From contig JASEEY010000003.1 of the NCBI GenBank assembly GCA_030018435.1, positions 34,950-98,949 on the forward strand: DNA of 64,000 nucleotides, written 5' to 3'. The DNA is from Methanocellales archaeon (lineage in GTDB: Archaea; Halobacteriota; UBA148; JAUWXC01). Positions 1-64,000 of the stretch are shown here, in pieces. The position numbers and the translations under genes were made by a program. The notes beneath the pieces are model-generated. The model did not search any database, had not been told where the DNA came from, and worked only from the letters and a program-made list of their open reading frames with translations. Position 1 is the stretch's first letter, and every line of letters begins with the position of its first letter.

Positions 1-430
1 TTAAACTCTCAAGTCTGGGCCCGAAGAAGAAGAGAAACAGCATGTTGAAAAGCAGGTGCACAAAGTTGGCGTGCAAAAACATATACGTTAACAGCGTCCA
101 AGGTCTTGCGATTACATGAGTTGGGTATAAGGCGAACATTTCATTGTACGGTGGAAATATCTGCAAGAAGAAAGATGCCACGCATATCATTAAAATCGCC
201 TGAGAATAACTGTATATGGGCAAGGAAATCTTTGGGCGCGTGATTTTGACCTCTCTGGAAATGGGAGAATATATGATGCCCTTGGAAGTGTTCCTTAGCC
301 CTGCCAAACCGGGGCAGTGATGTTTTTCTGGTAGCCTGTGCTCTACGCAGAATGCATCACCGCAGAATTTGCAAGTGAACGGCATGTATTCTTCCCGCCC
401 ACATATCATACATCTTTTCATGTTCATCAT
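1..430 (-). CDS. AN1-type zinc finger plus rhomboid-family intramembrane protease, truncated by window start
   Basis: Reverse-strand reading gives MMNMKRCMICGREEYMPFTCKFCGDAFCVEHRLPEKHHCPGL... followed by ...RPWTLLTYMFLHANFVHLLFNMLFLFFFGPRLES; Zn-finger cysteines and rhomboid HxxxN-like segment. Confidence 0.75.
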   Translation of the reverse strand, partial: MMNMKRCMICGREEYMPFTCKFCGDAFCVEHRLPEKHHCPGLAGLRNTSKGIIYSPISREVKITRPKISLPIYSYSQAILMICVASFFLQIFPPYNEMFALYPTHVIARPWTLLTYMFLHANFVHLLFNMLFLFFFGPRLESL

Positions 431-519
431 CGATTTTATGCGATTACTTATTACAACAAATAAAGATTGCTTTAAAACAACACTTTTTTACCATCAGCGC
501 GCGATACTCCCCTAGAACC

Positions 520-1545
520 ATGCGAACGATTGATTGGAGTGATGATAAAAACTGCATCGTATTCGTCGACCAGACCAAATTGCCTCTAGCGCGACATATC
601 GTCGAATGTGCAGATGTAGATGCTCTAGCAGAAGCAATACGATCTCTGAGCATCAGGGGCGCTCCAGCGCTTGGCGTTGCAGGCGCCTTTGGAGTTGCAC
701 TTGCGGCACAGACGAGTAAGGCGAAAAGCCCCATGGATCTTATACAAGAGCTGGAGGATGCCGCAGAGATTTTACGAAACACCAGACCAACTGCCGTAAA
801 CCTATCTTGGGGAATCGACAGAGTTCTCCGCAAGGCAAAGACTGGGCACTCGATAACTCACATCAAGGGGTTTGCCCTAGGAGAGGCGAAGGCAACAGCA
901 GACGAGGATGTAGAGATATGTAAAAAGATAGGCGTCAATGGAGTAAAATTACTGGAAGACGGCGATGTTGTGCTGACGCACTGCAATGCTGGCAGGATGG
1001 CGTGCGTGGACTGGGGCACCGCTCTTGGCATTGTTAGATCGGCCATAGAGGAAGGTAAGAGAGTAAAAGTCATCGCCACTGAGACGCGTCCATTGAATCA
1101 AGGCTCAAGGATAACGGCGTGGGAACTCCTCCAGGACAACATTCCTGTCACACTGATCACGGACAGCATGATCGGACATGTGGTAAGATCCGGGATGGTT
1201 GACGAAGTTCTCGTTGGTGCGGATCGCATTGTAGAGGATGCGGTATTCAACAAAATAGGTACGTACACGCTTTCAGTCGTAGCAAAGGAGCACAAGATAC
1301 CATTCTATGTTGCTACACCCATGTCAACGTTTGACTTTGAGAAACGTGCATCAGATGTTGAGATAGAGGAGCGGAGCCCACAGGAGTTAAAGCGCTTTGG
1401 GGATGAGCAGATTGCTCCATTGGATGTAAATGTCTACAATCCTGCATTTGACGTCACGCCAATGGATAACGTAACGGCTATTATCACCGAGCGCGGTGTG
1501 TTTTATCCGCCCCTTTCATTCGAAGAGCTTAAGGAGTTGAAATAG
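520..1545 (+). CDS. mtnA: S-methyl-5-thioribose-1-phosphate isomerase / eIF2B-like family
   Basis: SIRGAPALGVAGAFGVALA, THCNAGRMACVDWGTALG and ETRPLNQGSRITAWEL motifs. Confidence 0.85.
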   Translation: MRTIDWSDDKNCIVFVDQTKLPLARHIVECADVDALAEAIRSLSIRGAPALGVAGAFGVALAAQTSKAKSPMDLIQELEDAAEILRNTRPTAVNLSWGIDRVLRKAKTGHSITHIKGFALGEAKATADEDVEICKKIGVNGVKLLEDGDVVLTHCNAGRMACVDWGTALGIVRSAIEEGKRVKVIATETRPLNQGSRITAWELLQDNIPVTLITDSMIGHVVRSGMVDEVLVGADRIVEDAVFNKIGTYTLSVVAKEHKIPFYVATPMSTFDFEKRASDVEIEERSPQELKRFGDEQIAPLDVNVYNPAFDVTPMDNVTAIITERGVFYPPLSFEELKELK

Positions 1546-1560
1546 ATAAAGTAGGTATGA

Positions 1561-2223
1561 ATGACACTTGCCATAAATGTGATATGTAAGGATAAGCTAG
1601 GTGTGCTAAGGGATATCGCCGGCATCGTGGCAAAACACGGCGGCAATATAACCTATACACAGCAGTTCATCCTTGAGAGGGGTGTTCACAAGGGAAAAAG
1701 CTCCATCTACATGGAGATCGACGGAATAAAGGATCCAGGCACACTCGTATCAGACCTAACCTCGCAGGACATCGTGCACGAGGTCACCACTCCCCCTTCT
1801 TTCCAAGAGGTGTACGGCTCCAGAGTGATCGTGATTGGTGGCGGTGCACAGGTTGCCCAGGTTGCGATGGGTGCGGTTAACGAAGCAGACAGGCATAACA
1901 TCAGGGGCGAGCGCATCAGCGTTGATACGATTCCGTTAGTAGGAGAGGATGCCATTGCAGATGCAGTCGATGCGGTCTCGCGTCTCCATAGGGCGGCCAT
2001 TTTGGTCCTCGCCGGTTCGCTGATGGGGGGGCGCATCACAGAGGAGGTTAAAAAGTTGCGCAAGGCAGGCATTCCGGTAATCGCGCTCAATATGGCAGGA
2101 AGCGTGCCAGAGGCCGCAGATTTAGTTGTTACGGATCCAGTTCAAGCTGGCACGTTTGCAGTGATGCATGTTGCTAGGACGGCTGAGTTTGACATCAATA
2201 GGGTTAGGGGACGACGATTTTAG
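1561..2223 (+). CDS. ACT domain-containing DUF5612-type protein
   Basis: N-terminal ACT domain (INVICKDKLGVLRDIAGIVAKHGGNI) plus C-terminal nucleotide-binding-like domain. Confidence 0.7.
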   Translation: MTLAINVICKDKLGVLRDIAGIVAKHGGNITYTQQFILERGVHKGKSSIYMEIDGIKDPGTLVSDLTSQDIVHEVTTPPSFQEVYGSRVIVIGGGAQVAQVAMGAVNEADRHNIRGERISVDTIPLVGEDAIADAVDAVSRLHRAAILVLAGSLMGGRITEEVKKLRKAGIPVIALNMAGSVPEAADLVVTDPVQAGTFAVMHVARTAEFDINRVRGRRF

Positions 2224-2981
2224 AACAGACTAGAGAGCAAAGACTTCTTCACCCTACACAGATCGATGAAAGCACAAGATTCACATGGAACTTTTCTCGG
2301 CTTATCTGGAAGGGGGCCGTCTATGACCTTTTGAACCCCATTCTTGATTCGCAGTGCTATCCTTTTGTCGGCGTGTTTGATGTTAACATCGCGAAATTCT
2401 CCATACCTAGCGTATTCAATTAGGCCGCAATTAACAGGGTTATTAAACGTTTCCTTAACCAGGAGCGCGTATGCAGCTAGCTGTATTCTTTCATCCTTCC
2501 ATACTCCGTATTCAGGTTTGTTACCAGTTTTGATAATAGATGGGAGAATTTCACCGTTGATTAACACCAACTTATCTGGGCGACCTGACATGTCTAAGCG
2601 TCTGGAATGCATCAGGTATTCCTTTTTCCATGGCACAATTCGCTGAAGCAGCACATCTTTGCCAAGTACGCCAATGGCATTTTCCATACCAGCTATAATA
2701 CCATCGACATCAATGTTTGATATGGCATCCATGATCTGGGATTTTTCTATCGCACTCAAGTCGCCCTGGGCATCGTTTGCGATGTCGTTTAAATAAGCGG
2801 GCAACTCGCCCAGATCGTCATTTTTAATCAACAAAGGGAACCTGTATGCGAGTTCTTTGAGCAACAAATGTTCTACGTACTCGGTGGCGATTACTCTATC
2901 CAACTTGTATCCACGAGATACGAAATACGCCTGGCGCGGACATGACATATAGAGAACTATGTCAGATGCCCTAACGGTCAA
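2220..2981 (-). CDS. Cas4/Dna2-like RecB-family nuclease, not CRISPR-associated here
   Basis: SDIVLYMSCPRQAYF N-terminal Cys motif, GRPDKLVLINGEILPSIIKTG nuclease core, C-terminal CESCAFIDLC Fe-S cysteines. Confidence 0.65.
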   Translation of the reverse strand: MTVRASDIVLYMSCPRQAYFVSRGYKLDRVIATEYVEHLLLKELAYRFPLLIKNDDLGELPAYLNDIANDAQGDLSAIEKSQIMDAISNIDVDGIIAGMENAIGVLGKDVLLQRIVPWKKEYLMHSRRLDMSGRPDKLVLINGEILPSIIKTGNKPEYGVWKDERIQLAAYALLVKETFNNPVNCGLIEYARYGEFRDVNIKHADKRIALRIKNGVQKVIDGPLPDKPRKVPCESCAFIDLCRVKKSLLSSLF

Positions 2982-4090
2982 TCTCCCAATCCCTTCAAAA
3001 CGTCATTGGCATTTTCAGCCGAGATGAGTCTACTTCTACCCTTGGCACCCTTACCAGAATACCTGGTGTTGATGAGTTTAATCGCATCCAGCTTGTTCAG
3101 CATTTCATGAAATCGCGTGTATCCTAACTTTGTCCTTTCTTGGAACTTTTTGTATAGTTCTCCTGCCTTGATCTCTCCGCCCTCTGCGATTAGTTTGAGT
3201 AGCACCCTTTCACCATCTTCCAGCGATGAGATGATGTGCTTCAGATGAACAGATTTTGAGCTTTCATACGCCTTGTCCACATCTTCCAGCGATATGCACT
3301 TACTGGCTCTGCGCTCTGCATTCAGCCCAGCCTTCTTGAGCAAGTCGATGCCCACTCGTAAGTCACCGGAATTTTCGACATATTCGACGATCTTGTTCAA
3401 AACATCCTCTGAGACGACATCTGAAAAAAATCCATACTTGATCCTGTTCGACAGTATATCATGGATCTCATCGTGTGTATATGGCGGGAAGGGTATTTCC
3501 CGTGGTAGGAACACGGATGCAACTCTCACATCCAACGGGTACCGCATCTTCACATCACTCAAAATACCAATGACGCCAATTCTCGCCTTGGGCTGCACCT
3601 CATGTGCTCGCAGGAGTGTGTAAAGCACATCGTTCACCTCATTTTCATAAAACAAGTAATTGACATCATCCAAGGCAGCGATCAGCACCCTCTCCTTTCC
3701 TACCAGGTGCTTCACTGTCTCCTCAAATATCTTTTTGAACGAAACACCCGATGATGGCGGCGCATATCCGTAAATCTTCTGGAATACTCTGGAGAAAACC
3801 TCATACTTGGTATTGTCGACCTGACAATTGATGTGAACGGGAATTACAGATGATGTATGCTTCTCAATCTCTTCAAATATTTTGAGTACGGCAGTGGTCT
3901 TTCCCGTGCCCGGTGGACCCAAACAGAGCGTGTTGATGGGTCTTATACCCCTCATAGCAGGGCGTATGCTGAACATCAACTCCTCCATCTGGGATTCCCT
4001 GTGCAGAAAGTGCTCCGGCACGTAGTCCAGCTCAAACATCTCGCCGTTCTTGAAGATCGTTTGATCCCATAATAGTGTGTCTTCGACCAT
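2978..4090 (-). CDS. cdc6: Orc1/Cdc6 replication initiator
   Basis: GPPGTGKTTAVLKIFEEIE Walker A, AALDDVNYL Walker B, C-terminal winged helix. Confidence 0.85.
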   Translation of the reverse strand: MVEDTLLWDQTIFKNGEMFELDYVPEHFLHRESQMEELMFSIRPAMRGIRPINTLCLGPPGTGKTTAVLKIFEEIEKHTSSVIPVHINCQVDNTKYEVFSRVFQKIYGYAPPSSGVSFKKIFEETVKHLVGKERVLIAALDDVNYLFYENEVNDVLYTLLRAHEVQPKARIGVIGILSDVKMRYPLDVRVASVFLPREIPFPPYTHDEIHDILSNRIKYGFFSDVVSEDVLNKIVEYVENSGDLRVGIDLLKKAGLNAERRASKCISLEDVDKAYESSKSVHLKHIISSLEDGERVLLKLIAEGGEIKAGELYKKFQERTKLGYTRFHEMLNKLDAIKLINTRYSGKGAKGRSRLISAENANDVLKGLGD

Positions 4091-4207
4091 TTTGAACTCC
4101 TGAGAATACTTTCGCCCTACTCTAAGATTACTTTTTCATACTTATTCTTTTAGTGATGTTTATTAGACATAGGGTACTATTAAACATTCAAGCCATGGAG
4201 ATGAAAA

Positions 4208-4672
4208 ATGACTGACTTTGAACGAGAACTAGTCAAATCTTTTAACCGGTTTTTTGAACAGGGTAAGGTAGAGGGCATCGCCTATAGGCTAAAACAGCAT
4301 AGGTTCGCATCGCAAATAGTCGATGTGTTGGTTGATTCCTCGCATAAGGATTTTTACTTGGGCATCGAATGCAAGAGCGTGTCAACTGACAAAGGGGCTG
4401 TTGCACTTTATTTCACTCAACATTTTAGCGCCGGCCAGATTCCGCGCATAGATGATTTTCTCAAAAAGTCCGGCCGAAGAGGGGTTTTGGCGGTCGAACT
4501 CAGAAGAGGTAGCGGCAAATCGAGGGGGGCACATATCATAAAATGGACAGAACTAAGAAAACGGTATGCCAAGGGTTCAGTTGGCTTTACGGTGGATGAG
4601 ATCGTGCGTTCTCCAGAAATACACAGGAAAGGCGCTCACTATGTAATTGAGCCTAGAGTATGGGGAGATTGA
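4208..4672 (+). CDS. Holliday-junction-resolvase-like / PD-(D/E)XK nuclease family protein
   Basis: FERELVKSFNRFFEQGKVEGIAYRLKQHRFASQIVDVLVDS...LGIECKSVS resembles Hjc-type core (D...ECKS). Confidence 0.55.
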   Translation: MTDFERELVKSFNRFFEQGKVEGIAYRLKQHRFASQIVDVLVDSSHKDFYLGIECKSVSTDKGAVALYFTQHFSAGQIPRIDDFLKKSGRRGVLAVELRRGSGKSRGAHIIKWTELRKRYAKGSVGFTVDEIVRSPEIHRKGAHYVIEPRVWGD

Positions 4673-4673
4673 G

Positions 4674-5513
4674 ATGATGCCGATTACTGATAATCACATG
4701 CACATCGATTTGCAAGGTCTTGGGATTATGGCTGTTGAGCAGTTTCAGAGGGCGGGAGGCACGCACATATTCTTGGTTTCGAAGACGACGCAGAGTTTTG
4801 GCATCGAGGTCGCATCTCCAGATGATTTCAAATCGGCGTTTGAGCACACCGTAAAGATCGCGGATGTGATTAACGAGCAAACAGAAGTGACGGCTTTTCC
4901 AGTCCTCGGGATTCATCCCGCAGAGCTCACGAGATTGACAAAACGTTTCGAACTGAATAGGGCTAAAGCGCTAATATGTCGTGGCTTGGATATCGCCATC
5001 GATTTTGTAAAAGAAGGACGGGCGATCGCCATCAAGACGGGGAGACCTCACTATGAGGTTAGCGATGCTGAGTGGCGTGCATCCAATGAAATCATGTTTT
5101 ATGGAATGAAATTGGCAAGCGAAGCAGGATGCGCTGTTCAGCTGCACACCGAGAGTACAACTCCAGATAGTTTGGCAGAGATATCTAAGATGGCAAATAG
5201 GGCTGGATTAGCCCTAGACAGAATAGTCAAGCATTATTCTGCCCCCATGATACCCGAGTACCAAAATGTCGGCATTTTTCCATCAATACTCGCCAGTGAG
5301 GATACGTTGGATGTCGCTTTATCGCAAGGGAATAGGTTCATGATGGAAACTGACTATATCGATGACCCTGACAGACCAGGCGTCGTTCTCGGACCAAAAA
5401 CCGTTCCACGTAGGACGAAACAGTTTATCAAAAAAGGTATTGATGAGGATGTGTTTTGGACGGTCCATAAAGATCATCCAGAAAAAGTATATGGAGTTAA
5501 GATAAATATCTAG
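4674..5513 (+). CDS. TatD-family metal-dependent hydrolase
   Basis: MMPITDNHMHIDLQGLG; FPVLGIHPAEL; AVQLHTES; METDYIDD motifs. Confidence 0.75.
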   Translation: MMPITDNHMHIDLQGLGIMAVEQFQRAGGTHIFLVSKTTQSFGIEVASPDDFKSAFEHTVKIADVINEQTEVTAFPVLGIHPAELTRLTKRFELNRAKALICRGLDIAIDFVKEGRAIAIKTGRPHYEVSDAEWRASNEIMFYGMKLASEAGCAVQLHTESTTPDSLAEISKMANRAGLALDRIVKHYSAPMIPEYQNVGIFPSILASEDTLDVALSQGNRFMMETDYIDDPDRPGVVLGPKTVPRRTKQFIKKGIDEDVFWTVHKDHPEKVYGVKINI

Positions 5514-5536
5514 TACGAAAAAGAAGAGTTGAAAAA

Positions 5537-8500
5537 ATGGTGGGCGATACAGTTTCCAGATGGGAGGAATTTTTAGAGCAGTATTACAAGGAGCATATCC
5601 TTCAGTTAGCCAGTACGTATCCAGAGGAGCGCAGCCTGTTCATAGAATTTCCAGATATCGTTAAAAAAGATCCTGAGCTAGCGGACGCCCTGTTGGAGCG
5701 ACCTCATGAAATTCTACCAGATCTGGAGGAGTCCCTAAGAACCTTCGCCACACCGACTGGTGAGCCACTGGATGATGCGCACGTCAGGATAGTTAAAATT
5801 CCCGATAGAGTTCAGATCAGAAAATTGAGGAGTGACAACATATCCAGACTGATCGCGATAGAGGGGCTGGTGCGCAAGGCAACGGCCGTACGCCCCAAAA
5901 TTGTCAACGCTGCCTTTGATTGTTTGAGGTGTGGCCATACCACCCACAAGGAGCAGACTGGAACGAAGTTTACCGAGCCCTATGCGTGTGAGAATGAGTC
6001 GTGCGACAGGAAGGGGCCGTTCAAATTGAATTTAAACGAATCGATTTTTGTGGACGCACAGAAGCTGCAGATTCAGGAATCCCCAGAGGATTTAAGGGGT
6101 GGAGAACAGCCTCAAACCCTGGACGTAAACGTGGAGGATGACCTAGCAGGAATTGTGACTCCAGGTGACAGGATTATCGTCACCGGTATCCTCCACTCCT
6201 ACCAGCGAACCTCTCCAGTGGGGAAGAGCACGTTTTTCGATGTATACCTTGAGTGCATCTCCATCGAGATACAGGAGCAGGAATTCGAGGAGCTGGACAT
6301 CTCCAAGGAAGAAGAAAAGGAGATTCTCAAGCTATCAGAGATGCCAAATATTTACGAAACTGTGATCAATTCGATTGCGCCTACCATTTTTGGGTATAAC
6401 GACATTAAGGAGGCGATAGCACTTCAGTTGTTCGCTGGCGTGGCAAAGTTGCTTCCGGATGGCACTAGGGTGAGAGGCGATGTTCATGTGCTCCTGGTCG
6501 GAGATCCAGGCACCGCTAAATCCCAATTGCTCAGGTACATCGCGACACTCGCCCCTAGGGGCATTTATACGAGTGGCAAGGGCACGACGGCAGCTGGGCT
6601 AACAGCGACGGCTGTTAGGGACGAATTTGGAGAGGGGCGCTGGACTCTTGAGGCGGGTGCACTCGTGCTCGCAGACAAAGGTGTCGCTGCAGTTGACGAA
6701 CTCGACAAGATGAGAGATGAGGATAGAAGCGCATTGCATGAGGCGATGGAACAGCAATCGTATCATCCATCCACTGAGATACTGCTTTCTGATGGACGAA
6801 AGGTGAAAATTGGGGAGTACGTTGATGGTTTGTTTAATAAAAATGAAGATAAGATCATCAAAGGTGTAGATTGCGAGATACTACCTTTGTGCGCTAACGC
6901 GCTAAAACGTAGCATGCTCCCAAGAGAATTCCTGTTTAGCACCGACTTCAATGCGATTTTTAAACTACCGATCGATAGAGTGAGCAGGCATGTCCCACCA
7001 GATAGGTTTGTCCAGATCAAATACTCTAATGGTAGAGAGATCATAGTCACACCAGAGCACCCCATATACGTATTCAGACATGGGGCAGTAGGTTGCGTCC
7101 CAGCGATAGACGTCGAGGAGAATGATTTTATTCCAGCCCCTAGGGTTGTGCCAAACTATGATTCAGTAATAGAACTACATCAAATCGACAGAACACACGT
7201 GCATGAAAAAGACATCGTTTTTCCTGGCACTCTTTCTCCAGACTTAGCAGCAATATTGGGATTCCTGATATCTGAGGGACATTCATACCGAGGATCAAGC
7301 GCTGAAATTGGTTTTTCGAATACTAATAATGGACTATTGGATAGCATGTCAAGGTTAATGATGAACGTATTTGGCGTTAACTATTCTTGGAACTCCAATG
7401 CTTATGGTACTATAACCCTGAGGTATGTCTCCACTCGCCTTCACAGATGGTTTGCTGACAACTTCCCTGAGATGATGCGAACGGCAAAGGATAAACGAGT
7501 ACCAGCGAAGATTCTTGGTACATCAAAGGATAACATAAGGGAATTCTTGAGGACTGCATTTCTTGGAGATGGCGGGGTGGAATCGACAGCGATCTGCTAT
7601 CGCACAGCATCTAAAGGACTTGCAGAGGATTATCAAGATCTACTACTTAAGCTAGGCATAGCTTCACGAATTGTCCAAGATGTGCATAACCATTCCTATA
7701 AAACGTATATCGCGGGTGACTCGCTAGGGGCATTCTACGATCAAATTGTCGATTTTGAGGATGTTAGGTGCTGCAAAATACGGTCGATGGTATCAAAGAG
7801 TAAAGAGACGCTACGACACCATGATGTAGTCCCAACCGATGTCGCACGTGTTGTGATAAAATCCCTGAAATCGTTGGGGATGGTAAATGATGGTTACTTC
7901 TGTCGGCATCTCAACAAAGATCATGGAATAACTGTCGATACGATGAAGAAATACGTACATCGCTTACGGGATCGATATGAGGAAATACAAGAAGCGCTCA
8001 AACTTGACATTTCACTGCGTGAGTTGCGGGATAGGGTTAACTGGTCGCAGCGACAGCTAGCAGATGAGATGGGCGTTTTCAGAAGTACGATAGATTACCT
8101 GGAGCGTGGTGGATATAATGAGGAGAGAAGAGGAGAAATCCTACAGAAAGCAAAACAAGTGATATCTAACTCGATATCTAGCACCTTAAAGAATATCTTG
8201 GAGCTCGACCGATTATTGAACTCAGATATTAGATTTTTACGCGTAACAAGTGTGAAGGTGGTTCCAAACAAGGGCAAGTATAGGACAAATTGGGTTTACG
8301 ACGTTACAGTTGAGCCGACACACAATTTCATAAGCCATGGCGTGGTGCTACACAACACGGTCAGCATAGCCAAGGCAGGTGTCATGGCCATGTTGAGGTC
8401 GAGATGCGCGCTACTTGGCGCTGCTAATCCCAAATATGGGAGGTTTGATAGGTACGAGTCAATAGCAGAACAGATCAATTTGCCACCTACGCTTTTGTCC

Positions 8501-9217
8501 AGATTTGACTTGATTTTCCCCCTTGCAGATGAGCCAGATGAAACGCTGGATACAAACATCGCGGAGCACATCCTGCGGGCGCATTATGCCGGAGAGTTGG
8601 CAGAACACGCTAAGAAATTTCCTTCTGGAAAAATCACCAAGGAGGACGTGAAGTCTGCCATGGAGATGATTCAGCCAGAGATCGGGCCTGAGCTGTTCAG
8701 AAAATACATCGCATATGCCAAGCGAATATACCCAATAATGGTGGATGATGCCAAGCAGCGGTTGACCGAGTTCTATTTAGGACTGCGCAAACAGGGCATA
8801 GGTATCGATTCACCAGTTCCCGTGACCGCACGTTCCTTAGAGGCACTGGTGCGGTTAGCGGAGGCTTCTGCAAGAATTAGGCTGAGCGATGCCATCACAG
8901 AAGAGGATGCAAATAGAGCTATAAGAATCGTGGAATCGTGTCTGAGGAAGGTGGCAGTCGATCCTGAGACAGGGCAGTTCGATGTTGATATAATAGCAGT
9001 CGGAACCAGCAAGAGCCAGCGAGATAAGATCAAAATACTCAGGGAGATCATACGGGAACTTGAGAAAGAGCATGGGGGGAGAGCGCCTAAGGAGGATATC
9101 TATGACAAGGCACAGGCGCAGGGTATCTCCAAGGATATAGTCGAGGAGCTCATCGCCAAACTAAAACAACAGGGAGACATCTTCGAGCCCGCTACAGGGT
9201 ACCTCAAATTGGCATAG
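5537..9217 (+). CDS. mcm: Replicative DNA helicase MCM, interrupted by an in-frame intein
   Basis: MCM N-domain zinc motif CLRCGHTTHKEQ...C, GDPGTAKSQLLRYIATLAPRGIYTSGKG, VDELDKM, SRFDLIF; intein between EAMEQQ and TVSIAKAG. Confidence 0.95.
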   Translation: MVGDTVSRWEEFLEQYYKEHILQLASTYPEERSLFIEFPDIVKKDPELADALLERPHEILPDLEESLRTFATPTGEPLDDAHVRIVKIPDRVQIRKLRSDNISRLIAIEGLVRKATAVRPKIVNAAFDCLRCGHTTHKEQTGTKFTEPYACENESCDRKGPFKLNLNESIFVDAQKLQIQESPEDLRGGEQPQTLDVNVEDDLAGIVTPGDRIIVTGILHSYQRTSPVGKSTFFDVYLECISIEIQEQEFEELDISKEEEKEILKLSEMPNIYETVINSIAPTIFGYNDIKEAIALQLFAGVAKLLPDGTRVRGDVHVLLVGDPGTAKSQLLRYIATLAPRGIYTSGKGTTAAGLTATAVRDEFGEGRWTLEAGALVLADKGVAAVDELDKMRDEDRSALHEAMEQQSYHPSTEILLSDGRKVKIGEYVDGLFNKNEDKIIKGVDCEILPLCANALKRSMLPREFLFSTDFNAIFKLPIDRVSRHVPPDRFVQIKYSNGREIIVTPEHPIYVFRHGAVGCVPAIDVEENDFIPAPRVVPNYDSVIELHQIDRTHVHEKDIVFPGTLSPDLAAILGFLISEGHSYRGSSAEIGFSNTNNGLLDSMSRLMMNVFGVNYSWNSNAYGTITLRYVSTRLHRWFADNFPEMMRTAKDKRVPAKILGTSKDNIREFLRTAFLGDGGVESTAICYRTASKGLAEDYQDLLLKLGIASRIVQDVHNHSYKTYIAGDSLGAFYDQIVDFEDVRCCKIRSMVSKSKETLRHHDVVPTDVARVVIKSLKSLGMVNDGYFCRHLNKDHGITVDTMKKYVHRLRDRYEEIQEALKLDISLRELRDRVNWSQRQLADEMGVFRSTIDYLERGGYNEERRGEILQKAKQVISNSISSTLKNILELDRLLNSDIRFLRVTSVKVVPNKGKYRTNWVYDVTVEPTHNFISHGVVLHNTVSIAKAGVMAMLRSRCALLGAANPKYGRFDRYESIAEQINLPPTLLSRFDLIFPLADEPDETLDTNIAEHILRAHYAGELAEHAKKFPSGKITKEDVKSAMEMIQPEIGPELFRKYIAYAKRIYPIMVDDAKQRLTEFYLGLRKQGIGIDSPVPVTARSLEALVRLAEASARIRLSDAITEEDANRAIRIVESCLRKVAVDPETGQFDVDIIAVGTSKSQRDKIKILREIIRELEKEHGGRAPKEDIYDKAQAQGISKDIVEELIAKLKQQGDIFEPATGYLKLA
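6758..8356 (+). mobile_element. MCM intein, 533 aa, with LAGLIDADG-type homing endonuclease region and a helix-turn-helix segment
   Basis: Starts SYHPSTEILLSDGRKVKIGEY (Ser1), block-like ILGFLISEGHS and FLRTAFLGDGGVES (DOD motifs), ISLRELRDRVNWSQRQLADEMGVFRSTIDYLERG HTH, ends VEPTHNFISHGVVLHN with Thr+1. Confidence 0.92.
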
Positions 9218-9219
9218 AC

Positions 9220-9510
9220 ATGTATCTCAAGATTTACAAATGTGGACCCGAGATCATGGTTGCAGTATGTGACAGGGACATCCTCGGAAAAACGTTCTCC
9301 GAGGGCGAGCTCAGAATTCAGGCATTGGAGTCGTTTTACAAGGGTGATTTGGTCACTGAGGGTGTGGCAGTAGAGGCGCTTAAAAAAGCGACCATTGCCA
9401 ATCTATTGGGGAAAAAGGCAGTTAGTTGCGCGCTAAAAAATGGAATTATCGCAAAGGAGAATATCATAACGATAGCCGGCGTACCGCATGCCCAGATGGT
9501 GAGGATGTAA
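9220..9510 (+). CDS. DUF424 domain-containing protein
   Basis: MYLKIYKCGPEIMVAVCDRDILGKTFSEGELRI...ANLLGKKAVSCALKNGII. Confidence 0.75.
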   Translation: MYLKIYKCGPEIMVAVCDRDILGKTFSEGELRIQALESFYKGDLVTEGVAVEALKKATIANLLGKKAVSCALKNGIIAKENIITIAGVPHAQMVRM

Positions 9511-9512
9511 AA

Positions 9513-10217
9513 ATGACATCTCCTCTTTTTTGTCCTAGGTGTGGTCGCGCATCGGAAGGTGGACTTTGCGCCCAATGCTTCTTGGAACGTTTTGCTCTGG
9601 TCGAGTGCCCTCCGCTAAAAATCAAGGTTTGTCCTACCTGTAACTCTTGTTTCTGGAGGGGGAAATGGATGGAAGATGACGTCCTTGATCTGGCAATTTC
9701 GCTCGTGAAAAGTCAATTGACGATTAATCCTGTGGCTGAAGATGTACGTACTATTTTTGAGCCTGAAATGCTAGGCGAGAATGCCGTAAAAGTGCATATA
9801 CATGTCGATGCTGTGGTGAAAGGCGAGAGCACATTCAGGGAACATGACGCTATGGTCAGAATCAAAAAGGAATCTTGCGACAGGTGCAGGAGAATTGCTG
9901 GAGGTTACTATGCTGCCATCGTGCAGGTCCGGGCAGAAGGGCGCTTTCCCACGCCAGAAGAAAGGTCAAAATCCAAGAAAATCGCGCAGGACGTGATTCG
10001 GAGGGTTCAGAAAAGCGACAGAATGGCGTTCATCTCGAACGTAGAGGAGTTAAAAGAGGGCATAGATATCTACGTTGGCTCTACCAAACTCGGCAGGCAG
10101 ATATCCAAGGCGATCGCTACCGAGCTTGGAGGGGCATTTTCCGAATCCGCAAAATTGGTTGGACGTAAGGATGGAAAAAACCAGTACAGAGTTTCATATG
10201 CGGTCCGCCTCAGATAA
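9513..10217 (+). CDS. NMD3-related protein
   Basis: Repeated CxxC zinc motifs (CPRCGRASEGGLCAQC; CPTCNSCFWRGKW; CDRCRRIAGGYYAAIVQVRAEGR); ATG at 9513, downstream of the track start. Confidence 0.8.
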   Translation: MTSPLFCPRCGRASEGGLCAQCFLERFALVECPPLKIKVCPTCNSCFWRGKWMEDDVLDLAISLVKSQLTINPVAEDVRTIFEPEMLGENAVKVHIHVDAVVKGESTFREHDAMVRIKKESCDRCRRIAGGYYAAIVQVRAEGRFPTPEERSKSKKIAQDVIRRVQKSDRMAFISNVEELKEGIDIYVGSTKLGRQISKAIATELGGAFSESAKLVGRKDGKNQYRVSYAVRLR

Positions 10218-10260
10218 TCGATGGGTTCAAACAAGTTTGCCATAAGAGATTTTAGACAAC

Positions 10261-10659
10261 TCATCTGGTGAAACCCCTCACTCCCATTAAAAGTGAGAGT
10301 GCACCAAGCGCAAGGATGAGGTAACTCAAACTGTGAAGCACCATCGGAGTTATTATAGATGGGAAAACGAACAGGTTGAGACTGCCCAGGAAAAAGCCGC
10401 CAAGAGTGAAAAATATCGCGCCCATAAATACATAAAATGAAGATTTTATTTTGTTGATGATGATACTCGCCTTTTTCACCTCACCTATTCCCTCGGGTTT
10501 TTCTCGGATTTTCCCCTTCTGAGTTTTCTCTAATTTTTTCCTGAGACGCTCTGCCTTGATTTCTCTAAACTGCTCCTTGAGTCGTTCCATCTTTATTTCT
10601 TCAAATTCTCGTTTGAGGTGTTCGATCTCCTCATCGGTCTTTGGCTGAATTTCTGCCAT
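10261..10659 (-). CDS. Coiled-coil plus two-TM hypothetical membrane protein
   Basis: N-terminal charged repeats (EFEEIKMERLKEQFREIKAERLRKKLEK), C-terminal hydrophobic segments. Confidence 0.55.
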   Translation of the reverse strand: MAEIQPKTDEEIEHLKREFEEIKMERLKEQFREIKAERLRKKLEKTQKGKIREKPEGIGEVKKASIIINKIKSSFYVFMGAIFFTLGGFFLGSLNLFVFPSIITPMVLHSLSYLILALGALSLLMGVRGFTR

Positions 10660-10667
10660 TGCACCAC

Positions 10668-10844
10668 CTACTCATACCTAACTGCCTCGATAGGACTCAT
10701 CATCGCTGCCTTTCTCGCCGGATACAAACCTGATACAACCCCAACCAAGACCGCGATGAGTATAGCGCTGATTGCAACGGCTGGGGTTACGATGGCGGGC
10801 ATGTCCATTCCCATATATGCGCTGGCTATCACGCCTATCGCCTT
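10668..10844 (-). pseudogene. C-terminal remnant of FtsX/MacB-type ABC transporter permease
   Basis: Reverse-strand KAIGVIASAYMGMDMPAIVTPAVAISAILIAVLVGVVSGLYPARKAAMMSPIEAVRYE* (typical GLYPARKAAxxxPIEALR tail) with no N-terminal part. Confidence 0.75.
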
Positions 10845-11065
10845 ACTTTGTCCGGGTCTTTTGTTACGTCATATCCAGAGACTTTAGCGGAGCCGCTGGT
10901 CGGCACCAAAAGGGTTGCAAGCATTTTTATGAGCGTGGTCTTGCCGGCGCCATTGGGCCCTAACAGACCAAATAACTCCCCTTCGGCGATGTTAATGTTG
11001 ACGTGATCCACGGCCACTAAGCCGTCGAAAACCTTGGTCAAACCATTAATCTCGATTGCGGTCAT
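10835..11065 (-). pseudogene. N-terminal remnant of ABC transporter ATP-binding protein
   Basis: MTAIEINGLTKVFDGLVAVDHVNINIAEGELFGLLGPNGAGKTTLIKML... stops after Walker A (76 aa); no signature motif or Walker B. Confidence 0.75.
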
Positions 11066-11160
11066 TTGAACATCTATTACAATAGGGGGTCGCCAAGTAT
11101 AAAATGTTTCAAGTGTTGTTTACTTCAATAATGTAAAGAAGATAAATCAATGGGAGGATA

Positions 11161-11517
11161 ATGGGCAAAATGTGGAACGAATTAGTAGAAAGACATAAAA
11201 ATCCCATCAATCTTGGCTTGCAGACTGTGGGATTCATCGCGCTCGTCTACGGACTTTGGATGCATAACTGGACAGTCATTATAGTGGCTGTTGTGACAGA
11301 AGTCGTCGGTCATGCTTTCCCCCCACCTGAGAAGAAGATAGAGATTATCGATAAGTTCGTCGATATACTCGGCTTTACTCCTGTTAATTTCGTGTTTCAG
11401 ATAGTGGCATTTATGGTTTATGTCTACGGGTTATGGCAACATGATTGGATATTGATTGGAGTTGGATGTTGCATAGCGCTGGTTGGATTCACATATGGAT
11501 TCATGCGCTCTAGATAG
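11161..11517 (+). CDS. Small membrane protein with two-fold internal repeat
   Basis: NLGLQTVGFIALVYGLWMHNW and NFVFQIVAFMVYVYGLWQHDW repeats. Confidence 0.55.
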   Translation: MGKMWNELVERHKNPINLGLQTVGFIALVYGLWMHNWTVIIVAVVTEVVGHAFPPPEKKIEIIDKFVDILGFTPVNFVFQIVAFMVYVYGLWQHDWILIGVGCCIALVGFTYGFMRSR

Positions 11518-11530
11518 GTCGAAGGAAGAG

Positions 11531-12361
11531 ATGACAGAAGTACGAGCTCACACCACGCTTTCAGACCTCCTTGTCGATAGGTTCAGCAAAAATGAGCTGA
11601 AGCTTTTGCCCAAAGGGTGGCAGATTCTTGGCGATATCATAACTCTCAGCATCTCGCCCTCATTAGAAACCAGGAAATGTGAAATCGGCGAAGCCCTCCT
11701 CAAATTTTATCCTAGGTGTAAAACCGTGCTGAGGATGGGGAGGATTTCAGGTCCGTATAGGGAGCCAGATGTCGAGATAATTGCGGGCGACGACACAGAA
11801 ACAATTCACAAGGAAAATGGATGCAGATTTAAGCTAGATGCCACCAAGATCATGTTCTCGCCTGGGAACCTGGACGAAAGAAAAAGGATGTCCATGCTCG
11901 ACAAAGATGAAACCATCGTGGACATGTTCGCTGGAATAGGATACTTCTCGATTCCAATGGCAGTCCATTCCAGGCCAAAAAAGATCGTCGCGATCGAAAT
12001 CAATCCCCTCGCATATCACTATTTGTGCGAGAACGTTCGACTCAATAAAGTAGCAGATATCATCCAGCCGGTGCATGGAGACTGCGCCACAAAAACGCCA
12101 GTTGGCATTGCTGACAGGGTTATCATGGGCAGTTTTGAAGCATTTCATTACCTGATACAAGGGATAAACGCGCTGAAACCAAATGGCATCCTTCACTATC
12201 ACGAGACTACACCCGAAAAACTCGTTTTTGATAGGCCGATTAAGAGGGTAGAGGATGCGGCTAACGAACTGGATAGAGTTATCAAGATACAGAAGTGCAG
12301 GAAGGTCAAGAAATACTCTCCTGGCGTCTGGCATGTTGTCGTTGATGCGCAAGTATTTTAG
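11531..12361 (+). CDS. Trm5/Taw2-like class I SAM-dependent tRNA modification enzyme
   Basis: KIMFSPGNLDERKRM...VDMFAGIGYFSIPMA...EINPLAYHYLCENVRLN; start taken at internal ATG 11531. Confidence 0.8.
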   Translation: MTEVRAHTTLSDLLVDRFSKNELKLLPKGWQILGDIITLSISPSLETRKCEIGEALLKFYPRCKTVLRMGRISGPYREPDVEIIAGDDTETIHKENGCRFKLDATKIMFSPGNLDERKRMSMLDKDETIVDMFAGIGYFSIPMAVHSRPKKIVAIEINPLAYHYLCENVRLNKVADIIQPVHGDCATKTPVGIADRVIMGSFEAFHYLIQGINALKPNGILHYHETTPEKLVFDRPIKRVEDAANELDRVIKIQKCRKVKKYSPGVWHVVVDAQVF

Positions 12362-12372
12362 TTTCGAACTCA

Positions 12373-13968
12373 ATGTATGATAGGATGGACCAATTAGAGA
12401 CAATAATCGATAACGGGGAAAAAGAGAACGTAGAGTTCAAGGAATTCCTGAAAGAGGATGTGCATCTAAAGGATGACAGGCGCCAAGGCTTAGCCTGCCA
12501 GATGAAGCATAGACTGATCATGGGGCATGGTACAGCTATATATGTACTCGGCGTGACCGATGGCGGGTCGCTGAATGGCATCTCACGCCTCATGCTTGAG
12601 GAATCACTATCCGTTTTAAATTGCATCGCCATAGAGGCGGGCGCAAAAGTCGTCGATTGCAGGAAGTATGCGGTCGATAGAGGATATGTCGCTCTCGCGA
12701 CCGTCAAGAGTCAAGTTGCAGCTAAGGAACACATACTGGTTGGCACAGCAGGACACGTAGATCATGGAAAGAGCACGCTGGTCGCCTCTTTGGTCACCGG
12801 GATGCAAGATGACGGCTCTGGCAAGACCAGAATATTTTTGGATGTACTTCCGCATGAAATCGAGAGGGGGCTGTCCGCGGATTTGTCCTATGGAGTATAC
12901 GGCTTCCGCTCCGGCAAGACCATCAGGCTGAAGAATCCGCTTAGCAAGAAGGAAAAAGCTGGAGTGGTGGAATCTGCTGAAAAGTTGATTTCGTTTGTGG
13001 ATACCGTTGGACATGAGCCTTGGCTAAGGACGACGATAAGGGGCATCGTAGGTCAGAAACTGGATTATGGGTTGCTGGTAGTGGCAGCAGATGATGGCGT
13101 GACACACGTTACGAGAGAGCATCTGGGAATCTTGCTCGCCATGGATTTGCCCACGATCATTGCCATCACCAAAATCGACAGGGTAGATGAAGAAAGAGTG
13201 GTAGAGGTGGAAAGATGCATCTCAGATGGACTGAAAACGGTCGGGCGGATACCCATGCGCATAAGGTCAAAATCCGATTTGCACCTTCTCTCCAGTAAAT
13301 TGAACAAGTTAGGCGAGGGTATGATTGTACCCGTCATAAGGACGTCGGCTGTTACAAAGGAGGGTTTCGAAATACTTGATCAGTTGTTGTTCCAGCTACC
13401 CAAACGAAATGCAGAGAGTGCAAAATCGTTCCAGATGTACATAGACAAGGTGTACCAGGTAGCAGGCGTCGGACCTATCGTGAGCGGTTCGATCAAACAA
13501 GGAGGGGTCAAAGTAGGAGACCAACTGCAGCTTGGTCCAACCCCAGACGGGGGTGTCATTCCCGTTAAGGTTCAATCCATCGAGATGCACTACTATAGAA
13601 TCGACCAAGCCAGTGCGGGCGATATTGTGGGAATTGCGCTCAAGGGCATTTCACCAAAGGATATCAGAAGAGGTATGGTGCTGTGCGCCGACGAGCCTAG
13701 AGCAATTAGAGAATTTGAGGCGGAAGTTCTGATATTGAATCATCCCACCTGTATAAAGCGCGGCTATGAGCCGGTTGTCCACTTGGAAACCATAGCCGAG
13801 ACAGCTACATTCAAACAACTGGATCGCGACTACATGATGGCTGGCCAAAGTGGATTGGTGAGGATGCGATTCAAGTTCTGTCCCTACCACGTCTATGAAG
13901 GGCAGAAGTTTATCTTCAGAGAGGGGAAAAGCAAGGGTATCGGGCGCGTTGTAAGGGTTTTTGAATAA
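12373..13968 (+). CDS. GTPBP1-like translational GTPase
   Basis: GTAGHVDHGKSTLV, DTVGHEPW, ITKIDRVD and EF-Tu-like beta domains. Confidence 0.8.
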   Translation: MYDRMDQLETIIDNGEKENVEFKEFLKEDVHLKDDRRQGLACQMKHRLIMGHGTAIYVLGVTDGGSLNGISRLMLEESLSVLNCIAIEAGAKVVDCRKYAVDRGYVALATVKSQVAAKEHILVGTAGHVDHGKSTLVASLVTGMQDDGSGKTRIFLDVLPHEIERGLSADLSYGVYGFRSGKTIRLKNPLSKKEKAGVVESAEKLISFVDTVGHEPWLRTTIRGIVGQKLDYGLLVVAADDGVTHVTREHLGILLAMDLPTIIAITKIDRVDEERVVEVERCISDGLKTVGRIPMRIRSKSDLHLLSSKLNKLGEGMIVPVIRTSAVTKEGFEILDQLLFQLPKRNAESAKSFQMYIDKVYQVAGVGPIVSGSIKQGGVKVGDQLQLGPTPDGGVIPVKVQSIEMHYYRIDQASAGDIVGIALKGISPKDIRRGMVLCADEPRAIREFEAEVLILNHPTCIKRGYEPVVHLETIAETATFKQLDRDYMMAGQSGLVRMRFKFCPYHVYEGQKFIFREGKSKGIGRVVRVFE

Positions 13969-13971
13969 ATC

Positions 13972-14202
13972 TCACGACTTTGATTTCTTTCTCATCTCTT
14001 TCATGAATTCTCTTACCTCTGCCTTAAACTCGGCAAAACTCACCTTGAAGTCGGAGAAGTCCTTCCATAGGATCGCTTGGGATGTCACCACCGCTGCGAT
14101 GATAGCGCTCTCGCTAGGAGAACCGAATAATTTCCATGTGAGAAGAAACACGGCGAGGAGGAGGAATATCCAGAATAAAATATCTTTGATCGTGGCTTTC
14201 AT
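13972..14202 (-). CDS. Small single-TM protein with charged C-terminus
   Basis: MKATIKDILFWIFLLLAVFLLTWKLFGSPSE...; start overlaps upstream stop (TGATG). Confidence 0.5.
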   Translation of the reverse strand: MKATIKDILFWIFLLLAVFLLTWKLFGSPSESAIIAAVVTSQAILWKDFSDFKVSFAEFKAEVREFMKEMRKKSKS

Positions 14203-14285
14203 CAGACACCTCCCCTGAGCGAGAGTATTATCAGTAGAACGAGGAAAGCTATGAAAAGCCAAAATAGTATATCCTTTATGTCCAT
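14202..14285 (-). CDS. 27-aa single-TM micropeptide, paralogous in its N-terminus to the next gene
   Basis: MDIKDILFWLFIAFLVLLIILSLRGGV*; shares IKDILFW with downstream gene. Confidence 0.45.
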   Translation of the reverse strand: MDIKDILFWLFIAFLVLLIILSLRGGV

Positions 14286-14383
14286 GGTGGGGTCCCTCCT
14301 ACGTCATTTCGAGGGTATATCTTAACTACTTAACTACATAAACTTTGCTATATTGATTTCATTGAATCTTTTTGAAACTTAAC

Positions 14384-14632
14384 CTATTTGAATCCCAATA
14401 TCTTCTTGATCTCGCTTATTAGTTCCTTGTTAAGCGTAACGTCCATTCCATGTGACGTCGGATACTGGAGCACTAGACCGTCCCTGATCAATCGCTTCAA
14501 TGCCTTTCTGACATCGTTATACAGGTGTTTAGGAAATCCCTTTGGGACGTTGTCTTCCGGTGTGTGCTTCTTACCGACATAACCGTGTGAAAGTAATTTA
14601 TCAAGAATCGCCTTTTCTATATCCGTGTACAT
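14384..14632 (-). CDS. Small winged-helix-like hypothetical protein
   Basis: DVRKALKRLIRDGLVLQYPTSHGMDVTLN resembles a wHTH wing region. Confidence 0.5.
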   Translation of the reverse strand: MYTDIEKAILDKLLSHGYVGKKHTPEDNVPKGFPKHLYNDVRKALKRLIRDGLVLQYPTSHGMDVTLNKELISEIKKILGFK

Positions 14633-14723
14633 GGATATCTGTACATATGAAGCACTCTTGCAATTTATAATTTTCTATAAGACAAGACGTTGACGTAAGA
14701 TATTTATACAAGTATGTATCTAC

Positions 14724-14770
14724 ATAAACACTATAAACATCATAAACATCTGCATAGCACTTGCATAGCA
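14724..14770. repeat. Iteron-like direct repeats between divergent wHTH genes
   Basis: ATAAACA at 14724, 14733, 14742 (9-bp period) then TGCATAGCA at 14751 and 14762 (11-bp period). Confidence 0.7.
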
Positions 14771-14808
14771 TCTGTATAACAGACATATAGGAGCGCAGAG
14801 GTGATAAA

Positions 14809-15138
14809 ATGTTAACCGAAATATTTGGCGAATATCCGCAGGTGAAGGTCATAGACCTCTTGATCACGCACCCACGCATCCAATACACCAAGACTGAGAT
14901 CGCGGAATGCGCTGGAATCGGAAGGGCGACGTTATATCAGTTCTGGGATGTTTTGGAGAAGTATCAGATCGTCAAGCCCACCTACCAGATGGGGAAGACC
15001 ACGCTTTACACAGCAAATCTGGACTCACCGGCGCTGAAAGCCCTCAAGAAGTTCCAGATTGAGATGGCTGATATTGAGATCGAGCTCCAGAATCGAGAAG
15101 AGTCAAAGGAGTCGGAGATCGAGAAAGTTCCCGCATGA
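14809..15138 (+). CDS. Winged helix-turn-helix transcriptional regulator
   Basis: PRIQYTKTEIAECAGIGRATLYQFWDVLEKYQIVKPT. Confidence 0.7.
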   Translation: MLTEIFGEYPQVKVIDLLITHPRIQYTKTEIAECAGIGRATLYQFWDVLEKYQIVKPTYQMGKTTLYTANLDSPALKALKKFQIEMADIEIELQNREESKESEIEKVPA

Positions 15139-15157
15139 TTTTATTTTCATTTGTCAT

Positions 15158-16099
15158 CTATCCCACCCCATACGACCTCATCAAAACATCCGCATTCAGC
15201 CTGCCGAAGTGGTATTCCCTGCGTGACTTGACTTCTTTTACGCGCACCTCCGCAGGCGCAAAGACGTTGGGGTCTATCTTGTAAAAGTCGCCTCTCGCAT
15301 CCCTCAGAATGTCGCAGAACAAGCCTCCATAATCACTGGAGCATTCTGATGGCAGCTTTTCGAATATCTCATCGAATTCATCCACGGTTAAAACGACCGA
15401 CCCATAATAGATTATGCTGTCGTTGGTGGCGCCCACGGTAGCCATTTCATCGCCCATCACGGGCGCAATCGGTGCAACGCCAGAGGCATGCAAGATTTTG
15501 GTCGTATCGTATCTAAGTTCGTCCAGTTTATGTAATGCCGTTTCCACAACCCTGCCGGAAATTTGAATCGAGCCAACCAGTGATGAAGCAGGCGCCACTA
15601 AAGCCGTTAGATTTGCGGGAGTTATTCCACACGCATTTGCGATGTTTTTCGTCACACGCTCATCTGGCAACCTATTGGACTCCAAGGCGATAACACCATA
15701 TTCACAATCATCTTCATAGCGGATGCGTTCAAAAACATCCCTTGGTTTCTTGGCAAGTGCCCTCGCAGGTCCAGACCCCATCGCAACGTAATCGCCAACC
15801 TCGATTTTCCAGCCAGCCTTTTGGGAGCCCAAGCAGGCGATTGCAGCGTGCTTGGTCGCAACATCGACAAATGAAAACGTTTTACCTTTGATAACTCCAT
15901 TTCGTATCGCAACTGTTACGAGTCCACCCATGCACGCTTTTATAAACAAAGCTCCAGCAGCATAGCTGCCAGACGCGTTGATGCCGCAATCTATCACCGT
16001 CGAATCATTTCTCAGCCTGTGAGATTTGATGTTCAGCTCATTTGCGCGCTTCGACATCTCCTTCGCGATTTTAAACGCACGCTCGTTCACGCTTATCAT
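15158..16099 (-). CDS. mch: Methenyltetrahydromethanopterin cyclohydrolase
   Basis: MISVNERAFKIAKEMSKRANELNI...DCGINASGSYAAG...GSGPARALAKKPRDVFERI. Confidence 0.93.
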   Translation of the reverse strand: MISVNERAFKIAKEMSKRANELNIKSHRLRNDSTVIDCGINASGSYAAGALFIKACMGGLVTVAIRNGVIKGKTFSFVDVATKHAAIACLGSQKAGWKIEVGDYVAMGSGPARALAKKPRDVFERIRYEDDCEYGVIALESNRLPDERVTKNIANACGITPANLTALVAPASSLVGSIQISGRVVETALHKLDELRYDTTKILHASGVAPIAPVMGDEMATVGATNDSIIYYGSVVLTVDEFDEIFEKLPSECSSDYGGLFCDILRDARGDFYKIDPNVFAPAEVRVKEVKSRREYHFGRLNADVLMRSYGVG

Positions 16100-16103
16100 G
16101 GCA

Positions 16104-16730
16104 TCACTCCAGGATCGCGCTCACATCATCCCAGTCATGCTCGTATATGTGCGCTGAGATGCTGATGCTCGTTATGGTACCGGGCTTTGCACCAATGCGT
16201 TTTGCCACATATTCTAACAACCTTGCCAACGCATACCAGTTGTTGGGCGCAGCACCATAGAAATCGTGTGACCTGAATATCGTTGTAAGGTTCAGCGAAT
16301 CCCTGAGCTTAAAATCGATCAACATCATGCACGGCACCTCGTCTGACATCGTGTCCTTTGGCGGCATCCAGGTAATGCATATCGCCCTCCTGGAATTCGG
16401 TACCTCTTTGAGCTTGCGCACTACATACTCAATTTGGTCTATTCCGTTCCAGTCGCGCAACCTTTGCCCATACGTATACTCAAAGTCCTGAACGTTTTTT
16501 CCCGTAACGAATTGTTTGGCGTATTCATCCAGCCTCTCTTCATTCCAAGGGCTGTCCCTTGGAATCATGTCTTTATACGGATTCTCAATGATGATGACCA
16601 AATTTTGCAGCTCTTTGGTCATGCTACCCCTCTCGTCCTTCAGCATGTCACCATGGTACCAGATCAAACCCAAGCCCCTGTACCACCCGTCGCTGATCGT
16701 GGACGCTCTTACGAATTTTCCAACCGTCAT
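16104..16730 (-). CDS. thyA: Archaeal-type thymidylate synthase
   Basis: VPNSRRAICITWMPP, VPCMMLIDFKLRD (catalytic Cys), FRSHDFYGAAPNNWYALARLLEYVA; start taken at internal ATG 16730. Confidence 0.8.
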   Translation of the reverse strand: MTVGKFVRASTISDGWYRGLGLIWYHGDMLKDERGSMTKELQNLVIIIENPYKDMIPRDSPWNEERLDEYAKQFVTGKNVQDFEYTYGQRLRDWNGIDQIEYVVRKLKEVPNSRRAICITWMPPKDTMSDEVPCMMLIDFKLRDSLNLTTIFRSHDFYGAAPNNWYALARLLEYVAKRIGAKPGTITSISISAHIYEHDWDDVSAILE

Positions 16731-17689
16731 TTTATCCCTCTTTCCACATTTTTTGCTGCCTTCACCATGTTGGATAACTTTGCAAATGCCGCCTTTCGTG
16801 TTAAATTTCGCAGTCCGCAATCGGGGTCAATCCATATGTTCTCGGCACCCAACTTTTTAACCGCACTCCGTATTCTTTTCTCTATTACTTCAATTGGTTC
16901 AACCCTAATGTCGTTTGAGTCAACGCATCCGTATCCGATCTGGATGTTACGTGCTTCGATCGCCTCGCGCTCAATGACACTTAGATTGTCTACGTTTGTA
17001 AACTCATGATCCAACACGCTGACGTTCAGCTCAAGAAGCTTTTTGAATATGTTGCGTACATCACCACACACATGCACAACCGGCGTCTTTACGGCCTCTA
17101 TCATTTTATTCACAGCCTGTATGCCAATTTCCACGTTCACTCCAACTGAGAAAACCGGTTCATCCACCTGAATGATCTTTGCCCCCGCCTTCATCAGCGC
17201 CGAGATTTCCATCGCCTGTGCATCGGCAATGTCGTAAATCAGCTCTGGGTCGTCGTTGGACTTATAAGGCGCCTTTTCGTCGACAACACTGGCATACGCC
17301 AATGTAGATGGACCCGTGACAATGCCCTTTACATCGCGCTTCGCAATGCCCTTTGCAAAAATATAGTCATCTAAAGTCGTTGGCTTTTCCGGAGGCGTGA
17401 TCCTGTCCACTACAATCGGGCGCCCAGCCCTAACCTTAAATCCCGGAATATTTCTCACGAACAAGGTGACGAAATCCGCTCTAACCTGTCCATCCGAGAT
17501 TAATTGAACGCCAGCATTGACTTGATCTTTTATTGCCTCTTCTATCGCTGACCTAAATGGGTCTTTCTCGCCTTTTATCAGCGCATAAACGTTGCTGACA
17601 TCCGGCTTGGTGGGATAGCTTCCCACAACCGTTGTGACGAAACCCGTTACATGGTTCGTTGTATCCTCCTCCTCGCATTCATAATACAC
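16727..17689 (-). CDS. MetE core / archaeal methylcobalamin:homocysteine methyltransferase-like protein
   Basis: TTVVGSYPTKP, ISDGQVRADF, VTGPSTLAYAS, IIQVDEPVF, VVHVCGDV, WIDPDCGLRN motifs; 5' end overlaps upstream gene. Confidence 0.85.
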   Translation of the reverse strand: MYYECEEEDTTNHVTGFVTTVVGSYPTKPDVSNVYALIKGEKDPFRSAIEEAIKDQVNAGVQLISDGQVRADFVTLFVRNIPGFKVRAGRPIVVDRITPPEKPTTLDDYIFAKGIAKRDVKGIVTGPSTLAYASVVDEKAPYKSNDDPELIYDIADAQAMEISALMKAGAKIIQVDEPVFSVGVNVEIGIQAVNKMIEAVKTPVVHVCGDVRNIFKKLLELNVSVLDHEFTNVDNLSVIEREAIEARNIQIGYGCVDSNDIRVEPIEVIEKRIRSAVKKLGAENIWIDPDCGLRNLTRKAAFAKLSNMVKAAKNVERGIK

Positions 17690-18975
17690 TTGCCACCTAC
17701 TACGCCCCCCAGAGGATTCTTAGGCGTGCCCAAGGAATGCAGGCATCTGGCAAGCACAGCAGCCCCCCTTGCCAATCCATCATCTACGAAGACCACCTTC
17801 CGACGATCCAGTTCTTCGTGGATCAGCGCCGGTTTTGCACCAGTAATGGCTCCTCTGCCCGTGAGTCCGATGATACCATCTAATCCACAATCCCATGTAG
17901 CCTCTGCGATTCTTTTTACTAACTCTGCAGCGGTTTTGTCTATCAGTCCCATGACCTTTGCCTTACCACTTTCCCTTAGTAACTCGGCACTTAGCCTGCT
18001 TAATTCATTCAAACGACTTCCATTTTCTCCGACGTCCACCCCTATTAGGATGACACCCGACTCCTTCAATCCTTTGGGATTCACAGGGACGGTGCCAAAT
18101 CTTCTTTCAGTCTTCACCCTCTTGATTTTGATCGGGTTCATCACATCCTCTACATAGCTCTCTGGTACGTTAGTATCTGAAGTATTGGTTAACTGGAGCG
18201 CCGTCTCCACGACGGGTTGAGCCAGTGCATCGAATATCGCACCTGCTAATCCGCAATAACTTCCAACCACATCTGCATACGGTAACTTACCGTCCGTTAC
18301 CCTGCCCGACAAAGTCGTTCCAAAATCGATTCCAATACACGGATTTCTAAAATCGATTGAAGTCCACTTAGCACCTTCTTTAATCCCTGCTAAAACCAAT
18401 TCGCCCTCCATCTCGTTTGCTACAATTGGGGTCTTGATGCAACTCACGCCGGCGACCGTGCTATCAAAGATCACGGTATCCATAAATGAATAGTTTTGTA
18501 ATGCTGCGGGTAGATTTGATTTACTCATGGCACCAGTCATCTTGCGTGGCGGTATCCCCGCCGCCAGACAGCCATCGGCCAGCGCTTTAATAATTCCACC
18601 CACCTCTTCTGGCGTTTCAAACCCTGCCACCACTCCGGTGGACCGCACAGCAAAATCCAGGTCATTTACACTGATTCTTGCTTTCGTCAGGGACCTGAGA
18701 AGTATTTTTTTAACGGTCTCAGCCACTGCTTCACGGGATAGCGGCTGACCTCTCACCGTCAGTCCGAAGACTTCCTCGTCCTCTTTGGGTGGACGAATGA
18801 ACGTCGTCAATTCCACGGTTTTGTCCAGAAAATACGTTCGTCCCTTTTTTAGGTCAGTGGCAGTCAGTATGCATTTGGTTGTCGTGTTGCCGAGTTCAAT
18901 GGATGCGACTACGTATACACTATCTTTCTGCGCAAACGATGCATCCACGAACTTGCTTTTTGCGATCTCCACCAA
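17647..18975 (-). CDS. Methanogenesis marker 14-like protein
   Basis: VYVVASIELGNTTTKCILTATDLKKGRTYFLDKTV...RPPKEDEEVFGLT...; ASKHA-like fold, matches the family as I recall it. Confidence 0.8.
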   Translation of the reverse strand: MVEIAKSKFVDASFAQKDSVYVVASIELGNTTTKCILTATDLKKGRTYFLDKTVELTTFIRPPKEDEEVFGLTVRGQPLSREAVAETVKKILLRSLTKARISVNDLDFAVRSTGVVAGFETPEEVGGIIKALADGCLAAGIPPRKMTGAMSKSNLPAALQNYSFMDTVIFDSTVAGVSCIKTPIVANEMEGELVLAGIKEGAKWTSIDFRNPCIGIDFGTTLSGRVTDGKLPYADVVGSYCGLAGAIFDALAQPVVETALQLTNTSDTNVPESYVEDVMNPIKIKRVKTERRFGTVPVNPKGLKESGVILIGVDVGENGSRLNELSRLSAELLRESGKAKVMGLIDKTAAELVKRIAEATWDCGLDGIIGLTGRGAITGAKPALIHEELDRRKVVFVDDGLARGAAVLARCLHSLGTPKNPLGGVVGGKCIMNARRRIQRTM

Positions 18976-19110
18976 TTTTCACCCCTGGTATATGAAATGA
19001 TAATATGATTGATTATACTTAATGACCTCTTATGTTAACTTTCTAAAACTTGTAGGATTCGTATAAAATCGGTAAATTTAAGATATTTCTGTCGTAAACA
19101 CCAATTAATT

Positions 19111-19239
19111 ATGGAGCTCTATCTATCGCAACAAATGTATGATTTTGAGTCGCAAAAAGAGGAAGTACTCAGGAAGCTGAAAAAGGAGCTGGGCGAGTGG
19201 ATGGCAGCTGAATATTATACGCCCCATCAAGCCTCCTGA
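19111..19239 (+). CDS. 42-aa hypothetical peptide
   Basis: MELYLSQQMYDFESQKEEVLRKLKKELGEWMAAEYYTPHQAS*; directly upstream of a zinc-motif mini-protein. Confidence 0.4.
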   Translation: MELYLSQQMYDFESQKEEVLRKLKKELGEWMAAEYYTPHQAS

Positions 19240-19251
19240 TTCGAGGAACAA

Positions 19252-19407
19252 ATGTTCGAAATCGCTGGAATATGCGCCATCTGTGGACATGTTGCGAAAA
19301 AAATGCGCACGTGCCCTCTGTGCGGGAATATCGTCTGTAGCAATTGCATCTCAGAAGGAGTTTGCGTAATTTGTGCGCGAGGACGTTCTTCCAAATCATT
19401 AAAGTAA
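19252..19407 (+). CDS. 51-aa zinc-ribbon mini-protein
   Basis: MFEIAGICAICGHVAKKMRTCPLCGNIVCSNCISEGVCVICARGRSSKSLK*; four CxxC pairs. Confidence 0.6.
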   Translation: MFEIAGICAICGHVAKKMRTCPLCGNIVCSNCISEGVCVICARGRSSKSLK

Positions 19408-19414
19408 GGCGAGG

Positions 19415-20452
19415 TCATTCTTTTGTTTCGATCACTGCAAAATACTTGGAAGAGACCACGTTCTTTATCGATTCAAACAACAGTTCCTTAGATTTGGTGA
19501 CATCTTTCTCTCCCTGAAGAACGGTCTCGAACACGCCCAGAGGTATCTCAAGGGTAGCATATACTGGCGTCCCTCTGGCTTCTGCCCATGCACCAAATAC
19601 CTTCTCTAACATGTTTCTCATATGAACCTCGATGTTTTTTGATTTTGCATAAACGTAGATATTCGCCTTGCCGATTGCAAATGTCAGCACCGTTAAAATG
19701 CCCTCCAGGTCCAATAAGTAATCACACACCTTTGGCAATGTACTTGGGTCTTTTGTATAGCCTATGCTCGTCACGAGGTGCGTGTCCTTTAACATCTTAT
19801 TTTTAATGGCCTCTGCCAGATCGGCAAATGTCTCCGATTTGACGGATGGGTGCTCCAGTCTCATTAATAGGTCTATGTCTGCACTCGGAAAAATCTCGAG
19901 GTATGCTTTGAGGTCGAACTCATGTAGGTTGACTATTAAACCTCTCGTCGCATCTCTAATCGCATATAAAAGTTGGGCAGCTAGCTGCTTGTCGACTGTA
20001 ATTTTAAGTCTTTTTAGATACTCTATCATTATGCTTGATGTCGTCTCTACATCAGACCTGATATCCTTTAATTCTGCTTTTATATCTCTGGTATCACCCT
20101 CATAACGTGCAATTACAATTGAAGGTGGACGCGTGATATGTTTCAACTGGCTTGGCACAGCGCCTACAAAGGCCAATTTCATATCATTGAGATCAGCAAT
20201 GCTCTGGAGCACGCTGAGGTCCTCCTCCATCAAATTGAGGAGTGTTTTGTTCTGGATGTCTCCCCTATAAAATATCTTGGCACCTATGTGAAAGTGTTCT
20301 GCTATTCTCTTGAGTGCCAAAGCACTAGCCAGAGAATCTGGCATCGGATCATCACATATGACGATAGCTAAACCCTTGTCCTCAGAAGACTGGACGAGCT
20401 TCTTCAGTTTCCTGGTAAGCATCTTCTTGCTTATACTGAGAATGTTTACCAC
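19415..20452 (-). CDS. DHH/DHHA1-family paralogue with degenerate catalytic motifs
   Basis: Alignable by eye with the C-terminal part of the 45.8-47.3 kb DHH protein, but HDNPDPDA->CDDPMPDS, DHH->ARY, GGH lost. Confidence 0.7.
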   Translation of the reverse strand: MVNILSISKKMLTRKLKKLVQSSEDKGLAIVICDDPMPDSLASALALKRIAEHFHIGAKIFYRGDIQNKTLLNLMEEDLSVLQSIADLNDMKLAFVGAVPSQLKHITRPPSIVIARYEGDTRDIKAELKDIRSDVETTSSIMIEYLKRLKITVDKQLAAQLLYAIRDATRGLIVNLHEFDLKAYLEIFPSADIDLLMRLEHPSVKSETFADLAEAIKNKMLKDTHLVTSIGYTKDPSTLPKVCDYLLDLEGILTVLTFAIGKANIYVYAKSKNIEVHMRNMLEKVFGAWAEARGTPVYATLEIPLGVFETVLQGEKDVTKSKELLFESIKNVVSSKYFAVIETKE

Positions 20453-20500
20453 CTTGGGGTATCTTGTAGCTCATAAGGCTTTAAATATGTGACGTACAAT

Positions 20501-21433
20501 TCACACCAGCCTGTTTATCGGGTGATTTTCCTCCGGAGTGATATCAAAATCTGCAGCCGCCTCGGCTATCATGATATCGGCCATTGCAGCCATGGGAAAT
20601 ACGTACGGTGCGTTCTCAATTGGACCGTATAAAATAAAGTCGCCTGCAGCCATCTGCTGCAATCCAATCGAGCCAACATCGCATGCCTTGAAAATTAGGA
20701 TGTCGTCTTTCTTTTTGTTCCTCAGCCAGTTCCAAGAGGAGGGGGCGTTGTGAATCCCTGAGCCGACAGGAAAGCCCCACTTTGCCTTCGCCACTAGCGT
20801 CATTCTTAGCGCAATGCCAGCACCGTTGCCTATCGGCGTGATGCTTGGATCTATTAAAATTTTCGAAATTCCACAATCCTCTGCAATTTGAATCAATCCT
20901 TTCTCGGTGACGTTAGCACCATTTTCCAAGAGAGCAATGCGTCCTTCTAAAGAGGAATCCATTGCATTAAAGCCCATGACAATCGACGCATCTACATCCG
21001 AGTGCTTTAATACCTCTATTTCATCGTCGGTGATGGCCATGTTAATCGAGTTGTTGATCGCCCTGTCTGCAAGTCCCACTTCTGTCACGTACTTTACCCC
21101 CTCCATTCGAACACGCGCTTCAGTCGAATCGATAAGGAACGGTGCCTCCGTAATCCCGCTGACAAATTCTATGTATTTTTTAATGCCAACCTCACTGGAC
21201 CCAAAAATGTGAACTATGCAAGGATTCCCCGTTTCATCCGCGCAGGCAGATTGTTTGTTGATGATATCCTCTGCCTTCTTCTTGTCGAAGATGCCTTGAC
21301 CATCATCTTCGACGATCCTATGATTTGGATAAAATATGGTGCCAGCTAACACCGTGGCCAACTCGCCCGGCTGACCGCCAATTTTTACCCCTGCAATATT
21401 TATTATCTTCTGCTCTTTTTGAAACCTGAACAT
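20501..21433 (-). CDS. mtrH: Tetrahydromethanopterin S-methyltransferase subunit H-like methyltransferase
   Basis: MFRFQKEQKIINIAGVKIGGQPGELATVLAGTIFYPNH...PVGSGIHNAPSSW. Confidence 0.9.
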   Translation of the reverse strand: MFRFQKEQKIINIAGVKIGGQPGELATVLAGTIFYPNHRIVEDDGQGIFDKKKAEDIINKQSACADETGNPCIVHIFGSSEVGIKKYIEFVSGITEAPFLIDSTEARVRMEGVKYVTEVGLADRAINNSINMAITDDEIEVLKHSDVDASIVMGFNAMDSSLEGRIALLENGANVTEKGLIQIAEDCGISKILIDPSITPIGNGAGIALRMTLVAKAKWGFPVGSGIHNAPSSWNWLRNKKKDDILIFKACDVGSIGLQQMAAGDFILYGPIENAPYVFPMAAMADIMIAEAAADFDITPEENHPINRLV

Positions 21434-21442
21434 TATTTCACC

Positions 21443-22036
21443 TCATGTGATGATGCCGCTACTGATATCCAGTGACACGTCCTTAGATATCACGATGTCT
21501 CCCCTACCCCTTATCTCCAACCTCTCCCTCTTCCTCTTCTTTTTCCCTGCCAGAACGATCATGGGGGGCTCTGAAAATGCATCACCCTTGCCGTAGTATT
21601 CTTCTATAATCCGCAATATATTCTGCATGTCGGTTTCGCCAATTCTGTCGATGAGCTGGACTTGAGCCTGAAACCTCCTCACCGCATCCTCCGGGATATT
21701 TTCAATGAAGGGGATCGCGCCCTCTGAACCGATGATTCTTCCATTGCCATCAATAGCGTTGGCATGGATTGCCTTTAACGTATTACCGCTCATGTGCCCC
21801 CTAGACTCTTCTCCGCAAACCAATATAAATCGTATGTTTGGATTTGCCACTACATTTGCTATGATCTTTTCTATTCCGAGATTTTCGGTATGACAGGGAC
21901 CAATGAGGGCGACCTTTTTCATGCACTCTGGCGCAAGCTCAAAATGACTTGCGAGCGTGACAACGCAAATTCTGGATTTGTCGCTCCCAACTTGATAATC
22001 GCCCTTTACAACTGGCCAACCGTGCATGTAATTCAT
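21443..22036 (-). CDS. mtrA: MtrA-like corrinoid protein lacking the C-terminal transmembrane anchor
   Basis: GWPVVKGDYQVG, GPCHTENLGIEKIIANVVANPNIRFILVCGEESRGHMSGNTLKAIHANAID; ends ...DVSLDISSGIIT with no hydrophobic helix. Confidence 0.85.
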   Translation of the reverse strand: MNYMHGWPVVKGDYQVGSDKSRICVVTLASHFELAPECMKKVALIGPCHTENLGIEKIIANVVANPNIRFILVCGEESRGHMSGNTLKAIHANAIDGNGRIIGSEGAIPFIENIPEDAVRRFQAQVQLIDRIGETDMQNILRIIEEYYGKGDAFSEPPMIVLAGKKKRKRERLEIRGRGDIVISKDVSLDISSGIIT

Positions 22037-22081
22037 TATGATGACGAACCTTAATTTACTTATGGATTGCGTACCGTATGT

Positions 22082-23347
22082 ATGATGATGCAAATTGAAT
22101 GGACCGAGAAATATCGCCCAAAAACGCTGAGCGAAGTGGCTGGAAATAGCAAAGCCATTGCCGAACTAAAGAAATGGGCAGAAGATTGGAAGAAGGATAA
22201 AAAAGCCGTAATTCTATATGGGCCACCGGGCATTGGCAAGACCTCTGCCGCCTATGCGCTCGCCAACGATGTGGGATGGAGTACCATCGAGCTCAATGCC
22301 AGCGATCAGCGTACGGCGGACATCATCAAGAAAGTAGCAGGTGCAGCAGCTATCACCGGCACTTTTGAGGGTGTGAAGGGCAGAAGGTTAATCATCCTAG
22401 ATGAGGCGGATAACATTTATGGCGATGCGGATAGGGGTGGCACAAAGGCGATAGGAGAGGTTATAAAAGATGCAAATCAGCCCATTATACTGATAGCGAA
22501 TGAATACTATGATATGTCCAAGACGCTCAGGAATTTGTGCAAGTCCATTCAGTTTAAGCCCGTTCAAAGCAAGATGATTGTCACCGTATTAAGGAGAATA
22601 TACCGCCGAGAATGTGTCGATTGCGATATTAAGACGTTAGAGGGCATTGCAGCCAGTGCACCAGATTTCAGGTCTGCGATTAACGATTTGCAGGCCATCT
22701 CGCAGGGCAGGAAGAAGGTCACCATTGATGACATAGCTGTTGGGGTGCGAGATACCAAGGAGTCGATTTTCAAAGTTCTGGCCAAAATCTTCAAAGATAG
22801 CACGCCGAAAGAGGCGTTATCTGCGCTATACACCTTGGACGAAAGTCCGGAGGATTTCATCCACTGGTTGGACGAAAATCTTCCCAAGGAGTATGAGGGC
22901 AAGGATCTTGTTAACGGCTTTGAGCGTCTATCCAGAGCCGATGTATTCCTTGGTAGAGTCCGCCGTCGACAAAATTATGGCATGTGGCGTTATGCCAACG
23001 ATATGATGGTGAATGGGATTCAAACCGCCAGATCCCAGGTATATCGCAAATTTGTCCCCTATCAACCACCCTCTTCATGGCGAAAACTCGCGGGAGCAAA
23101 ATCGGCAAGGATGATACGGGATTCTGTGGCGGCCAAGATAGGAAGGCACTGCCATGTATCGCAGCGCTATGCCCGCTCTGACCTGATTTCATTTTTCAAA
23201 ATACTCTTCAAAGACCCCAAGTATGCGGTCGGAGTTTCTGCACTACTAGATCTGAATCCTGAGGAAATAGCCTTCCTGTTGGGCGCCAAGCCCGATGCTA
23301 AGGACGTGAAAAAAGTGTTTGATGCGGCCAGAAAACAAATAGGATAG
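22082..23347 (+). CDS. rfcL: Replication factor C large subunit
   Basis: WTEKYRPKTLSEVAGN...LYGPPGIGKTSAAYALAND...ELNASDQRT. Confidence 0.93.
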   Translation: MMMQIEWTEKYRPKTLSEVAGNSKAIAELKKWAEDWKKDKKAVILYGPPGIGKTSAAYALANDVGWSTIELNASDQRTADIIKKVAGAAAITGTFEGVKGRRLIILDEADNIYGDADRGGTKAIGEVIKDANQPIILIANEYYDMSKTLRNLCKSIQFKPVQSKMIVTVLRRIYRRECVDCDIKTLEGIAASAPDFRSAINDLQAISQGRKKVTIDDIAVGVRDTKESIFKVLAKIFKDSTPKEALSALYTLDESPEDFIHWLDENLPKEYEGKDLVNGFERLSRADVFLGRVRRRQNYGMWRYANDMMVNGIQTARSQVYRKFVPYQPPSSWRKLAGAKSARMIRDSVAAKIGRHCHVSQRYARSDLISFFKILFKDPKYAVGVSALLDLNPEEIAFLLGAKPDAKDVKKVFDAARKQIG

Positions 23348-23357
23348 GAGCAGAGTT

Positions 23358-24191
23358 CTAAATGACCTGATCTCCTATGGTATCCCTCATATCCTTAAGC
23401 ACCTCTGCTACGATGCCATGGAAGAGACGTCTATCTTGAAGTTCTCTTCTCGCCCTCGTTTTAGCGTACTCATCTACCGCAAAGGGTATCCCAGCGTAGT
23501 TCACTTTTCTCAGTATCAAGCCAAAAGGCGGAGCGGGTTCTATGCCCTCTTTGTATTTGTCTGGCTCCAGCATGCTCCTTAGCCATGCTTCATCTCTTGC
23601 GCCAGCGCCCACCATGCTCAATCCGGTTACGATCTTCCGCGCCATGTGTTGTGCAAAGCTGTTAGCAATGATATCCATTATTATGAACGGCCCAGCTACT
23701 CTGATCTCGATGCGCTTTACGGTGCGTTTTGCGCTTTTGTCTTCGTCTTTCGTCGCAAAATTCGCAAAGTCATGGGTGCCAACCAGCAACTCAGAAGCGT
23801 GCCTCATCTTTGAAATTTCCAGTCCTTTGCCATACAGGATGTACCTATACTCCCTGCTAATCGCATTCCGTCTCGGATCAAATGCCTTTGAGACCTTTGC
23901 TGTCCCCCATACCCATATATCATCCGGCAATTCGCTGTTTATGATTCTGGGCGTTACCAGACTTGACGTTGTATTGAATGCGACCACCTGCTCAAGCGCA
24001 TGCACTCCTCTGTCCGTCCTTCCAGAGGCCGAGTACTTTGCCTTTTTCGGATCGTTAAAAATGCCCAACTTTTTCAGCGCTTTAAACAACGTTCCTTCAA
24101 CAGTTGGAACGTCTGGCTGAACTTGAAAACCGTAGTACCTATCTCCCAAATACGCCAATTTGAGCGCAACCCGCAATTGCACGCCTCCCAC
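23358..24191 (-). CDS. truA: tRNA pseudouridine synthase A
   Basis: LKLAYLGDRYYGFQVQPDVPTVEG, SGRTDRGVHALEQVVAF. Confidence 0.88.
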   Translation of the reverse strand: MGGVQLRVALKLAYLGDRYYGFQVQPDVPTVEGTLFKALKKLGIFNDPKKAKYSASGRTDRGVHALEQVVAFNTTSSLVTPRIINSELPDDIWVWGTAKVSKAFDPRRNAISREYRYILYGKGLEISKMRHASELLVGTHDFANFATKDEDKSAKRTVKRIEIRVAGPFIIMDIIANSFAQHMARKIVTGLSMVGAGARDEAWLRSMLEPDKYKEGIEPAPPFGLILRKVNYAGIPFAVDEYAKTRARRELQDRRLFHGIVAEVLKDMRDTIGDQVI

Positions 24192-24278
24192 TTACACTCA
24201 TCCCTACTTTTATCTATACCTTTTCCATAATTGTCGTAAAGTATTAACGTTTGTCTGAGATGTATGATAGGATACGGG

Positions 24279-25373
24279 ATGAAAGCGGTACTTGGGCTTG
24301 AAGATGGAACGGTCGTCAAAGGGAAGGGGTTCGGCGCAGAAGGAGTTGCCCTAGGAGAGCTGGTTTTTGCAACGTCTTTTACTGGCTATGAGGAGGCGTT
24401 GACAGACCCATCATATAAAGGTCAGATCCTGATGCTCACCTATCCACTCATCGGAAACTACGGCATCAGCTATGAGAATTTTCAATCTGATGGTATAAAG
24501 GCCGAAGGTTTTGTTGTAAGAGAGATTTGTGATCACCCCTCGCATCCCAAATCGAAGAGTACACTTCACGAGTTCCTAGAGAAAGAAGGCATACCGGGCA
24601 TCTGTGATGTGGACACGAGGATGCTTACAATACTCACACGAAAAAGAGGAGCGATGAGAGCTGCACTAATCACGGGAGATGATGATGGCGAGCGTGCCGT
24701 TGAGCTTGCTAGAGAGCAACCCACCATCTCCAAACTGGATTTGATTTCTGAAGTGACGTGCGCTGAGCCATATCAAATCAAAGGGCGCGGAAAGCGGTTT
24801 GTCGTGATGGACCTGGGAGTCAAGAGGAGTATCCTATCTGGTTTGAACCAAAGAGGCGTCGATATCGTTGTCGTTCCAGCCAGCACTACTCCAACGCAGA
24901 TTCAAGAGTATGAACCGGATGCGTTGCTGTTATCCAATGGTCCAGGAGATCCCATGCAAGCGAAGAATGCCATCTCTGTTGCGAGTGTCCTTGTCGGCAA
25001 AATTCCGATATTCGGCATTGGTTTGGGCCATCAGGTTATAGCGCTTGCCCTTGGCGCCAAGACATACAAATTAAAATTCGGTCATAGAGGTACAAATCAA
25101 CCCGTTAGAGATGTTGATACCGGAAAGATATACATTACTTCTCAAAATCACGGGTTTGCTGTGGATCCTGACTCATTGAATGATGCCGAACTGCGCGTCA
25201 CGCAGGTAAATGTAAATGATGGTACAGTTGAGGGGTTAAGACATGCATCTCTACCGATCATGAGTGCTCAATACTACCCAGAAGTAGCGCCAAGCCCAAG
25301 GGATGTGGAATTCTCATTTGACGCTTTTATGAAAATGGTTGGAGGATACGATGCCCAAGCGTCCGGATATTAA
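24279..25373 (+). CDS. carA: Carbamoyl-phosphate synthase small subunit with substituted glutaminase catalytic residues
   Basis: ALEDG/GEL/FTGYEE CarA N-domain; class I GATase domain with FGIGLGHQ and QYYPE instead of FGICLGHQ and Q(F/Y)HPE. Confidence 0.92.
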   Translation: MKAVLGLEDGTVVKGKGFGAEGVALGELVFATSFTGYEEALTDPSYKGQILMLTYPLIGNYGISYENFQSDGIKAEGFVVREICDHPSHPKSKSTLHEFLEKEGIPGICDVDTRMLTILTRKRGAMRAALITGDDDGERAVELAREQPTISKLDLISEVTCAEPYQIKGRGKRFVVMDLGVKRSILSGLNQRGVDIVVVPASTTPTQIQEYEPDALLLSNGPGDPMQAKNAISVASVLVGKIPIFGIGLGHQVIALALGAKTYKLKFGHRGTNQPVRDVDTGKIYITSQNHGFAVDPDSLNDAELRVTQVNVNDGTVEGLRHASLPIMSAQYYPEVAPSPRDVEFSFDAFMKMVGGYDAQASGY

Positions 25374-28300
25374 AAAGGTCTTATTGATTGGCTCAGGCCC
25401 TATTCAGATTGGGCAGGCTGCGGAGTTCGATTTTTCCGGCACGCAGGCATGTAAGGCACTGCGAGAAGAGGGCGTAAGCGTCGTGCTTGTCAATTCAAAT
25501 CCAGCAACCATTATGACCGATCCCGAGATGGCGGATACGATATACATCGAGCCTTTACGCGCTGAAATCGTCGCGGAAATAATCGCGAAGGAACGACCAG
25601 ATGGTGTTCTTGCTGGAATGGGCGGGCAGACCGGCTTAAACATCACCTCCGAGCTCGCTGAAAAAGGCATTCTTGACAAATATGATGTCCAGGTTTTAGG
25701 CACACCGCTGGAGGCGATCTACGATACCGAAGATCGGGATAGGTTCAAGCATGCGATGGAGCGCATCGGCGAGGAGGTTCCGAGAAGCAGGGCGGTCTCA
25801 TCGATAGAGGGGGCGATAGATGCTGTGAGAGAATTGGGGCTGCCGGTGATCATTAGACCCGCTTATACGTTGGGGGGATATGGTAGTGGGGTTGCAAAGA
25901 CCGAAGATGAATTAAAGGACATTGTGGAAAAAGGGTTAAAGCGCTCCAGGATTCACCAGGTGCTGGTTGAGGAGAGTGTGTTGGGGTGGAAGGAGATCGA
26001 GTACGAGGTGATGAGGGATGCAAAGGACACATGTATCACGGTGTGTAGTATGGAGAACGTCGATCCCATGGGCATTCACACCGGCGAATCCATCGTCGTA
26101 GCGCCTGTGCAAACTCTTACCGATAGAGAGCACCAGATGTTGCGGAGCGCTGCCATCAAGATTATCAGGGCGTTAGGCATCGAGGGGGGATGCAACATCC
26201 AATTTGCGCTCCGGGATGGTGAATGCAGGGTTATTGAGGTCAATCCAAGGGTTTCACGTTCATCAGCACTCGCCTCCAAGGCTACGGGATATCCCATCGC
26301 GAGAGTGGCTGCAAAAATAGCAATCGGACTGACGCTGGACGAGATACCAAACGATGTGACCAAAGAAACGCCTGCGTCATTTGAGCCAACTGTGGACTAT
26401 ACGGTGCTCAAGATACCGAGATGGCCCTTCGATAAGTTCGTCACTGCAGATAGAACCATCATGACAGCCATGAAGAGCACCGGTGAGGTGATGGCAATTG
26501 GCAGAACTCTTGAGGAAGCATTACAAAAAGCAATACGCTCGCTGGACATAGATATGCAGTTAGGCGATGGTGAGTGGAGTGAGGAAGAAATAAGGGCGCT
26601 ACTCTCCTCACCAACAGATGAACGTTTGTTCGTCATATATTATGCACTGCGACACGGATTTAGCATTGAGGAAATCGCCAGACTGTCGAAGATTGACCCC
26701 TTCTTCATTACGAAGCTCAAGAACCTCATCGACATGGAAGATAGGTTGAAGAAGGATCTGTCCATCGAGGCATTGCGTAAAGCCAAGCGCATGAGCTTTA
26801 CCGATGAGCGAATCGCAGTGCTAACAGGGAAAAAACGCGAGGAGATCAACGATCTGCGCAGAAAATCCGATATAAGAACCACGTACAAGATGGTCGATAC
26901 TTGCGCCGCAGAGTTTGAGGCAAAGACACCATATTACTACTCAGCATATGAAACGCAGTGTGAGGCAATGCCATCCGATAGAAAAAAAGTGTTGATCATA
27001 GGAGCTGGTCCCATCCGCATCGGGCAAGGCATCGAGTTTGACTATTGCACAGTACATGCCGTTCTGGCTCTAAGGGAGGAGGGCATCGAAGCTCACATCA
27101 TCAACAATAATCCAGAGACGGTATCCACGGACTACGACACGTCTGATAAACTCTTCTTCGAGCCGCTAACGCTAGAGGATGTGATGAATGTAATCGAGGT
27201 TGAGCGCCCGTATGGAGTGATGGTCCAGTTCGGCGGCCAGACATCAGTGAATCTCGCTATCCCACTGGAACAGGAGCTAAAGCGCCGCCACGATTTGAAA
27301 ACGATGATTCTCGGCACTTCTCCCACTTCAATGGACATCGCAGAGGACAGAGACTTGTTCAGCAAACTGCTCAAGAAATTGAACGTTTCACAGCCTGACA
27401 GCGGCAGTGCCACCACCTTAGATGGGGCAAAAGAGATCGCCAAGCGGATAGGCTATCCTGTACTGGTTCGCCCATCATATGTCTTGGGCGGCAGGGCGAT
27501 GGAAATCGTATACGATGGAGCAGACCTAGAACGATACATGCGCGAAGCCGTTAAGGTGTCACATGAACATCCGGTGCTGGTGGATCGCTTTTTACAAGGC
27601 GCGGTTGAGATAGATGTGGATGCCATTTCAGACGGAAAAGATGTGTTGATAGGAGCTATAATGGAGCATATTGAAGAAGCTGGAATACATTCTGGCGATT
27701 CTGCTTGCGTGATTCCACCGCAATCGCTCGGTGAAAATGTGTTACGGAGTGTACGGGATTATGTCAAGCGGATTGCGCTAGCACTAGAGGTTAAAGGCTT
27801 GATCAACATCCAAATGGCCGTGAAGGATGATGTGGTTTACGTGCTCGAGGCAAACCCCAGATCGAGCAGGACAATTCCATACGTGTCCAAGGCAACCGGC
27901 ATCCCACTGGCGAAGATCGCTGCCAAGGTGATTATAGGACATACGCTCAGGGGGCTGGGCTTCGCTGAAACGCCCAAGATTAAACAGGTTTCCGTCAAAG
28001 AGGTTGTGCTCCCCTTTGACAAACTGCCAGGCGCAGACCCCATATTGGGCCCAGAAATGAGGAGCACGGGTGAGGTTATGGGCATCGATTACGATTTCGC
28101 TAAGGCCTTCTTCAAGGCGGAGCTGGGTGCGGACAACGTGCTCCCGATAGAGGGAACTGTGTTTATCTCAGTCAGGGATGAGGACAAACCTGCATTGGTG
28201 GAGATTGCCAAGAAAATGCAAGACGTCGGTCTTGAATTGGTCGGTACCGCCGGAACGGCACGCTACCTAGGCGAGCGGGGCATCAGGATAGATGTCATTC

Positions 28301-28560
28301 AGAAGATACGTGAGGGCAGCCCGAATGTAACGGATATGATGAGAAAGGGAGCGGTGAACCTGGTCATAAACACACCGACATCCAAAGCAGCCCTCAAGGA
28401 TGGTTATGATATCAGGCGTGCAGCTGTGGATTTCAATATCCCATATATTACAACCATACAGGCAGCAAGAGCTGCTGCGGATGCAATGGTAGCGATCAAA
28501 AAAGGGAAGGTTACTATCAAATCGATACACGAGTATCACCGTGAGTTATTTAATCGATAA
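25351..28560 (+). CDS. carB: Carbamoyl-phosphate synthase large subunit
   Basis: [41 protein letters not shown]; two ATP-grasp halves; overlaps carA end. Confidence 0.95.
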
Positions 28561-28579
28561 ACTCGCAGGGGGATTGAGA

Positions 28580-29746
28580 ATGAAGAAAGTAGTACTATCC
28601 TATTCTGGTGGCCTGGACACCTCAGTTTGCATCCCCTTGCTTAGAGAGCACTATGGCTTTGACAGCGTAATCACGGTTACTGTTGATGTGGGGCAGCCGG
28701 ACTTAAAAGAAGCGGAAAAGAAGGGGGAAAAGTTTAGCGACAAGCACTACACCATCGATGCTAGGGACGAGTTCGTGAATGATTACATTTTTCCAGCCAT
28801 CAAGGCGAACGGTAATTATGAAGGGTATGTCCTTGGGACTGCACTTGCCCGCCCGCTGATTGCGAAGAAAACCGTTGAGATTGCGCGTAAGGAGGGGGCG
28901 AATGCGCTCGCACATGGATGCACCGGTAAGGGAAACGACCAGTTTCGCTTCGAGGCTGTGTTTAGAACTACAGACCTAGATGTCATCGCACCTATGCGGG
29001 AGTTGGATATGACGCGGGAAGAGGAAATCGAGTATGCAAGGGCACATGATATTCCAGTTCCAGTCACAAAGGCAAAGCCGTGGAGCGTGGATGAGAATCT
29101 CTGGAGCAGGAGCATTGAAGGCGGCGAACTCGAAGACCCTGGTTATGCGCCACCAGAAGAGATATTCCAATGGACTGTGCCACCTGAGAGAACGCCCAAT
29201 AAGCGAGAGGTCATAAAAATTGGATTTGAAAGAGGCGTTCCTGTTGCTTTAAACGGCAAAAGGATGAATGGCGTGGCTTTAATCCAGAGATTGAATGAGA
29301 TTGGTGGCCAGCACGGCGTGGGGAGAACCGACATTATCGAAGACAGGATTCTCGGTCTGAAGGCAAGGGAAAATTACGAGCATCCTGCCGCAACGATTCT
29401 GCTCACGGCGCATAAAGACCTAGAGCAGTTGGTATTGACGCGCGATGAGCTCAAATTCAAGATGTTAGCAGACGCCACATGGGCAGAGCTGGCATATCAT
29501 GGCCTGATGGACGATCCCTTGTTTGCTGATCTTAGCGCACTCGTCGAAAAGACCCAAGAGCGCGTTACGGGAGAGGTTAAGGTGCAACTCTTCAAGGGCA
29601 ATGCAAAAGTGGTTGCCAGGAAGTCTCCAAATGCGTTGTATTCAAAGGAGCTAGTGTCCTTTGATGCCAAAATGCTTGATTCAAAAGCAACTGAAGGATA
29701 CGCAAGGCTTTACGGACTTCAAGCGCGCCTTTTTAAGAAGTTGTAG
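28580..29746 (+). CDS. argG: Argininosuccinate synthase
   Basis: [36 protein letters not shown]; start moved to ATG 28580. Confidence 0.95.
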
Positions 29747-29755
29747 AGTTGACCT

Positions 29756-30478
29756 ATGATCCACATCGGCTGTTGTGGCTTCCCTGTAAGGAAGGAGGAG
29801 TATTTTAAGAAGTTTGGGCTCGTTGAGGTTCAGAGCACCTTTTACAAATTACCAGAGGGGGAGACTGCTGAACGATGGAGAAAAGATGCGCCAGAGAATT
29901 TTGTATTCACGATCAAAGGCTGGCAACTCATCACTCATATGCCCACGAGTCCTACGTACAGGAGGGCAGGGCTGAGCGTCCCTGATGACAAAAAAGACAT
30001 GTACGGATTTTTTCGACCCACTGATGAGGTGTTCAACGCATGGGAAAGGACAAAAGATGTCTGCAAGATTTTAGATGCAAACATCGTCGTGCTCCAATGT
30101 CCGCCATCATTCGCACCGACCAATAAAAACATGGAAAATATGCATGCCTTCTTTTCTGCCATCAAGAGGAATGGAATGCGAATAGCATGGGAGCCCAGGG
30201 GTAAGTGGGATGATGTGACGATCAAAAAGCTATGTGAAAAGCTAGACTTAATCAACGTCGTCGATCCTTTTGCGAGAAAACCTGCATATGAGCAAGACAT
30301 CACATACTTCAGATTGCACGGCTCGCCACCAGGTAAGAGGATGTATCATTATAAATACAGCACGAAGGATTTGAAACGCTTGGCGCAGATGTGCCAGTCA
30401 TATAGGGAAGTTTACTGCCTGTTTAACAACATCCATATGCTTGGGGATGCGCTGTTATTCCAAAAAATGGTGAAATAA
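29756..30478 (+). CDS. DUF72 domain-containing protein
   Basis: MIHIGCCGFPVRKEEYFKKFGLVEVQSTFYKLP; FRLHGSPP. Confidence 0.8.
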   Translation: MIHIGCCGFPVRKEEYFKKFGLVEVQSTFYKLPEGETAERWRKDAPENFVFTIKGWQLITHMPTSPTYRRAGLSVPDDKKDMYGFFRPTDEVFNAWERTKDVCKILDANIVVLQCPPSFAPTNKNMENMHAFFSAIKRNGMRIAWEPRGKWDDVTIKKLCEKLDLINVVDPFARKPAYEQDITYFRLHGSPPGKRMYHYKYSTKDLKRLAQMCQSYREVYCLFNNIHMLGDALLFQKMVK

Positions 30479-31054
30479 TTACTCATCCTCTTTATAACTG
30501 TCATCGCCGACCATGGCAGCGTTTATTGAATCCAAACCATCAATCCATTCGGCAACGCATCCTGGTGACAACTCCCTGTTGAACTCGAATGGTTGGCCTG
30601 CAAGTATCTTCGCCCCTGCTTGGCTGATCAATCCCAACGCAGTCTTCTCATCTCCTCTTTTTTCTGCTTCTACCGCCCTCTCAATCAGGTCACCAATGGG
30701 GCCTGATTCGTACTTGCCCTCAACATAACATTGACATGAGCCGAAAACACCGACCAGCGATGATTGAATCGATTGAATCATCATGTCTATGTCCTCGCTG
30801 ATGGGTTCTACTCTGGCAAGGGTTATCGTTTCTATCTGTTTGATGGCATCCAGCGCTTCCTCTGCGGAGAGCTTGCCTTTTTCAAACTTGTTCGCGATTT
30901 TTAAACATGCCAGCACCACATCCTCCTCCATGTTGACGAAGATTGTGGTATCAGGCGCATTCTTTGGGTCTGCAAGGCTGAAGCTACTTTCCCTTGCCCG
31001 TGCGATCCAGTTGTTCCAGCGCTCCTTGGTGTAGTGTTCGATTTGCTCTGCCAT
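30479..31054 (-). CDS. DUF2150-type hypothetical protein
   Basis: MAEQIEHYTKERWNNWIARARESSFSLADPKNAPDTTIFVNMEEDVVLACLKI. Confidence 0.65.
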   Translation of the reverse strand: MAEQIEHYTKERWNNWIARARESSFSLADPKNAPDTTIFVNMEEDVVLACLKIANKFEKGKLSAEEALDAIKQIETITLARVEPISEDIDMMIQSIQSSLVGVFGSCQCYVEGKYESGPIGDLIERAVEAEKRGDEKTALGLISQAGAKILAGQPFEFNRELSPGCVAEWIDGLDSINAAMVGDDSYKEDE

Positions 31055-31119
31055 ATTCGATTTAATCATACTCCCATCGCATTAAAACATTTACGATAGG
31101 AGAACATACATCCTTAACA

Positions 31120-32223
31120 ATGGCCCAGAGTAGGTGTCAGATATGTGGAGAGCGTGAGCTCGTATCCAGTGCACTCGGCGCGTGTGCAGATTGTATCAGA
31201 GATAAAACCAAGAGAGCGTTGCCCTTCATCAGGGAGGCGCATATACGGAGCAGAATTCAATTTGGATTACCTCTAGAGCCCCCCAAGCATGGCGTTAGAT
31301 GTGGACTTTGTGTGAATGAGTGTAGGATTTCTCCAGGTGAAAGGGGATACTGTGGCCTAAGGACCAACAAGGACGGAAAACTCGTCCACCTTGGTGGAAC
31401 GTCAGAAAAGGGAATTGTCCAATGCTATTATGACCCTTTACCAACGAATTGCGTCGCCGCCAACGTGTGTCCAGGTGGAACTGGCGCTGGCTATCCAAGA
31501 TTCTCTCACAGTAAAAGTGGACCTGAGTATGGCTATCATAACCTTGCAGTGTTTTATGGCGCATGTTCCTTTGACTGTCTTTTCTGCCAGAATTGGCATT
31601 ACAGGGAGATGGCCTCTCACCTAACGCCAACCATGTCAGCGAGAGAACTTGCAAGCCAGGTCGATGAAAAAACGTCTTGCATATGCTTTTTTGGAGGCGA
31701 TCCCACGCCGCAATTGCCGCATGCAATCGAAACGTCTGAAGTGGCACTCAAGGATGCAGAAGACATACTCAGAATCTGCTGGGAGTCCAATGGAACGATG
31801 TCTCTTCCTTTGCTGAAGAGAATTGCAAAATTGTCGCTGGACACAGGAGGAAACATCAAGTTCGACCTCAAGGTATGGGATGAGGATTTGCACAAGGCGC
31901 TATGTAGCGTGACAAACGCGAGGACACTCGAAAATTTTAGATGGCTGGCTGAGTACGGCAAACAGCGTCCAGATCCCCCTTTCTTGACTGCCAGCACCTT
32001 GCTCATACCGGGCTACGTCGATGTCAAAGAGGTCACCAACATCGCGAAATTCATCGCCGATCTAAACCCAGGTATACCATACTCGCTGTTAGCGTTCTAC
32101 CCTCAATTTTACATGGATGACTTGCCCACGACGTCTCGCAAGCACGCTGAGAGATGCATCGAAGCGGCAAGAAAAGCGGGACTACAAAATATCAGATTAG
32201 GAAATGTGCATTTACTACGCTAA
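31120..32223 (+). CDS. Radical SAM protein, PFL-activase-like
   Basis: FYGACSFDCLFCQNWHY CX3CX2C; additional Cys clusters at N-terminus. Confidence 0.8.
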   Translation: MAQSRCQICGERELVSSALGACADCIRDKTKRALPFIREAHIRSRIQFGLPLEPPKHGVRCGLCVNECRISPGERGYCGLRTNKDGKLVHLGGTSEKGIVQCYYDPLPTNCVAANVCPGGTGAGYPRFSHSKSGPEYGYHNLAVFYGACSFDCLFCQNWHYREMASHLTPTMSARELASQVDEKTSCICFFGGDPTPQLPHAIETSEVALKDAEDILRICWESNGTMSLPLLKRIAKLSLDTGGNIKFDLKVWDEDLHKALCSVTNARTLENFRWLAEYGKQRPDPPFLTASTLLIPGYVDVKEVTNIAKFIADLNPGIPYSLLAFYPQFYMDDLPTTSRKHAERCIEAARKAGLQNIRLGNVHLLR

Positions 32224-32615
32224 AGGGAGTTCAGAAACGTCTCCCTCCACTGTCTGGCTTTCTGCACGATTTCTGATGGCAATTTCGCGTCCACACTTCT
32301 ATCAATCCTTTTTCCGGCATGCGGGCGTGGTACACTTGAATCAGGACCTATGTCTCCTCTAAGGATGTGTTCCAGTTCGTGTGCAAAAACCTCGATTAAG
32401 ACCTCAACAGGAGGGTTATGTGCCAAAACTCTGGAGTTGAAAAATATCACCCATTTCTGTTCACCCCTGACATCGGTCAGCGTGTGAATCCTTCCAAAAA
32501 CGACTCTGCGCTTCGTCATGGTCATTTTGAGCATATCGACGGAGATCTTGCGATCGCGCAACTCGGGATAAAAACCAAACGCAATTTGAAATGCAGATTG
32601 TAAGTTATTTATCAC
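32220..32615 (-). CDS. HExxH metallopeptidase-like protein
   Basis: EVFAHELEHILRGD motif; GTG start at 32615 avoids overlap with the divergent gene. Confidence 0.5.
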   Translation of the reverse strand: MINNLQSAFQIAFGFYPELRDRKISVDMLKMTMTKRRVVFGRIHTLTDVRGEQKWVIFFNSRVLAHNPPVEVLIEVFAHELEHILRGDIGPDSSVPRPHAGKRIDRSVDAKLPSEIVQKARQWRETFLNSL

Positions 32616-32630
32616 AATAGCCCTTATGGT

Positions 32631-33578
32631 GTGGATGATATAAAAGTTGGTGATTTTGTGGACATCTACGATGTGATAATTATCGGCGCTGGCCCAGCTG
32701 GATTGACCGCTGGAATGTACTGCGCACGGGCAAATTTGACAACGTTGATCTTTGGTGATATGTACGACTCGCAACTTGCGAAGGCAGGATTGATCGAAAA
32801 TTATCCTGGATTTCCAGAAGGTATCCAAGGCATTGAGTTAGCCGAAAGGATGAGTCAGCAGGCCAAGAAATATGGTGCAATCATTAAACCCAATTTTGTA
32901 AAACAAATTAAGAAAACGGATGATGTCTTTACCGTCACTACAGACGACGGTGTGGTCAATGCTAGGTCGGTGATATTGTGTATGGGCGCGCGCCATAGGG
33001 AGCTGGAAATTCCTGGAGCAAGAGAATTCTATGGTAAAGGTGTATCCTATTGCGCGATATGCGACGGTGCTCTCTTCAAAGGCAAAAATGTCGTGGTTGT
33101 CGGATATGGAAATGACGCAGCAAAGGCGGCATTATATCTTTCCGGTATCTGCAACAAGGTGACTATGCTTTGTGTTTATGACTCGCTTAGATGTGAATCT
33201 GTATACCTTCAGCGCTTAGAGGGAGCAAAGAACGTGAATATTTTATATGACGTTTCTGTTAAATCCATCAAGGGCAAAACCAGCGTGGAAGAAGTACAAT
33301 TTAGTATCAATGACAGCTCGAAAATGCTGCCCACAGATGCGGTTTTCGTCGAATATGGTACAATGCCAAATTCCGTTCTCGCCATATATCTCGGTTTAGA
33401 GTTGACGAAAAACGGCTTCATCGTCGCTAACAGACGTCTGGAAACGAACGTTACAGGAGTTTTTGCCGCCGGAGACGTCACCGGAGGGCGGAGGCAGATA
33501 GCAACTGCTGTGGGAGAAGGTTCTTCAGCAGGAATCAGTGCTATAGGTTACATCAAGAAGTCCACACCGTTAACTTAA
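32631..33578 (+). CDS. Thioredoxin reductase-like FAD-dependent oxidoreductase
   Basis: DVIIIGAGPAGLTAGMYCARANL, SYCAICDGALFKGKNVVVVG, FAAGDVTGGRRQIATAVGEGS. Confidence 0.88.
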   Translation: MDDIKVGDFVDIYDVIIIGAGPAGLTAGMYCARANLTTLIFGDMYDSQLAKAGLIENYPGFPEGIQGIELAERMSQQAKKYGAIIKPNFVKQIKKTDDVFTVTTDDGVVNARSVILCMGARHRELEIPGAREFYGKGVSYCAICDGALFKGKNVVVVGYGNDAAKAALYLSGICNKVTMLCVYDSLRCESVYLQRLEGAKNVNILYDVSVKSIKGKTSVEEVQFSINDSSKMLPTDAVFVEYGTMPNSVLAIYLGLELTKNGFIVANRRLETNVTGVFAAGDVTGGRRQIATAVGEGSSAGISAIGYIKKSTPLT

Positions 33579-33607
33579 AATAAGATTTTAAACACACATA
33601 ATACTGT

Positions 33608-33811
33608 AGCCGATGCGAGCAAGAGAGAGATTCATCCCCTAAGGAGAAGGGTCGAAGATATTCCTGAGGAATATCTTCTTAAGAAAATGTTCTTCAAGAA
33701 CATTTTCGAGTTCGAATCGCTCATCCCATAAATTGGGATTAGTTTAAGGACGGAAATAAAACACCTTAGGACGTGATTGATAAACGAATCTCTTTGCAAA
33801 TCGGGTCGGCT
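33608..33811 (+). ncRNA. Candidate structured non-coding RNA, unassigned family
   Basis: Nested complementarity: AGCCGA(33608)/TCGGCT(33806), GAGATTC(33627)/GAATCTC(33786), CCTAAGG(33638)/CCTTAGG(33764), plus two perfect internal hairpins; upstream AT-rich TATA-like stretch and downstream oligo-T; no ORF. Confidence 0.5.
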
Positions 33812-33840
33812 GCGTGTTTTTATTTTGATGCGGAGCAGAT

Positions 33841-34224
33841 ATGGCTGAACAAATTCGGCAAGATGTGTTGGACAATATAATGTGGTGTGCCTTTGCTATC
33901 GCTGGTTTCAACCTAGAGCAGGACCTGAATTTGAAAATGGGTTATGCTCAACAGGTGAACAAGGAATACCACACCCTGAGGAACAAGATGAAAGCGGGAA
34001 ATCTGAGCGCTGAAGAGGTCAGAGCAGCGGTTGAACAGCTTAAGCCAGAGATTGCGAATAAGGTAGCCAGCAGGCAGGATTTAAGCGACGAAATGGCTGA
34101 GAAGTTAATTGCAAGAATTCCATCCACACTCGACCAGGTTGCCAATCTTCTTGCAGACGAGCGAGATCTGGACATCCAGGTGCGCATGACATTTGAGCGT
34201 CATGCAGAACCAACCTCTACCTAA
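33841..34224 (+). CDS. Hypothetical protein, 127 aa, helical
   Basis: Open frame MAEQIRQDVLDNIMWCAFAIAGFNLEQDLN... Confidence 0.55.
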   Translation: MAEQIRQDVLDNIMWCAFAIAGFNLEQDLNLKMGYAQQVNKEYHTLRNKMKAGNLSAEEVRAAVEQLKPEIANKVASRQDLSDEMAEKLIARIPSTLDQVANLLADERDLDIQVRMTFERHAEPTST

Positions 34225-34931
34225 CCGCTTTTTATAAACTTGAGGTAGTCTCTGAGCACGTTACATATCTGGCAGGTAAAGATCAAATCGAAGAGGATGG
34301 CAATGATACCAGATAAGAAGATGGCATCAGTAAGCCCGGCTCCGCCAATGGAGACGAAGACTGGCTCGTTTGGTATCCATAGTAATATTTGGTGAAAGTG
34401 AAACAGGTCGGCGCCTATTAACATGCCGAGAGTGCCGCACACATAAGTCATCAGTGCAGTGTTGTACTTATGAATCCTTGGATCCCTTCTCAATACAAAG
34501 GCGATAGCTGCAGCGAGCATCGGTGGGATCGCAAAGAACCGAACAATGATACCTATCTCGGGATCGAAATGGGTGTAAAGAGATGCAACAATGGCGACAA
34601 TTCCCGTTATCAGCGCTGTTTCCCCAAGAGGCAAACGCTTTTGTACCAGTATTTTAACCGAAACGATGAGGGGCATGCCAACCCCTATGATGTGGAATCC
34701 TATGACCTTGTTGTGAATTTCCATGATGGCGATGTTCATCAACTCAGGGCGCATCGCCAAGGTTGAGGAATAGCTAAATAGGGGAAAAGCGATGAGCAAT
34801 ATCAGCTCTGAAAAAGTGAATCCCACCTGATAGAAGTATAGTGCTAGCAATTCTATTGCCATCAAAATGACGAATATCATTATAAAAAGTTCGAGAAATG
34901 TGAAGTCGTTGTAAAAGATGAAGCTATGCAT
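34221..34931 (-). CDS. DUF1614-like multi-TM membrane protein
   Basis: Multiple hydrophobic segments; VSIGGAGLTDAIFLSGIIAILFDL. Confidence 0.6.
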   Translation of the reverse strand: MHSFIFYNDFTFLELFIMIFVILMAIELLALYFYQVGFTFSELILLIAFPLFSYSSTLAMRPELMNIAIMEIHNKVIGFHIIGVGMPLIVSVKILVQKRLPLGETALITGIVAIVASLYTHFDPEIGIIVRFFAIPPMLAAAIAFVLRRDPRIHKYNTALMTYVCGTLGMLIGADLFHFHQILLWIPNEPVFVSIGGAGLTDAIFLSGIIAILFDLIFTCQICNVLRDYLKFIKSG

Positions 34932-34985
34932 ATTCCTTAATAACGTTTATCTTCATAAAAAGGTAACTTAACAGAGCCTTAGAAA

Positions 34986-35112
34986 GCGGGGGTTGCCAAG
35001 TCTGGCCAACAACCTTTTTGCAAGCAAAAAGCTTGACCAAAAGTTGGCTAAAGGCGCAGCGTTCAGGGCGCTGTCCCGTAGGGGTTCGAGGGTTCAAATC
35101 CCTTCCCCCGCA
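34986..35112 (+). tRNA. tRNA-Leu(CAG) with about 42-nt insertion in D-loop
   Basis: GCGGGGG/CCCCCGC acceptor, GCC/GGC D-stem, CAGCG-TTCAGGG-CGCTG anticodon arm, variable arm, GAGGG-TTCAAAT-CCCTT T-arm; D-loop expanded. Confidence 0.85.
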
Positions 35113-35140
35113 CCTTTTTCTTTAGAAAAGAAAAAGCTGC

Positions 35141-35192
35141 ACCAAAAAGAAATACCAAAAAGAAATACCAAAAAGAAATACCAAAAAGAAAT
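35141..35192. repeat. 13-bp tandem repeat, 4 perfect copies of ACCAAAAAGAAAT
   Basis: 35141-35153, 35154-35166, 35167-35179, 35180-35192. Confidence 0.95.
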
Positions 35193-35200
35193 CCTGTTCG

Positions 35201-35557
35201 TCAACGAATTTCTAGACCGATTCTGGCGCAAGTATACCTTGTAAACATAACTATCGCCAGAGTTAATGCTATGATCAGCGCTACCACAATGACCATCTCC
35301 GTTATTTCCACCGCCTCTACCCCAAATACGAGTACTTTTCGTACCATAGCAGTTAATCCTGCGCCCAGTATCATCCGTATGTCGACCTGTTCTTCCCTTA
35401 TAAAGACGGCGGCGGTCTGCAGCAATTCGACGATGATTATGGCGATAAACAAGTCCCTGAGCATCAGCAGTATGACCAACATCGCATTCTCCGATTCAAA
35501 AATTCCTGACAGATCCCTTCCTACGTAAAGGAACGAAGTAAATGCCATTGCGATCAA
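35201..35557 (-). CDS. PsiE-family membrane protein
   Basis: MLVILLMLRDLFIAIIIVELLQTAAVFIREEQVDIRMILGAGLTAMVRKVLVF; start uncertain. Confidence 0.6.
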   Translation of the reverse strand: MIAMAFTSFLYVGRDLSGIFESENAMLVILLMLRDLFIAIIIVELLQTAAVFIREEQVDIRMILGAGLTAMVRKVLVFGVEAVEITEMVIVVALIIALTLAIVMFTRYTCARIGLEIR

Positions 35558-35597
35558 GAATACAGCGATTATAATGTAGACCCATTCGTTTTAATCC

Positions 35598-37025
35598 TTA
35601 TAAACAATTTACGGAGCGCCTTAGTACACACTTCTCGCCCGGAATCTCTAACGGATACTCGCCGGTCACACACGCCAAGCACAAATCCTCTGCGGGAATT
35701 CCAATGGATTTGACCAGTCCGTCGATGCTGATGTGCCCTAGTGAATCGGCGCCAAGTGCTAACATGACGCCATCAATGCTCTTGTGAGCTGCTATTAATT
35801 CCTCACGTGTTGCCATATCTATCCCGAAATAGCAAGGAGCTATGATGGGAGGACTTCCTATTCTTAAGTGCACTTCTTTCGCACCGGCACTACGTATTAA
35901 ATCAACGATCCTCTTTGATGTGGTACCCCTGACGATACTATCATCGATTAACGCTACCCTCTTACCCACGATGTTCGACCTGATGGCGTTTAGCTTTAGC
36001 CGTACTGCTATCTCTCTTATTTCTTGACTTGGCATGATGAACGTCCGCCCCACGTAGCGGTTCTTCATCAGTCCTTCTATATAATCCAAACCAGATTTTA
36101 TGGAATAGCCGATGGCGAAGGTGATGCCAGAATCTGGCACAGGACATATCACATCGGCCTTTTTGTCATGTTCATCTACCAACGTCTCCCCTATCATGCG
36201 TCTTATATCGTATACGAGTTTTCCATCCATAATGGAGTCGGGCCTTGCAAAATACGTGTATTCAAAAAAGCAATGTGCAGCATTCTTAGAGCGAAAGATC
36301 TGTTGACTCTTAAGTTTGCCATCCTTCAAAATCACAAGTTCCCCAGGGCGTACATCTCTGATGGGCGCTCCGCCTAACACATCTATTGCAGCGCTTTCAG
36401 AGGCAACGATGTATCCTCTGTCTATCTTACCGATGCACAGTGGTTTTATTCCTAATGGATCCCTGATCGCCGCCACCGCGCCATCGACGAGAAGCGTTAG
36501 CGAATATGATCCCACTAGGCGTTGCATCAAGCTCCTAACTGCATCATCAAAGTCAGATTTGATCAATTCCTTGACAAGCAAATATGCGATCACTTCGGTA
36601 TCGGATTCAGTCGTAAAAATTCGCCCTTCTGCCTCCAACTCCGCCCTTAACTCCTTGGAATTGACCAGATTGCCATTATGCGCGATTGCGATAGTCCCGT
36701 CTTTATACTTGATTAACAACGGCTGACTATTTTCAATTCTAGATGCGCCTGTAGTCGAATACCTGACATGCCCGATGCCAAGAGAGCCCGGTAACTTGTT
36801 CAATCTTTTTGTGTTAAATACCTCGGATACCAAACCCATCTCTTTGATGAGGTGTGCACGCTCGCCGTCAAAGGTGGCGATGCCAGCCGATTCCTGCCCC
36901 CTATGTTGGAGAGCATACAGCGCATAATAAATATACAGAGCGGCTAGCTTCTCTTGAGGGGTTATCGAAATTCCCACCACACCGCATCCGTCTTTCAATA
37001 TATGCCACCTTTCAATATATGTCAC
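35598..37025 (-). CDS. purF: Amidophosphoribosyltransferase
   Basis: DGCGVVGIS Ntn nucleophile region, LQHRGQESAGIA, VALIDDSIVRGTTSKRIV PRPP loop. Confidence 0.93.
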   Translation of the reverse strand: MTYIERWHILKDGCGVVGISITPQEKLAALYIYYALYALQHRGQESAGIATFDGERAHLIKEMGLVSEVFNTKRLNKLPGSLGIGHVRYSTTGASRIENSQPLLIKYKDGTIAIAHNGNLVNSKELRAELEAEGRIFTTESDTEVIAYLLVKELIKSDFDDAVRSLMQRLVGSYSLTLLVDGAVAAIRDPLGIKPLCIGKIDRGYIVASESAAIDVLGGAPIRDVRPGELVILKDGKLKSQQIFRSKNAAHCFFEYTYFARPDSIMDGKLVYDIRRMIGETLVDEHDKKADVICPVPDSGITFAIGYSIKSGLDYIEGLMKNRYVGRTFIMPSQEIREIAVRLKLNAIRSNIVGKRVALIDDSIVRGTTSKRIVDLIRSAGAKEVHLRIGSPPIIAPCYFGIDMATREELIAAHKSIDGVMLALGADSLGHISIDGLVKSIGIPAEDLCLACVTGEYPLEIPGEKCVLRRSVNCL

Positions 37026-37032
37026 CCATCCC

Positions 37033-37215
37033 TTATGTCTTAGAAAATTTAACTACTTTTCTCATCCAACTATATTTCCGTCTTTTGCTCGTCTTTCCGA
37101 ACCCACATGAAGCGCATTGCTTCTTGTTAATATTGTATGAGACGTTGCCACAACGCCTACATTTGATGTGCGTCCTTTTTTGTCTTTTCCCCATTGATGG
37201 CGTTCCCTTCGTCAT
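37033..37215 (-). CDS. rpl37e: Ribosomal protein L37e
   Basis: [50 protein letters not shown]. Confidence 0.92.
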
Positions 37216-37227
37216 TGTCCTTTTCTC

Positions 37228-37461
<234 letters not shown>

Positions 37462-37521
37462 TTATTTTAACCAATAATTTTATTTTTAATCACGTTTTAC
37501 GTCTATCGAGAAATAATACTT

Positions 37522-38022
37522 TTGGGTGAGAGGGTGAGGATCAAAACTAGGCATCATTTGAGAGACGATATCAGGGAAAAACTAGTGAATCAATTAAAAT
37601 CCACATTTGGTTCAGAGATTGAGCAGCTTTTCACTGGTAAAAAGTTTGAGATTGCTGAAACCGATGATGAATACGATATCATATTTGTGGACAATGAGCC
37701 AGTCCTATTTATGATCGGTGAAAAAGTTTTTCCAACCGTCAAGGGGGCACTAAAACTAAAATCGAAAAGAAATAGAGTCGTCGTGGATGTGGGCGCTATC
37801 AGGGCGATATCCAAGGGTGCGGATGTCATGTGTCCTGGTATTGTGGATGCAGACATAGAAATACAAAAAGGGGACTTCGTCATCATAGTAGATGAGGTAC
37901 ATAACAAACCCCTCGCAATAGGGAGGGCATTGATCTCAGGGGAAGATATGATGGGAGATAAGGGCAAGGCAATCAAATCAATCCATTACGTTGGCGATAG
38001 TATGTGGAAACTTGAGGTCTGA
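37522..38022 (+). CDS. PUA-domain RNA-binding protein (MCT-1-like)
   Basis: VVVDVGAIRAISKGADVMCPGIVDADIEIQKGDFVIIVDEVHNKPLAIGRAL. Confidence 0.75.
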   Translation: MGERVRIKTRHHLRDDIREKLVNQLKSTFGSEIEQLFTGKKFEIAETDDEYDIIFVDNEPVLFMIGEKVFPTVKGALKLKSKRNRVVVDVGAIRAISKGADVMCPGIVDADIEIQKGDFVIIVDEVHNKPLAIGRALISGEDMMGDKGKAIKSIHYVGDSMWKLEV

Positions 38023-38065
38023 TAGAAACAAGTTTAAATATATCTCGGCTATATGATAATGAAAG

Positions 38066-38449
38066 GTGATAATCGTGCCAAAAAGTTTTCTAGATAAACT
38101 AATTGGCCCTAAATCCAAGTTAGCTGAGGAGGAGTACACCGAGTTGGACCTAGGGCAGTATGAAGCAGTTTTGGAGGAAGCGCCAGCAGAGATGTATGTC
38201 AGAGTTGCGCAGTTAACGGGTTTAAACGAGCTTCCAGAGCTGAAGAAAGAGGTGTATGATGGAAATATCGCCATAATCGATATTTCGCTCATCAAAAACG
38301 ACAAGCTGACATCTGAGCGAGCAATTAAAGACCTTAAGCAGGTAGCTGCAGACGTCCGTGGAGATATCGCTGGCATCGGGGATGATTATGTGATGGTAAC
38401 GCCCATGTCAGTGAAGATCGACAGGACCAAGATCCCTGGTGGAAGATAG
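38066..38449 (+). CDS. SepF-like / DUF552 cell division protein
   Basis: YVRVAQLTGLNELPELKKEVYDGNIAIIDISLIKNDKLTSERAIKDLKQVAADVRGDIAGIGDDYVMVTP. Confidence 0.75.
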   Translation: MIIVPKSFLDKLIGPKSKLAEEEYTELDLGQYEAVLEEAPAEMYVRVAQLTGLNELPELKKEVYDGNIAIIDISLIKNDKLTSERAIKDLKQVAADVRGDIAGIGDDYVMVTPMSVKIDRTKIPGGR

Positions 38450-39042
38450 TGCCCCGCGAATTTGAGACGAAGAGCGTTTGCCCAATCTGTGGTGCAGAGC
38501 TCATTTTCCGCTGGCGTTCTGATGAGATTCCACATTTTGATGAGATCATGTGCATCAGCGCCACCTGTGAGTGCGGATTCAGATATGCTGACACGTTGAT
38601 TTTATCTGAGCAAGAGCCAGTTAGGTACGAGCTGATCGTATCATCTCCAGAAGACCTTAACGCAAGAGTTGTCCGGTCTACTTCAGGCACGATCAGGGTT
38701 CCAGAACTCGGTATGGATATTGAACCCGGCCCTGCATCAGAGTCCTTCGTGACGAACGTCGAGGGCGTTCTCGAACGCATCAAAAATGTAGTAAAGATGT
38801 CGAGAAAGTGGACCGACGATAAAGTCAAATTGAAGCGCATCGATGAAGTGCTGAACACAATAGAGAGCACGAAGTCAGGCGATGCGCATATCACCATCGT
38901 CATAGAAGACCCATTTGGAAATAGTGCCATCCTCTCCAAGCGTGCTACTAGTCGAAGTCTCACAAGGGAAGAGGCAGCCAAACTAAAAACCGGGATGATC
39001 GTGCTTGACACGGGGGCAGGGGACGTCCAACGTAGTTGCTGA
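38449..39042 (+). CDS. ZPR1-like zinc finger protein
   Basis: CPICGAELIFRWRSDEIPHFDEIMCISATCECGFRYAD...VLERIKNV. Confidence 0.8.
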   Translation: MPREFETKSVCPICGAELIFRWRSDEIPHFDEIMCISATCECGFRYADTLILSEQEPVRYELIVSSPEDLNARVVRSTSGTIRVPELGMDIEPGPASESFVTNVEGVLERIKNVVKMSRKWTDDKVKLKRIDEVLNTIESTKSGDAHITIVIEDPFGNSAILSKRATSRSLTREEAAKLKTGMIVLDTGAGDVQRSC

Positions 39043-40050
39043 TCAGACAATCTGCAAGTCCCTTACCATAATCCCCTTTTCAACAACTTCCCCAACGATC
39101 TTTCCACCTGTAATTTTTAATGCGCTCTTCGCATCCTTTTCAGGAAGTACTACCAAAAACCCCATGCCCATATTGAAGGTTTTGTACATCTCTATATCAC
39201 TTATACCTCCTTCTTCTTGCAGAAATTTGAAGATCGGGTGTGGAATTAGCGGATCATCAAAATTAAAACCATGTTTGGTGAGACGTCTCAATTTTAATAA
39301 GCCGCTACCGGTGATGTGCGCCAACCCGTGCACTTCGCACCGTTCCACCAAATCTAATATCTCCATATAGATGCGCGTAGGGGTCAGCAATTCTTCCCCA
39401 ATGCTCTTCTTCGTCGATGTAAATGGATCCTCGTATGAGTATCCGGCGCGTTCGATCACCTTTCTCGCCAGCGTTAGCCCATTGCTATGTATTCCTGAAC
39501 TCGGCAGACCCAAGAGCAAGTCGCCAACCTGGATGCTTTCACCAGTGATTATTCTATCTTTTGGAACGATGCCAACGCAGGTGCCAGCCAAGTCAAATCC
39601 ACTGATGATGTCTGGCAGCGTTGCCATCTCGCCTCCAACGATGGAGATATTTGACATCTCGGCGCCTTTCTGAAGTCCGACGGCGATCTGCTCCACCATG
39701 GATTCGTCGGGTTTTTCCATTGCAAGATAATCCACAAATGCCAGTGGTTCTGCCCCTATTGCCAACAAATCGTTCACGTTCATCGCTATGCAGTCGATGC
39801 CTACGGTATCCCATTTTTTCATCGCATTGGCAACAAGTACTTTGCTCCCAACACCATCCGTGGTCATCGCGAGCGCATATTCGCCCATGTCAATTAACCC
39901 AGCATAGTGCCCTATCTCTACCAAAGGCGCGCCAAATCCTTTTCGCCTGAACCTCAGACGTTTTGCCAGTCTTGCGATACTCCGCTCTTCTTTGGCAATA
40001 TCAACGCCGGCCTTGGCATACGTCATTCCTTCTGAACGATTTTCACTCAT
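39043..40050 (-). CDS. purM: Phosphoribosylformylglycinamidine cyclo-ligase
   Basis: [49 protein letters not shown]. Confidence 0.93.
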
Positions 40051-41456
40051 CGTTCTGCACCTAGGTTGAACTCATCATGTAGCGCTCTCACAGCTTTTTC
40101 CACATCCTTCTCGTTAACGACGAATGAAATGTTCGCCTCGGATGAGCCCTGGGAGATCATCCGCACGTTGGTGCCCACTCCCCCCATGGCAGAGAACACG
40201 CGTCCGGCTACACCAGGGGTGCCAGCCATGCCGGCGCCAACAACAGCGATGGCGCAAACATCTTCATCGTGTGTGATGCTTTTCACGACATCTTCTCTAA
40301 ATTCTGACTTGAGAGTGTTAATCGCCTTGTGCAGACTTGTCTCGTCTACTATTATAGATATGTTCGCCTCGGATGAGCCCTGGGAGATCATCATGACGTT
40401 CACATCTGCCTCAGCGAGTGCTGTGAAAACTCTTGCGGCAACGCCTGGAGTGCCGGCCATGGCAGCGCCACTTATGTTAATCAGTGCAACGTTTTTGATA
40501 ATGGTAACCGCTTTGACTATGTCCCTGATTTCCTCATGAGCTTTTACGATGGTCGTGCCCGGATGCGTAGGGTTAAACGTATTTTTTACCCTAACCGGAA
40601 TTCCTTTTTGGATCGCGGGCTCTATGGTCTTCGGATGAATTACCTTTGCTCCAAAGTAGGAGAGTTCCATTGCCTCTAGATATGATATTACCGGCAACGT
40701 CCGTGCCTCTGGAACGAATTTTGGATCAGCGGTCATGACTCCGTCCACATCGGTCCAGATCCAAATCTCGTCGGCATCTATGGCAGCGCCGATGATGGAT
40801 GCGGTGTAATCAGACCCTCCTCTGCCCAAGGTGGTTATAACTCCGTTTTTGTCGACTGCTATGAAACCAGCTATAACTGGAATAACCTTTTTAGCTTCGA
40901 TCAATGGAAGAAGGCACTTTCTGACCTTATCGTTGGTTATGTCGAACAGAGGTCTTGCATTTTTAAAATTACTGTTGGTTACGATGCCTGCTTCTCCACC
41001 TGTGAGCGATATTGAACCCAGTCCCATGGAGCGCATCGCACCCGAGAGTATCGGCGCTGAGAACTTCTCCCCAAACGATGAGATGTAATCGTGCGACCGA
41101 TCGGTCAGCTCTCTCAAGTGACTTATGCTGATCAGGGATTTTCTCAGGTCATCGAGCTCGAGGTTTAGCTCTTCAATCACTTTTTTTGCTATCTCCTTAT
41201 CACCAATGGCTTCTTTTGTAGCATCGTGATGTCGTTTGGCAAGTCTTTTTATGAACAAATCGATCTCTGCTACATACCCTTTCTCAGATGCTTTTTTTGC
41301 CTCTTTTTCCAGCTCATCTGTAACACCAGACAGCGCCGATACTACGGCGACGATCTCGTTCTTGTCATTATAAAAGCCCTTAATGAGCGATGCTACATTT
41401 TTTATCCTTAAGCCATCGGCAACAGAGGTTCCACCGAATTTCATCACGAGTTTCAT
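40047..41456 (-). CDS. lysC: Aspartate kinase with two ACT domains
   Basis: [33 protein letters not shown]; paired ACT repeats; start at internal ATG. Confidence 0.92.
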
Positions 41457-41511
41457 GGGCATCACTTTACGGTAGTAATACGTGCCCCTTAACAATATAA
41501 ATGGTGCGGAT

Positions 41512-42138
41512 TTAGAAGGAAAGATATGGTACAACTTTAATGAACGCCCATGTCAGCATGCCAAAAGACGCTAGCAGTATGAGCAGATATGCCTTTTTAC
41601 TCCAGTAAAGGACCTTTCTTCCGTCCAAGACGCTTATTGGAAGCACGTTAAAAGCGGCGATGAACACATTGATAACAAACCCGTAGGCTCCTATTTCACG
41701 AATTAAACCCGTTCCTGTCAAAAGCGGCAGAAACAACGGCGCGAGCAATAGATTCATGATCGGCCCCGCAACTGCAATTTTTCCATTTTGCTTGGGCGTT
41801 ATGTGCGGACCGAATATCATAACCGCGCCAGGCGCAGCAAATACAATCCCAGCCACGTATGCAAATAGAATTGCGAACATCAGCATAGGAGGGCTCATCC
41901 TGAATTCTGCCCAACACCCGTACATCTGCGCAATGACCTTATGCGCCATTTCATGCAGTAAAAATGCAATGCCCACGGTGAATAGCGCTAGTATCATCGG
42001 TCTTATCAGGTCAAATGGAGATGGCCCTCCATACATCCACTCTTCGCGTGCGAACAGAATCGCAAATGCGAGGGATATCGCCACCCACGCGATTATAAGA
42101 TGCTTGATCTCCGTCTCACTTGTTCTTATTTGAATCAT
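41512..42138 (-). CDS. Site-2 protease-family (M50) membrane metalloprotease
   Basis: FLLHEMAHKVIAQMYG HExxH; NVLPISVLDGRKVLYW. Confidence 0.75.
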   Translation of the reverse strand: MIQIRTSETEIKHLIIAWVAISLAFAILFAREEWMYGGPSPFDLIRPMILALFTVGIAFLLHEMAHKVIAQMYGCWAEFRMSPPMLMFAILFAYVAGIVFAAPGAVMIFGPHITPKQNGKIAVAGPIMNLLLAPLFLPLLTGTGLIREIGAYGFVINVFIAAFNVLPISVLDGRKVLYWSKKAYLLILLASFGMLTWAFIKVVPYLSF

Positions 42139-42146
42139 GCTTCCTC

Positions 42147-43292
42147 TTAAAGTCGTATTCCTGTCAAATTAAATACAAACCATGCCCCTACAAACGTTCC
42201 GATGATGCTTCCTATATTAGCTAGCGCTGCCACAAGGATCACCCTGAACAATCGGTTCTTCATAAGTTCGCCGAAGGTTTCGATATTTGTCAGAGCGACC
42301 AAATCCTCGCCGGTAGGTTTCCTCACCCATGCTTCCACCAGTCCGGCAAACCATCCTGCCGCGAGGAAGGGATTAAGCGAGGTCAGCCATGCCACACTGA
42401 ACGCGGTAAGAATTGAAAACGGATGGCCTCTTGCCAGCGCCGCACCAGCCCCGCTGAGTACGCCATTTATGACAAACCAATACCCAAGGGCGAGAAGTAA
42501 GGTATGAGTAGATGCCCCTGAAAGGGCTAAAAGCGCAAAGATCGTCGCAATGAGCGCTATGGTGGCTATTCCAAAAACCTTCGCCATGTTAATCCTTTTC
42601 CTTGGGAGGCGTACCAATTCCCCCAATGGTGGAATCACCTCTGGTTGAGAGAGAAATTTCTGAACTCCTTCTCTGTGCCCTGCTCCTATTACAGCAACGA
42701 CCTTACCCTTTTTGGCTAAGTTCAATAGATTGCCTGCAATGTATGCATCCCTCTCATCCACGAGGGTCTTTGCAGCACCGGGCGAGAATTGTCTGAGTTC
42801 AGAGATGAGGCGAGTTACTACATCCTCATCCGTGATCGTTTCTATATCGATTTCCTCTTTCCCAGAGCCGAGAAATGTGCTGATGAATGCAAGAAGCATC
42901 TTTAGTTTTTCAACAACTCCCATTCTGCTCCAGAAGCGCTGTAGCGTTACCTGAATATCCCTGTCTACGAGCGCTATTTTAGCGCCAACCTCCTCGGCCT
43001 TGTTGATAGCAGCCAACATCTCTGCCCCGGGTTTTATACCAATATCGGCGCCAATCTTCTTCTGCGTCCAAGCGAGAAGCCACTGAGCAAGGAAGAGGTA
43101 AGGTCCTTCGCCTTTTAGCAAATCCTTTATCGATAATTGTGTTGGAGGCGCACCCTTAAGTGCCCGATATCTTCTGGGGCATAACTCTACTGCAACTATG
43201 TCCGGCTTTTCACGTGCGATGACAGAATCTACCTCTGCTATACTCTTACCAGAAACGTGCGCAGTGCCTACGATGACTATCTCATTATTCAT
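42147..43292 (-). CDS. TraB-family membrane protein
   Basis: VIVGTAHVSGKSIAEVDSVIAREKPDIVAVELCPRRYRAL; VIGAGHREGV. Confidence 0.85.
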   Translation of the reverse strand: MNNEIVIVGTAHVSGKSIAEVDSVIAREKPDIVAVELCPRRYRALKGAPPTQLSIKDLLKGEGPYLFLAQWLLAWTQKKIGADIGIKPGAEMLAAINKAEEVGAKIALVDRDIQVTLQRFWSRMGVVEKLKMLLAFISTFLGSGKEEIDIETITDEDVVTRLISELRQFSPGAAKTLVDERDAYIAGNLLNLAKKGKVVAVIGAGHREGVQKFLSQPEVIPPLGELVRLPRKRINMAKVFGIATIALIATIFALLALSGASTHTLLLALGYWFVINGVLSGAGAALARGHPFSILTAFSVAWLTSLNPFLAAGWFAGLVEAWVRKPTGEDLVALTNIETFGELMKNRLFRVILVAALANIGSIIGTFVGAWFVFNLTGIRL

Positions 43293-43301
43293 AAAACATA
43301 C

Positions 43302-44384
43302 CTATTCTCGCAGGAGTTGGATCGATCGTATCAGGTCTGTTCTGGAGACGATTCCCACCATAGCTCCATCCTCCATGACCAGTACTCTGCCAATATTCCT
43401 TTGAGACATCATCTTTAGTGCATTAATGGCATCATCGTCAGGCGCAACCGATATAATTTTTTTGGTCATAACGTCGCCTACTAATGTCTTGCCTCTCTGC
43501 TCTATGGGGACTTGTCGTACATCTGAGAAGGTCACAACTCCTCGCAATCTACCATCAACCACCGGATATCCCATATGCTTCTCCATGAACATCAGTTCGG
43601 CCAACTCACTGACCGTCATGGTGGGCGGTACGGATATCACGTTTTTTGTCATGATGTCCCTAACCTTAACGCCCTCTAATGTTACGGTAATCTCCGTGGT
43701 TTTTTCCTCTTCGGAGGCGCCGATGTAAACAAAAAATGCAATCAAGATGAGGATTGGACTAAGTATCAAAAAACCGAAGACGCCCATTGCGAATGCAAAC
43801 GTCTTTCCGATGTATACCGCTTTACGTGTTGCCTCCATATATGGCATTTGTCTTGCAAGATATGCCCTTAGTATTCGCCCACCATCCATTGGGAATGCCG
43901 GGATGAGATTAAATCCACATAGGATCACATTCAGGAGGCCCAAAACAAAGACAAGTTGTGTTACAGGAGACTCGGCCCAGATGGGTTTTAGTAACAAATA
44001 TATGAGTAAGAATGCCACTCCCAGCGCAAAACTCACACCTGGCCCGCTCATCGCCATCTTCAATTCGATTTTAGGATCTCGCGGAACCTCCTCCATCGAT
44101 GCCACCCCGCCGAATAGCAGCAACGTAATGCTCCTGATCTTGGTGCCATATTTCATCGCTACATATGAGTGCCCCAACTCATGGAGTAGAACGCAAGCGA
44201 ATAACGCTACTGCGGCAAGTGTGCCAAATGCATATCGTACTATCGTAGATTCTACTTCTACAAAACCATACGGTGCCGGACTGCTCGCGAATACCAGCGC
44301 AAATACAGGTAAGATCAATAAGAACGTAATATGAAGCTTGATCGGGATGCCCATTATTTTTCCAATTTGAATCGACGTTTTCAT
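43302..44384 (-). CDS. Site-2 protease (M50) with C-terminal CBS domain pair
   Basis: VLLHELGHSYVAMKYG; NLIPAFPMDGGRILRAYLA; two CBS motifs (VRDIMTKNVISV; VGDVMTKKIISV). Confidence 0.88.
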   Translation of the reverse strand: MKTSIQIGKIMGIPIKLHITFLLILPVFALVFASSPAPYGFVEVESTIVRYAFGTLAAVALFACVLLHELGHSYVAMKYGTKIRSITLLLFGGVASMEEVPRDPKIELKMAMSGPGVSFALGVAFLLIYLLLKPIWAESPVTQLVFVLGLLNVILCGFNLIPAFPMDGGRILRAYLARQMPYMEATRKAVYIGKTFAFAMGVFGFLILSPILILIAFFVYIGASEEEKTTEITVTLEGVKVRDIMTKNVISVPPTMTVSELAELMFMEKHMGYPVVDGRLRGVVTFSDVRQVPIEQRGKTLVGDVMTKKIISVAPDDDAINALKMMSQRNIGRVLVMEDGAMVGIVSRTDLIRSIQLLRE

Positions 44385-44453
44385 TTTCCCATACCTAATA
44401 ATCCAATAAACTATATATCTTCTTAGTTCAGATAGAGGGTAGAGGAATTTGAT

Positions 44454-44732
44454 ATGAGGGCAGAGCTAACATCACTACTTGATTTGAACGTTTATACAGA
44501 CAGAGGGAAGTATGTTGGAAAAGTCAACGACGCTGTGCTCGATGCTAACGAGAAAAAAATAACCGGTCTGGCGGTCTCCAATCTAAATCCAGATCTGTTT
44601 GATGTCCAGAGCAAAGGCATCATAATCCCATACCGATGGGTAATATCTGTAGGAGATGTCGTTGTAATAAAACAGGTGGCCAGTTATTTCAAAGAGAAAG
44701 TCGTAGAAAAGGTGGAAGAGCCCCCAAGGTAA
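44454..44732 (+). CDS. PRC-barrel domain protein
   Basis: LTSLLDLNVYTDRGKYVGKVNDAVLDANEKKITGLAV. Confidence 0.8.
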   Translation: MRAELTSLLDLNVYTDRGKYVGKVNDAVLDANEKKITGLAVSNLNPDLFDVQSKGIIIPYRWVISVGDVVVIKQVASYFKEKVVEKVEEPPR

Positions 44733-44733
44733 C

Positions 44734-45483
44734 ATGGCTTCCCCAAAAGTGATGAAACAGCGGGAGATTTTTTCAGGCATTAAGGCGACACCTCCGATCG
44801 CCATCAGGGCGGATGGGAGAAATTTCAAAACGATTCTGAAACGTCTGAATTGTCAAAAACCATATGATAAGACCTTCGCGGCTGCTATGGCAGATTCAGC
44901 TGAGCACCTAATGAAGGAGAGCGGTCTTAATCCGAGATTCGCCTACACGTTTTCAGATGAGATCAACGCGTTTTTTCTCGAACTCCCGTTTCAAGGGCGC
45001 ATTGAGAAACTGGATTCTATCGTCTCTTCTTTCTTGGCCAGCGCGCTGACGTTGGCGCTGGATGTGCATCTCCCCATATCCTTCGATGCCAGGGTCATTC
45101 CACTCTCGAAGGAGGGTATTTACGATTACCTAGAGTGGCGTCAGGCAGAAGCATGGAGAAATCACGTGCACTCATATGGATATTACACATTGCTGAATGA
45201 AGGCATGTCTAGGAGAGCGGCTGCATCGAAGCTGGCTGGTATGAGCTCGCAAGAGATACATGATATGCTATTCAAAAAAGGTGTCAATCTAACCAAGACG
45301 CCGACGTGGCAGCGGCGCGGCATTTTGATACTGAAAAAGACATATATGAAGCCTGGATACGATCCAAAGAAGGGCACAAAAGTGGTAACTAAAAGAAGTC
45401 AAATCACCCAAGATTGGGAACTACCACTTTTCAGTTCCAAGGAAGGGGGAAAGTTGATCGGTAGGTTACTGGTAGAGACGTGA
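44734..45483 (+). CDS. tRNA(His) guanylyltransferase-like 3'-5' polymerase
   Basis: PIAIRADGRNFKTILKRL; ARFAYTFSDEINAFF. Confidence 0.8.
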   Translation: MASPKVMKQREIFSGIKATPPIAIRADGRNFKTILKRLNCQKPYDKTFAAAMADSAEHLMKESGLNPRFAYTFSDEINAFFLELPFQGRIEKLDSIVSSFLASALTLALDVHLPISFDARVIPLSKEGIYDYLEWRQAEAWRNHVHSYGYYTLLNEGMSRRAAASKLAGMSSQEIHDMLFKKGVNLTKTPTWQRRGILILKKTYMKPGYDPKKGTKVVTKRSQITQDWELPLFSSKEGGKLIGRLLVET

Positions 45484-45738
45484 TCGCACTGCAACGCGCC
45501 TCAACTCTATGTTCCAAGTAGTAGCATTGGAGTAACTCCACCGCTCTATTTTGAGTTTTGGGTATATCTTAGAGAGAACGCCAAGGTTGACGCCTACCTC
45601 TCTGGGAGTCAGACCTAAGTCACGTGCGATGTGTTTGGCTTTAAAAAAGCGCTTACCACGTCTCACATATTTGAGCAAGTAGTCGATTATTCTTTGTTGC
45701 GTTTTGTTGTATATCTTGCTCATGCGTGCTTTGCTCAT
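45466..45738 (-). CDS. Small winged-helix protein
   Basis: KAKHIARDLGLTPREVGVNLGVLSK. Confidence 0.6.
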   Translation of the reverse strand: MSKARMSKIYNKTQQRIIDYLLKYVRRGKRFFKAKHIARDLGLTPREVGVNLGVLSKIYPKLKIERWSYSNATTWNIELRRVAVRSRLYQ

Positions 45739-45799
45739 GCCATCCCCTTTAGTGATTTACCGATTTACCACTCCAGATATATAGGTGTTGCGCACCGTG

Positions 45800-47329
45800 C
45801 TACTCTTTCTCCTTCTCGACGCCGACCACAGCGAAAAATCGCTTCATCACAGCCTCTTCAGCCAAACGCATAAGCGTTTGCTTGTCCTTTACGCCGCTGA
45901 ACATACCTAATGGGATTTGCGCTGCTCCCGCAGTGGTATGACCTCCTGCTGAACCAATTTCGCCAAAAGCCTTGTCCATGATGTCCCCAATGTTCAATCG
46001 TATGTCCTTGCTCCTGCCAGAGATGTAAATCTTATCTTCGCCAAGCCCGAACACGATGGCGGTGGTTATGCCCTCCAGACCCAATAAGTGATCCGCTGCT
46101 TGTGGAATCGCATCCCTGTCCATTATTGGCCCTACGTTTGAAATGAGATAACTCCCCTTGATGCGCCTGTTCTTGATTGCCTCGCCCAAAATGTCCAGCG
46201 TTTCAGCGGACATTGACGGTGCTCCTATCTGATCCAGTATATCGTGATCCACTAGCGGGTATAGAAATGCTGCTGCATTTAAATCAGCTGGATCTACGCC
46301 TCTTCTAAACTCCCGCGTGTCTGTTCTGATACCATAAAGCAGCGCGGTTGCAACCTCCTTGCTGATTGATATATCCAGATCTCGCAGATAGCTGGTCATT
46401 ATGGTCGCCGTCGAGCCCATGTTTGGTCGAACGTCCCAGTATTGAGCGGTGCGCTTTTCGGCCTCAGCGGGATGGTGGTCTATCACGATTTCCACCTCGG
46501 CGCCCTCTGGCAGTGCGTTATTCACGCCAGGGATGGCAACATCGACGAGTGCTATCATATCGAATTCATCTAAATTGACTTCTTCCGTTTGCCGCAGTGG
46601 AATATTAAGTAGGTTCACAAGCGCACGGTTCTCTTGGTGACCTATCTCTCCGCGATATATCACCTCTGCATCTACGCCAACATGCGCCGCCATGTATTTC
46701 AAGGCCAGCCCACTTGCAATCGCATCTGGATCCGGATTGTCATGAATGATGATTCCCAACTTCTTCTTTCCAACGCTTTTTATCAGTTTAAGCAATTCCC
46801 GTCCATGCCTGACCGATTCTACCCTCTCCAAATATCTCACAGCGGTATCCGCTATAACCGATGATGGCAAAAAGACCATGTCAGCGCCAGCACTTTCTAA
46901 TTCCTCTTTTGTTACGGGATCTGCTGCCCGCACTACTGTGAGAATGTTGGGAACTGTTTTTTTAATTATTTTGAGTGCTTCTTTATTTGCTTTGACATCT
47001 GGGCTGAGGATTATCACTGCATTCAGTTTGTCTAAATGAGCCTTCTTCAAGGTCTTTGGGTCGCTGATGTCACCCGGTATCGCCTCAAAGTTTTGATCCC
47101 TGAGCGTCTCAACCCGCTTGGCATCGCTATCGACGATGACAAATTCTTTGCCTTCTTGTTTTAGTTCGTTGGCAACCGCGAAACCCATACTACCGCAGCC
47201 AAGGATGGCATAGGTAGGTTTAGTTTTTGGCTTCGCCATTTTCTTGCTTTTTCCTTTTACCTTGCTCACATTTTCAGGAGTAATGAAACTTCCTCCACGT
47301 TCAGCGCGTCCATCAACGAAGTCATTCAT
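45800..47329 (-). CDS. TrkA-N/RCK domain fused to DHH-DHHA1 phosphoesterase
   Basis: YAILGCGSMGFAVANEL Rossmann; HDNPDPDAIASGLALKYM, VIDHHPAE, GIRTDTREF, GGHTTAGAAQIPLG. Confidence 0.88.
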   Translation of the reverse strand: MNDFVDGRAERGGSFITPENVSKVKGKSKKMAKPKTKPTYAILGCGSMGFAVANELKQEGKEFVIVDSDAKRVETLRDQNFEAIPGDISDPKTLKKAHLDKLNAVIILSPDVKANKEALKIIKKTVPNILTVVRAADPVTKEELESAGADMVFLPSSVIADTAVRYLERVESVRHGRELLKLIKSVGKKKLGIIIHDNPDPDAIASGLALKYMAAHVGVDAEVIYRGEIGHQENRALVNLLNIPLRQTEEVNLDEFDMIALVDVAIPGVNNALPEGAEVEIVIDHHPAEAEKRTAQYWDVRPNMGSTATIMTSYLRDLDISISKEVATALLYGIRTDTREFRRGVDPADLNAAAFLYPLVDHDILDQIGAPSMSAETLDILGEAIKNRRIKGSYLISNVGPIMDRDAIPQAADHLLGLEGITTAIVFGLGEDKIYISGRSKDIRLNIGDIMDKAFGEIGSAGGHTTAGAAQIPLGMFSGVKDKQTLMRLAEEAVMKRFFAVVGVEKEKE

Positions 47330-47404
47330 CTTTTTTTGGTCTATATTAAAGCTATTGCTATTCTCCCACAACATATATAACGACAGAAAATACATTTTAA
47401 GGAG

Positions 47405-47526
47405 GGCCGGTAGCTTAGTCAGGCAGAGCGATGGGCTCTTAACAAACTTTTAAAAAAGTTTGATCAAAACTACCTTTTGATTGAGGAGAGACCCATAGGT
47501 CAGGGGTTCAAATCCCTTCCGGCCCG
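47405..47526 (+). tRNA. tRNA-Lys(CTT) with intron of about 48 nt at canonical position 37/38
   Basis: GGGCCGG/CCGGCCC acceptor, ATGGG-CTCTTA[intron 47443-47490]A-CCCAT anticodon arm, CAGGGGTTCAAATCCCTT T-arm. Confidence 0.9.
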
Positions 47527-47604
47527 CTATATAGTATATACGACGATGCCTAATGGCGAGTCAACTACCCATGGTATTTACAAACCAAAAACCCACAGCA
47601 TCGC

Positions 47605-47895
47605 TCAGCTGGAGCGATTTAGAAAAATCTCAATGGAGGAAACGTTGATCTTGTCGCCCTTCTCCCCCTCTAGCTCTTCAGTTCCGATTTTAATGTCTTT
47701 GACTTTCACGTCCTGTATGAATCGGTTTCTTACTACTTCAGCGGTATCAACTGCCCTCGAAATCGCTCTACCTCTTGCTTTAATGGTGACGTCCTTTGCC
47801 CCATCATTGAACTGCGTCACAGCCGCTAACACGTAATTCATCACAGGTTTGTTCCCGACATATATTATGTTGTCTTCGAGTTTATCTTTTGCCAT
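47605..47895 (-). CDS. albA: Alba chromatin protein
   Basis: [59 protein letters not shown]. Confidence 0.93.
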
Positions 47896-48026
47896 GTCCG
47901 ACCTCCTTGGGTTAACTAATTGATGTCGTTATTATTAAGTTTTTCTCATTCAAACTTATATGTTTAGACCAAAAAGAACTTGATATAATAAAACCCTCTT
48001 AAAAAGTTGATACAGGAGATGTAGCG

Positions 48027-49031
48027 ATGAGCGTAACAATCGTGGTAGGCGGATTTTTTGGGGATGAGGGGAAAGGAAAGATCGTAGCACACATAGCTCA
48101 TAGGGATAAACCCTCTATAATTGCAAGGGGCGGTGTAGGGCCAAACGCAGGACATACCGTCAAGAAGGGCAAGGAAATGCACGGTGTTAGGATGATCCCA
48201 TCAGGTTTTATCTATAAAGATGCACGACTGCTGATCGGTGCTGGCGTTTTAGTCGACCCACACGTATTGCTGCGCGAAATTTCGGAGTTGGGGGTCGAGG
48301 GTAGAATTGGTGTCGATTGTCGTTGCCCCATCATCGAGGAAAAACACATTGAAGAAGACAAAGGAACTGCACGACTGGCGGACGTGATTGGGACCACAGG
48401 CACTGGTTGTGGGCCCGCCAACAAGGACAGAGTGATGAGATGTGCACGACAGGCGAAGGACATAGACATGTTGAAGGATTATATCACAGATGTGGCCCTG
48501 GAAGTCAATGAAGCACTAGATGCAGGACAAACGATAACCATTGAAGGGTCTCAAGGATTCGGTATATCGCTTTTTTACGGCACGTATCCCTACGTGACAT
48601 CCAAAGATACCTCTGCTTCTCAGATAGCAGCAGATGTAGGCGTTGGTCCCACTAGAATAGATGATGTGGTCGTCGTGTACAAAGCCTTTCCAACGCGAGT
48701 GGGTGCAGGAGAGTTTCCAACCGAGATGAGTCTAGAGGAGGCGAAACGCTTGGGCATCGAGGAATTTGGCACCGTAACAGGACGTCCGAGGCGTATTGGA
48801 CGATGGGATGGAAAAATGGCACGGTATTCTGCCATGGTCAACGGCGCGACGCAGGCAGCGCTAACGGGTTTGGATAAGCTTGACCCCTCGTGCAGGGGCG
48901 TTACCGATTACGATAAACTCAGCAATACTGTTAAAGAATTCGTGCACAAGGCTGAACAAGATATCGGTGTTCCGATCACAATTTTATCCACAGGTCCAGA
49001 GATGTCGGAAACAATAGATCTGCGAAGGTGA
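48027..49031 (+). CDS. purA: Adenylosuccinate synthetase
   Basis: [40 protein letters not shown]. Confidence 0.93.
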
Positions 49032-49043
49032 GGCTGAGTTAAT

Positions 49044-49457
49044 ATGCCGGACCTAGGATCTAAAAAACTATTGATAGTCATAGGAGCAATTCTAATATTG
49101 GGTAGTGGTACTGCAGGATGGTTATCGCACATTTCGGTCTTGACAAATAAAAGTGAGTATTCTGTCGGAGACGGTATTGATATCACGATCAAAAACACCG
49201 GGCTATGGTACACGTATGGAGTACCATCTATTGCCGTGTATGATAGCGAGGGCAACAAGATATATGAAGATGTGCCCTTCAACTTTTCTGGTGCTTTTCC
49301 CTCGCAAATCATCGCTACATTTTATTGGATTCCATCGGAAAAGGGCACGTATAAAATCGTGGCAAGAATTTATATCATAAGACGTGGAACCGAAGTCAGC
49401 ACGGGGCTAGGCGGACTGAACAGGCTAGAAGCTGAGACGTTCGTCGATGTAGTGTGA
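49044..49457 (+). CDS. Hypothetical membrane-anchored/exported protein
   Basis: N-terminal hydrophobic segment LLIVIGAILILGSGTAGWL, beta-rich remainder. Confidence 0.55.
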   Translation: MPDLGSKKLLIVIGAILILGSGTAGWLSHISVLTNKSEYSVGDGIDITIKNTGLWYTYGVPSIAVYDSEGNKIYEDVPFNFSGAFPSQIIATFYWIPSEKGTYKIVARIYIIRRGTEVSTGLGGLNRLEAETFVDVV

Positions 49458-50726
49458 GTGAGAAGGATGAAAATGAATCTGCTTGACGTTGCAGCTAAGG
49501 TCTTAGACCAAGGACCGATTTGTGACAACTGTCTGGGGCGGCAGTTTGCCAAATTGTCGACCGGATTGAGCAACAAAGAGAGGGGTGCAGCAATCAGAAC
49601 GGTTCTGGCGATGTTTAGAGATCAGGAGATGTATAAAGCTAAGAAATGTTGGGTCTGTAACGGACTATTTGATGCCTTAGACGTCTGGACTCAGAGGGCG
49701 ATAAATGCCCTTTCAGATTATGAATATGACACATTCCTTGTGGGCACCAAGGTGTCTGGATTGGTTGCTGAGAATGAGGAGATTTTGTGGGCAGAATCGG
49801 GCACAACTCATGCAGAACCACTCAAGTCAGAGTTGAACAGGGAAGTAGGAAAATTGATTCAGTCCCAAACAGGTAAAGAAGTTAACTTTGAACGACCGGA
49901 CATAGTCGTCACGCTCGATTTAGCTGAGAATAAAGTCAAATTGCAGGTTAACCCGATATTCATCTATGGGAAGTATAGAAAATTGATCAGAGGGATTCCA
50001 CAGACTATATGGTTCTGTCCCCAGTGCGAGGGCAGGGGGTGCGAGAGCTGCAAGTATACCGGAAAAATGTACCAGACGTCGATAGCAGAGCTGATCACCC
50101 CCCCTGTTATTAAATTATCTGGCGGGAGGGGTGTCGTTTTCCATGGCGCTGGCAGGGAAGACATAGATGCGCGCATGTTAGGAACTGGCAGACCTTTCGT
50201 GTTAGAAGTTAAAGAGCCGATGCGCAGGCATTTTGATCTGGTCAAGCTGAGAGACGAGATCAATAAGCATGCAAAGGACAAAATTAAGGTTCGCAATCTA
50301 AAGTTCGTAGATAAGGAAGCGGTTGAAGCCGTCAAGAGCGGATATGCGGATAAAGTTTATAGGTTTGGAATCATATTTAAAAAAGCCATCCCACGAGAAA
50401 AGCTTGAAGCTGCGCTGGATAAATTAACCAAAACTGCCATCAAACAAAGGACCCCGCTAAGAGTAGCACATCGAAGAGCGGATAAAATCAGAATAAAGAG
50501 GGTACGCTCAGCAACGCTCAAAGCCATGAGCAATAATAGGGCAACCATATATATTGAGTGCGAGGGCGGGCTATATGGCAAGGAACTGATATCTGGCGAC
50601 AATGGAAGGACGAAACCAAGTCTTTCTGAGTTGGTGGGAACAGATGCGCAGGTATTGGAGTTAGACGTTATGGAGGTCAAGGAGGCATCACATGCCAGGC
50701 TCACGAGGAACAAGGAGAAAAAGTAG
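49458..50726 (+). CDS. pus10: tRNA pseudouridine synthase Pus10
   Basis: [13 protein letters not shown]; CxxC motifs; [32 protein letters not shown]. Confidence 0.9.
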
Positions 50727-50991
50727 GTATAAGCTTAAAAAATCAATAAGGGAAAGGGGATTTTCGCCTCCCAGTAAGGTCATACAAGAATTCAAAGCAG
50801 GGCAACGTGTCCATATAGACATCGATCCCGGCATTTATAAGGGGATGCCACATCCGAAGTTTCATGGCAGAACCGCCAAAGTACTCGGGCGAAGAGGAAG
50901 AGCATACATACTCGAAGTAAGGGACGGGAATATGATGAAGAAAATAATCTCCCATCCACAACACCTCAAACTGCAAAAGGTGATCTCATGA
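50692..50991 (+). CDS. rpl21e: Ribosomal protein L21e
   Basis: [34 protein letters not shown]...[25 protein letters not shown]. Confidence 0.93.
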
Positions 50992-51335
50992 TCGTAAAAG
51001 AGGTCGTAAGTGAGAAATTGCTGACCCTTGCAGAGGCGAAGAATATCCTCAATCGGATTAAGAGGGCAAGGACAAAAGAAGAAGAATTGAGATATGAACA
51101 GCGTAAGGCGCTCGAGCACGCGAACAAGTTCGCTAAGATCAATGCAAAATCTTCAAGGGCGTTGGTGGACGAACTTTTAAAACTCGAGAAGATGAGAGAG
51201 GATATCGCCATTAGAATCGCGGATATCATGCCAAAAACAAGGGATGAACTCAGATCGATATATGCAAAAGAGCGATATACGTTGGGTGAAGAGGAACTGG
51301 AGCAAATACTAAACCTTGTTAAGAAGTACTCTTAG
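50988..51335 (+). CDS. rpoF: RNA polymerase subunit F (Rpb4-like)
   Basis: [17 protein letters not shown]...[12 protein letters not shown]; position between L21e and DUF655. Confidence 0.85.
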
Positions 51336-51918
51336 AGCGTATCTGAGGTGGGCGATGATGCAGAAAGATGAGAGGGAGGAATATGTGCGAGTTTTGGATT
51401 ATCTCCCTTATGGGCATCCCGATGACCCCAGGCCGGTGTACCAGAAAAAACCCATTGTTCATAGTGTAGGCGAATGTCACTTCACGCTGCTGGAATTAAT
51501 CCCGAAAGAAGGTGTGGTACCAGAACCTCACAAACGAGTCTATGTTGGAGAAGGAGATAGAGCGGAGATCGATCATGTCAAGCGCCGCTTGAGATATGAT
51601 GAACTTACGCATGGCGCTAAGATCGAACTCCCCTATGTGCTTGAAAGGATCGTCCTTGAAAATGAAGAGAGATTCGTCGAGTTTTTCAATAAAGCGCCGC
51701 CACTGACGACCCGACTACACCAACTGGAGTTGCTTCCCGGCATTGGTAAAAAATTGATGTGGGCAATCCTCGATGAACGGAAGAAGGGCGATTTTAAAAA
51801 CTTCAAAGATATCACCGATAGAGTTAAAGGTCTGCATCATCCAGAAAGGCTCATCATTCACAGGATCGAGGAAGAGTTGAAAGATGAGCATGTGAAGTAC
51901 AAGGTTTTCACGAGGTAG
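51316..51918 (+). CDS. DUF655 protein
   Basis: EEYVRVLDYLPYGHPDDPRPVYQKKPIVHSVGECHFTLLEL; HhH-like LPGIGKKLMWAIL. Confidence 0.85.
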   Translation: MLRSTLRAYLRWAMMQKDEREEYVRVLDYLPYGHPDDPRPVYQKKPIVHSVGECHFTLLELIPKEGVVPEPHKRVYVGEGDRAEIDHVKRRLRYDELTHGAKIELPYVLERIVLENEERFVEFFNKAPPLTTRLHQLELLPGIGKKLMWAILDERKKGDFKNFKDITDRVKGLHHPERLIIHRIEEELKDEHVKYKVFTR

Positions 51919-51920
51919 GA

Positions 51921-52745
51921 TTGAAACCCGTCATGAAAACACGAATAAACCAACACTTTTTGATCGATTCGCGTGTCATTGAACGCATTATCAATTATGC
52001 CAATATCCATAAAACGGAGACAATTCTTGAAATCGGTGCCGGCTTTGGCAATTTGACCAAAAAACTCGCCGCTGAAGCTGCAAATGTAATTGCCGTCGAA
52101 TCCGATCCTCATTTAGTGGAGGCGCTTGGCGATCTGGAGCTGCCCAATGTCACGATCGTCCACGGCGATGCCTTGAAAGTGGATTTTCCAAAATTTGATA
52201 AGGTTGTGTCGAATTTACCCTATTCCATCTCATCCGAAGTCACCTTCAAGCTTTTCAAGCATTCGTTTGAATTGGGGATTCTAATGTATCAGTATGAATT
52301 TGCCCAGCGAATGATAGCCACACCTGGCACGAAAGACTACGGTCGCCTCTCTATAGGGATCCAATATTTTGCAGACGTTAAGGTCTTGGAAATAGTACCA
52401 AGAACTGCATTTCGACCGCCACCAGAGGTACGATCAGCCATCGTGAAAATAGTTCCACGACCACCTTTCTTGGATGTGGTAGACAAAGATTTTTTCTTCG
52501 ATTTCGTGGCGGCCGTATTCACACAGAGGAGAAAGCAGATGAAAAACGCGATAATCAACGCTGCTCACATGTTGGGTGTGAAAGATGTCAAGAAAGCAGT
52601 TAACCTGCTGCCCAAAGATTTGATGCACAAGCGTCCGGAGCAATTGTCGCCAGAAGAACTGGCTAATTTGTCCAATTTGATTTACGAGGCTAGGTATGAT
52701 TGGGTATGGAAACAAGAAAATTTGGGTCCTGCCAGGAGTTTATAA
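51921..52745 (+). CDS. ksgA: 16S rRNA dimethyladenosine transferase
   Basis: NQHFLIDSRVIERIINYA; ETILEIGAGFGNLTKKLA; VVSNLPYSISSE. Confidence 0.93.
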   Translation: MKPVMKTRINQHFLIDSRVIERIINYANIHKTETILEIGAGFGNLTKKLAAEAANVIAVESDPHLVEALGDLELPNVTIVHGDALKVDFPKFDKVVSNLPYSISSEVTFKLFKHSFELGILMYQYEFAQRMIATPGTKDYGRLSIGIQYFADVKVLEIVPRTAFRPPPEVRSAIVKIVPRPPFLDVVDKDFFFDFVAAVFTQRRKQMKNAIINAAHMLGVKDVKKAVNLLPKDLMHKRPEQLSPEELANLSNLIYEARYDWVWKQENLGPARSL

Positions 52746-53265
52746 GCCAGCCGAAGATTCGTTCTTGATGGTTGAGGCAGTGTTAAAAGAATTGCGTCCC
52801 TCGGACAGAGTCCTAGAAATCGGCGCCGGCTCGGGCATTGTTTCAGCGTTCATAAAAGATCGTGCATCCGTCATCGCTATAGATATCAGCCCATGTGCTG
52901 TGAAATGCGCCAAATTAAACGGGATAGATGTCATAAGGGCTGATTTATTCGATGGTATCAAGGGCAGATTCGATTTGATCGTATTTAATCCGCCTTATTT
53001 GCCCTCTGGCGAGAAGATTGGCGATTGGCTTGATTTCGCATGGGATGGTGGAGAAGACGGGCAGGCGACCATTAACCGATTCCTGCGCCAGGTGAAGGAT
53101 TGCCTGACAGAAAATGGCAGGTTTCTATTGTTGGTGTCATCCTTGAGCGGAGTTGATGCAATCATGGAGAGAATGACATCGCTTGGATTCATTGTCGAAG
53201 AGCTCTTGAGTGAAAGGTACTTTTTTGAGCGGTTGGTAGTCCTAAGGGGCAGGATGAAAGAGTAG
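52696..53265 (+). CDS. HemK2/Mtq2-like N5-glutamine methyltransferase
   Basis: VYKPAEDSFLMVEAVLKEL; VLEIGAGSGIVSAFI; LIVFNPPYLP (NPPY). Confidence 0.88.
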   Translation: MIGYGNKKIWVLPGVYKPAEDSFLMVEAVLKELRPSDRVLEIGAGSGIVSAFIKDRASVIAIDISPCAVKCAKLNGIDVIRADLFDGIKGRFDLIVFNPPYLPSGEKIGDWLDFAWDGGEDGQATINRFLRQVKDCLTENGRFLLLVSSLSGVDAIMERMTSLGFIVEELLSERYFFERLVVLRGRMKE

Positions 53266-53275
53266 GAGGTGAACC

Positions 53276-53728
53276 ATGGATATAATCACCAGGACTCTCG
53301 ATTTCCAGACAAAGGGGAATACAGATGTCATCGACATCACGGAGGATGTTCAGAGGGCGCTAAAGGAAACAAATCTAAAAGAGGGTATCATCACCGTCTT
53401 CGTGCCAGGTGCTACGGGCGCAGTAACGACGATGGAGTATGAATCCGGCTTAATAAAAGATTTAACCAGTGCAATAGAGAGGGTAGCGCCGCAGGACATA
53501 GAGTACAAGCACAATCTTAAATGGGGAGATGACAATGGTCACTCTCATGTAAGGGCTTCATTGGTAGGACCCAGCGTGATAATCCCTTTCTCGAATGCAA
53601 AATTGATGTTAGGCACGTGGCAACAAATCGTGTTTATCGATTTTGATATCCGTCCAAGAGCGCGCAAGATAATCCTACAAATCATGGGTAACAATCAAAA
53701 TTTTTTAAGGGATGAGCGCGATGCATAG
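53276..53728 (+). CDS. YjbQ-family protein
   Basis: GIITVFVPGATGAVTTMEYE; NGHSHVRASLVGPSVIIPF; LGTWQQIVFIDFD. Confidence 0.88.
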   Translation: MDIITRTLDFQTKGNTDVIDITEDVQRALKETNLKEGIITVFVPGATGAVTTMEYESGLIKDLTSAIERVAPQDIEYKHNLKWGDDNGHSHVRASLVGPSVIIPFSNAKLMLGTWQQIVFIDFDIRPRARKIILQIMGNNQNFLRDERDA

Positions 53729-53746
53729 GACAATACGCAGTCGTTT

Positions 53747-53813
53747 TGCGAATGCTTAAACGAAGTGGTATGCGAAGCTTAAACGAAGTGGTATGCGAAG
53801 CTTAAACGAAGTG
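53747..53813. repeat. 23-bp tandem repeat, about 3 copies, unit TGCGAAGCTTAAACGAAGTGGTA
   Basis: Units at 53747 (with one extra nt), 53771 and 53794 (partial). Confidence 0.9.
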
Positions 53814-53850
53814 TATTTATTCTTCATTGTTAGGATGCCAGAGGAGCATA

Positions 53851-54215
53851 ATGCCAACCATAAAAGAGAGCCTTGAGCGAATCCTGAGAGATCTTAGAGA
53901 AGAAAATATAGAAGTATCTGCGATTGCAACTCGAGACGGCTTGATCATGGCATCAGACACGCCAAAAAGCGTGCCCAGAGAAACTCTTGCTGCGATGGCA
54001 GCGACCATGTATAAGGCAGCAGAGGTCGCAACAGCCGAGTTGAAAAAAGCAATACGGGACGTATAGTCGCTGAGTTTTATGATGGGTGCATCATGATTAC
54101 GCCTATAGAACCAAAGACGCTGCTGGCAGTTATAGCCAAGTCCAAAGATGATTACGATTTGATTTTCGATAAGATGGATGCGGCAGCAGAAAAAATCAAG
54201 AGAGTTCTCACTTGA
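53851..54215 (+). CDS. Roadblock/LC7-like protein interrupted by an apparent -1 frameshift at A6
   Basis: MPTIKESLERILRDLREENIEVSAIATRDGLIMASDTPKS...TAELKK then, in -1 frame, SNTGRIVAEFYDGCIMITPIEPKTLLAVIAKSKDDYDLIFDKMDAAAEKIKRVLT*. Confidence 0.65.
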
Positions 54216-55824
54216 CTGGTTTGCACATATATGGGCCAATGCGCTCGTAGCCAAGTTTCCTGTAATACTCTCTCACACCTATTCCGCTGGTAACCGCGAT
54301 TTTCTCAAGTCCTTCCTCCGCGGCAATGCGCTCTGCCTCGTGCAATAACTCTTCCCCATACCCTCTGTGTTGCCATTCATCTTTTGCCCTTGAGCCTATT
54401 GGGACCATTGGACCATAGATATGCAGCTCGCGAACCAATGCTGCACCCTTCAACTCGGGCCTATGTGGATCGTGAGGAAATCTGAGTCTCAAAAATCCTA
54501 TTAGAATGTCATTTTGGCGCTCCGAAGGAATTTCAACATCCTCAAAGGATATGAAATGTTCTGTGCCACCGCACGCTTCATATCTCTCAACCATCAATTT
54601 GATGTGTTCTGGCTTGGGTGTCATTCCTCTCAGCAGTGCATGTCCTACTTCGCGGCACCTGATGCACTGGCATTTCTCACCCAGCTCGTGTAGTCTAGCC
54701 ACTGCAAGTTGTCTGATGTTGCCCTTTGTCACTCCTGCCCTAATCAAACGCGCTGGAATATCGCGTTGAATCCGCTGCAGTCTCGTCCACCTAGGGAGCA
54801 TCATCTTTGCCCTTGCGATTAGTTCTACGGCAACATCATTCATCAGCGGCTCGTATTCGCCCTTCCGCCACATTTCGTACAACTGCGTTCCCTGTACGAT
54901 CAGCGTCGGATATATCTTCAGATAGTCTGGTTTAAATCTCGGATCAGAGAATATGCGCTGAAACATTTTAAGATCGCTCTCAAAGGATGAGCCGGGCAAC
55001 CCAGGCATTAAATGGAAACCCACCTTAAGCCCGCTATCCCTCAGCACAGTATTCGCCTCTACAACGTCTGCAACGGTGTGCCCCCTTTGCATCCGCCTTA
55101 GTACAAAATCATAAACGCTTTGAACGCCCAGTTCTACCTTAGTGGCGCCCATTTTGAGCATTCTGTCCACATGTTCCCTCTTCGCCCAATCCGGCCTCGT
55201 TTCGAACGTGATTCCCACATTCCTAACATGCGCAGTCTCATTGACTTTTTGCGCATGTTCTAACAAAATCATCACGTGCTTTTCGCATCCAAAATCGTTC
55301 ATTGCTTCCAGACATCGCCGCACAAACCATTCTTGGTAGCACAGAGAGCGAGAAGTGAACGTGCCACCCATAACGATCAACTCTACTTTATCTATAGGGT
55401 GTCCAATCTGTTTCAGCTGCATAAGGCGAGCTGTCGCCTGGCGATAGGGATCAAAATCCTGCTGGAATGCACGCAACGCTGCAGGCTCATAGCCAGTATA
55501 GCTCTGTGGGGACTCGAATATCGATTCTGGCCCGCCCGGGCAGGGAACACATAATCCGTGCGGGCATTTATATGGGGAGGACATCACCGCTACCACAGCA
55601 ACGCCAGAGATCGTCCTGACTGGCTTTCTCTGCAGCGTCTCCTTAACGAGCGCTTTCTCATCATCCTCAGCAGCAGCAAGTATATCCGAATTCCTAGGAA
55701 GTCTAGATAGGTTATACCGTGCGATGACCGCTTTTTTTGCCCTGTTTAGTTTCTCCAATGATGCGATATCTCCTGCAAGTATGAGTTTCACCAATTCCCT
55801 GCATGCTGATTGGAAGTCCATCAT
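54208..55824 (-). CDS. elp3: Elp3-like radical SAM/GNAT tRNA uridine modification enzyme
   Basis: CPHGLCVPCPGGP; GGTFTSRSLCYQEWFV; C-terminal GNAT (HRGYGEELLHEAERIAAEEGLEKIAVTSG). Confidence 0.93.
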   Translation of the reverse strand: MMDFQSACRELVKLILAGDIASLEKLNRAKKAVIARYNLSRLPRNSDILAAAEDDEKALVKETLQRKPVRTISGVAVVAVMSSPYKCPHGLCVPCPGGPESIFESPQSYTGYEPAALRAFQQDFDPYRQATARLMQLKQIGHPIDKVELIVMGGTFTSRSLCYQEWFVRRCLEAMNDFGCEKHVMILLEHAQKVNETAHVRNVGITFETRPDWAKREHVDRMLKMGATKVELGVQSVYDFVLRRMQRGHTVADVVEANTVLRDSGLKVGFHLMPGLPGSSFESDLKMFQRIFSDPRFKPDYLKIYPTLIVQGTQLYEMWRKGEYEPLMNDVAVELIARAKMMLPRWTRLQRIQRDIPARLIRAGVTKGNIRQLAVARLHELGEKCQCIRCREVGHALLRGMTPKPEHIKLMVERYEACGGTEHFISFEDVEIPSERQNDILIGFLRLRFPHDPHRPELKGAALVRELHIYGPMVPIGSRAKDEWQHRGYGEELLHEAERIAAEEGLEKIAVTSGIGVREYYRKLGYERIGPYMCKPVK

Positions 55825-55827
55825 CTC

Positions 55828-56346
55828 TTACCATTTCTCCCAATGCTCTATCTTATCGCCCAATCTTGGTGGTGGTGTCGGCGCTTCATCGGGGTACCCA
55901 ACCGGTATTAACGCTATTGGGCGCACATGCAATGGCAGGTTTAGCAGAGATGCAACCCTTCTTTCATCGAATGCGCCAACCCAGCAGGTTCCCAAGCCTA
56001 AAGAATGAGCGGCAAGGAGAATATTCATGACAGATGCAGTAGCATCCTGAATGGCATAAAGCGTGCCCCTTGTTATGTATCGACTTTCAGAGCGTGCGGT
56101 ATTGGCACACACGACGATCACAGCCGGCGCCTCTCTCACAAATTCTTGGTTGAGTGCTGCGCTTGCTAAATCCCTGCGCCCTTCTTCGCTTGACACGATG
56201 ATGAATTCTCTTGCCTGTAGATTTCCGGCAGACGGCGCCATGTGCGCAGCATGAATCAACGTTCGGATATCCGATTCGCTCACCTTTTTCTCTTTGAACT
56301 TGCGTATCGATCTCCTGTTTTTTATCGCCTCTAAACATTCGTTCAT
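55828..56346 (-). CDS. Nitroreductase-family protein
   Basis: MNECLEAIKNRRSIRKFKEKKV; AAHMAPSAGNLQAREFI; LGTCWVGAF. Confidence 0.85.
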   Translation of the reverse strand: MNECLEAIKNRRSIRKFKEKKVSESDIRTLIHAAHMAPSAGNLQAREFIIVSSEEGRRDLASAALNQEFVREAPAVIVVCANTARSESRYITRGTLYAIQDATASVMNILLAAHSLGLGTCWVGAFDERRVASLLNLPLHVRPIALIPVGYPDEAPTPPPRLGDKIEHWEKW

Positions 56347-56400
56347 AATACCACCTTCTCTATAATCTGGCCATAAACCTTTAAGGTTTAAGTTGTTTAT

Positions 56401-56910
56401 ATGTCGTTGGATGATCATATGAGGGTGACAATGGATCTGGAGCTTAAAGATATGCCAGGACAGCTGGTATTGGCTCTGCAACCGATATCTGAGTTCGGAG
56501 GAAACATCGTCTCCGTGATACATCACAGGGACAAAAAAACTCCAAGGGGTTTGATCCCTGTGCAAATCACCTTCGAGATAGATGAGGGAAAACTTGAGGG
56601 GTTAATCAATAGAATGAAGAGCGATGGAGTCACCATCGTTCAAGTCGGCGAGGACAGGCTTCTCGAGAGAGTCGTCGTGATACTTATCGGACATATCATC
56701 CACTCGGATATAAGAGATACCATAGATAGGATCGACAGTACAGGATACGCAGAGGTCAAGGATTTGGCGGTATCCATGCCAGGAGTGGATCAACACTCAG
56801 CTGCGAGAATGGTGATCAACGCTACGGGAAAAAAAGAGATGAAAAAGGCCATCCAACTGCTGAGAAATGTTGCGCACGAAAAGAATTTGTTGTTGATCGA
56901 ACCGATTTGA
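56401..56910 (+). CDS. ACT-domain regulatory protein, next to hom
   Basis: DLELKDMPGQLVLALQPISEFGGNIVSVIHHRD. Confidence 0.75.
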   Translation: MSLDDHMRVTMDLELKDMPGQLVLALQPISEFGGNIVSVIHHRDKKTPRGLIPVQITFEIDEGKLEGLINRMKSDGVTIVQVGEDRLLERVVVILIGHIIHSDIRDTIDRIDSTGYAEVKDLAVSMPGVDQHSAARMVINATGKKEMKKAIQLLRNVAHEKNLLLIEPI

Positions 56911-56922
56911 AGAGGTCTAAGA

Positions 56923-57936
56923 ATGAAAAAAGTTCGCATCTTGATAATTGGATTCGGAGTGATAGGAAGCGGCGTTGCAAGAGTCATTTCTGAAAAGAGA
57001 GAATTTATAAGGAGCAAGTACGGCATCGATTTTAAACTGGTAGGGATTGGCGAGCACAACGGTTGCATTGTCTGCCCAAACGGAATCGATCCTATGAGGG
57101 CTTATGAATTAAAACGAGAGAGTACGCTGAATAGGCATCCCTGCTGGAAGGATAAGATGAACAGCATCGATCTCATAAAAGAGGCCAATGCGGACATCGT
57201 AATAGAGGCGACGCCCACGAATATCAACTCCGGCGAACCCGGTTTATCGCATATGATGACTGCTTTTAACGCAAAAAAGCACGTAGTCACCTCCAATAAA
57301 GGTCCTCCGGCAGTTGCATTTCAAAATTTAAGGAAGACGGCTGAGAAGAACGGTGTTCAATTTAGATTTGAGGGTTCTGTAGGAGGGGCGATGCCCGTAT
57401 TAAACCTCGTGAGAGATACGTTGCAAGCGAATGAAATACTTGGCATCGAGGGCATCTTGAATGGCACATGCAATTACATACTGACCAGGATGTCCACCGA
57501 AGGGTTGCCATATGAACACGTCTTATCCGAGGCACAGGAGCTTGGTATCGCAGAAGCAGATCCTACCTATGACGTTGAAGGTATCGATACCGCCTGCAAG
57601 TTGGTGATTCTCGCAAACGCGATCTTCGGCATGAACGTAAGCTACAAAGACGTAGATGTGACAGGTATTACTCAGATAACTCCCGAGGCATTGAAATTGG
57701 CTTCTGACGATGGCTATGTCATAAAGTTGATCGGCGAGATTCAGGATAAAAACAGGCCGATGGTTGCGCCTCGCCTGGTTCCAAAGGGCCATCCGCTTGC
57801 GGTCGGTGGAACTCTGAATGTCATATCTCTCCGCACGGACCTAGCTGGAGAGATCACGGTAACTGGTAAGGGTGCCGGAGCGGTCGAGACGTCATCCTCG
57901 ATATTAAGTGATTTGATAGGCATCTGCGAAGCTTAA
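56923..57936 (+). CDS. hom: Homoserine dehydrogenase
   Basis: ILIIGFGVIGSGVARVI; EGILNGTCNYILTRM; EAQELGIAEADPTYDVEGIDTACKLVIL. Confidence 0.93.
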   Translation: MKKVRILIIGFGVIGSGVARVISEKREFIRSKYGIDFKLVGIGEHNGCIVCPNGIDPMRAYELKRESTLNRHPCWKDKMNSIDLIKEANADIVIEATPTNINSGEPGLSHMMTAFNAKKHVVTSNKGPPAVAFQNLRKTAEKNGVQFRFEGSVGGAMPVLNLVRDTLQANEILGIEGILNGTCNYILTRMSTEGLPYEHVLSEAQELGIAEADPTYDVEGIDTACKLVILANAIFGMNVSYKDVDVTGITQITPEALKLASDDGYVIKLIGEIQDKNRPMVAPRLVPKGHPLAVGGTLNVISLRTDLAGEITVTGKGAGAVETSSSILSDLIGICEA

Positions 57937-57950
57937 ACGAAATGGGTATG
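57925..57950. repeat. Dispersed copy of the 23-bp repeat at the 3' end of hom
   Basis: TGCGAAGCTTAAACGAAATGGGTATG versus TGCGAAGCTTAAACGAAGTGG-TATG at 53.77 kb. Confidence 0.85.
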
Positions 57951-57957
57951 GTGGAAG

Positions 57958-59610
57958 ATGAAATTTATCGAATTCGCCAGCGTGTGTGAGAAAATAGAGG
58001 GCACGACGAGTAACCTTGAGATGACCAAAATCGTCGCTCAGTTTTTGAAGAATGCAGACGACCTAGAAATCGTTACGCGTTTTATTATCGGGAGCGTTTT
58101 TCCTGCCTGGAGTCCAGAAGAGCTGGGTGTGGGTCCAAGTCTGCTCTATAACGCGGTCTCGATGTCTACCGGTGTCAAGGAAGCGCAGGTCAAAGATATG
58201 GTGCGCAATTTAGGCGATACTGGCCTAACGTGTGAGAAATTGTGCGAAAAGCGAGTGCAACGGACCCTTCTTCCAACCGAACTGACTACCATGCAAGTCT
58301 ATAAAAACTTCGAGGCCATTGCCAGGACAACCGGTAAAGGATCGCAGAAGAAGAAGGCCAAGATGTTAGCTGATTTGTTCGGGTCAGCGAAGCCGAAAGA
58401 GGCACGATATATCGCTAGGCTGGTACTGGAAGAACTGCGGATAGGGGTTGGAGAGGGCATTGTGAGAGATGCTATCGCCCTGGCATTTGATGTGCCAAAG
58501 AATGAGGTGGAACGAGCATATATGCTAACCAATGATTTAGGGATGGTCGCAGCGACGGCAAAGAAGGGCGTAAAAGAGCTAAAAAAGCTGGATATAACGC
58601 CTGGTAGACCGGTCAAGATGATGCTGGCACAAGTAGCAAAGAGCATGGAGAGCGCGATAGATGAGATGAAAGAGGCAGCTATAGAGTGGAAATACGACGG
58701 GGCCAGGGTGCAAATACATAAGGTGAATGATGATGTCACCCTCTTCTCCAGAAGACTGGAGAATGTCACGAAGTCATTACCGGATGTCACGGACGTGATT
58801 AGAGATGTGGTTGTATATAAGCAGGTCATTCTTGAAGGTGAGGCGATCGCAATAGGAGAGGACGGGAGACCAAGGCCTTTCCAAGATATCCTGAAGAGAT
58901 TTCGGAGGAAATACGATATCGGGCAAATGGTCAAGGAGATTCCGCTCCATCTGACCTTGTTTGACGCCCTGTATGTAAATGGAAAGAGTCTGATACACAA
59001 ACCATTGAGCGAACGACGGCGTGTTCTTGAAAAGAGCCTAAAAAAGAAGGAGGATCCGAAAATAAACGTAACTCCTCAGACGGTTACGAACGATGTCAAG
59101 GTTGTGGAGGGTATTTACAAAGAAGCGCTCTCCGCAGGGCATGAAGGTGTGATGCTCAAAAATCCAAAATCAGCGTATACGCCAGGCAAGAGGGGTAAGA
59201 ACTGGCTTAAGGTAAAGCCAATGGCAGAGACGCTCGACTTGGTGGTCACGGGCGGCATGTGGGGGGAGGGGCGAAGGGCAAATTTTATAGGTTCGTATCT
59301 GCTGGCTTGTAGGGATCCTGCTACTGGCGACCTTCTCAGCATAGGTAGGGTTGGTACCGGGATGACGGATGAGCAGCTGGCGGAGTTGACCGGATTATTT
59401 AAAGACCTCATCGTATCTGAGAAAGGGAAAGACATAGAGCTGAAGCCGGAGATCGTATTCGAGGTGGGGTATGAGGAGATTCAGAAGAGCCCAAACTATG
59501 ACTCAGGCTTTGCTCTTCGCTTTCCCAGATTGATTAGCATAAGAGAGGACAAATCAGTAGAGGATGCCGACTCTATTGAAAGAGTGCAAGAATTGTACAA
59601 AATGCAGTAG
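57958..59610 (+). CDS. lig: ATP-dependent DNA ligase
   Basis: IEWKYDGARVQIHK (KxDG), EGVMLKNPKSAYTPGKRGKNWLKVKP. Confidence 0.95.
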   Translation: MKFIEFASVCEKIEGTTSNLEMTKIVAQFLKNADDLEIVTRFIIGSVFPAWSPEELGVGPSLLYNAVSMSTGVKEAQVKDMVRNLGDTGLTCEKLCEKRVQRTLLPTELTTMQVYKNFEAIARTTGKGSQKKKAKMLADLFGSAKPKEARYIARLVLEELRIGVGEGIVRDAIALAFDVPKNEVERAYMLTNDLGMVAATAKKGVKELKKLDITPGRPVKMMLAQVAKSMESAIDEMKEAAIEWKYDGARVQIHKVNDDVTLFSRRLENVTKSLPDVTDVIRDVVVYKQVILEGEAIAIGEDGRPRPFQDILKRFRRKYDIGQMVKEIPLHLTLFDALYVNGKSLIHKPLSERRRVLEKSLKKKEDPKINVTPQTVTNDVKVVEGIYKEALSAGHEGVMLKNPKSAYTPGKRGKNWLKVKPMAETLDLVVTGGMWGEGRRANFIGSYLLACRDPATGDLLSIGRVGTGMTDEQLAELTGLFKDLIVSEKGKDIELKPEIVFEVGYEEIQKSPNYDSGFALRFPRLISIREDKSVEDADSIERVQELYKMQ

Positions 59611-59622
59611 AAAGCGGCTTGA

Positions 59623-60702
59623 TTAAGCAGGCCTCCCTGCTTTTTCTAATCTCCTGACATATGTCGAGATGGCCGCTCCAATCGATGCTATGATGACCGC
59701 GCCGATGATGGATGCCAAAAGGTTCTGAATCGCATTCATCGTGAAACCAGACTCGTTGACCGATAATACGTATTCGCTCCCACCCCAGAGGATCAGCCCT
59801 GCTGCAGATGTGAAGAATGGCAACACCCAATAGCGCCAGACCCTCTCTTCACTCAGATATGCATCGACGAGTCTGCCAATGGCGGAAAGCAACCCTCCGG
59901 CTACGAACCACCAGACCGAAGCGTTGATGAACGTTATGATTATTATCATCACCCCCTGTGGTTCACGCAACCAGCAGGTAATCAGTCCTTGAACGATGCC
60001 TATGAGACCAAATATCATCGCAGCTATATACGTCACAAACGAAATTTTTCCCCCATAAAATGAGCGTTTCAGATTTTCCGCAAAATCTTCCATGATGTCG
60101 TCCAGTCCAAATCCCCTGAAGAGCAGATAAACGCCTACGAAGGCCGTGATGGCGATGATTGCGCCCTGTGGATAGCCCACAATCAGCGAAATGGCATAGA
60201 TGATGCATGCTAGTCCAAGTGGTATGAAGAAAGCCCTGGATATCTTCGGGTCGCTAAACAGTTCTTTGATGACATAGTAGGTACTCTCAAGGTTTTGGCT
60301 TTGTTTAACGATGATGCGCCGCACGGTATTTACTTTGGCTCTTGATTCAATGATGGGGAGCACGAATTCGTCTTCCGCACCGTCAGTCACCACTATCACT
60401 CTGTCTGCTTTATATCTCTCCAGAATTGTATCGAGACGATCAGCTATAGCCAGATCTGACTGGACACCTACATTTTGGCTACCGCCGATCAACGCGACCT
60501 CGGCGTCAACTCCTCTCGCCCTGAGCTCATCGTAAGTTTGAATCGCCCCGAAGATGGTGTTGATATCTGAGTCCTCTGGATCAAAGAGCGCCAGTTGTGT
60601 TGCAGCTTTTATGTTGGCATCCCTACCAATGACAGGGCTTTTAATCCCAACCTTCTGGCCTATATCATCATCCCTGTCAATACAAATTACGAGAGTTTTC
60701 AC
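59623..60702 (-). CDS. DUF373 membrane protein
   Basis: KTLVICIDRDDDIGQKVGIKSPVIGRDANIKAATQLALFDPEDSDINTIFGAI. Confidence 0.85.
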   Translation of the reverse strand: MKTLVICIDRDDDIGQKVGIKSPVIGRDANIKAATQLALFDPEDSDINTIFGAIQTYDELRARGVDAEVALIGGSQNVGVQSDLAIADRLDTILERYKADRVIVVTDGAEDEFVLPIIESRAKVNTVRRIIVKQSQNLESTYYVIKELFSDPKISRAFFIPLGLACIIYAISLIVGYPQGAIIAITAFVGVYLLFRGFGLDDIMEDFAENLKRSFYGGKISFVTYIAAMIFGLIGIVQGLITCWLREPQGVMIIIITFINASVWWFVAGGLLSAIGRLVDAYLSEERVWRYWVLPFFTSAAGLILWGGSEYVLSVNESGFTMNAIQNLLASIIGAVIIASIGAAISTYVRRLEKAGRPA

Positions 60703-60750
60703 TTTAACTCCTACAAGGTATTGAAAAGAGGAATATAAAAAGATTCTTGA

Positions 60751-61608
60751 TTATAGCAGACCGGAGCGCTGAAGCAAGAGTAGGTCTTCTGTATCTATTT
60801 TTCCACCTTTTTTAAGCCTGTCATATATGTTCTCTGCCTTTTCCTTGGCTTTGGCCCTCTCCTCGCTTTCCTTGGCCTCCCTGCTCATTCTTTTCAGACC
60901 GGCAATCAACTTATTAAAATCTCTAACCTCCTTCTGAAGTTTGATAAACCTGTGATGATGTTCGTCGGCTGTTTCCTGTGCCTTTACAAACTCCTTGTGC
61001 ATCTCATCAGCTTCAGCACGTACTGCATCCACTTCGTTAAATGTGGCAATCATCTTATCATGCTGCTCTTGAGCCAGATCAGCATATTTGGTGACCTTTT
61101 CGTGATATTTTGATGCCTTATCTCGCAACGTCTGCGCTTCCCCTAGCAGCGCTTTTAACTCTTTATCCTGCTCCAGTTGCGCTTTCTTCTTTAGAAATTC
61201 TTCTTGAAGTGTGGAAATTCTTTCAACAAGTTGCCGCTCTTTGTCAATGCTCAGCACCTCCGTCTGCTGTTTGAATTCCAGCAGATCGATCTCACGCCTG
61301 AGTTCATGTAGCGATCCTCCTCCTGCGCTCTTTCTTTTGCGCAACCTATCCACTTTTACATAAATCTTGCCTGCCTCTTCATTCAGTTCATCCCGCTTTG
61401 CTTTATATTGGCTAACCTTTTGATTGTATTCGTCCCTCACCTCTTTGAACGCCTGCGCCTCTTTTACCAAGTTTTTCATCCTCGCATTAAATTCATCCCT
61501 TTGCGCTGCTAACTCACTGGCTTTGGCATTCCATTCATTTCGCCCTTCTTTAGCCTTCTCGGCTTCTTTTTCCACTTTTGCCTTCCTTTTCAACAGCTCT
61601 TCTAGCAT
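60751..61608 (-). CDS. Long coiled-coil protein
   Basis: Continuous heptad-like charged helix across about 285 aa. Confidence 0.75.
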   Translation of the reverse strand: MLEELLKRKAKVEKEAEKAKEGRNEWNAKASELAAQRDEFNARMKNLVKEAQAFKEVRDEYNQKVSQYKAKRDELNEEAGKIYVKVDRLRKRKSAGGGSLHELRREIDLLEFKQQTEVLSIDKERQLVERISTLQEEFLKKKAQLEQDKELKALLGEAQTLRDKASKYHEKVTKYADLAQEQHDKMIATFNEVDAVRAEADEMHKEFVKAQETADEHHHRFIKLQKEVRDFNKLIAGLKRMSREAKESEERAKAKEKAENIYDRLKKGGKIDTEDLLLLQRSGLL

Positions 61609-61617
61609 GCCATTCTC

Positions 61618-62247
61618 CTACAACAAAGGGATCAACAATTCTAAGTCCTTTTGGTCGATCACCACATCCGCCACATTCTTTAGCACAGGATCTGCATTAA
61701 AGGCTATCGAAAGCCCAACCTTCTCGAACATACCCAAATCGTTTGCTCCATCCCCCACAACTATGCAGTCCTGAAGCGATACACCCTCTGATTTCGCTAT
61801 CTGCTCTAACACGCGTAACTTCGCATTCTGCTCTGTCAAAGGTCCCCTTACCTCGCCGGTCACCACCCCATCTTTGATTACCAGCTCGTTGGCGACTATG
61901 TGATCCAGATTAAGTTTCTCATCGACCTTATGCACGACATTCATGAAACTCCCGGTGATCGCTATGACTTTATACCCCTTGGACCTTGCCTCTTTAAGTA
62001 GGTGCCTAGCTCCTGGCATTATTGGGATGCGTTTCGCTACTCTGACAATCTCGGTTTCAGGCAATCCACGCAAAAGTCGCACCCTTTTTCTAAGAGCCTC
62101 ACCAAAGTCAATTTCTCCCCTCATAGCCAGGCTGGTGATACCAGCAACCTCTTCGCCGACGCCTGCGACCTTAGCAAGTTCATTGATTATTTCAGCATCA
62201 ACAAGAGTACTGTCCACATCAAACACGATCAGTTTACGCCGCCGCAC
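61618..62247 (-). CDS. serB: Phosphoserine phosphatase
   Basis: LIVFDVDSTLVDAE; IAITGSFMNVV; VGDGANDLGMFEKVGLSIAFNA; GTG start at 62247. Confidence 0.9.
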   Translation of the reverse strand: MRRRKLIVFDVDSTLVDAEIINELAKVAGVGEEVAGITSLAMRGEIDFGEALRKRVRLLRGLPETEIVRVAKRIPIMPGARHLLKEARSKGYKVIAITGSFMNVVHKVDEKLNLDHIVANELVIKDGVVTGEVRGPLTEQNAKLRVLEQIAKSEGVSLQDCIVVGDGANDLGMFEKVGLSIAFNADPVLKNVADVVIDQKDLELLIPLL

Positions 62248-62248
62248 A

Positions 62249-63520
62249 TTACCACCTAAACGGGAGATCATAGGCCCCCTCGCCGTCAAAACAATAATGA
62301 ACCTTTTGGTAATCTTTTCTCAGGGATATCACGTCATTTTTAACTCTTTCGGGCTTCTCCTCGTCGATTACGATGCGCTTAATGAGATCCGCTATCCCTT
62401 TCATCTCGGATTCTTTCATTCCCAAACGCGTCAATTCCTGCGTTCCCAAACGAATGCCGGATGGATCGCCAGGATTGTTCACATCATCCCAGGGGAGAAG
62501 ATTCTTGTTCGTGATGATGTTTGCTTTCTCGAGATTTGATGCTACCTTCGCACCTCCACCGCGTTTTGATACATCGAAGGCTATCTGATGTGATTGGGTA
62601 AATCCACTGTCCTTGCACAATACATCTAAGCCGCTGTCATACAATGATTGCGCAAGCACTTGCGCATTGGTTACCATCTGTTTTGCATAGTCTTCGCCAA
62701 AGGTGAGCATCTCTGCCAACGCTACTGCCAAACCGGCTTTGTGATGCAGGTGATGATTGCTCGTCGTTCCTGGGAAGACTGCATTATCCACAGCATCGGC
62801 GACGTCGGACTTGCATAGTATCAACGCACCCTGTGGCCCAGGAAATGACTTGTGAGTTGGACCCGTTGCGATATCCGCACCCTCTCGTAAAGGATCTTGA
62901 AACCGTTTGCCAGCGATCAATCCCAATACATGAGCAGCATCGTATACGATCTTGGCACCAACTTCGTCCGCCACGCTTCTTGCTTCTTTTACGGGATGCG
63001 GGAACAAGAACAGACTCGCACCAAACACGATAACCTTTGGTTTGACCTCCAAGATCTTTTTGATCATCAAATCCGCATCGACATTCATCTTTTTCTCATC
63101 GAAAGGATGCGTTGTGATTCTTAGCCCTCTAATGCCAGCCGCCGAAAACTTCGCATGACTGATGTGCCCGCCGTCTGGCACGTCTAACGATATCAGCAAA
63201 TCTCTTGGCTCCGCGAGCGCAGTAAAGGCAGCAAGGTTTGCGTTAACGCCGGATACTGGTTGAACGTTCACGTGCTCCGCGTCAAACAGACGTTTTGCCA
63301 ATTCTATTGCCTTCGCCTCGATCTGGTCGATGTACTTACAGCCCTGATAGTATCTATGCCCCACCTTCCCCTCGGCATACCTGTGCCCTAAGTCAGATGC
63401 GATCAATCGCCTAACAGTCGGACTGGTAACGTTTTCGCTGGCAATCATTGGTAGCGAGTTTTTGAATAATTCGTGATGCGCTTTTGTGGCATCCATGATA
63501 TATCGTACATCCGAGTTCAT
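62249..63520 (-). CDS. glyA: Serine hydroxymethyltransferase
   Basis: [36 protein letters not shown]. Confidence 0.93.
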
Positions 63521-63630
63521 TATAATCCCGTCTGGGGTTGAGTAGTAGAGACTACAGGGCTTAAAATTTTCTCTGATAGTAGTTATATTTAATCGTTAGC
63601 GCCTTTATATGATTGTTAGGAGAGGACACC

Positions 63631-64000
63631 ATGCTCAAGGTGGGATTCGTAAAAATCGGCAACCTTGGAATCTCCCAAATGGTGGACCTAATACTGGACG
63701 AAAGAGCAGAAAGGGAGATTTTAACTAGGACGATTAGCACCGGCGCAAAGACGACCTCGGATGAGGCATTAGAAGCGATGAAAGCGATATCCGACTTTGC
63801 CCCTGACCTTTTTGTCGTCGTCACTCCTACCACCTCGCTACTGACCTCTGGCATGATCAAAAAGGTATTGCACAAGCCATGCATCATCATCTCCGATGCC
63901 CCTGCAAAGAAGGCGGTCGAAGCATTCAAAAAAGATGGCTTTGGATACATCATCCTGCTCGGCGATCCACTGATAGGTGCACGCAGGGAATTTCTCGACC
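63631..64000 (+). CDS. mtd: F420-dependent methylenetetrahydromethanopterin dehydrogenase, 3' truncated by window end
   Basis: MLKVGFVKIGNLGISQMVDLILDERAEREILTRTISTGAKTT...IKKVLHKPCIIISDAPAKKAVEAFKKDGFGYIILLGDPLIGARREFLD; not in the ORF track. Confidence 0.93.
   Translation, partial: MLKVGFVKIGNLGISQMVDLILDERAEREILTRTISTGAKTTSDEALEAMKAISDFAPDLFVVVTPTTSLLTSGMIKKVLHKPCIIISDAPAKKAVEAFKKDGFGYIILLGDPLIGARREFLD

Follow-up and report, generated by a model that had tools for sequence, protein, structure and literature searches.

Introns that interrupt archaeal tRNA genes away from position 37/38, including in the D-arm, have been described with noncanonical bulge-helix-bulge (BHB) motifs in Thermoproteales, Thaumarchaeota and Caldiarchaeum, where the presence of similar introns in different tRNAs has been read as intron transposition (PMC4090602, PMC4033280, PMC3293823, PMC8450103). 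Reviews link such unusual introns to splicing endonucleases of the (alpha beta)2 or epsilon2 type and describe the Euryarchaeota with alpha2-type enzymes as having few introns, located at the canonical site (PMC4090602, PMC4033280). Introns outside position 37/38 have also been reported in thermophilic euryarchaeal methanogens of the Methanopyrus and Methanothermobacter type (PMC3218864, PMC4033280). The alpha'2 splicing endonuclease (EndA) of A. fulgidus has been described as limited to canonical BHB motifs (PMC12397907).

Here we analyse a stretch of 64,000 nucleotides (the window) from an archaeon whose lineage published records assign to Methanocellales. It contains a tRNA-Leu(CAG) gene with an insert in its D-loop. 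Judging from sequence comparison, this insert is very probably a noncanonical archaeal tRNA intron that is excised by protein enzymes, after which the exons are ligated to yield a normal tRNA. The intron itself belongs to a known kind, the archaeal BHB intron. As far as we have checked, what is new is the order-wide occupation of a single D-loop site in one isotype, the pairing of this site with an alpha'2-type EndA, intron lengths of up to 241 nt and a repeat shared with RNase P RNA. Our search of the open-licence literature yielded no earlier description of D-loop introns for this clade.

The interrupted tRNA-Leu(CAG) gene and its probable splice motif

The gene (Table 1) encodes a class II tRNA-Leu with 42 nt in excess of a normal D-loop, as an earlier sequence-only reading of the window had correctly described in sequence and coordinates. 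The intron is located in the D-loop at tRNA positions 21/22 rather than at the canonical position 37/38. It is bracketed by an imperfect direct repeat (GGCCAA/GGCTAA), because of which the boundaries first assigned to the insert, although the insert itself is real, were shifted a few nucleotides from the inferred splice sites. A run of A nucleotides leaves the intron register ambiguous by 1-2 nt. Immediately downstream of the gene, positions 35139-35190 hold a short tandem repeat of about four units of ACCAAAAAGAAAT.

Table 1. Coordinates of the tRNA-Leu(CAG) gene and its parts in the window
Feature	Position	Strand	Remarks
tRNA-Leu(CAG) gene	34986..35112	+	Discriminator A included; CCA not encoded
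5' exon	34986..35009	+	Ends in GGCCAA; inferred splice site (2/3 rule in bulge)
D-loop intron, 42 nt	35010..35051	+	tRNA positions 21/22
3' exon	35052..35112	+	Starts AGGCGC; anticodon CAG at 35064-35066
Central helix 5' strand GGCC	35004..35007	+	tRNA positions 18-20a; pairs with GGCT 35046-35049
5' bulge AAC	35008..35010	+	5' cleavage site past 2nd nt
Central helix 3' strand GGCT (intron end)	35046..35049	+	
3' bulge AAA	35050..35052	+	3' cleavage site past 2nd nt
Palindromic hairpin element CAACCTTTTTGCAAGCAAAAAGCTTGACCAAAA	35010..35042	+	Both orientations seen in introns of other tRNA genes
Inner stem right arm CAAAAGTT	35038..35045	+	2 nt less than sister genes' CAAAAAGGTT

Standard annotation tools handle this gene poorly. 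ARAGORN calls no tRNA in the window and thus misses tRNA-Leu(CAG), and the only window match at the Rfam gathering score is a tRNA-Lys at 47404-47526. In a whole-genome Rfam search, tRNA-Leu(CAG) is recovered at 36.6 bits, the lowest score among 32 matches. Since tRNA finders misread such genes, the tRNA sets of genomes that carry them will appear incomplete. The tRNA-Lys(CTT) gene (47404..47526, + strand) provides a comparison, as its intron, 49 nt long, occupies the usual position in the anticodon loop. This intron begins with CAAACTTTTAAAAAAGTTTGATCAAAAC, a second hairpin type that is common to tRNA-Arg(TCT) and in part to other introns of the same genome. Elsewhere in the window, positions 5537-9217 carry a 1226-aa MCM helicase-like ORF with an apparent intein, as judged by eye from the translation.

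The splice motif of the window gene reads GCC AAGUCU GGCC AAC (inner stem) GGCU AAA GGC, where GGCC:GGCU is the central helix and AAC and AAA are the bulges. The predicted cuts join GGCCAA to AGGC. The BHB check proposed in the sequence-only reading recovers the same arrangement of a 4-bp helix and two 3-nt bulges in related genes, with all four central pairs present in 45 of 48, a set drawn partly from a database scan whose pattern favours central-helix pairing. In the other three, all for tRNA-Leu(TAA), the helix contains a C-A mismatch. Every aligned gene of the order has a 5' bulge of the form AAN and a 3-nt 3' bulge ending in A.

As a control, we used a set of 34 genes that had been retrieved purely by sequence similarity and in which length determined the 3' site. 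Full pairing is present in 31 of these, and slides of 1 to 8 nt in either direction reduce the count to between 0 and 10. In the same set, the single exon position that is free to vary, a pyrimidine, and the facing purine of the intron co-vary (T-A in 16 genes, C-G in nine, T-G in six and C-A in three; Fisher p = 0.012, with rows that are related and not independent).

In-silico excision yields an 84-nt tRNA-Leu body in 44 of the 48 genes. The excised body is 102 nt long in three Asgard genes, which also carry an intron at the usual site, and 95 nt long in one gene. ARAGORN calls tRNA-Leu for 47 of the 48 spliced sequences versus five of the 48 unspliced sequences, and 13 other unspliced sequences are called wrongly. 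In addition, the D-loop of uninterrupted tRNA-Leu genes in other families (e.g. GCCGAGTCAGGCCAAAGGC) resembles the spliced one.

The motif is relaxed, as had been supposed in the sequence-only reading. It departs from the strict hBHBh' form in that six nucleotides on the 5' strand (AAGUCU) separate the D-stem from the central helix. As the outer and central helices do not stack on each other, the 3' bulge faces these six nucleotides, and the 3' site thus falls within a loop. We propose a precursor in which GGCC of the exon (nucleotides 18-20a) base-pairs with GGCT at the 3' end of the intron. The two arms of the intron would fold back on each other as an inner stem, leaving one 3-nt bulge exposed on each strand. 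An alpha'2-type EndA would then cleave both bulges, and a ligase would presumably join the halves to produce the normal 84-nt tRNA-Leu body with the D-loop AAGTCTGGCCAAA.

Occurrence across genomes and the splicing endonuclease

The genome that contains the window (G000; 1.02 Mb, 29 contigs, about 95% complete) carries D-loop introns in four of its five tRNA-Leu genes. These introns are 42 nt (CAG), 45 nt (GAG), 44 nt (TAA) and 145 nt (CAA) long, and the TAG gene is uninterrupted. About 22 of 38 tRNA genes in this genome are interrupted by our count, which is based on Rfam and similarity searches. The same searches of this roughly 95% complete assembly recovered no second, uninterrupted tRNA-Leu(CAG), the finding that the sequence-only reading had named as counting against its proposal.

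Rather than being peculiar to this one gene, the D-loop insert is a trait of the entire order (the Met12/Met33H/UBA148 clade). Specifically, the same D-loop site of tRNA-Leu is interrupted in all 11 of the order's genomes searched, comprising the window genome and ten others, with intron lengths ranging from 28 to 241 nt. The insert is thus not a chance feature. The congener G003, which we take to be Met33H, is a complete chromosome on a single contig of 987,146 bp. All five of its tRNA-Leu genes (CAG, GAG, TAA, TAG and CAA) have a D-loop intron, and an Rfam tRNA search with ARAGORN run on the best loci detected no uninterrupted tRNA-Leu in this chromosome. In the 1,067,436-bp genome G004, taken as Met12, tRNA-Leu(TAG) is uninterrupted. 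We propose that the site was already occupied in the ancestor of the order.

One further G004 locus (L104; C1:701600-702150) is a tRNA-Leu(CAG) gene with a very long D-loop insert. Its 3' acceptor strand does not pair with the 5' strand and is followed by a repeated stretch; this gene may be damaged or rearranged.

The description of the host as a methanogen-type genome does not hold, because the MCR alpha family (mcrA) has no match among the order's eleven genomes. Met12, the named member of the order, comes from serpentinized springs and has been reported not to be a methanogen (PMC11176372).

Similar introns also occur far outside this order. A pattern scan of one genome per species returned 41 stretches. 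Inspection of these confirmed the same motif in D-loop introns of Lokiarchaeia, Hodarchaeota and Heimdallarchaeota, as well as of an ANME-2 genome, a Methanomassiliicoccus and Euryarchaeota archaeon CSMAG_2293. The true spread is probably wider, since the pattern restricts the intron to 22-52 nt between its two parts. The Asgard tRNA-Leu(TAA) genes at L107, L113 and L138 have two introns, one in the D-loop and one of 18 nt in the anticodon loop. Two tRNA-Leu-like sequences from Nitrososphaeria (L115 and L137) matched the pattern, and were excluded due to an odd layout that does not fit the D-loop intron arrangement. Matches in Pseudomonas, Lamprobacter, Moraxella, Omnitrophota and Bythopirellula proved on inspection not to be tRNA-Leu.

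The subunit type of the splicing endonuclease, which the sequence-only reading had suggested checking, could be assigned from the genome. EndA of G000 is encoded by one ORF with two PF01974 repeats (C23:27256-28053), located about 7 kb outside the window, and the order's other genomes also have a two-repeat, single-ORF EndA. Among solved structures, the A. fulgidus enzymes 1r0v and 2gjw are closest in sequence to this EndA, and the active-site H and K residues align. Judged by this architecture, the order's EndA is of the alpha'2 type. A two-repeat ORF likewise encodes EndA in the ANME-2, Methanomassiliicoccus and CSMAG_2293 hosts of D-loop introns, and most of the Asgard genomes tested have two separate EndA genes.

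Palindromic sequences in intron interiors

The window intron has a nearly palindromic interior, and the same sequence fills other tRNA-Leu D-loop introns in either orientation. Identical sequence also occurs in other kinds of tRNA gene. A run of 35 nt is present in the anticodon-loop intron of a G003 tRNA that reads as Ser(TGA), and a run of 36 to 37 nt is present in the anticodon-loop intron of a G004 gene. ARAGORN calls the latter Arg(TCG), although judged on the tRNA body it is probably Glu(TTC). For another set of modules, the tRNA-Leu(CAA) intron of G000 has 34 nt in common with the RNase P RNA of G009, where they lie in the P3 arm in opposite orientation. Overall, we compared inserts from different RNA genes in 768 pairs, of which 77 share at least 12 nt. 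Twenty rounds of dinucleotide shuffling gave 0 to 4 such pairs, with a longest run of 15 nt.

In four genomes (G000, L193; G003, L186; G004, L189; G009, L188), palindromic hairpins of the kinds seen in tRNA introns enlarge the P3 arm of RNase P RNA. In relatives from family f3, such as G005, the P3 arm is 15 nt long.

A 27-nt core of the element, allowing up to three mismatches, is found in 42 of 397 genomes of the phylum, most of which belong to one other family (f8), and the reversed pattern has no match in the same 397 genomes. Within the window's order, every copy located by the pattern lies in a tRNA intron. The copies in f8 are near relatives of the window element that differ by one or more mismatches, and they are scattered between genes, mostly away from detected RNA genes. 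The two ends of the f8 repeat are CAAACC and ACCAAAA. It is an interspersed palindromic repeat, CAAACCTTTTTGCAAGCAAAAAGCTTTACCAAAA (L225-L253), that in places occurs in tandem at 43-bp spacing.

A Y1/RAYT-type transposase was considered as the mover of these palindromes and rejected, as its presence is unrelated to the repeat: no Y1 transposase is found in G000, G003, G004 or G015. Viral carriage was also rejected, because neither form of the repeat is matched exactly in the viral contigs.

Presumably, intron interiors have repeatedly given way to short palindromic elements or been inverted within them, a movement that we infer from the sharing of sequence between RNA genes. A simpler account would be gene conversion among tRNA-Leu paralogues, in which case no mobile element is needed. 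The near-identical exons of the tRNA-Leu genes would favour conversion, and most of the order's exact copies indeed lie within tRNA-Leu introns. We nevertheless consider this account unlikely to suffice, as the exact runs described above extend to the Ser- and Arg(TCG)-called introns and to RNase P RNA, are often in opposite orientation and between genera, and exceed the longest run in the shuffled sequences. It also does not address the close relative of the repeat that is scattered intergenically in f8, where a genome can hold as many as 28 copies. The broader model, to which we give a little less than even weight, is that small palindromes are mobile among structured RNA genes and settle at sites that tolerate a hairpin. 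These would be introns, from which the BHB would allow their removal, or P3 of RNase P RNA, in which they would remain. The palindromes would thereby build and rebuild tRNA introns, with an alpha'2 EndA processing the relaxed D-loop site. The shared, orientation-flipped palindromes would then offer a specific candidate for whatever drives the gain of tRNA introns.

Fate of the insert and comparison with described systems

The sequence-only reading had offered two fates for the insert, namely splicing from a relaxed BHB or retention as an extra arm. The central helix and bulges, the constant 84-nt body, the EndA type and the G003 genes together favour splicing. Retention in the mature tRNA as an extra D-loop arm draws on the folding predictions and on RNase P RNA, where the same palindromes are apparently unspliced. 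Folds constrained to form the BHB lie 2 to 6 kcal/mol above the minimum, with a gap of 5.2 kcal/mol for the window gene. Its minimum-energy structure is one unbroken stem, closed on the D-arm, without a 5' bulge. This fold reflects the window's CAAAAGTT arm, in place of CAAAAAGGTT in its sisters, which makes the CCAAC/GTTGG stem the best fold and hides the 5' bulge. The stem named in the sequence-only reading is one of two competing folds. The window copy, with its shortened inner stem, may be spliced less efficiently; alternatively, the missing 2 nt may result from an assembly error.

In established tRNA structure, G18 and G19 make the contacts between the D-loop and the T-loop. A retained arm would bury both nucleotides in a stem, making the usual contacts impossible. 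Moreover, the intron varies from 28 to 241 nt across the order and the excised body remains constant at 84 nt, and the pattern of bulges and central helix recurs in distant archaea. Retention is thus very improbable.

We give still less credence to the idea that the window gene is a pseudogene or is being lost. Its inner stem is 2 nt short, standard tRNA finders miss it, and loss of tRNA-Leu(CAG) alone is conceivable because tRNA-Leu(TAG) could read CUG by wobble. However, its exons are intact and fold normally, and the insert is present in all five tRNA-Leu genes of the complete G003 chromosome. Since all five are interrupted and no uninterrupted copy was found, a pseudogene explanation of the trait as a whole is untenable. 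Assembly of tRNA-Leu from split or permuted genes, suggested when the first similarity search returned lone 5' parts in G009 and G000, can be dismissed for the cases seen: each 5' part is followed on the same strand, 139 to 241 nt downstream, by its 3' part, and the sequence between them is a long intron.

If the insert is spliced as we propose, the order would contradict the rule given in reviews for alpha2-type Euryarchaeota, as roughly 22 of the 38 tRNA genes in the window genome are interrupted and most tRNA-Leu genes are apparently spliced in the D-loop. It also offers a direct test of the cleavage range of the alpha'2 enzyme. More broadly, these introns would widen the known range of archaeal tRNA introns and suggest a mobile repeat as one source of them.

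REP-type repeats and Rickettsia palindromic elements are short, many-copy hairpins located inside or beside genes. The palindromes described here differ in that the exact copies found in the order lie in tRNA introns and no Y1 transposase tracks with them. With the introns of Thermoproteales, Thaumarchaeota and Caldiarchaeum, the D-loop introns have in common the 3-nt bulges and the 4-bp central helix. Their lengths reach 241 nt, compared with 11 to 129 nt in one previous study (PMC4090602). The euryarchaeal precedents are three thermophilic methanogens, whereas the present order lacks mcrA. Unlike the hosts in Thermoproteales, Thaumarchaeota and Caldiarchaeum, those described here are Halobacteriota with a two-repeat alpha'2 rather than an (alpha beta)2 EndA, and the introns occupy one site in a single isotype, tRNA-Leu, across nearly all of its isoacceptors.
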